A model generated the notes under the pieces. That model saw only the letters and a list, made by a program, of their open reading frames with translations. It did no database searches and was not told where the DNA came from. From Pygmaiobacter sp. (GTDB taxonomy: Bacteria > Bacillota > Clostridia > Oscillospirales > Ruminococcaceae): a stretch of 33,321 bases of DNA. Shown here piece after piece: positions 1 through 33,321 of this stretch. The stretch is from assembly GCA_028689835.1 (NCBI GenBank), contig JAQVCK010000008.1:1-33321 (forward strand). Direction: 5' to 3'. A program made the position numbers and the translations under genes. Numbering within the stretch: position 1 is the first letter of the stretch; each line of letters opens with the position of its first letter.

Positions 1-704
1 TGCGCCTCTTGTTCGCCCTCTGTCACGCGCAGCCACACACAGCTTGCCCCGCTGTGGGCCAGCGTGTTTTGCAGCAGGTTGTTCAGCACGCGGGTGTACG
101 CGTTGGGGTCTAACCGCACAGGGTATTCGGTTTCGGGTATCTCAATTTCATACGCTACCCCCGCCGCTTCCAGCATGGGCACCCATTCTGCAATACTGTT
201 GCGGGTGATTTCGTTGAGGTCAAACACCCCAAAATGGTAAACCTGCTCGCCGGCATCCAGCTTGACCCATTCAAACAGCGACGTGACAAACTGTTTCAGC
301 CGGTGCGCCTTTTCTACCGCAACATGGATGTACTCGTCTTTTTCCGGCCCGGTCACCAGCCCGTTTTCCACCGCTTCTAAATAGCCCACCAGCGAAGTCA
401 GCGGGGTTTTTACGTCGTGCGAAAGGCTGGTCATCAGCCGCTTATACGCCTGCTCTGCCTGCTTTTGCCGCACCAGCCGGGCCTGGCTGCTGGAGGCAAT
501 TTCGTTGATGCCATAGCAGATTTGTTTTGTCATATCGCTTTCGCTTGCCAGCACGCGGCGGTTCAGGTTGCCGTCTTTTATATCTTGCAGTGCCTCTTTG
601 ATAATGCCAAGCTGCCGCCGGGCACCCAGCAGTGTGCGGGCAAGGTAGCCGATGACCAGCAATGCCAGCACCAGCGCCAAAAGCAGAGAATGGTTTATGG
701 TCAC
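1..704 (-). CDS. Sensor histidine kinase, C-terminal part truncated by window edge
   Basis: Reverse frame open from GTG at 704 (AAGGAGG just upstream) to the window edge; HDVKTPLTSLVGYLEAVENG (H-box) and LDPNAYTRVLNNLLQNTLAHS (N-box). Not in the ORF track because it starts with GTG and runs off the edge. Confidence 0.88.
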   Translation of the reverse strand, partial: MTINHSLLLALVLALLVIGYLARTLLGARRQLGIIKEALQDIKDGNLNRRVLASESDMTKQICYGINEIASSSQARLVRQKQAEQAYKRLMTSLSHDVKTPLTSLVGYLEAVENGLVTGPEKDEYIHVAVEKAHRLKQFVTSLFEWVKLDAGEQVYHFGVFDLNEITRNSIAEWVPMLEAAGVAYEIEIPETEYPVRLDPNAYTRVLNNLLQNTLAHSGASCVWLRVTEGEQEA

Positions 705-706
705 TT

Positions 707-1408
707 TTACGCCTCCTTGTTAAAGCGGTACCCTACCCCCCGCACGGTTTGAATGTAAAACGGGTGCTCGGGGTCCGGCTCCAGCTTTTTGCGCAGCTTG
801 CTGATGAACGCCATAATATTGCCGTCGTCAAAGGCGTACTCTTCCTCCCAAACCTGTGTGTAAATCTGCTTTTTCGTAAAAACCCGGCCCTTATTTGCCG
901 CAAGGAAAAACAGCAGATCAAACTCTTTGCCGGTCAGCTCTACCGCACGATCACCCACCGTAACAAGGCGGTTTGCCTTGTCGATCACCATGCCGGCCAG
1001 CAACATACACTCCGCCTGCGTGCCGGGCACCGGGTTTAAAGTGGTGTAACGGCGCACCAGCGAATGCACGCGGGCCAAAAGCTCGTTGATGCTGAACGGC
1101 TTTGTCAGGTAGTCGTCTGCCCCCATGCGCAGGCCGGACACCTTGTCATCCTCGTCACTTTTGGCCGTGAGCATCAGCACCGGCACATTGCTTGTTTTGC
1201 GGATATGCTGCAACACCTGGAACCCGTCAATATCCGGCATCATGACATCTAAAATAACCAGCGCAAGGCTGCCCGCGTTTTCTTCTGCCAGCCGTAGCCC
1301 GGCAACGCCGCCGTGGGCCATCAACACCGAAAGCTGCTCTTGCTCGACGCATTTTTTCATCAGCGCGCAAAGCTCTTTGTCATCGTCAATAATTAAAACA
1401 CTGTTCAT
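707..1408 (-). CDS. OmpR/PhoB-family response regulator
   Basis: MNSVLIIDDDKELCALMKKC receiver, DVMMPDIDGFQVL, K in LTAKSDEDDKVSGLRMGADDYLTKPF, winged-helix C-terminus RKKLEPDPEHPFYIQTVRGVGYRF. Start set at ATG 1408 rather than the track's 1477. Confidence 0.95.
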   Translation of the reverse strand: MNSVLIIDDDKELCALMKKCVEQEQLSVLMAHGGVAGLRLAEENAGSLALVILDVMMPDIDGFQVLQHIRKTSNVPVLMLTAKSDEDDKVSGLRMGADDYLTKPFSINELLARVHSLVRRYTTLNPVPGTQAECMLLAGMVIDKANRLVTVGDRAVELTGKEFDLLFFLAANKGRVFTKKQIYTQVWEEEYAFDDGNIMAFISKLRKKLEPDPEHPFYIQTVRGVGYRFNKEA

Positions 1409-1709
1409 GCGTTTACTCCTTTGGCTATAGGGGCCCGCCCCGTTTTGCCCGCATTTTGTAGGGGGCTTTCGGCCCACTGGGTGCGCGGCACAACTGCCGG
1501 TTTTAAAGCGGTTGTAAGTTTATTATATCCGGCCTAGTGGTAAGAAGCAAAATTATTCCCTGATTTCCCCTTTTACTTTGCCATATATGGTTTATTCTGC
1601 GGTTTTATTTGGTATAATAAAATTCAGCGAAATTTCCAATGTTTTCAGATACCAGTCTAACCACAGGCAAAATATTTTTAAGTATGTAGCAAAGACAAGG
1701 AGATATAAA

Positions 1710-2009
1710 ATGAACACCTGTGAAACCTGTAATTTTTTAATGGATGACCATACAATATACACGCCAAAAGAATATCTTGCTATACTTGCCGATATGCAAC
1801 AATGCCTTAAACAGGGGGATTTTATACTCGTGGAGCAAACCTGTAATTTCGATGATGTATTAAAAAGCACTTGGTATTCTGACTATATTGAACATATAAT
1901 CCAATGTAAAAAATGCGGCAGCCAATTTGTTTGCTATGCTAATACCTATCATGGGTCTGCACGCTTTTATCGAAAAGACACCACCCCTCATTCACAGGCT
2001 AATATTTAG
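1710..2009 (+). CDS. Small hypothetical protein with CxxC pairs (putative zinc ribbon)
   Basis: RBS AAGGAGATATAAAATG; MNTCETCNFLMDD...CKKCGSQFVCYAN; 99 aa; ends at TAG. Confidence 0.7.
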   Translation: MNTCETCNFLMDDHTIYTPKEYLAILADMQQCLKQGDFILVEQTCNFDDVLKSTWYSDYIEHIIQCKKCGSQFVCYANTYHGSARFYRKDTTPHSQANI

Positions 2010-2057
2010 GGCAAAGCAAATGGATAAGCTATTTATACCAAGGATGTTAAGTGCCGA

Positions 2058-2105
2058 CTAACCCCCTAGGATATAGCATTTTAGTGCTATATCCTAGGGG
2101 GTTAG
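2058..2105. repeat. Perfect 21-bp inverted repeat with 6-nt loop (hairpin, terminator or operator)
   Basis: CTAACCCCCTAGGATATAGCA-ttttag-TGCTATATCCTAGGGGGTTAG, arms match exactly. Confidence 0.85.
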
Positions 2106-2128
2106 TTATTAAAATTTCAGTGCCGCCC

Positions 2129-2157
2129 TTGACAAGCTAACATTTGTTAGTTATACT
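2129..2157 (+). promoter_or_regulatory. Sigma-A type promoter TTGACA-17 nt-TATACT
   Basis: TTGACA at 2129-2134, 17-nt spacer, TATACT at 2152-2157; RBS GGAGGT and ATG at 2196 follow. Confidence 0.9.
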
Positions 2158-2180
2158 GTAACTAACAAATGTTAGCTTGT
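2132..2180. promoter_or_regulatory. Twin operator: perfect 22-bp inverted repeat, each arm containing a 14-bp palindrome
   Basis: ACAAGCTAACATTTGTTAGTTA-tactg-TAACTAACAAATGTTAGCTTGT; CTAACATTTGTTAG (2137-2150) in the -35/-10 spacer and CTAACAAATGTTAG (2162-2175) over the expected +1. Confidence 0.88.
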
Positions 2181-2195
2181 TTTGGAGGTATTCAA

Positions 2196-2609
2196 ATGAA
2201 TCTTTATTTTGGCACGGTTTCGGCTGCGTTATCTACTTTGTTGTTCGCTATAATTCTTGCTTATTTTGTGTTTACCGCTACAAGGCAGGCGCAAATGACA
2301 CACTGGGGGCGCCGCACCGGGCTGTTGGCCGCCATGGGGCTAGTGCTTTGCTGTTTGGTTGTTGTGCGCGACGGGTATGTAAATTCTGTCACCGCACTGT
2401 TTGACCCTGCTGCCGCCCCCGGCCTGCTGGCGGCAGACGGGTTTATTGCCACCCTGTGCTATGCCGGCGGGGCGGCAGTGGCCATAGTACTGCTGTTTTG
2501 CCTGCTTGCACGAAAACAACACCTGCGCAAAGGGGCTTTTTTTGCACTGGGCGGCGTCATTTTGCTTAAAACCTTACTTGTTGAAATTACAAGATGGGTG
2601 GTACAATAA
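2196..2609 (+). CDS. Small multi-pass membrane protein
   Basis: RBS GGAGGT then ATG 2196; about four hydrophobic segments (MNLYFGTVSAALSTLLFAIILAYFVF...). Start moved from the track's 2169. Confidence 0.75.
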   Translation: MNLYFGTVSAALSTLLFAIILAYFVFTATRQAQMTHWGRRTGLLAAMGLVLCCLVVVRDGYVNSVTALFDPAAAPGLLAADGFIATLCYAGGAAVAIVLLFCLLARKQHLRKGAFFALGGVILLKTLLVEITRWVVQ

Positions 2610-3344
2610 ATGAAAGTCGTGATGTTAAACGGCCAAAACCATAAGGGCAGCACCTACCACATGGGCAGACTGCTGATTGACCAGCTGCCCGGCACGCCGC
2701 AGGTGACCGAATTTTTTTTGCCCAAAGACCTGCCCCACTTTTGCAATGGGTGCTACGCCTGCGTTGAGGATGAGGCCCGCTGCCCTTATGCCGAAGAAAA
2801 GGGCCGCATTTTACAGGCGATAGAGCAGGCCGACCTGTTGATTGTCACCACGCCAAACTACTGCATGGCACCCTCGGCCCCGCTGAAAGCGTTTATCGAT
2901 TTGACCTTTACCTGTTGGGTCAGCCACAAGCCGCGCGCGTGCATGTTTGCAAAGCGCGCCGTCGTGCTTTCTACCACGGCGGGTGCGGGTGCAAAGCAGG
3001 CCATCAAGCCGGTCAAAACGGCGCTAACCTGCTGGGGCATGCCCTGGGTAAAAAGCTGTGGCGTTGCCGTGCAGGCCATGAACTGGGCTGGTGTTTCGGC
3101 CAAAAAAAAGGCCGCCATTGAAAAAAAGATGGGCCGCCTTGCCAAAGCCGCGGCGCACAGCGGCCGCCCGCGGGTACCCATAAAAACGAAACTGCTGTTT
3201 TGGATGATGCGCAAAATGCAGCAGGCAAACTGGGGCAGCGGCCCCACGGAGAAAGCCTACTGGCAACAGCACGGCTGGCTGGGAAAGGAGCGCCCATGGA
3301 AGCAACTGCAACCACAAGAGAAAAAATTATCTACCACGCCCTAA
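2610..3344 (+). CDS. Flavodoxin-like NAD(P)H-dependent FMN reductase family protein
   Basis: MKVVMLNGQNHKGSTYHMGRLL (flavodoxin-like phosphate loop), LPHFCNGCYACVEDEARCPY; start directly abuts upstream stop (TAAATG). Confidence 0.82.
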   Translation: MKVVMLNGQNHKGSTYHMGRLLIDQLPGTPQVTEFFLPKDLPHFCNGCYACVEDEARCPYAEEKGRILQAIEQADLLIVTTPNYCMAPSAPLKAFIDLTFTCWVSHKPRACMFAKRAVVLSTTAGAGAKQAIKPVKTALTCWGMPWVKSCGVAVQAMNWAGVSAKKKAAIEKKMGRLAKAAAHSGRPRVPIKTKLLFWMMRKMQQANWGSGPTEKAYWQQHGWLGKERPWKQLQPQEKKLSTTP

Positions 3345-3916
3345 AACTGTTTGCCGCAAAGGGGTACAGCGGGGTGTCGATGCGCGAAATTGCGGCGGCG
3401 GTGGGCATTCAGGGTGCTTCGCTGTACAACCATTTTAAGGGTAAAGAGGACATTTTTAACGCCATTTTTGCCGAAATGACAAAGCAGTACGACGCGGCGG
3501 CGGTTATGTTGCAGGTGCCAATAGAGGACGCGGTGCCCGCCGCAGAGCAGTACCACAACATCAGCGAAGAACAGCTGTTTGAAACAGGCAAAGGCTTGTT
3601 TTCGTTTTTTACCCAAAACGAATTTGCCGTGCTGTTTCGCAAGCTGCTGGTGTCGGAGCAGCACAAATTTCCGCTTGCGGGGCAGCGGTTTCAGCAATAT
3701 TATTTAAACGGGCCAATACAGTTTCAAAGCGCCGTCTTTTTTGCTTTGCAGCAAACGGGTGATTTAGTGGAGTGCGATGCCGAGACCATGGCCCTGCACT
3801 TTTACAGCCCCATTTACTATTTGCTCAGCAAGTTTGATTTGGGCTGCCCTTATGACGACTGCATTGAACAGCTTAAAAAACACGTGCACCTGTTTTGCAC
3901 CTTGTACCGCAAATAG
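3296..3916 (+). CDS. TetR/AcrR family transcriptional regulator
   Basis: ATTREKIIYHALKLFAAKGYSGVSMREIAAAVGIQGASLYNHFKGKEDIF; RBS AAAGGAG before ATG 3296; overlaps the upstream ORF end. Confidence 0.9.
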   Translation: MEATATTREKIIYHALKLFAAKGYSGVSMREIAAAVGIQGASLYNHFKGKEDIFNAIFAEMTKQYDAAAVMLQVPIEDAVPAAEQYHNISEEQLFETGKGLFSFFTQNEFAVLFRKLLVSEQHKFPLAGQRFQQYYLNGPIQFQSAVFFALQQTGDLVECDAETMALHFYSPIYYLLSKFDLGCPYDDCIEQLKKHVHLFCTLYRK

Positions 3917-3997
3917 CACGCTGCGTGCGGTGCGGGGCATAAACAGAAAATGAAAACCACCCTCGCCCGCCGTGGGCAGGGGCACAAAGGGGCCACG

Positions 3998-4516
3998 ATG
4001 AACGCCGCTTTTTTATTGCTTCCGTTTTTATTGATCCGCTTTTTACTGCTGGGGCTGCGCAACCGGCAGGCGCTGGCCCGCGTGGCTTTTTTTGCCCCGC
4101 TTGCCGGGGCAGAGAAGGCCGCTTATTGGGTTTACCAGCTTGCAACGTTGCTGCTGTTTGTCGGCCCGTTTTTTTTGACGGTGCAAACCGGCGGCGGTTG
4201 GTTTGCCGCCGGCATTCTGGTTTTGGCCATTGGGGCAGCGCTATGTGCCGCCGCGGTGGTAGACTTTGCAAAGCCCACCGAAAACGGGTTTCACCAGAAC
4301 GGCCTTTACCGCTTTTCGCGCAACCCAATGTACGTGGGTTATTTCTTTTACTTTTTGGGCTGCGTGCTGCTGACGAAATCCCCGGTATTACTGGCGGCAC
4401 TGGCGGCGTTTCAGGTGTCGGCACACTGGATTATTTTATCAGAAGATCGCTGGTGCGCCGCCGAGTTTGGGCAGCAGTATGCGGCGTACAAGGCGCGGGT
4501 GCGGCGCTATTTTTAA
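3998..4516 (+). CDS. Isoprenylcysteine carboxyl methyltransferase/phospholipid methyltransferase-like membrane protein
   Basis: NGFHQNGLYRFSRNPMYVGYFFYFLGCVLL motif, multiple TM segments, C-terminal FGQQYAAYKARVRRYF. Confidence 0.82.
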   Translation: MNAAFLLLPFLLIRFLLLGLRNRQALARVAFFAPLAGAEKAAYWVYQLATLLLFVGPFFLTVQTGGGWFAAGILVLAIGAALCAAAVVDFAKPTENGFHQNGLYRFSRNPMYVGYFFYFLGCVLLTKSPVLLAALAAFQVSAHWIILSEDRWCAAEFGQQYAAYKARVRRYF

Positions 4517-4680
4517 GCGCCGCATTTTTTGCCCTTAAAGCGTACCTTCCCCCCTGGCCCGTACGCACTACCTATGCCGCTTGCAAACAAATTTGCCGTT
4601 GACCTGCCTATTCGCTTTTTATGGGCAAGACAATCCCCGCCCCATTTGCTATACTGTTTGATGAAAAGGGGGGGCTGACC

Positions 4681-5154
4681 ATGGACCAACTGAAGGTGGG
4701 CAGTTTTATTGCGGCACTGCGCAAAGAAAAAGCCCTGACGCAGCTGCAACTGGGGCAAGCCCTTGGGGTGACCAACAAAACCGTTTCACGGTGGGAAACC
4801 GGCGAGTATCTACCCGACTTTTCGCTGGTTGCACTTTTGTGCAGCACGCTGGATATTAGCATCAATGAATTTTTAAGCGGCGAGCGGCTGGCCGATACCG
4901 AATTCCGCGCACAGGCACAAAACAACCTGCTTTCGCTGCTGGCTTATGAAGCAACGCTAAAAAAGCGCAAAAGGCTGCGGGATTTTTGCAACGGCACCGG
5001 CACCGGACTGCTGATTTCAGCCCTTTACTCCCCCAATAATGCACAGCGGTCGGCCGTGATTGCGGCGGGCATTGCCCTGATTTTAGCCGGGTGGTATTTT
5101 GGGGCTAAGCTCGACAAGGTGTTATTGCCGCAAGGCAGCGCAGAAGCCCCTTGA
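4681..5154 (+). CDS. XRE-family HTH regulator with C-terminal hydrophobic segments
   Basis: FIAALRKEKALTQLQLGQALGVTNKTVSRWETGEYLPDFSLVALLCSTLDISINEFLSGE; hydrophobic C-terminal part. Confidence 0.88.
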   Translation: MDQLKVGSFIAALRKEKALTQLQLGQALGVTNKTVSRWETGEYLPDFSLVALLCSTLDISINEFLSGERLADTEFRAQAQNNLLSLLAYEATLKKRKRLRDFCNGTGTGLLISALYSPNNAQRSAVIAAGIALILAGWYFGAKLDKVLLPQGSAEAP

Positions 5155-5182
5155 TTTGATACTGCTAGGCCCTCACCATAGC

Positions 5183-5240
5183 ACAAAGAAGAACAACAAA
5201 AGGCAAAGCAACTGCTTTGCCTTTTGTTGTTCTTCTTTGT
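5183..5240. terminator. Perfect 28-bp inverted repeat between convergent genes, probable bidirectional terminator
   Basis: ACAAAGAAGAACAACAAAAGGCAAAGCA-ac-TGCTTTGCCTTTTGTTGTTCTTCTTTGT between the + XRE gene and - gpmA. Confidence 0.8.
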
Positions 5241-5260
5241 TATCACTGTCACCTACGGCA

Positions 5261-6019
5261 TTAAGCTTTTGCTTTGCCCTGGTTTGCAACGCTTTGCATT
5301 TTAGCTGCGATGGCATCTGCATCGCCAAGGTATTCTTTGCGCAACACGGTAAAGTCAGGTGCAAATTCATACAGCAGTGGCACCCCGGTGGGGATATTCA
5401 CCCCGGCAATCTCTTCGTCGCTCAGGCCGTCAAACTCTTTTACCAGTGCGCGCAGCGAGTTGCCGTGTGCGGCAATCAGCACCTGCTGGCCCGCAAGCAG
5501 GCGGGGGGCAATTTCTTCTTTAAAATAGGGCACCGTGCGGGCAATGGTATCTTTTAAGCTTTCACCCAGCGGCAGCTGGTCTGCCGGTACCGTGCGGTAA
5601 GCGGGCTGCCCGTGCGGGTCGCGCTCATCCCCCGGTTGCAACAAAGGCGGGCGCACGTCAAAGCTGCGGCGCCAGATTTTCACCTGCTCGTCACCGTATT
5701 TTGCGGCGGTCTCGCTTTTGTTCAACCCCTGCAACGCGCCGTAGTGGCGCTCGTTCAGCTTCCAGCTTTTCACCACGGGTAGCCAGTCGCGGTCCATCTG
5801 TTCCAGTGCAAAATTTAGGGTGTGAATCGCCCGTTTCAGGGTCGAAGTATAGCAAATGTCAAATTCAACATCCGCCACTCGTAGTAGTTTACCCGCCTCG
5901 GCGGCCTCGCGCCGGCCGGTATCTGAAAGGTCGACATCCATCCACCCGGTAAACAGATTTTCTTTGTTCCACACACTTTCGCCATGGCGCAATAGCACCA
6001 GTTTCATAGATTCACTCAT
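5261..6019 (-). CDS. gpmA: 2,3-bisphosphoglycerate-dependent phosphoglycerate mutase
   Basis: [90 protein letters not shown] favours ATG at 6019. Confidence 0.95.
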
Positions 6020-6102
6020 GATCGTCATCCTTTCCTGTCGGTTTGTTTATTTTGCCGGGGCTTGCGCACGGCAAAGACATCCCGGTTTTATTGCATACCT
6101 TT

Positions 6103-6131
6103 ATTGTAGAGTTTATTTTTGTACGCGTCAA
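6103..6131 (-). promoter_or_regulatory. Putative gpmA promoter TTGACG-17-TACAAT
   Basis: Minus strand: TTGACG (6131-6126), 17-nt spacer, TACAAT (6108-6103). Confidence 0.6.
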
Positions 6132-6229
6132 GCCACAGCATGGCCCGCTAAAAAATAAAGTAACCGTCGCAACCCGCCGCACAAGGCCACGCCGCGGCGC
6201 TGTGCCCCCTTATTGACGCTGTTTGCCAC

Positions 6230-6259
6230 TTGTGGATTTTTACCCAAATTTGATATAAT
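6230..6259 (+). promoter_or_regulatory. Putative promoter TTGTGG-18-TATAAT for the GGDEF gene
   Basis: TTGTGG 6230-6235, TATAAT 6254-6259, upstream of the CDS at ~6335. Confidence 0.5.
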
Positions 6260-6334
6260 GCAAAGTATTAAAACAAAGACATTTTTATCTGTTTGCCATT
6301 TTGTTTCCCCTGCTTTGATCGTTAAGATTGGTGG

Positions 6335-7333
6335 TTGTGTAGATTGTCTGAAATTCAAGTTCGGCTGTACAAGGCGACCCTTTTAACCGGCGTAATACTT
6401 TCTATTGCCTGCATATTAGAAAACCTACTTGTGGGTTTTCCACTTTCAATTAACTTAAAATGGGTATTGCTTTTATTATTATGCGACATTTCACTTTTCT
6501 ATGCAAATAACTGGAAACAGCGTGGCCGCTGGATGTTTGCGTTGTTTTGCTTTTTGATTTTTATCTTTCTGCCATTTGCGTTTTTTGACTCCGGCGGCGG
6601 CGACAATAACGTCATTGGTTATATTTTTCTTGTTCTAATCGGCATGACCTATCTGTTTGAGGGCTGGCGACGCATTTTTTTAGTTACCGGTTTAGTTTTG
6701 ATGTTTATGCTGTTGCACACATTGGAACACTTTTACCCTCAGCTGGTCATGGTATATCCTTCCGCCAGCCAGTTTTGGGACCGCTTGTTTCAAATCCCCA
6801 TGCTGCTCGTTATCTCGTTTTTAATTATTTTGCAGTTTGGTAAGGAGTACAAGCGAGTCAACCGCAAACTGCACGAAATGGCCAATTTAGATGTGCTGAC
6901 CGGGTTGTACAACCGGCGCAAGTTCAACACTGCCATTGAAGAAGCACTTACAGGCCAACACGGCAGTGCCTTTCTGGTGCTGCTAGACCTTGATAATTTT
7001 AAAAAAATCAATGACCTGTGCGGGCATGCGGCAGGCGATGCCGTATTACAGCAGTTGGCACAGTTTTTGCTGGGCGCCCTTGACGGCGGCCAAAACATTG
7101 TAAGCCGCTGGGGCGGCGACGAATTTGCCATTATTTATTATGGTGATGCCGCCCTGCTGAGGCAAAAGCTGGCCGCGATGAAAGCAGACTTTGCGGCCTA
7201 TGTTGCACAGTACAACCCCACAACCGACATCAGTTACAGTATTGAACCGATTGAAAACGCGGTGCAGGTAGACGACTTGCTGGTACGCGCCGACCACCTG
7301 CTATACGCCGAAAAGCTGCACAAGCGCGGCTAA
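6335..7333 (+). CDS. Membrane-anchored GGDEF protein (putative diguanylate cyclase)
   Basis: N-terminal hydrophobic segments, then NLDVLTGLYNRRKFNTAIEEAL...VSRWGGDEFAIIYYGD. The listed start is TTG, so the exact start is uncertain. Confidence 0.85.
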   Translation: MCRLSEIQVRLYKATLLTGVILSIACILENLLVGFPLSINLKWVLLLLLCDISLFYANNWKQRGRWMFALFCFLIFIFLPFAFFDSGGGDNNVIGYIFLVLIGMTYLFEGWRRIFLVTGLVLMFMLLHTLEHFYPQLVMVYPSASQFWDRLFQIPMLLVISFLIILQFGKEYKRVNRKLHEMANLDVLTGLYNRRKFNTAIEEALTGQHGSAFLVLLDLDNFKKINDLCGHAAGDAVLQQLAQFLLGALDGGQNIVSRWGGDEFAIIYYGDAALLRQKLAAMKADFAAYVAQYNPTTDISYSIEPIENAVQVDDLLVRADHLLYAEKLHKRG

Positions 7334-7350
7334 GCCCTTTTGCACAAATA

Positions 7351-7395
7351 AAAAACCATAGCGCCGTAACCAATACGGGCGCTATGGTTTTTTTG
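7351..7395. terminator. Bidirectional rho-independent terminator between convergent genes
   Basis: AAAAACCATAGCGCC-12 nt-GGCGCTATGGTTTTT followed by T-run. Confidence 0.88.
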
Positions 7396-7416
7396 TTGGT
7401 TTTTGCTGTGCCGGGC

Positions 7417-10400
7417 TTAAAATTCAAACACGCCCTCATACACCAGTTTGGCATCGCCGGTCAACGAAATATTTTCGTCGGTGTAGTTTACCACCAAATC
7501 GCCGCCGCGCACCTTGACCGTGATGTCTTGCCCTGCATCACACAGGCCACTTTTTACCGCGGCTGCCACCGCCGCACAGGCACCGGTGCCGCAGGCCTGG
7601 GTCTCGCCGTTGCCGCGCTCCCACACACGCATGCGCAGGGTAGTGCGGCTTACCACCCGCACAAACTCGGTGTTGATGCGGTCGGGGAAAAGCGGCGCAT
7701 ACTCAAACGCCGGGCCGATCTCCTCTAAATTCAGCGTATCGATGCCATCGCAAAACACCACACAGTGGGGGTTGCCCACCGAAAGTGCGGTGATGCGGTA
7801 TTGGCTGCCACCGATGGTTACCGGGCTGTCAACGAGCTGCGGCAGGCTGGTGGCAGCGGGCAGCGCCGCTGTGTCAAACACTGCCGCGCCCATTGCAATG
7901 CGCACCGCGCCCACCCGGCCGTCACGCAGGTAAAGCTGCAACAGCTTCACGCCGCTGGCGGTTTCTACTGTCATCGTGGTGCGCGGCACCCGCCCGCTGT
8001 CGTACAGGTATTTTGCCGCACAGCGCAGGTTGTTTGCCGCCATTTTGCCCTCGCTGCCGTCGCGGTTAAAGCTGCGCATTTTAGCGACTGCGAGCGCTGA
8101 GTTTTCCAGTAATACAATGCCGTACCCGCCCACGCCAAAGTGCTCGGTGCACATCTGCACACACAGCGATTCCGGGCAGGTAATGGCACCGTCAAAGTTT
8201 TCAATAAACGCCGCGTCGTCGCCGCAGCCCTGCATTTTAAGAAACGGCACCCGCTGGCGGGCCGTGCGCAGGTGGTTGATGTCCACCAGCTCGGTGTTAC
8301 TTTCAGTAAAGCGGCTGGCAAGGATGTCTGCCAGCGCGCCTGCGGTGTCGAGGGAGGTCAAGCAAGGGATGCCAAGCTGCATGGCACGCCGGTGCAACGC
8401 AATAAAATCGCCCATCGTGTCGTCCTGCACGGCGCCGGTGTACAGCAGGTAGCGCAGGGTACCGCTTTCCATCAGCCGCACAACTTCGTCGCTTTCGCTG
8501 GCATTGGCCACCGCCGTGACCGGCACCCCCATTTGGGCAATTGCCGCGGCGGTGCCGCTGGTGGCATACAGCGCAAGGCCAAGGTCGTAAAAGCGCTTTG
8601 CCAGCGAGAGCACCTCTTGGTAGTCGGCGGTCTCGACACTGATTAGCACCCCGGCCGCGCCGCGCGGCAGGTTGCGCGCCAGCTGGTACCCGGCCGCCCG
8701 CAGGCCTTTAAACAGCGCTTCGGCCATTGTTTTGCCAATGCCCAGCACTTCGCCGGTCGACTTCATCTCCGGCCCCAGCATAAAGTTGGCGTCGCTGAGC
8801 TTTTCAAACGAGAACACCGGCACCTTGACCGCGCAATAGGGCGGCACCGGGTACAGCCCCGTGCCGTACCCCAGGGAAGCGAGCGAGTGCCCCAGCATCA
8901 CCTGTGCGGCAAGGTCGACCATCGGCACGCCGGTCACCTTGCTGATGTAGGGCACGGTGCGCGACGCGCGGGGGTTGACCTCAATGACATACAGTTCGTT
9001 TTGGTAAATCAAGTACTGGATGTTGACGAGCCCGCGGGTGCCCAGCGCCAGCGCCAGCTGCTCGCTGCAAGCGCAGACCTTTTGCAGCATAACATCGTTT
9101 AAATTGTAGGGTGGGTAGACCGCAATCGAATCGCCGCTGTGCACGCCCGCGCGCTCAATGTGCTCCATCACGCCGGGGATCAGCACCTCGGTGCCGTCTG
9201 AGATCACGTCTACTTCCAGCTCGGTACCGGGCATGTACTGGTCGATTAGCACCGGGTTTTCAATGTTGCCGGACAAGATGGTCTGCATGTAGTTTGTGAC
9301 ATCCGCGTCGGTTTTGGCAATGGTCATGTTTTGCCCGCCAATGACATAAGACGGGCGCAGCAGCACCGGGTAGCCCAGGGTGTGCGCTGCCTGCAATGCC
9401 TCTTCTAGTGTAGTGACCCCAAGGCCCTTGGGCCGCCGGATGCCGAACTGCTCTAACATCGCGTCAAACCGGGCACGGTCTTCGGCAAGGTCAATGCCGT
9501 CGGCAGAGGTGCCCAAAATGCGCACACCCTGCCCGTCTAGGTACTTTGCCAGCTTAATGGCCGTTTGCCCGCCAAACGCCACCACGACCCCCACCGGCTG
9601 TTCCACCGCCAGAATACCGCCCACATCTTCGGGCGTCAGCGGCTCGAAATACAGCCGGTCGGCGGTGTCATAGTCGGTCGAGACTGTCTCGGGGTTGTTG
9701 TTGACGATGACGACCTCATACCCCATCTCACGCAGGCTCCACACGCAGTGTACCGAGCTGTAATCAAACTCGATGCCCTGCCCGATGCGGATGGGCCCGC
9801 TGCCCAGCACCATAACGACCGGGCGCCCGCTGCGGGCAAAGCCACGCGCTTCGCATGCGCCGCCTGCGCAGGAGTAAAAATACGGGGTGTCTGCGTCGAA
9901 CTCGGCCCCGCAGGTGTCCACCATTTTATAGCTTGGCAAAAAGGCGGGCAGCCGTGTTACCCCCGTAAGCCGGCGAATGGCATCGTCCGGGTAGCCAAGC
10001 TGCTTTGCCTTTAAATAAAGCGCCTCGCTAAACGGCTGCCGGGCAAGCTGTTGCTCAAACACCGCAAGCCCTTGCAATTTGTGCAAAAACCAGCGGTCTA
10101 TTTTCGTCGCTTCAAACAGCGCGTTTACCGTCCAGCCGGCTTTCAGCGCCTCAAACACCGTAAACAGCCGACGGTCATCCGCCGCCGCAAGGCGCACGGC
10201 CAGCGGCTGTTTGGTCAGCGGCGGTGCGTTTAAGGTATCCAGCGAAATTTCGGCACCGCGCACCGCTTTCAGCAGTGCCATTTCAAACGTGGGGGCAATG
10301 GCCATCACTTCGCCCGTCGCCTTCATCTGGGTGCCAAGCCGCCGCCCAACCCCGGCAAATTTATCAAACGGCCATTTGGGGAACTTGACCACCACATAGT

Positions 10401-11451
10401 CGAGCGTGGGCTCAAAACAGGCGCAGGTTTTGCCGGTGATATCGTTTTTAATCTCGTCCAGCGTATAACCCAGTGCGATTTTTGTGGTGATTTTCGCAAT
10501 GGGGTACCCCGTTGCCTTGGACGCCAGTGCCGACGAGCGGGACACGCGGGGGTTGACCTCGATAACGGCATACGAAAAGCTGTCCGGGTCCAGCGCAAAC
10601 TGGCAGTTGCAGCCGCCCACAATGCCAAGCGAGGACACAATGTCCAGCGAAGCGGTGCGCAGCATTTGGTATTCTTTGTCGCTGAGGGTCAGCGCCGGCG
10701 CCACAACAATAGAATCGCCGGTATGCACCCCTACCGGGTCGATATTTTCCATCGAGCAGACGGCGATGACATTGCCCGCCGCGTCGCGCATGGCTTCAAA
10801 TTCAATCTCTTTCCACCCCGCCACACTGCGCTCGATGAGCACCTGCCCAATGGGCGAAGCCTCCAGCCCGCTTTGCGCAATGCGCCGCAGCTGTTCTTCG
10901 TCGGCCGCAATGCCGCCGCCGCTGCCGCCCAGTGTAAAGGCCGGCCGCACAATCACCGGCCAGCCCACTTCGTTTGCGGCGTCCAGCGCCTGTTGCACGG
11001 TAGTGGCCACCCCGGAGGGGATGACCGGCTGGCCGATGGCCTGCATTGCGTCGCGAAACAGCGCGCGGTCCTCCGCCTTGTCAATCGCTTCGGCCGGGGT
11101 GCCAAGCAAGCGCACCTCGTGCTGCGCCAAAAAGCCGTCCTTTGCCAGCTGCATGGCCAGCGTAAGGCCGGTTTGCCCGCCAAGGCCGGCAAGCAGACTG
11201 TCCGGTTTTTCTTTTATAATAATGCGCTCTATCGTCGCTTTGGTCAGCGGCTCTAAATAAATTTCGTCCGCCAGCTGCCGGTCGGTCATAATGGTGGCCG
11301 GGTTGGAGTTGGCCAGCACCACATTGACCCCGGCGTCTTTCAGCACGCGGCAGGCCTGTGCGCCCGCATAGTCAAACTCGGCCGCCTGCCCAATGACGAT
11401 GGGCCCCGACCCAATGACCAGTACTTTTTGAATGGTGTTATCTCTTGGCAT
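7417..11451 (-). CDS. carB: Carbamoyl-phosphate synthase large subunit fused to a DapF-like (diaminopimelate epimerase family) domain
   Basis: N-terminal ~1067 aa: CarB (MPRDNTIQKVLVIGSGPIVIGQAAEFDYAG; repeated ATP-grasp halves; MGS-like domain). C-terminal ~277 aa: PFLKMQGCGDDAAF..., GNPHCVVFCD, WERGNGETQACGTGACAAVAAAV (DapF). No stop between them. Confidence 0.93.
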   Translation of the reverse strand: MPRDNTIQKVLVIGSGPIVIGQAAEFDYAGAQACRVLKDAGVNVVLANSNPATIMTDRQLADEIYLEPLTKATIERIIIKEKPDSLLAGLGGQTGLTLAMQLAKDGFLAQHEVRLLGTPAEAIDKAEDRALFRDAMQAIGQPVIPSGVATTVQQALDAANEVGWPVIVRPAFTLGGSGGGIAADEEQLRRIAQSGLEASPIGQVLIERSVAGWKEIEFEAMRDAAGNVIAVCSMENIDPVGVHTGDSIVVAPALTLSDKEYQMLRTASLDIVSSLGIVGGCNCQFALDPDSFSYAVIEVNPRVSRSSALASKATGYPIAKITTKIALGYTLDEIKNDITGKTCACFEPTLDYVVVKFPKWPFDKFAGVGRRLGTQMKATGEVMAIAPTFEMALLKAVRGAEISLDTLNAPPLTKQPLAVRLAAADDRRLFTVFEALKAGWTVNALFEATKIDRWFLHKLQGLAVFEQQLARQPFSEALYLKAKQLGYPDDAIRRLTGVTRLPAFLPSYKMVDTCGAEFDADTPYFYSCAGGACEARGFARSGRPVVMVLGSGPIRIGQGIEFDYSSVHCVWSLREMGYEVVIVNNNPETVSTDYDTADRLYFEPLTPEDVGGILAVEQPVGVVVAFGGQTAIKLAKYLDGQGVRILGTSADGIDLAEDRARFDAMLEQFGIRRPKGLGVTTLEEALQAAHTLGYPVLLRPSYVIGGQNMTIAKTDADVTNYMQTILSGNIENPVLIDQYMPGTELEVDVISDGTEVLIPGVMEHIERAGVHSGDSIAVYPPYNLNDVMLQKVCACSEQLALALGTRGLVNIQYLIYQNELYVIEVNPRASRTVPYISKVTGVPMVDLAAQVMLGHSLASLGYGTGLYPVPPYCAVKVPVFSFEKLSDANFMLGPEMKSTGEVLGIGKTMAEALFKGLRAAGYQLARNLPRGAAGVLISVETADYQEVLSLAKRFYDLGLALYATSGTAAAIAQMGVPVTAVANASESDEVVRLMESGTLRYLLYTGAVQDDTMGDFIALHRRAMQLGIPCLTSLDTAGALADILASRFTESNTELVDINHLRTARQRVPFLKMQGCGDDAAFIENFDGAITCPESLCVQMCTEHFGVGGYGIVLLENSALAVAKMRSFNRDGSEGKMAANNLRCAAKYLYDSGRVPRTTMTVETASGVKLLQLYLRDGRVGAVRIAMGAAVFDTAALPAATSLPQLVDSPVTIGGSQYRITALSVGNPHCVVFCDGIDTLNLEEIGPAFEYAPLFPDRINTEFVRVVSRTTLRMRVWERGNGETQACGTGACAAVAAAVKSGLCDAGQDITVKVRGGDLVVNYTDENISLTGDAKLVYEGVFEF

Positions 11452-11455
11452 AGGT

Positions 11456-12514
11456 TTACCCTTTCATCAACTGCAAAAAGCGGTCAAACAAAAAACCGGT
11501 GTCTTTGGGGCCGGGGCAGGCCTCCGGGTGAAACTGCACCGAAAAGCACTGTTTGCCGGGGTAGTCCACCCCTTCGCAACTACCGTCGTTTGCGTTGACA
11601 AACGACACCTGCCCCACGCCCGCAAGGCTTTCGGCCACCACCGCATACCCGTGGTTCTGGCTGGTGATAAAGGTGCGCGGCCCGCCCACCTGGGTGACCG
11701 GCTGGTTAACACCGCGGTGGCCGTATTTCATTTTGACCGTACTGCCCCCCATGGCAAGTGCGAGCAGTTGGTGCCCAAGGCAGATGCCAAACAGCGGCAG
11801 CTCGCCCACCAGCAGGCCCAGCTGCGCAATGCAGCCGGTGTTTTCCGCCGGGTCGCCGGGGCCGTTGCTCAACATGACACCGTCGTAGCCGCCGGCTAAA
11901 ATCTGCTGTGCCGTTGTGGTGTGTGGCAGCACCGTCACTTCACAACCGCGCGCACACAGCGCGCGCGCAATATTGGCCTTTGCGCCATAGTCCAGCAGGG
12001 CAACACGGTAATTTAATTTGCCCTCTGGCGGCAGCACGGCGGGTGCTTTGCAGCTTACCTGTGCCACCACCCCCTGCACCGCATAGCTGCGCACCGGGGC
12101 AAGGTCTGCGGGCGGGGTGTCGCAAATCGTCGCGTTCATCACGCCCTGCTCGCGTATTTTGCGGGTGATCTCGCGGGTGTCCACCCCGGCAATCGCGCAG
12201 ATGCCCTGCGTGGCCAGCCAGTCACCAAGCGCACCCTCACTGCGGAAATTCGACGGCTCGGTGCAGCATTCGCGCACCACATAGCCCTTTACGGCGCTGG
12301 TGCCCTCAAAATCCTGCGGGATGACCCCGTAATTTCCAATCAGCGGGAAGGTTTGCAAGACAATTTGCCCGGCATAGCTGGGGTCGGTGAGGGTTTCAAG
12401 GTAGCCGCACATACCGGTGGTAAACACCAGCTCGCCCACCGTGTCGCCCGCGGCGCCAAGGGCCACGCCCTCAAACACGCTGCCGTCGCTTAAAACCAAA
12501 TACCTTTTTTTCAT
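11456..12514 (-). CDS. carA: Carbamoyl-phosphate synthase small subunit
   Basis: RYLVLSDGSVFEGVALG, LFGICLGHQLLALAMGGSTVKMKYGHRGVNQPV, FSVQFHPEACPGPKDTGFLFDRF. Confidence 0.96.
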   Translation of the reverse strand: MKKRYLVLSDGSVFEGVALGAAGDTVGELVFTTGMCGYLETLTDPSYAGQIVLQTFPLIGNYGVIPQDFEGTSAVKGYVVRECCTEPSNFRSEGALGDWLATQGICAIAGVDTREITRKIREQGVMNATICDTPPADLAPVRSYAVQGVVAQVSCKAPAVLPPEGKLNYRVALLDYGAKANIARALCARGCEVTVLPHTTTAQQILAGGYDGVMLSNGPGDPAENTGCIAQLGLLVGELPLFGICLGHQLLALAMGGSTVKMKYGHRGVNQPVTQVGGPRTFITSQNHGYAVVAESLAGVGQVSFVNANDGSCEGVDYPGKQCFSVQFHPEACPGPKDTGFLFDRFLQLMKG

Positions 12515-12534
12515 TCTTTTCCCCCTGCGGGTGG

Positions 12535-13518
12535 TTAAAGTGTCGCCGCCAGCACGGCTTTAATGGTGTGCATGCGGTTTTCTGCTTCGTCAAACACCAC
12601 CGACTGCGGCCCCTCAAACACCTCATCGGTCACTTCAAGGCAGGTTTCGCCAAAGGCTTCGCCCACTTTTTTGCCGGTGGTGGTTTTTAAGTCGTGAAAA
12701 GCGGGCAGGCAGTGCATAAAAATGGCGTTCGGTTTTGCCGCCGCCATCAGCTGTGCTGTGACGCGGTAGGGGGTCAGCGATTCAATGCGCTCTGCCCAAA
12801 CCTCCTGCGGCTCGCCCATCGACACCCACACATCGGTGTATAGCACATCGGCCCCTGCCACCACCTGCATGGGGTCTTCGCAAAATTCCAGCACGGCGCC
12901 GGTCTCTTTTGCAATCTCGTTGCAGGTGTCAATTAACGGCTGCGCGGGCAGATAATTTGCAGGGGCACTGGCGACAAAGTGCATGCCCATTTTGGCACAG
13001 CCCACCATCAAAGAATTGCCCATGTTAAACCGGGCGTCGCCCAAATAGACCAGCTTTTTGCCAGCCAGGGTGCCGCAATGCTCTTGCACTGTCAGCAGGT
13101 CGGCCAGTATCTGCGTGGGGTGAAACTCGTTGGTCAGGCCATTCCACACCGGTACCCCGGCATAGGCGGCAAGCTCTTCTACAATATCTTGCCCAAAGCC
13201 GCGGTATTCGATGCCGTCAAACATGCGCCCCAGCACCCGTGCGGTGTCGGGGATGCTCTCTTTGCTGCCAATCTGCGAACCGGCGGGGTCAAGGTAGGTG
13301 GTGCCGATACCTAGGTCGTGCGCCGCCACTTCAAATGCACAGCGGGTGCGGGTACTGGTTTTTTCAAAAATCAGCGCAATGTTTTTGCCGCGGTGCGGTT
13401 GGCGCATCAGGCCAATCTTTTTTTCTCTTTTCAGCTGCGCGGCCAGCGTCAGCAGTGCTTCGATTTCCTGCGGGGTAAAATCCAGCAGTTTTAACAGGCT
13501 TTTCCCATGAAGCTCCAT
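12535..13518 (-). CDS. argF: Ornithine carbamoyltransferase
   Basis: [41 protein letters not shown]; start set to [15 protein letters not shown] at 13518. Confidence 0.95.
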
Positions 13519-13528
13519 CCTGTGCCCT

Positions 13529-14695
13529 CTATTCTGCGCATACGTCGGCAAGGATGCCGATTGCCTTTGCAAGCTGCTCTGCCGGGATATTCAGCGCCGG
13601 CAGCAGCCGCACCTTGCCTTTTGCCGTGAGCACCAGCACCCCGCGCTGCATGCACTGGGCCACCACTTCGGCGGCGGGCTTTTCGGTTTCAACACCCACC
13701 ATCAAACCAAGGCCGCTGACCGACTTTACGCCCTTTGCCTCTTGCAGTGCGGCAAAAATGGCGGCGGATTTTTTTTGTACTTCGGCCAGCAATTTGTCGT
13801 CAATGCGGCCCAGCAGGTGCACTGCGCCCGCACTGCACACCGGGTTGCCGCCAAAGGTGGAGCCGTGGTCGCCGGCGCCCAGCACGTTTTGCACTTTGTC
13901 GCCCAGCAACGTGGCCCCCAGCGGCAACCCGCCCGCAAGGCCTTTGGCGGTAGAGCAGACGTCCGGCACAATGCCGTACTGCTGCCACGCATACAGTGTG
14001 CCGGTGCGCCCGTTGCCGGTTTGCACTTCGTCCACCATCAGCAGAATATCCTGCTCTTTGCAAAGCGCTGCAAGGCCCCGCACAAAGTCTTTATCCAGCG
14101 GCACCACGCCGCCCTCGCCCTGCACCAGCTCGATAAAGAACGCTGCGACGGGCTGTGTTTTTACGAGTTCTTTTGCCGCGTCTAAATCGCCCGGCTCTAG
14201 GTAAGCAAACCCTGTGGGCAGCGGGCCAAAATCGTGGTGGAAATGGTCTTGCCCGGTGGCGGCCAGCGTTGCCAGCGTGCGCCCGTGAAAGCTGTTGTTC
14301 AGCGTGACGATGACGGCATTGTCAATGCCCTTTTTATCTGCGGCGTATTTGCGCGCTACTTTAATGGCACATTCGTTTGCCTCGGCCCCGGAGTTTGAAA
14401 AGAACACCTTTTTCATGCCGGTTTTTTCGCAGAGCAGCTGCGCCAGCTGGGCACAGGGCTGGGTATAGTAGAGGTTTGACATGTGCTGTACCTTTGCCAG
14501 TTGGGCACACACCGCCTGCTGCCAACCCTCGTCGGCAATGCCAAACGACGTCACGGCAATGCCGCTGCCAAGGTCGATATACTCTTTGCCCGTTTCATCC
14601 CACACCAGCGAGCCTTTGCCCGCAACAATCTCCAGCGGAAAACGGGTATAGGTATTTGCCACAAAAGCAGCATCAATCTGTTTCGTATCAGTCAT
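13529..14695 (-). CDS. argD: Acetylornithine aminotransferase
   Basis: [89 protein letters not shown]; ends at TAG. Confidence 0.94.
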
Positions 14696-15569
14696 TGTCT
14701 TCTTCCCCCACAATCATCGTACCGGCGCCCTCGTCGGTCAAAATTTCCATCAAAATGGCGTGCGGCACACGCCCGTCTAAAATAATTACCTTGCGTACCC
14801 CTTGCTCAATCGCCTCACGGCAGCAATCCACTTTGGGGATCATACCGCCGCTGAGCACCCCGCTTTGCTGCAACGCCAGCGCCTGTTTCAGCGACAGGTC
14901 GGGGATGAGGGTAGAAGGGTCATCTTTGTCGCGCAGAATGCCAGCGATGTCGGTCATCAGCAATAGGCGCTCGGCCCCAATGGCCCCTGCGATGTGTGCG
15001 GCGGCGGTGTCGCCGTTGATGTTGTACACGTTGCCCTTATCGTCGCACCCCACGGTAGAGACGACCGGGATGTACCCCTTTTCCAGCAGGTCGGTCACCG
15101 GGGCACTGTGCACCGCGGTAATACTGCCCACAAAACCCAGTGCAGCGCTTTTGGGCTTTGCTTCAATCAGCCTGCCGTCGATGCCCGAAATGCCGATGGC
15201 GCGGCCCCCGCAGCAGCCAATTAAATTGACGAGGTTTTTGTTAATCTTACCCGCCAGCACCATCTGCGCAATTTCGGCGGTTTCGCGGTCGGTGACCCGC
15301 AAGCCGTCTACAAACTTTGGCTGTTTGCCCATGCGGGCCATGGCTTCGCTGATTTCCGGCCCGCCGCCGTGCACCAGCACCACCCGCACCCCGATCAGCG
15401 ACAACAGCACCAGGTCTTTCATCACCTGCAGTTGCAGCTCTTCGTTCAGCATGGCGTTGCCGCCGTATTTCACCACAACGACCTGCCCGACATATTTTTG
15501 GATATACGGCAGCGCCTGGGTCAATACCTCGGCCCGCTGCGCGTTGGAAAAGCTGTTCAATCGTCTCAC
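14688..15569 (-). CDS. argB: Acetylglutamate kinase
   Basis: VVVKYGGNAMLNEELQ, VLVHGGGPEISEAMARMGKQPKFVDGLRVTD, YNINGDTAAAHIAGAIGAERLLLMTDIAG, GGMIPKVDCC; GTG start likely. Confidence 0.95.
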   Translation of the reverse strand: MRRLNSFSNAQRAEVLTQALPYIQKYVGQVVVVKYGGNAMLNEELQLQVMKDLVLLSLIGVRVVLVHGGGPEISEAMARMGKQPKFVDGLRVTDRETAEIAQMVLAGKINKNLVNLIGCCGGRAIGISGIDGRLIEAKPKSAALGFVGSITAVHSAPVTDLLEKGYIPVVSTVGCDDKGNVYNINGDTAAAHIAGAIGAERLLLMTDIAGILRDKDDPSTLIPDLSLKQALALQQSGVLSGGMIPKVDCCREAIEQGVRKVIILDGRVPHAILMEILTDEGAGTMIVGEEDND

Positions 15570-15570
15570 C

Positions 15571-16785
15571 TCAGGTTCTGTAATCGCCGTTGATTTTTAC
15601 GTAATCATAAGTCAAGTCGCAGCCCCAGGCAGTCGCCTGTTCGGGGCCGTCGCCCAGCGAAATCAAAATGTCAATTTCGTCCTGCTTTAAAATATGCTTT
15701 GCCGTTTTTTCTGAAAACGGCACCCCGGCGCCACCCTTGCAAACGGCAATGCTGCCGGCGGCAGAGGCAAACTGCACGTCTACCTTTTCCACGTCCACCT
15801 GTGCCCCGCTGTACCCCACGGCGCACAGCACGCGGCCCCAGTTGGCATCTGCGCCAAACATGGCGGCTTTTAGCAGGCTGGAGGTAATGACCGCCTTTGC
15901 CACTGTTTTTGCCTGCTGCGCGTCGCTGGCACCGGTGACGGTGCATTGCAGCAGCCGGCTGGCACCCTCGCCGTCCTTCGCTATTTTGCGGCAAAGGTCT
16001 ACGGTGACGGTGTGCAGTGCCTGGCAAAACAGGTCGTAGGCCGGGCCTTGCGTTGTAATGGGCTCGTTGCCCGCCAGCCCGTTTGCCAAAATGCACACCA
16101 TGTCGTTGGTGGAGGTATCGCCGTCCACACTGACCATGTTAAAGCTGCTTTGTACATCTTGCGACAGTGCCTGCTGCAACAGCGCGGGCGAAATGGCAAC
16201 GTCGGAGGTGACAAAGCACAGCATCGTCGCCATGTTGGGGTGGATCATGCCGGAGCCCTTTGCCATACCGCCGATGTGGCAGGCTGTGCCGCCCAGCTCA
16301 AACTCGACCGCAATCTGCTTTTGGATTGTGTCAGTTGTCTTGATTGCTTCACTGGCATCATGTGCCCCCTCTGGCGAAAGCGCTTTTGCCAGCGGCGGGA
16401 TGCCCTTTGCAATGGGGGTAAGGTCCAGCGGCTGGCCGATGACCCCGGTCGATGCCACCACGACATCCTGTGCGGCAAGCCCGGTCTCTTGCGCCAGCAG
16501 GGTGCACATCTGCTGTGCCACCTCTACCCCGCCCGCGTTGCAGGTATTGGCATTGCCGCTGTTGCAGATGATGGCCTGCGCCATGCCGTCGGCAAGGTTT
16601 TCGCGGGTGACCAGCAGCGGTGCGCCCTTTACCAGATTTTGCGTGTAAACGGCAGCCGCCGCCGCACGCACCGCACTGGTGATGAGTGCAAGGTCTTTTT
16701 TTGATTTATTTTTGCGGATACCGCAATGTACCCCGCTTGCCGAAAACCCCTTTGCGGCGCAAACACCGCCCGAAACCTGTTTCAT
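15571..16785 (-). CDS. argJ: Bifunctional ornithine acetyltransferase/N-acetylglutamate synthase
   Basis: GVCAAKGFSASGVHCGIRKNKSKKDLALI, GMAKGSGMIHPNMATMLCFVTSD (autoprocessing Thr), VSVDGDTSTND, ANWGRVLCAVGYSG. Confidence 0.95.
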   Translation of the reverse strand: MKQVSGGVCAAKGFSASGVHCGIRKNKSKKDLALITSAVRAAAAAVYTQNLVKGAPLLVTRENLADGMAQAIICNSGNANTCNAGGVEVAQQMCTLLAQETGLAAQDVVVASTGVIGQPLDLTPIAKGIPPLAKALSPEGAHDASEAIKTTDTIQKQIAVEFELGGTACHIGGMAKGSGMIHPNMATMLCFVTSDVAISPALLQQALSQDVQSSFNMVSVDGDTSTNDMVCILANGLAGNEPITTQGPAYDLFCQALHTVTVDLCRKIAKDGEGASRLLQCTVTGASDAQQAKTVAKAVITSSLLKAAMFGADANWGRVLCAVGYSGAQVDVEKVDVQFASAAGSIAVCKGGAGVPFSEKTAKHILKQDEIDILISLGDGPEQATAWGCDLTYDYVKINGDYRT

Positions 16786-16803
16786 GCTAGTCCCCTTTAC
16801 CCG

Positions 16804-17736
16804 TTATAATTTTAAGCCCGTTGTGGCGGGCAGCCCCAGCCGAAGATTCATACATTCCACCGCCGCGCCCGATGCGCCTTTGCCCAAATTATCGTACTGC
16901 GCAACCAGCAGCAGGCGCTCTTCGCTGCCCTGCACCGTCACTTGCATGTCATCGCGCCCGCTCAGCGCCCCAGCGCCCAAAAAGCCGTCTTGCTGCGGGT
17001 CTTCGCAGTACTTTACAATGGGGCCGGTGTACCATGTGCGGTACACACTGCGCAGCTCTTCTATGCCGGCGCCCGGTGCAAGGTCTTGCTTTGTCAGCGG
17101 GATCATCACCTGCATGCCGCTGACAAAATCGCCGACGATGGGGGCGAATACCGGCGCTGAGTCAAGGCCCGCAAACAGCTGCATCTCCGGCAGGTGCTTG
17201 TGCGTTTGCCCCAGTGCATACGCGCGGGGGGCACTAAGCTGTGCGTCCCGCCCCTGCGCTTCGTACTGGGCAATCATTTTTTTGCCGCCGCCGCTGTACC
17301 CTGTCAGCGAAAAACAGCTAAGGCGGCTGCTTTTTGAAAGCAGCCCCGCCTTTACCAGCGGCCGCACCAGGGCAATCAGCCCGCTGGCGTGGCAGCCCGG
17401 CACCGCAATGCGGCTTGCCGTGGCGATTGCTGCAGGCTGGCCGGGTGCAAGCTGCGGAAACCCGTACACCCACCCCGGTGCCGTGCGGTGCGCCGTTGAT
17501 GTGTCAAACACACAGACCGCCGGGTTTTCCACCATCGACACCGCTGGTCGTGCGGCATCGTCCGGCAGGCACAAAAACGCAATATCACAGCTGTTCAGTG
17601 CCTGCTTGCGGGCGGCGGGGTCTTTGCGCTGACTTTCGCTTAACACCAAAACCTCTAAATCAGCCCGCGCGGCAAGCCGCTGGCGTATTTGCAGCCCCGT
17701 GGTACCGGCACTGCCGTCAATAAAAACCTTTGTCAC
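16804..17736 (-). CDS. argC: N-acetyl-gamma-glutamyl-phosphate reductase, short type 2 form
   Basis: VFIDGSAGTTGLQIRQRLAARADLEVL, DIAFLCLPDDAARPAVSMV, VPGCHASGLIALVRPLV; 310 aa; GTG start. Confidence 0.92.
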   Translation of the reverse strand: MTKVFIDGSAGTTGLQIRQRLAARADLEVLVLSESQRKDPAARKQALNSCDIAFLCLPDDAARPAVSMVENPAVCVFDTSTAHRTAPGWVYGFPQLAPGQPAAIATASRIAVPGCHASGLIALVRPLVKAGLLSKSSRLSCFSLTGYSGGGKKMIAQYEAQGRDAQLSAPRAYALGQTHKHLPEMQLFAGLDSAPVFAPIVGDFVSGMQVMIPLTKQDLAPGAGIEELRSVYRTWYTGPIVKYCEDPQQDGFLGAGALSGRDDMQVTVQGSEERLLLVAQYDNLGKGASGAAVECMNLRLGLPATTGLKL

Positions 17737-17764
17737 CGTACCACCCCTTGCTGCCGTGCAGCCG

Positions 17765-18982
17765 TTATTTTTTGCCGTCTATGATTGCCTGCACCTGAAT
17801 GGGCAGCCCGTACAGGTTGATAAAGCCCTCGGCATCTTTCTGGTTGTAATCGCTCTCGCCAAAGGTGGCAATCTCTTCGGAATACAGCGACTACGGGCTC
17901 CACGTGCCGGCGTTGATCATATTGCCCTTGTACAGCTTCAGCTTCACTGTGCCGGTCACCCTTTCCTGCGTTTTGTCCACAAACGCCGAAAGCGCTTCAC
18001 GCAGCGGGGTAAACCACTGGCCGTTGTACACCAGCTCGCCAAAGGTGATGGACAACTTTTCTTTTTCATGCATCGTCATTTTGTCAAGGCACAGCGTTTC
18101 CAGCACACTGTGGGCCTTGTACAGAATAGCGCCGCCCGGGGTCTCGTACACACCGCGGCACTTCATGCCCACCAGGCGGTTTTCCACAATGTCCAAAAGG
18201 CCAATGCCGTTGGCGCCGCCCAGCTCGTTCAGCTTGTAAATGATTTCTTTCGCGCTCATCGCGCTGCCGTCCAGCGACACCGGCACACCTTTTTCAAACC
18301 CGACTGTCACATAGGTGGGGGCATCCGGCGCGTTGATGGGCGAGACGCTCATCTCTAAAAAACCCTCTTTTTCGTACTGCGGCTCGTTGCCGGTGTCCTC
18401 AAGGTCCATGCCCTCATGGCTGAGGTGCCACAGGTTTTTGTCTTTGGAATAGTTTGTCTCACGGCTGATTTTCAGCGGGATGCCGTGGGCCTCGGCGTAG
18501 TCAATCTCCTCATCGCGGGACTTGATGCTCCATTCGCGCCACGGTGCAATGATGGGCATATGCGGCGCAAAATGCCGAATTGCAAGCTCGAACCGCACCT
18601 GGTCGTTGCCCTTGCCGGTACAGCCGTGCGCAATGGCGTCGGCCCCCTCTGCCTTTGCAATTTCAACCAGCCGCTTTGCAATGCACGGGCGGGCGTGGCT
18701 GGTGCCCAGCAGGTATTCTTCGTATTTGGCGCCCGCCTTCATGGTGGGGATAATGAAATCGTTGACGTATTCGTCAGTCAAATCCTCCACGTACAGCTTC
18801 GACGCACCGGTTTTCAGGGCCTTTTCCTCCAGCCCCTCCAGCTCGTCCGCCTGCCCCACGTTGCCCGACACGGCAATCACTTCGCAGTTGTTGTAGTTTT
18901 CTTTCAGCCACGGGATGATGATGGAGGTATCCAGCCCGCCGCTATATGCCAGAACGACTTTCTTAATTTCATTTTTATTCAT
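17765..18982 (-). CDS. argG: Argininosuccinate synthase interrupted by an in-frame TAG at 17891-17893
   Basis: [24 protein letters not shown]...; ORF stops after [11 protein letters not shown], but the same frame continues [45 protein letters not shown] conventional caller would report 17891..18982. Confidence 0.92.
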
Positions 18983-18983
18983 G
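18966..18983 (-). promoter_or_regulatory. Candidate ARG box overlapping the argG start codon
   Basis: Minus strand CATGAATAAAAATGAAAT; 17/18 to the B. subtilis consensus as I recall it (CATGAATAAAAATKCAAK). Confidence 0.5.
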
Positions 18984-19023
18984 TTTTGCCTCCATAAATG
19001 TATATTTATAAATTATGTGCTTT

Positions 19024-19053
19024 ATTATATGCTGGATACTGCCAAAATGTCAA
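19024..19053 (-). promoter_or_regulatory. argG operon promoter TTGACA-18-TATAAT
   Basis: Minus strand TTGACA (19053-19048), 18-nt spacer, TATAAT (19029-19024); RBS TGGAGG before argG ATG. Confidence 0.8.
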
Positions 19054-19071
19054 GCAATTTATTGTATACAT

Positions 19072-19089
19072 TTTGAATTTTTATTCTTT
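19072..19089. promoter_or_regulatory. Candidate ARG box upstream of the argG promoter
   Basis: TTTGAATTTTTATTCTTT, 17/18 to WNTGAATWWWWATTCANW (recalled consensus). Confidence 0.6.
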
Positions 19090-19251
19090 TTTATTTTTTC
19101 TTTTGCAACGATTGAGTTTTCTTGACCTGCGAACTTTCTTTATTTTTCTCCCATATTTCGTTGTTTTTATTTCAGAAAGAGGCAATATTTTATGTTTTTA
19201 ATTTTTTTCTTTGTTTTTCACTTGTTTGCTGCTTTTAGTCGGTACTTGATT

Positions 19252-19269
19252 TTTGAATATTTATTCTTA
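19252..19269. promoter_or_regulatory. Second candidate ARG box, 180 bp upstream of the first
   Basis: TTTGAATATTTATTCTTA, 17/18 to the same consensus. Confidence 0.55.
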
Positions 19270-19335
19270 TTTAAAGTATCTGTGCTGGCATGAATTTTTA
19301 CACATATTTACCATTGCTAAAGGCTTCCGTTGCAT

Positions 19336-19383
19336 AAAATCAGCCCCCGGCGGCACCAAATGGTGCCGCCGGGGGCTGATTTT
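19336..19383. terminator. Strong hairpin terminator (23-bp perfect arms)
   Basis: AAAATCAGCCCCCGGCGGCACCA-aa-TGGTGCCGCCGGGGGCTGATTTT, downstream of the aldo/keto reductase gene. Confidence 0.88.
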
Positions 19384-19419
19384 AATTGTTCATTCTCGTA
19401 TTTTTGCTAAAGCGTACAG

Positions 19420-20541
19420 TTAAACTTCCAGCATTTCTACCGCGCGGGACAGTTCGCCAATAATGCCGATGTGCTGGGGGCAGACCGACTCGCACTGGCC
19501 GCAGGCAATGCAGGCGCTGGCCGGCGCACCAGAATTTGTGACCCATTTATAGTTGCCACGTGCACTTTCTAAATTATCATACACCAAATACCGGTTCATC
19601 GCGCCAAAGATGGCAGGGATCTCAATGCCCTTAGGGCAACCCTTCATACAGTATTCACAGCTCGTGCAGGGGATGCCCTCAATTTCGGCGAGTACGGTGC
19701 GCGCGCGGCCTATAACGGCACTGCCCTCGGTCCCAAGGGGTTTAAACTGTGACATAGTGGCAAGGTTATCATCCATCTGTTGCAGGTTGGACATCCCACT
19801 GAGCACGGTGACAAGGCCGGGCTGCGATGCCGCAAACCGCAGCGCCCAAGACGCTGGCGACGCGGTGGGGTCTGCCTCTTGTAGTATTTTGGTAACGGCG
19901 TCCGGCGGGGTGGCAAGCAAACCGCCTTTGACAGGCTCCATAATAATGACCGGCTTATTGTGCTTTTTCGCCACCTCAAGGCACTTGGCAGACTGTACCG
20001 ACGGGCTGTCCCAATCAGCATAGTTGATTTGCAGCTGCACAAATTCCATTTCTGGGTGACGGGTCAGCAGTTCGTCCAGCGCCTTGGCATTATCGTGGAA
20101 CGAAAAGCCCAAATGACGAATCAGCCCTTTGTCCTTCAAATACTGGCCAAAATCCCAAAGGCCAAAATCATCAAACACCTTTGTGCGCTCGCCGCCACAG
20201 TTGTGCATCAGGTAAAAGTCAAAATACCCGGCACCGGTACGTTCCAGCGAGGTGTAAAACATCTGTTTTGCTTCCTCGGCAGTTTTAGCGCCTGCCCACG
20301 CCGGCAGTTTGGTTGCCAATTGAAACTGCTCGCGGGGGTAACGGTCTACCAGTGCTGTTTTTGCCGCTTGCTCTGATTTGCCGCCAATGTACCCGTAAGC
20401 GGTATCAAAATAAGTAAACCCCGCCGCCAAAAAACGGTCTACCATCTGTTTGGTCTGCTCAATATCAACCTCTTGCCCCAGCATGGGCAGCCGCATGAGC
20501 CCAAAGCCCAGCTTCGGGATCGTTTGTCCGAGATAGTCCAT
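19420..20541 (-). CDS. Aldo/keto reductase with C-terminal [4Fe-4S] ferredoxin-type cysteine motifs
   Basis: MDYLGQTIPKLGFGLMRLPML, YFDTAYGYIGGKSEQAAKTALVDRYPR, CTSCEYCMKGCPKGI and CIACGQCESVCPQHI; RBS GGGGAGG before ATG 20541. Confidence 0.92.
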   Translation of the reverse strand: MDYLGQTIPKLGFGLMRLPMLGQEVDIEQTKQMVDRFLAAGFTYFDTAYGYIGGKSEQAAKTALVDRYPREQFQLATKLPAWAGAKTAEEAKQMFYTSLERTGAGYFDFYLMHNCGGERTKVFDDFGLWDFGQYLKDKGLIRHLGFSFHDNAKALDELLTRHPEMEFVQLQINYADWDSPSVQSAKCLEVAKKHNKPVIIMEPVKGGLLATPPDAVTKILQEADPTASPASWALRFAASQPGLVTVLSGMSNLQQMDDNLATMSQFKPLGTEGSAVIGRARTVLAEIEGIPCTSCEYCMKGCPKGIEIPAIFGAMNRYLVYDNLESARGNYKWVTNSGAPASACIACGQCESVCPQHIGIIGELSRAVEMLEV

Positions 20542-20749
20542 TGCTAATCCTCCCCTTATCACAGTGCAAAAGCAACTGCTTTTGCTGTTCTCTTTTATTC
20601 TATAACTTAAACTGTGCTTTTAGTCAATGCCCTGCCCTGAAATTTTTTGCCGCTTTGCATTTTTATCACTTTACAAAGTTGCCCTGGCTGCCCTTTTATG
20701 TTATACTAACGCCAATTTTTTAAAAACAAAGAAAAGGCGGGCGGGCCCC

Positions 20750-21199
20750 ATGCAATTAATTGAGACCACCAGCACAGACGCACGTTTTGTTGTGCTGTGC
20801 GACGAGTTGGATACAGACCTAAACAAGCAAAATGGCGAGGTACTGCAAAAACTGTACAAGCAGTACAACACACTGGAGAAAATACAAAACGTGGTGCTTG
20901 CGCTGCAAGACGAAACACCGGTTGCCTGCGCCGCATTAAAAGAATATGCCCCCGGCACTGCCGAAGTGAAACGCGTATATACAAAACCACTCTGCCGCGG
21001 GCAAGGGGTTGCAGCCGCCATGCTTTGCGCGTTGGAACAACACGCAAAGCAACAGGGGTACACCCGCCTTGTGCTGGAAACCGGGCTGAACATGCTGCCC
21101 GCCCAGCGGCTATATCACCGCCTTGGGTTTCACCAAATACCAAACTACGGCCACTACGCAACCCTGCCAGATTCGTACTGTATGGAAAAGCCGTTATAA
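20750..21199 (+). CDS. GNAT family N-acetyltransferase
   Basis: EVKRVYTKPLCRGQGVAAAMLCALEQHAKQQGYTRLVLETG...AQRLYHRLGFHQIPNYG. Confidence 0.9.
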   Translation: MQLIETTSTDARFVVLCDELDTDLNKQNGEVLQKLYKQYNTLEKIQNVVLALQDETPVACAALKEYAPGTAEVKRVYTKPLCRGQGVAAAMLCALEQHAKQQGYTRLVLETGLNMLPAQRLYHRLGFHQIPNYGHYATLPDSYCMEKPL

Positions 21200-21239
21200 A
21201 AAGCAGCCCCGCTGTGTTTTGCCAGCGGGGCTGCCTTTT
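21199..21239. terminator. Rho-independent terminator between convergent genes
   Basis: GCAGCCCCGCTG-tgttttgc-CAGCGGGGCTGC flanked by AAAAA/TTTT. Confidence 0.85.
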
Positions 21240-21248
21240 GTTTTCTTT

Positions 21249-22718
21249 TTACATGGCTTCGCAATGTGTAATTTGGTTGCGTCCATTCTGTTTTGAGCAA
21301 TACAGTGCTTTATCCGCTTTTTTTGTAATCTGCTCTACATTTAGTTTGCTGCTGACCTCGGCAAGGCCCACACTGATGGTCACACGGTAGCGGTTGTCTT
21401 TTTCTTCGCTATTCAGGCGTTGCATTAAAGTTGCAAACAATTCTTCGGCCTGCTGGGGAGGCAACGCCAGTACGCCAAAAAATTCGTCGCCACCCCAACG
21501 GGACGCAATACCTTTTTCTGCAATCGCGTCGCGCAATTCGCTTGCCACCATTGCCAAAATGGCGTTGCCAAACACATGCCCATAGCTGTCGTTAATCTGT
21601 TTAAAATGGTCAATATCAAACAAAAACAGGGTTTTGGGCTGTTGCCGGTGGCGGTGCATAAAACCTTGGTACTGCTTTGCAAACAGCCTGCGGTTGGCAA
21701 GGCCGGTCAGCTCGTCGGTGTTTTCTACCGTTACCATACGCTGGTTATAGTTGTGGAACACGAGCGTCGTCACCAGAATACAGACGGCCAGCGAAAGGGC
21801 CATAAACAACAGATTGCTTACAAGGCGCTGGCCAAACGCACTGTTGATGGAATCGGTCTGCTTTTCTAAAATGAGATACCAGCCCAGTGTGTTATCATAT
21901 TTCGTGATTAAACATTTGCGCTCTGTGCCTGAGGTAAACCACTGCATATTCGCATCGGTAGAACGGTCCAGTTCAATCTCATCGTCTACACCGGTGCGCT
22001 GCGCAAGCTCAGCCCGGTCGATAAAAATATCGGTGTCGCCGGTAAACGACGTTTTGGCACCACCCTCGTTGATGATATACACCGAAAGGTCGTAATCACG
22101 TTCATACTCGCGAATCGTGTCCTCAATAAACGACACCTGCAGCCCCACGCCAATGATGCCCAGCAAGCCGTCTTTGCCCTCAACCCTGAAATTCACAAAC
22201 ACCGTGATGGTATCACCACTGGACTGGTTGGTATCCACCTCTAAATCATACTCGTTGTTGGAGGAAACGAAGTTATAGTACCAGACATCGTGCTCATCAT
22301 TTGGTGAAATGGTTTTATTAAACCCGTCTTGATAATAATAGTTGCCGGTTTTTGCTGAAACACAAAACACTGTGTCATAATCGTATTTTTGCTGGTAGGC
22401 ACGTAAATAGCTATAGAGCTGGTCACGCTCTGTGTCGCCTGCGCCCACCTGCGGCTCGTTTACCAGCCAGCTTTTTAAAAATTCGTCATTCGCCATAGTC
22501 TTCGACACCATGACCGGTTTGGACATTGAATTTTCAATATGCTTTGAAATATCGATATCCGCCAGCTTTACCGTGCTTTCCAAGTGCTTTTCGGCAAGGT
22601 CCTGATAAGATTTGGTGTCCTTATAGACCATACCGACAAACCCCAACAGAATTGCCGAAATAATAATCAAATTGCTAATGAGTAAAAGATGTCGCGCGCC
22701 CCCCACTTTTTTCAACAC
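21249..22718 (-). CDS. Transmembrane GGDEF protein with extracytoplasmic sensor (Cache-like) domain
   Basis: Two TM segments bracketing ~250 aa sensor; ENTDELTGLANRRLFAKQYQGF, ASRWGGDEFFGVL. Confidence 0.9.
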   Translation of the reverse strand: MLKKVGGARHLLLISNLIIISAILLGFVGMVYKDTKSYQDLAEKHLESTVKLADIDISKHIENSMSKPVMVSKTMANDEFLKSWLVNEPQVGAGDTERDQLYSYLRAYQQKYDYDTVFCVSAKTGNYYYQDGFNKTISPNDEHDVWYYNFVSSNNEYDLEVDTNQSSGDTITVFVNFRVEGKDGLLGIIGVGLQVSFIEDTIREYERDYDLSVYIINEGGAKTSFTGDTDIFIDRAELAQRTGVDDEIELDRSTDANMQWFTSGTERKCLITKYDNTLGWYLILEKQTDSINSAFGQRLVSNLLFMALSLAVCILVTTLVFHNYNQRMVTVENTDELTGLANRRLFAKQYQGFMHRHRQQPKTLFLFDIDHFKQINDSYGHVFGNAILAMVASELRDAIAEKGIASRWGGDEFFGVLALPPQQAEELFATLMQRLNSEEKDNRYRVTISVGLAEVSSKLNVEQITKKADKALYCSKQNGRNQITHCEAM

Positions 22719-22918
22719 AAATTCCCCCTGAAGTTTAAAAACAATAATCCTCTGCTCAATATACTACCGCATGAAAAGTAAAAAAACAAAATATTTTTTA
22801 CAAAACTAAAAGAAAAACCGTACCTTTTCTGCATCCTGACAGGAACTTTTGAGCGTTTTCTATTTTTTGTGCTTTTTTTGCTTGAAACCGCTATTTTTAT
22901 GCAGCTCCACGGTAATAA

Positions 22919-22954
22919 ATAAAGCCTCTTGCCGCAAATACGGCAAAAGGCTTT
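22919..22954. terminator. Terminator downstream of ohrR-like gene
   Basis: AAAGCCTCTTGCCG-caaata-CGGCAAAAGGCTTTT. Confidence 0.75.
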
Positions 22955-22974
22955 TGCTTTGTTAAAAAACAGTA

Positions 22975-23430
22975 TTACCGGCAATCGGTTGCCGTGCTGC
23001 GCAGCACCTGATACAGCAACCGGTACAAGGTTTTGGCATCCTGCTCGGACAGCGGGATGCACTGCATGATTTTGCCCGGCACCGCCTGCGCCTTTATTTT
23101 CAGCGCATCCCCCCCAGCAGTGGGGGCAACCAACACACTGCGTTCATCCGCCGCGTCTCGGCGGCGGGTAATCAGGCCAGCGGCTTGCATTTTTTTCAAT
23201 AAAGGTGTCAGGGTGCCGCTGTCAAGATACAGCGCCTCGCCCAATGCCTTTACACTCACTTCACGCTTTTCCCATAGCACCATCATCGCAATATACTGGG
23301 TATAGGTTAGGCCTATTTCATCTAAAAAAGGCTTGTACTGCTTCACGACCTCTCGTGCGCAGGCATATAGCGGGAAACAGAGCTGATTTTCCAATTTAAG
23401 CGTATCGCCTGTAAACAAATCTTCTTTCAT
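22975..23430 (-). CDS. ohrR: MarR family repressor of OhrR type
   Basis: LENQLCFPLYACAREVVKQYKPFLDEIGLTYTQYIAMMVLWEKREVSVKALGEALYLDSGTLTPLLKKMQAAGLITRRRDAADERSVLV; redox Cys in LENQLCF context as in OhrR. Confidence 0.85.
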   Translation of the reverse strand: MKEDLFTGDTLKLENQLCFPLYACAREVVKQYKPFLDEIGLTYTQYIAMMVLWEKREVSVKALGEALYLDSGTLTPLLKKMQAAGLITRRRDAADERSVLVAPTAGGDALKIKAQAVPGKIMQCIPLSEQDAKTLYRLLYQVLRSTATDCR

Positions 23431-23507
23431 CCGACACCCCCCGTTTATCATACACCAAGTGCGCATTGCAGGCAATGAAATTACGCCCGCTTGATGCAAA
23501 TAACCGA

Positions 23508-23981
23508 TTACAGCAGGGCAGCGATTTTTGCTTCAAAGTCTGCCGGTACTTTAGTGGGGGCAAACCTTGCAACAACATTACCGTCGCGGTCTACCAAGAA
23601 CTTTGTAAAATTCCATTTGATGCGCCCGCCCATCAGGCCGCCCTTTTGTGATTTCAAAAAGGTGTACAGCGGGGCTTCGTTTTCGCCGTTTACGTCAATT
23701 TTGTCAAACTGGGGAAACGTAACCCCAAAACGGCCGGTGCAAAAAGTGTGAATGTCTTCATTGCTGCCCGGCGCTTGCCCGGCAAACTGGTTGCAGGGAA
23801 AATCCAGAATTTCAAGCCCTTTGTCGGCATATTTCGCATACAATTCTTGCAGGCCGGTATATTGCGGGGTAAAGCCACATTCGGTGGCAGTATTGACGAC
23901 TAGCAAGACTTTACCCCGATAGGCTGCCAAGCTTTTTTCGCTGCCATCCATCGCTTTGACCTTGAAATCGTAAATATTCAT
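23508..23981 (-). CDS. Glutathione peroxidase family thiol peroxidase (Cys type)
   Basis: MNIYDFKVKAMDGSEKSLAAYRGKVLLVVNTATECGFTPQYTGLQELY, LDFPCNQFAGQAPGSNEDI, IKWNFTKFLVDRDGNVVARFAPTKVP. Confidence 0.93.
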   Translation of the reverse strand: MNIYDFKVKAMDGSEKSLAAYRGKVLLVVNTATECGFTPQYTGLQELYAKYADKGLEILDFPCNQFAGQAPGSNEDIHTFCTGRFGVTFPQFDKIDVNGENEAPLYTFLKSQKGGLMGGRIKWNFTKFLVDRDGNVVARFAPTKVPADFEAKIAALL

Positions 23982-24006
23982 TTCAAACCCCTCCAAATAA
24001 GTTTTT

Positions 24007-24021
24007 CAAAATTAAATTGTT
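24007..24021. promoter_or_regulatory. Candidate OhrR box near the peroxidase gene +1
   Basis: CAAAATTAAATTGTT; resembles TACAATTAAATTGTA built from the recalled TACAATT/AATTGTA half-sites (12/15). Confidence 0.4.
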
Positions 24022-24070
24022 TAAAACCATTTATACTGTAGTCTTTTTCTTGGTATTTGTCAATAGAAAA

Positions 24071-24087
24071 ATTGTATTTTATACAAT
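24071..24087. repeat. Small inverted repeat upstream of the putative peroxidase promoter
   Basis: ATTGTAT-TTT-ATACAAT, perfect 7-bp arms next to a minus-strand TTGACA (24063-24058). Confidence 0.6.
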
Positions 24088-24198
24088 CTTTTTAAATTAT
24101 GCTTTTCTATCCCCTGCAAAAGCGCACCCAAAAGCCGCCCCCTATCAGGGGGGGGCAGCAAAAAATCGGCACGCAAATTTTGCGCGCCGCCGCTTATT

Positions 24199-25314
24199 CT
24201 ATTGCGCCTGTGGTGCACCTGCTGCCAGCAGGGCACACCAAATATCCACCATCGGCCCCAATAGGCCCGGCGGGTAGGCATAGCCATCGGTATGCAGGCC
24301 CGGGGTGTCCTGCCCCGCACCCACCCCAAAATAAACGCCGGGGGTTTGCTTTAGGTACCAACCAAAATCCTCCGACCAGCGCATGGGCTGCGCTAAGGTG
24401 GCAATGGGGATGCCCGCAGCGGCAAACACCTGTGCCAGTTGTTTCGTCAAGGCCGCGTCATTGACCGTATCTGGGAACTCATCCACATAACGAAAGTCCA
24501 CCACAATGCCCTGCTTTTGCGCCAAGGCCTCTACTGTATTTGCAATCGTCTGTTGCAACAACAATAAATCTTCCAACCGCTCTGCACGCAGGGTGAGGTT
24601 TATTTCCCCCTCCCCCGCCGAAATACCGAAGTTACGGCTGCCCGCCTGTAACCCCACAAGGGTCGCAAGTACCAGCCCCCCGTACTGCGGCAGGTGGCAC
24701 CAGCTTTGCAGCCGCTGCAATACTTCACCCATCAACGGGCCGGGGCTAACCCCTTGCTCCGGGTAGGCCGCATGGCTTTGGCGGCCCGTTAGGCGTATCG
24801 TCATGCCCTTAGAGGCACAGGCAAACACCCCTTCGCGCAGCAATACTTGCCCCTGCGGGTACCCCGGGATGTTGTGGCAACCATAAATACAGTCAACCTT
24901 TTGTGTGTGCAGCACCGTTAACGCTTCGGCGGCACCTGCCCCGGTTTCTTCTGCGGGCTGCCATAATAGCAGCACATTTTTGCCACAGCTTAACCCGTTT
25001 TGCCGCAGTTGCTGTAAATATAAGGCTGCCCCGGCAAGCGCGGCGCTGTGCCCATCGTGCCCACAGCCGTGGAACGGCCGGCCTGCACTGTTGCAAACAG
25101 CATCCATATCTGCACGCAGGCAAATCGTCTCGGCCGCGCCTTCATCGTTTACCGCAAACAACACGCTGCCGGTATCCACCACCTGTAGTGTGGTGTTTTG
25201 CCGCAAAAAAGCGGCAAGCCGGGCGCGGGTACCCTCTTCTTTGCCGGAAAGCTCCGGGGCAGCATGCAACTGCTGCTGTAATTCTTGTAGTTTTTCTACC
25301 AGCTCTGCCTGCAT
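24199..25314 (-). CDS. M20 family amidohydrolase/N-acyl-amino-acid deacylase
   Basis: LHAAPELSGKEEGTRARLAAFL, CLRADMDAV, GRPFHGCGHDGHSAALAGAA, WQPAEETGAGAAEAL. Confidence 0.92.
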   Translation of the reverse strand: MQAELVEKLQELQQQLHAAPELSGKEEGTRARLAAFLRQNTTLQVVDTGSVLFAVNDEGAAETICLRADMDAVCNSAGRPFHGCGHDGHSAALAGAALYLQQLRQNGLSCGKNVLLLWQPAEETGAGAAEALTVLHTQKVDCIYGCHNIPGYPQGQVLLREGVFACASKGMTIRLTGRQSHAAYPEQGVSPGPLMGEVLQRLQSWCHLPQYGGLVLATLVGLQAGSRNFGISAGEGEINLTLRAERLEDLLLLQQTIANTVEALAQKQGIVVDFRYVDEFPDTVNDAALTKQLAQVFAAAGIPIATLAQPMRWSEDFGWYLKQTPGVYFGVGAGQDTPGLHTDGYAYPPGLLGPMVDIWCALLAAGAPQAQ

Positions 25315-25533
25315 CCGTTTGCCGCCTTTCGCACCTTCTGTTCAAAGCTTTTTGCCTATTATACCCCTGCGCCACGGTACTGTCACCCGTTTTGGGCCAC
25401 TTTGAAACAAACTGGCAAAACAGGCGGCCCTGCCTGCGGCGGGGTTGCCTGCTTTACTTTAAGGGATGCATTAGTTTTTATTTTGGGCGCTGCCTGCCCC
25501 ACATTTGCAGACACGTATGCCCGCTGTGTGATA

Positions 25534-26502
25534 TTACACCTTGCGCACTGGGCGCACGTACTTCCAAAAACGTTCGGGGTCGTGGTAAAAATAGATGACC
25601 CTGCCCGGTGTCGTGTCATAGCAATACCCGGTGCCCGCAAAATCAAAACTTGCCATGGCCTTTTCTGTTTTTTCTTCTACCGAAAGGCTTTGGTGTTCAT
25701 AGTCAAACGGGCCGTGTTCAAACACCAGATACTCGGCTTCGGGCACGTCTGTTAACATCATCTGCGGCGGTACTTCGCCCTTATAATCCGCCGGCAGGCG
25801 CACGCCGTAGCACTCGGTGCGCAAAAAGCCCCAGTCACAAAGGCGGCCTTTGGGGTCGCTGATATACGCCATCAATTGCCCACTGCCGCCATTGGCTTCG
25901 CTGCCGCCGTCGTCATCCAGCTTGCCTTTGATACTGTCCAGCAGGCCACAGATTGTCTCGCAGTCTTGCCCCGGGACTTTGCTCTGTTTTTCCCAAAAAT
26001 CCCAATAGCCATTGCTTTCATAGTTTTCGATGTGCAAAAATTTATGCGCGGGTATTGTGACAAAATAAATTTTGATTTCCTGTTGAGATGCAATCATGCC
26101 AATCTCTCCTAGCCCAAAAAAGTAGCGGTCGAACAGGTTGATTTTGGTGCGCAGCACCACGGGTTTTGGCTGTTTTCGGTATGCGCTGGGGGTAACGCCA
26201 TACGTTGCTTTAAACGCCCGGGTAAATGCCTCGTGGGAGGAAAAGCCGTAGTTGAACGCAATGTCCAACAGCGGGATTTCACTGTCCCTCACTTCTTTTA
26301 AAGCAAAGGCCAGCTTGCGGTGCCGCAGATAGTCCCTAAACGGCATCCCGGAGATTTCTTTAAATTTTCTGGTTGCGTAAAACTCAGAATACCCCAACCT
26401 GCGTGCAAGAAAACGCAACGTCAACGCTTCATCGTGGTATTGTTTGATTGAGTTGTCGATTTCGTCCACGATGATTTGAATTTGCTGTTGCCATTCGTAC
26501 AT
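25534..26502 (-). CDS. AraC family regulator with GyrI-like effector-binding domain
   Basis: ALTLRFLARRLGYSEFYATRKFKEISGMPFRDYLRHRKLAFALKEVRDSEIPLLDIAFNYGFSSHEAFTRAFKATYGVTPSAYRK plus C-terminal effector domain. Confidence 0.9.
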   Translation of the reverse strand: MYEWQQQIQIIVDEIDNSIKQYHDEALTLRFLARRLGYSEFYATRKFKEISGMPFRDYLRHRKLAFALKEVRDSEIPLLDIAFNYGFSSHEAFTRAFKATYGVTPSAYRKQPKPVVLRTKINLFDRYFFGLGEIGMIASQQEIKIYFVTIPAHKFLHIENYESNGYWDFWEKQSKVPGQDCETICGLLDSIKGKLDDDGGSEANGGSGQLMAYISDPKGRLCDWGFLRTECYGVRLPADYKGEVPPQMMLTDVPEAEYLVFEHGPFDYEHQSLSVEEKTEKAMASFDFAGTGYCYDTTPGRVIYFYHDPERFWKYVRPVRKV

Positions 26503-26825
26503 CCACCCGCCCCCGTTTCGTCCGCCCTGCCATTATTATAAACAAGGGCAAAGGCCCCCGCTTGATTTTAGTTGCGCATTGCGTGCCTTTGTATCTTTTG
26601 GCCTTTGCGTCAAGGCCCGGTGATTAACTTTAAACCCACTGTAGCATAAAAAAGCAAGGGGTTCAATTGATGCGTTACCGCTTTGCAAAAAGTACCGGTT
26701 TTGCTCGCTCTCCTACCGGCCAAACGGCAGCCAGCGCCAGCAGTGCGACAGATACTGACCCAAGGGTGCAAACCGTGCGCTTTTTGTGTATACTGTAATG
26801 GGTTTAGCCCAAAGGAGGCCATTCG

Positions 26826-27281
26826 ATGAAACTTGTTTCGGTGCGCGAGGACCCGGCACTTTGCAATGATGCCATTCGCTATTTTCAGGCAAAATGGGCA
26901 ACGCCACAAAGCCTTTTCGTGTACGAGGACTGCATTAAAAACTGCTGTAATGCACCGGCACCTCTGCCACAGTGGTACCTGCTTTACATCGACGATGGGC
27001 AGATTGCCGGTGGTGCTGGGCTGATCACGAACGACTTTATCAGCCGGATGGACTTATACCCCTGGTTTTGCGCCCTTTATGTAGAGCCCCCTTACCGCGG
27101 CAACGGGTATGCGGGGATGTTGCTCAATCGCGCTGCGCAGGATGCCCGCACCGCAGGCTTTGACGCGTTGTACCTTTGCACCGACCACACGCAGTTTTAC
27201 GAGCGGTATGGCCTGCAGTATATTGGCGACGGGTACCACCCGTGGGGGCACCGCTCGCGCATTTATAAAATGCAGCTTTAA
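26826..27281 (+). CDS. GNAT family N-acetyltransferase
   Basis: ALYVEPPYRGNGYAGMLLNRAAQDARTAGFDALYLCTDHTQFYERYGLQYIGDGYHPWG; RBS AAAGGAGG. Confidence 0.92.
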   Translation: MKLVSVREDPALCNDAIRYFQAKWATPQSLFVYEDCIKNCCNAPAPLPQWYLLYIDDGQIAGGAGLITNDFISRMDLYPWFCALYVEPPYRGNGYAGMLLNRAAQDARTAGFDALYLCTDHTQFYERYGLQYIGDGYHPWGHRSRIYKMQL

Positions 27282-27340
27282 CCACATTGCCACAACTGCC
27301 CCGTTTTTTAGATCACATCAGCATCAACTGCCCCGAAAAC

Positions 27341-27377
27341 AAAAACAGATGGCAAGCGCCACCTGTTTTTATTTTTT
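27341..27377 (+). terminator. Rho-independent terminator downstream of the GNAT gene
   Basis: AAAAACAGATGGC-aagc-GCCACCTGTTTTTATTTTTT. Confidence 0.85.
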
Positions 27378-27434
27378 AACTGTGTTGCAGGCCAATGCCA
27401 CACACCGCTACAACACCTAACCGCAGACAGCAGT

Positions 27435-27746
27435 TCACAATAAAGCCAAGGGCAAAAGGGACGCAGCCAGTTCCCCAGCCTGCTGCTGTGCCGTAAGTGA
27501 ATTAAAAAACTGTTTTAGTTGCTGTTTTGTCTGCGCGTTAAGCTGGGTATAGCGCACCCCTTCTGCTGCGCCCTGCAACGCATACAGCTTATGCAGGCAA
27601 GCCGTTTCATCTACCTGTAGCCGGATGCGCAAAAACGCATCCCTGCTACCGGCTGCCCGCAGCTGCTGCGGCGTTTCAATGCCCACCTGCCGCAACTGCT
27701 GTGCCAGCACCTCGCCAATGTTGGGCAGATCATTCAGCGTCGCCAT
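27435..27746 (-). CDS. TfoX C-terminal-domain-like (helix-hairpin-helix) protein
   Basis: MATLNDLPNIGEVLAQQLRQVGIETPQQLRAAGSRDAFLRIRLQVDETACLHKLYALQGAAEGVRYTQL; start chosen at ATG 27746. Confidence 0.82.
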   Translation of the reverse strand: MATLNDLPNIGEVLAQQLRQVGIETPQQLRAAGSRDAFLRIRLQVDETACLHKLYALQGAAEGVRYTQLNAQTKQQLKQFFNSLTAQQQAGELAASLLPLALL

Positions 27747-28005
27747 CTGCCGCCGCCCCCTTTCTAAACTGCGCTTGCCACGCGGGTAGTTTGCGCATGG
27801 AAGCCTCGGCAATTTCGGCCGCCGCCGCTTTCTCCATCCCTTGCGTTTCTTGCAAAAAGCGGATCATACCCGCACGCTTTTCAGCAAAGGACTGCATGGT
27901 GCCATCCGGCCGGGCACAGTATATGCAATAGTCTTTTGTCATATCTCCGCCGGCAAAATCCGCCGGCTTTTGCATGGGCATCCCACAGGCAATACAAGTT
28001 TTCAT
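27730..28005 (-). CDS. Small putative zinc-ribbon protein
   Basis: MKTCIACGMPMQKPADFAGGDMTKDYCIYCARPDGTMQSFAEKRAGMIRFLQETQGM; two CxxC pairs. Confidence 0.82.
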   Translation of the reverse strand: MKTCIACGMPMQKPADFAGGDMTKDYCIYCARPDGTMQSFAEKRAGMIRFLQETQGMEKAAAAEIAEASMRKLPAWQAQFRKGAAADGDAE

Positions 28006-28592
28006 TTTTGTTCCTCCCCTATTTGGGCTAGCGTTAAAAATGTGTGAACCAGTTCATCGGTATACCGCGGCAATAGCGGGGCATCTGGTGAAAACAGTTC
28101 TTTATTCATTAAGTAATAGTGCACAAGGCCCATCCACGTGTTGAACAGCATATACGGCGGCACCCCGTTTTGGGCGGCTGCCGTGTGCTGCAACACGCGG
28201 CCAAAGTGGTACGCCGCCACCGACTGCAAATTGGCAAAGGTCAATTTTGCCTGCGGCGGCAACTGCCCTTTTTCAGTGATGAGGTGCAGGTAAAACTGCT
28301 CGTGCCGGGCCAGCAATGCAAGGTGCGCGCGCAACAGGCCTTGCAGGTCGGCGTTGTTTTCGGCAAGGTCGTGTAGCCCTGCCCCCAACTGGGTGCCAAA
28401 CTGCTCTAACAATGCCTCTACCAGCTGTGCCTGTGATGCAAAATGCGCAAAAATGCTGCCGTGCGACACCCCGGCTTCTTTTGCAATTGCCGCCGTGGGG
28501 GCACTAAACCCCTTTTGCGCATACACCCGGTATGCTGCTGCCAAAATTTTTTGCCGGGTTTGCTGTTTTTGTTGCAGCCGCGTTGTTTCCAT
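28002..28592 (-). CDS. TetR/AcrR family transcriptional regulator
   Basis: METTRLQQKQQTRQKILAAAYRVYAQKGFSAPTAAIAKEAGVSHGSIFAHFASQAQLVEALLEQ; start ATG 28592. Confidence 0.9.
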   Translation of the reverse strand: METTRLQQKQQTRQKILAAAYRVYAQKGFSAPTAAIAKEAGVSHGSIFAHFASQAQLVEALLEQFGTQLGAGLHDLAENNADLQGLLRAHLALLARHEQFYLHLITEKGQLPPQAKLTFANLQSVAAYHFGRVLQHTAAAQNGVPPYMLFNTWMGLVHYYLMNKELFSPDAPLLPRYTDELVHTFLTLAQIGEEQK

Positions 28593-28606
28593 TTTAATTG
28601 ACCACC

Positions 28607-28627
28607 TACTCATTGAGTATATACTCA
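28607..28627. promoter_or_regulatory. Operator-like overlapping palindromes upstream of tetR
   Basis: TACTCA-T-TGAGTA-TA-TACTCA; abuts a minus-strand -10 TATAAT (28632-28627). Confidence 0.65.
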
Positions 28628-28737
28628 TTATAATTTGTTTGCAGCAAAAGTTAAGCATTTTACTGCACTTGCATTGCGAACGGCTGTTGCAGTATAATAA
28701 CGTCAATTTACAAAAAACGCACCACAACGGAGGGGCT

Positions 28738-29319
28738 ATGAAAAAGACACTTCTTTTTTTGGCAAAAGGCTTTGAAACGATGGAGGCCAGCGTATTTATT
28801 GACGTTTTGGGTTGGGCCCGCAACGACTACCAATTGGCGCTGCCGCTGACGACCTGCGGCTTTACCAAAACGGTGGTCAGCACTTTTGGGGTGCCGGTCA
28901 CCGTAGACTGCCTGCTGGATGAGGTTGACCCCGCAGACTACGACGCACTGGCGATCCCCGGGGGGTTTGAAGAATTTGGTTTTTACGAAGAGGCCTATGA
29001 TGAACGCCTTTCAGCGCTGATCCGCGCGTTTGACAGTGCCAAAAAGCCAATTGCCAGTATTTGCGTGGCAGCACTGGCCCTTGGCAAAAGCGGCATTTTG
29101 CAGGGCCGCAGGGCAACCACCTACCACTTAAAGCAAGCCTACCGCCAAAAACAACTTGCAGCGCAAGGGGCTATCGTCATCAACGAACCAGTAGTCGTTG
29201 ACGATAACGTGGCAACCTCTTATTGCCCTTCTACCGCACCGCAGGTGGCTTTTTGGCTGTTGGAACAGCTTGCAGGGCAAAAAAATGCCGCACAGATCAA
29301 AGAGGACATGGGGTTTTAA
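28738..29319 (+). CDS. DJ-1/PfpI family protein
   Basis: MKKTLLFLAKGFETMEASVFIDVLGWA, YDALAIPGGFEEFGFYE, KKPIASICVAALALGKSGILQGRRATTYH; RBS GGAGGGG. Confidence 0.93.
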   Translation: MKKTLLFLAKGFETMEASVFIDVLGWARNDYQLALPLTTCGFTKTVVSTFGVPVTVDCLLDEVDPADYDALAIPGGFEEFGFYEEAYDERLSALIRAFDSAKKPIASICVAALALGKSGILQGRRATTYHLKQAYRQKQLAAQGAIVINEPVVVDDNVATSYCPSTAPQVAFWLLEQLAGQKNAAQIKEDMGF

Positions 29320-29334
29320 CCTCGACTTAAAAAC

Positions 29335-29371
29335 AAGAGAGGACCGGCAATGCATTGCCGGCCCTCTTTTG
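29335..29371. terminator. Terminator between convergent DJ-1 and chemoreceptor genes
   Basis: AAGAGAGGACCGGCAATGCATTGCCGGCCCTCTTTT hairpin with T-run. Confidence 0.82.
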
Positions 29372-29378
29372 CTTTTGG

Positions 29379-31316
29379 TCATGCTTCTGTTTTAAAGACT
29401 GACACCATTTCTTCCAATTCTTGCATCTGGCTCAGCAGTTCTTCGCTGGTGGCCGCACTTTGCTCTGCCGTCGCCGAGTTTGCCTGCGTCACCTCTGAAA
29501 TTTGTCGCATCCCCTCGCTGAGCTGGGTCACCATGCCGGCCTGGGTTTTTAATGTTTCGGCTACTTTATCCACCCGCCCGCTAATATTGGTGGTGTGCCC
29601 GACGATCGTCTCAAAAGAGCTTGCGGTACGCTTGGCATTCTGCATCCCTTCGCTGACCGATTGGATCGTATCTTCAATCAACTGTGCTGTATTTTGTGCT
29701 GCCTCGGCACTTTTAGAGGCAAGCTGGCGCACCTCTTCGGCCACAACGGAGAAGCCCTTGCCCGCTTCGCCCGCACGGGCCGCCTCTACCGCGGCGTTCA
29801 GTGCCAGGATATTGGTCTGGAACGAAATATCATCAATGATATGAATGATGTCCTGAATTTTTTTCGACGAGGCATTGATGCTTTGCATCGAGTCTAACAT
29901 CTTTTGCATTTCGGCATTGCTCTGCTCGGTTTCAGTCAGCGCTGCTTTGGCCATCTGCTGCATGGACCCCGCATGGGAGGCGTTTTCTTCAATATGGCCA
30001 GCTACCTGCTCCAGCGAGTTCAGCAGTCGCTCGGTCGTGGCTGCCTGCTCGGTGGAGTTTTCCGCAAGGTTTTGGCCCCCCAGCGCAACCTGTTCGGCAC
30101 CGGCACGCACCTGCCCCGCGGCCTGCGTAATGCTTGCCACCGTTTGGCTGAGCGATTGTACAATTTCACCCAGCGCCTGCTGCATCAGCACAAAATCGCC
30201 CACATAGGTGGCCGTGCTGACGGCGGTAAGGTCCTTTTGGGCAACGGCCTTCAGCACGCTGGCCATATCGTCCATATAGGTGCGCAGGCTTTCCACCGTG
30301 TGCTGTGTGGCGCGCATCAACCGGGCGCTTTCATCCTTGCCACGCACCTGCTCTACCTCGGTGTGCAAGTCACCCTGGGCCAGCTTTTCCAGCCGGTGGG
30401 TCGCTTTTAAAATGGGGTCGGTGATGCGTTTTGCAAAAAAGCTGGTAAAAATAATGGCAAACACCAGCACCAGTGCGCCAACCCCTGCACAAAGCTCTAG
30501 GGTATAACGCAGGTTTTGCTCCACCTGTGTCACCGGGCGGGTCACCGCAATCGACCATCCCTCCGGCCCATCCAACGGGGTAAAGCCCACCATACGGCGC
30601 ACCCCACCGTAATAACTGTACCCTATACCGGTCTCCCCACTGACCATGCGCTCAAAAATAGCCGCCGTGGGTTTGTAGCTCTCATCTTTTTTGGCCAGTT
30701 CAAAATAGTTGACCGGGTCAATTACATTGTCGGCATTGGGGTGCAGTACGGTGTAGCCATCCGCGTTGATCACAAAAGCATACCCGTTATCCCCTACTTT
30801 AATTTGGTCCAACACATCTGCAAGTACCCGGTAAGAAAACGCACCGTACAGCACATTGCCGGTCGTGCCAACCGGGGCGGCCGCATAGTATATAATATCG
30901 TTTTCGCCCACTTTAGCGGGGTCTGAAATGGATGCCTGGCCGTTTTTTGCCTTTGCAAAAAAAGCAAGATCCGCTATCGCATCCCCTTTACTATTGCTGC
31001 CGTTTGCCTGCGCAAGGGCAAGGTAATCAAACCCCAGCTCTTGCGCCTGCTGGGCCAGCATTTTTTGCTGTTCTTCGGCAGCAGTTCCATCGGTCAAGTA
31101 CCCTTGCGCAGCTGCTTTTTGAATGCTTTGCCGGTACTGGTCCATGACCACATTTAGCCCCTGCTTATAGGCAGAAGCAAGGTAATTTGAGGTGTTCTCC
31201 GCCTCAGCTATCGCGCTTTTGTAATAAAGGTAAGACGAAAGTCCAGTTAAAAATAAAACGGTAAAAATGAGCAACAGCGAAATATACGCCAGCAGCTTAT
31301 TTTTGAGATACTTCAT
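29379..31316 (-). CDS. Methyl-accepting chemotaxis protein with Cache-type sensor
   Basis: N-terminal TM, extracytoplasmic sensor ([13 protein letters not shown]), HAMP, and signalling tip [51 protein letters not shown]. Confidence 0.96.
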
Positions 31317-31507
31317 CTATTGACAGCTCCTTGTTGGCTAGTTAGCAAGCCTAATTGGGTTTGTCATTTATTCTAGACCAGCAAAAACAATATTTCAACT
31401 TTTAAAAGTTAAATGTATTTTCTTTTCGTTTTGTGACAAATTATTGTTTTAAAACGTGACTCTTTTTGCGTAAAATGCCCGCTTATTTTCCTGTTTTTCC
31501 CAAACAA

Positions 31508-31548
31508 AAAGCCCACCTGCCGGCACAAAACTGGCAGATGGGTTTGTT
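31508..31548. terminator. Hairpin downstream of patatin-like gene
   Basis: AAGCCCACCTGCCGGCACAAAACTGGCAGATGGGTTTGTT. Confidence 0.65.
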
Positions 31549-31562
31549 GTCGTTTCTATCAC

Positions 31563-32840
31563 TTATTTTGCCTGCACATAAAAATACAGTGCGCACAAAT
31601 ACTCTTTCAGCAGATACCCCTGAATGAAAATATTGGTGTAATTCAGTTGCCTGCCGCGCACCATGTCGTTGTAAAAGTAGCCTACAACCTCTTTGCTGTT
31701 GATGTTTTTCAGCAGGTCAAGGTAGCGCGACGGGGCAATTTCTTCTAACTTTTTATTGTATGCGCCCTCCCGTTCCCGATACAGCGCCTCAAAATGTTGC
31801 ATCAGCTGGTCTTGCACATCCCTGAAATCATACACACTCACGTTTGAAAATTCAAAAATTTCCATTGCATTTTCTACACCAAGCAACAAATAGTCGGTCA
31901 GTGAAAGGATGTCCCTTTTTGCCAGTGCGCGCAGATAATCGGTCAACGGCAGGTCTTTGGTGCTCAGCAGTTTGCCGCGGCTGTTTTTCTCTTCATAATC
32001 CAGCACGGCATTATAAAACGGCCGTGCTTTGTCATCGGTGATATCTGCGCGGTCAAACGCATACCGGTAGCCCTTGTATTCCCCAAATTGTTTCATTGCA
32101 TCAAGGTAGCCCAACTGGGTACGAAAATCCAGCGCATCCCGGTTAAAATCTAAAAACCCACCCAGCCCCCAAGACGGCCGTACCAGCCGGATATTGGGCC
32201 GGCCGGCAAACACCGGGTGCGTAATGGTTTCTTCCAGCTCAATCACAATCATCTGTTGTGCACCCATCCGCCGCGCAAGTGAAATGGGCAGGTTGTCGTA
32301 ATAGCCACCGTCGATAAACCCCTGTTCGCCAATTTTGTGCACGGGGAAAGCGGGGAAGCAGGATGCCGATGCCAGTGCATATTCTACCACTTCATCATCT
32401 GCAAGCTCTTTTGCGGTAATCTCTATTGGCCGCAAATCAGGGAAAGTAACCGTGACAAGCCCGTACTGTACACCGCTTTTGCGCAGCTTTTGAGGGTCGT
32501 AAAGTGAGTGAATCAGCTCGACAAGCGGGCCAATATCCGCCCCGTTTTCATTGAGATACGAGCGAAAGAATGACGGAATTAAGTTTTTTTGGGAAATAAT
32601 CGAATCAAGCGAAAAATCGAGATTCAGGGGTTCTTTCATCACCTGTTCAATAGATAGCTCCTCCCACATGCGGTACATGCGGTCAAAGTCTTTTTGGGCC
32701 ACCAGCAGGCCGTTGAGGGCCCCGATGGACGTACCACAGACGAGGTCGAACTCGTACCCCATTTCTTGCAGCGCGCGGATGCAGCCCGCCTCATAGGCAC
32801 CCTTTGCCCCACCACCAGACAAAACCAACGCTGTTTTCAT
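31563..32840 (-). CDS. Patatin-like phospholipase
   Basis: MKTALVLSGGGAKGAYEAGCIRALQEMGYEFDLVCGTSIGALNGLL (glycine-rich loop and GxSxG), FIDGGYYDNLPISLARRMGA (DGG). Start set to 32840. Confidence 0.93.
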   Translation of the reverse strand: MKTALVLSGGGAKGAYEAGCIRALQEMGYEFDLVCGTSIGALNGLLVAQKDFDRMYRMWEELSIEQVMKEPLNLDFSLDSIISQKNLIPSFFRSYLNENGADIGPLVELIHSLYDPQKLRKSGVQYGLVTVTFPDLRPIEITAKELADDEVVEYALASASCFPAFPVHKIGEQGFIDGGYYDNLPISLARRMGAQQMIVIELEETITHPVFAGRPNIRLVRPSWGLGGFLDFNRDALDFRTQLGYLDAMKQFGEYKGYRYAFDRADITDDKARPFYNAVLDYEEKNSRGKLLSTKDLPLTDYLRALAKRDILSLTDYLLLGVENAMEIFEFSNVSVYDFRDVQDQLMQHFEALYREREGAYNKKLEEIAPSRYLDLLKNINSKEVVGYFYNDMVRGRQLNYTNIFIQGYLLKEYLCALYFYVQAK

Positions 32841-32895
32841 ATGCTGCCCCACCTTGTCACAAATTGATGCACCCCATATGGTGCTTTTTCTTATT

Positions 32896-32917
32896 ATACA
32901 ACATTTGCGTGTTGTAT
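32896..32917. promoter_or_regulatory. Inverted repeat within the putative patatin gene promoter
   Basis: ATACAACA-TTTGCG-TGTTGTAT, 8-bp perfect arms, in the minus-strand TTGTGA-18-TATAAT spacer region. Confidence 0.6.
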
Positions 32918-32968
32918 CACAATCACAGAAAAAGGGCCGTGCCTCTGCACAGCCCTTTGACCCTGTTT

Positions 32969-33321
32969 CTATTTCAGTAACGTGATGTTGCCGATTAGCG
33001 GTAGCTGTTTTGCCCGGCCATTCGCCGCATTGACAATGCCAAGGACCATCAACACAATCGTCAAAATCCAGGCAAGGTTCATCAGCCCGACCAAAAAATT
33101 CAACCGCCAAGAAATCGCCAGCAAAACCGCACCGACTATTCTGAGCACAAGCCCGAGCAGAATTTCTACAATCAATAGCACCAAGCCCTGGTTTGCATGA
33201 AAACGCGCAAACTTGGACTCTTTTGCCCCCAGCAGTGGCACCAACGCCAAAATGCCAAGATAAGCAAGCACTGCCATTGTTTTATTTTGCTGAATATCCG
33301 CAGGGTCAAACTCTTGCGTGG
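32969..33321 (-). CDS. DUF4870-like small membrane protein, 5' end beyond the window
   Basis: Reading frame stays open to the edge: TQEFDPADIQQNKTMAVLAYLGILALVPLLGAKESKFARFHANQGLVLLI...; the listed ATG at 33277 is probably internal. Confidence 0.8.
   Translation of the reverse strand, partial: TQEFDPADIQQNKTMAVLAYLGILALVPLLGAKESKFARFHANQGLVLLIVEILLGLVLRIVGAVLLAISWRLNFLVGLMNLAWILTIVLMVLGIVNAANGRAKQLPLIGNITLLK

Follow-up and report, generated by a model that had tools for sequence, protein, structure and literature searches.

A twin-palindrome promoter and its probable TetR-family autoregulator in a Pygmaiobacter operon

The operon and its products

The DNA analysed here, referred to as the window, is a 33,321 nt stretch from Pygmaiobacter sp., near one end of which a small operon follows a promoter containing two palindromes. 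The features of this region are listed below, with the basis on which each was assigned where one is recorded.

2129-2134, + strand: -35 hexamer TTGACA (sequence reading and promoter scan; conserved among twin CTAAC loci)
2132-2180, no strand: entire inverted repeat, with 22 nt arms and a 5 nt centre (sequence)
2137-2150, no strand: operator 1, CTAACATTTGTTAG, within the -35/-10 spacer (site search and locus comparison)
2152-2157, + strand: -10 hexamer TATACT (sequence reading, promoter scan and locus comparison)
2162-2175, no strand: operator 2, CTAACAAATGTTAG, across the expected transcription start (site search and locus comparison)
2184-2188, + strand: GGAGG ribosome-binding site of the first gene (sequence)
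2196-2609, + strand: first gene, with its ATG at 2196, encoding a small predicted membrane protein of 137 aa (sequence)
2610-3344, + strand: flavodoxin-like NAD(P)H/FMN reductase, 244 aa (Pfam, alignment and fold match)
3296-3916, + strand: TetR-family repressor, 206 aa, with the recognition helix QGASLYNHF; proposed reader of both operators

The earlier note's account of the operon, as a membrane protein followed by a flavodoxin-like reductase and a TetR protein, agrees with the open reading frames and, for the latter two, with the Pfam assignments. The 137 aa membrane protein matched no Pfam family; homologues occupy the same operon at two other loci, L052 and L106. The reductase matches PF03358 and PF02525, its structural model resembles FMN reductases, azoreductases and WrbA, and profile and model together place it with WrbA, azoreductase and SsuE-like flavoproteins. 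Four of its cysteines (C45, C48, C51 and C58, in the arrangement CX2CX2CX6C) are invariant in all six sequences compared, with relatives having either this pattern or the X7C variant. A CX2CX2CX4-7C pattern is typical of iron-sulfur flavoproteins, being found with a flavodoxin-like FMN domain in the archaeal Isf proteins; the window reductase likewise combines a flavodoxin-like fold with a compact pattern of this kind, which would make the four residues a putative cluster site. The model has a confidence of 79 overall, falling to low values around the cysteines, whilst the single reductase sequence found no match among solved structures, and a solved Isf was absent from the sequence matches listed. 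The cysteine cluster hints at a redox or detoxification role, short of proving one.

The TetR gene overlaps that of the reductase by 49 bp. Its product has an N-terminal helix-turn-helix domain (PF00440, E 5.2e-16, 58.6 bits against a cut-off of 24), and an AlphaFold2 model with a pLDDT of 91.9 is almost entirely helical, representing a confident TetR fold whose best matches in the PDB are TetR-family proteins. It is not the tetracycline-resistance TetR: the score against the equivalog NF010319 is 35.3 bits, compared to a threshold of 265, and the match is confined to the helix-turn-helix. Shortly after tetR, at 3950-4516, is a gene for a membrane protein resembling phospholipid and isoprenylcysteine methyltransferases (PF04191), which may share the same transcript.

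Architecture of the promoter

Scanning positions 1950-2300 revealed a single sigma-70-like site, that at 2129-2157, with 11 of 12 matches and a spacer of 17 between TTGACA and TATACT. Operator 2 covers the expected transcription start at around 2164, and the centres of the two operators are 25.0 bp apart. The arms of the inverted repeat (2132-2153 and 2159-2180) are each 22 nt and 100% complementary, surrounding the 5 nt centre TACTG. The earlier note had reported this promoter, with CTAACATTTGTTAG in the spacer and CTAACAAATGTTAG over the expected start, together with the perfect 22-bp repeat and the 25 bp between palindrome centres, and each of these is exactly what is read from the sequence. 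Its description of a 'palindrome-in-palindrome' holds in that two copies of one palindrome are present, but the layout adds little further. The inverted repeat exists because operator 2 is operator 1 inverted, and 14 bp of each arm amount to a single package, since each 14-mer is nearly palindromic and the second is the first inverted; the remaining 8 bp per arm, contributed by the flanks, are additional symmetry only partly retained in relatives.

Exact copies of CTAACANNTGTTAG occur twice in the window, both in this promoter. The genome search that the earlier note had suggested found the palindrome, with up to one mismatch, at these same two places only across the 2.73-Mb assembly. From base composition, approximately 0.1 exact CTAACANNTGTTAG matches are expected by chance in 2.73 Mb; for inverted repeats of 22 bp that are perfect and short-looped, the expectation in 33 kb is approximately 1e-7. 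Two sole genomic copies match the expectation for a local autoregulator, and the lack of any further CTAACANNTGTTAG in the assembly, even at one mismatch, implies that the regulator using it is local.

Just upstream of the promoter, at 2057-2106, lies a separate perfect 22-bp inverted repeat with a 6-nt loop, for which the predicted RNA fold is -43 kcal/mol (z -10.4); the assembly has no second copy even when three mismatches are allowed. It has no clear T-run and the terminator scan was silent there; a possible role is to shield the promoter from the preceding gene (1710-2009).

Conservation at orthologous loci

A single scan of GTDB genomes supplied TetR relatives that are 42-64% identical to the window protein. 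Five orthologues have intact upstream DNA (L033, L034, L036, L037 and L052; L035 was excluded owing to a contig end), and all five have twin palindromes, 25 or 26 bp apart, at the same position in the promoter. In each the -10 is a TATAAT-like hexamer with a spacer of 17, and the -35 is TTGACA, other than in L052, where it is TTTACA; this is also the one exception to TTGACA among the 18 loci with twin CTAAC palindromes. The gene order is altered in L037, tetR being first and the reductase second, and tblastn detected no membrane gene in L033, from which it appears that the promoter travels with tetR and not with the membrane gene.

Twin palindromes across the Clostridia

The pattern CTAACN4GTTAG-N9..14-CTAACN4GTTAG was searched for, using DNA alone, in 391 genomes of the class Clostridia. 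It was found in 13, including the window's own genome, at one site each, whilst a control pattern of reversed letters had no matches in the same 391 genomes. Although spacings of N9-14 were allowed, all 13 sites have N11 or N12 (chance approximately 6e-7). A homologue of the subfamily TetR is encoded in the operon directly adjoining the site in every one of the 13 genomes. Strong matches to the TetR profile (E <=1e-35) are present in 38 of the 391 genomes, amongst which are all 13 with the pattern, an overlap with a hypergeometric probability of approximately 8e-15 for a profile that was built partly from these loci. The pattern was also present in seven IMG/VR contigs, mostly at spacings other than N11 or N12 (one has N12), and no subfamily TetR was found on any of the seven; these sites were accordingly set aside as chance occurrences or tandem repeats.

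The partner genes are varied, encoding flavodoxin-like reductases, DUF998 proteins, Rce1-like membrane proteases, short-chain dehydrogenases and GT28/EryCIII-like glycosyltransferases, and at some loci ABC transporter genes are close by. The impression is of one repressor subfamily serving a range of detoxification or envelope roles, a diversity that weakens any guess at a single ligand. The glycosyltransferase genes follow the twin-operator TetR in three genomes of one genus (L109 5899-7113, L110 1212-2414 and L111 3841-5061; the Pfam assignment is from the L109 copy), hinting at the inactivation of a toxic compound. On megaplasmids of Enterococcus gilvus and E. raffinosus (L116 and L117), a subfamily TetR adjoins a DUF998 protein and the palindromes are of the CTAAT type, 34 and 25 bp apart; these loci are possible culturable models for the regulator.

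Recognition helix and operator vary together

When the best TetR loci were scanned generically and 30 loci were tabulated, the same twin geometry was found with other half-sites, namely CTAATN4ATTAG, CTAGTN4ACTAG and TAAACN4GTTTA. The helix residue following a conserved tyrosine tracks the outermost base pair of the operator. Where the helix has YNH (15 loci) a purine precedes each palindrome (R.CTAAC.Y); with YYH (4 loci) the flanks are flipped and a pyrimidine precedes it; and with YKH or YRH (11 loci) there is a G before and a C after at both operators, the half-sites having drifted. In a set of loci that are related, Fisher tests put the G/C rule at 2e-8 and the contrast of N with Y at 3e-4; the K class represents around three changes on the tree, and the covariation was spotted post hoc.

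Beyond the table, seven YKH loci with readable twin sites (L149, L150, L158, L114, L116, L007 and L139, of which L114 and L116 had been eyeballed earlier) all have the G/C flanks at both sites. Two YKYF proteins (L156 and L157) partially fit the flank rule, and one extra YYH protein (L154) fits it with weak palindromes. In several members of the subfamily, such as L138, L144 and L145, the flanks that were read lack a twin palindrome, and so the twin-site rule is not universal. The matching of helix to operator is a property of the subfamily, rather than of the window TetR alone.

These observations could be accounted for by a large, apparently undescribed TetR subfamily of Clostridia and Enterococcus in which the two palindromes hold a fixed spacing on the core promoter, mostly 25 bp, with half-site drift coupled to the helix and a helix-operator code, a reading we judge to be evenly poised between right and wrong. 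Under the proposed code, the residue after the tyrosine would read the outermost pair (N a purine, Y a pyrimidine and K a G), with neighbouring residues selecting CTAAC, CTAAT, CTAGT, TAAAC or TGAAC.

Proposed autoregulation

The earlier note had proposed that the TetR encoded at 3296-3916 regulates its own operon from this promoter. The twin sites of the orthologues, the DNA-only search that led to this subfamily in 13 of 13 genomes, and the recognition helix and operator varying in step all argue in favour of the proposal. On these comparisons, it is very probable that 2129-2180 is a promoter autoregulated by the local TetR, at which paired dimers would repress and a ligand would release them. 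The sites themselves, their placement on the core promoter and its conservation, and the TetR subfamily as their likely reader are supported by the sequence comparisons; that the TetR represses rather than activates, that two dimers are bound simultaneously and that ligand causes release, we infer.

In the proposed mechanism, two TetR dimers would bind side by side to 14-16-bp palindromes (R.CTAAC-N4-GTTAG.Y) at a distance of 25 bp, and would occupy the promoter from the -35 to past +1, so excluding RNA polymerase from the operon. Binding of an inducer by the C-terminal ligand domain would release the dimers, allowing the reductase and further TetR to be produced until the inducer was gone, such that the response would be self-limiting. 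The earlier note had envisaged a response to a small molecule or redox-active compound. A toxic substance, redox-active or electrophilic, on which the reductase acts is the probable inducer; this is a reasonable but unproven suggestion, and the sequence points to no particular ligand. A thiol switch within the repressor itself was dropped as a candidate, as the cysteines of the TetR are not invariant across relatives and so lend it no support.

Some TetR-family members are activators, and the window TetR might likewise bind and activate, or the two sites might differ in their job. No analysis run here supports this, and we regard it as very improbable: both sites overlap the polymerase footprint, the palindromes occupying positions where a repressor blocks polymerase, and the E. 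faecalis FhtR sites, which lie in the same promoter region, repress and are each sufficient to do so (PMC7858072). The palindromes might instead belong to a Crp/Fnr-type regulator: a literature search with the site letters retrieved papers on Listeria PrfA. The PrfA box is TTAACANNTGTTAA, which the core of CTAACANNTGTTAG resembles. However, from positions between the -35 and -10 hexamers and across +1, an activator of the Crp type would block transcription, and with a TetR adjoining the sites in 13 of 13 genomes, and the sites covarying with its recognition helix, this reading was rejected as very unlikely. That the repeat is instead an RNA or DNA hairpin, acting as an attenuator or terminator, is similarly implausible and was rejected: although 2135-2177, followed by the tail TGTTTT, is picked out by the terminator scan, RNA starting at around 2164 would carry the second palindrome only, the leader folds no better than shuffled sequences (z -0.27), Rfam has no match, and most relatives lack the T-run after the repeat whilst retaining the 25-26-bp geometry and promoter hexamers.

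Relation to known systems

The closest proven parallel is FhtR of Enterococcus faecalis, a heme sensor controlling an ABC efflux pump, for which the hrtBA promoter has two 14-nt palindromes in its -10/-35 region; FhtR binds both, either one is enough for repression, and the pair makes it tighter (PMC7858072). The likeness is one of layout, a TetR-family repressor with paired 14-nt palindromes on one promoter, and the systems differ in that FhtR is linked to heme and an ABC pump, whereas the window operon has a flavodoxin-like reductase. FhtR thus provides an experimental precedent for the mechanism proposed here. With two like palindromes overlapping the -35, -10 and +1 positions, the window promoter has an FhtR/tetO-like layout. 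In Tn10, tetO1 and tetO2 are palindromic operators for TetR dimers lying over core promoter elements, giving autoregulation and release by a small molecule; paired operators on the core promoter, and the proposed autoregulation and small-molecule release, are common to the window, but the Tn10 tetA and tetR promoters are divergent and the operator letters unrelated. NemR-nemA, a regulator type responding to electrophiles and quinones, also has a TetR-family repressor adjoining a flavin-dependent reductase; however, NemA is an old-yellow-enzyme reductase, not of the flavodoxin fold, and the TetR cysteines vary in the window subfamily.

In the part of the literature that was covered, no paper linked the operator letters to a TetR protein, and the subfamily with these operators is apparently previously undescribed. 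That a TetR regulates its own gene through paired palindromes is familiar; the window contains a real, well-conserved switch of an ordinary type, the arrangement of which is found in many Clostridia, and reveals no new principle of regulation. What it adds is a regulator-operator pair that is now defined and testable, along with natural variants having matched proteins and sites, which are useful for picking orthogonal repressor-promoter pairs and, in uncultured gut Clostridia, for predicting TetR operators. The portion meriting specialist attention is the helix-operator code that the subfamily may possess; if true, it would offer natural operator-repressor pairs that are orthogonal and follow a simple code.
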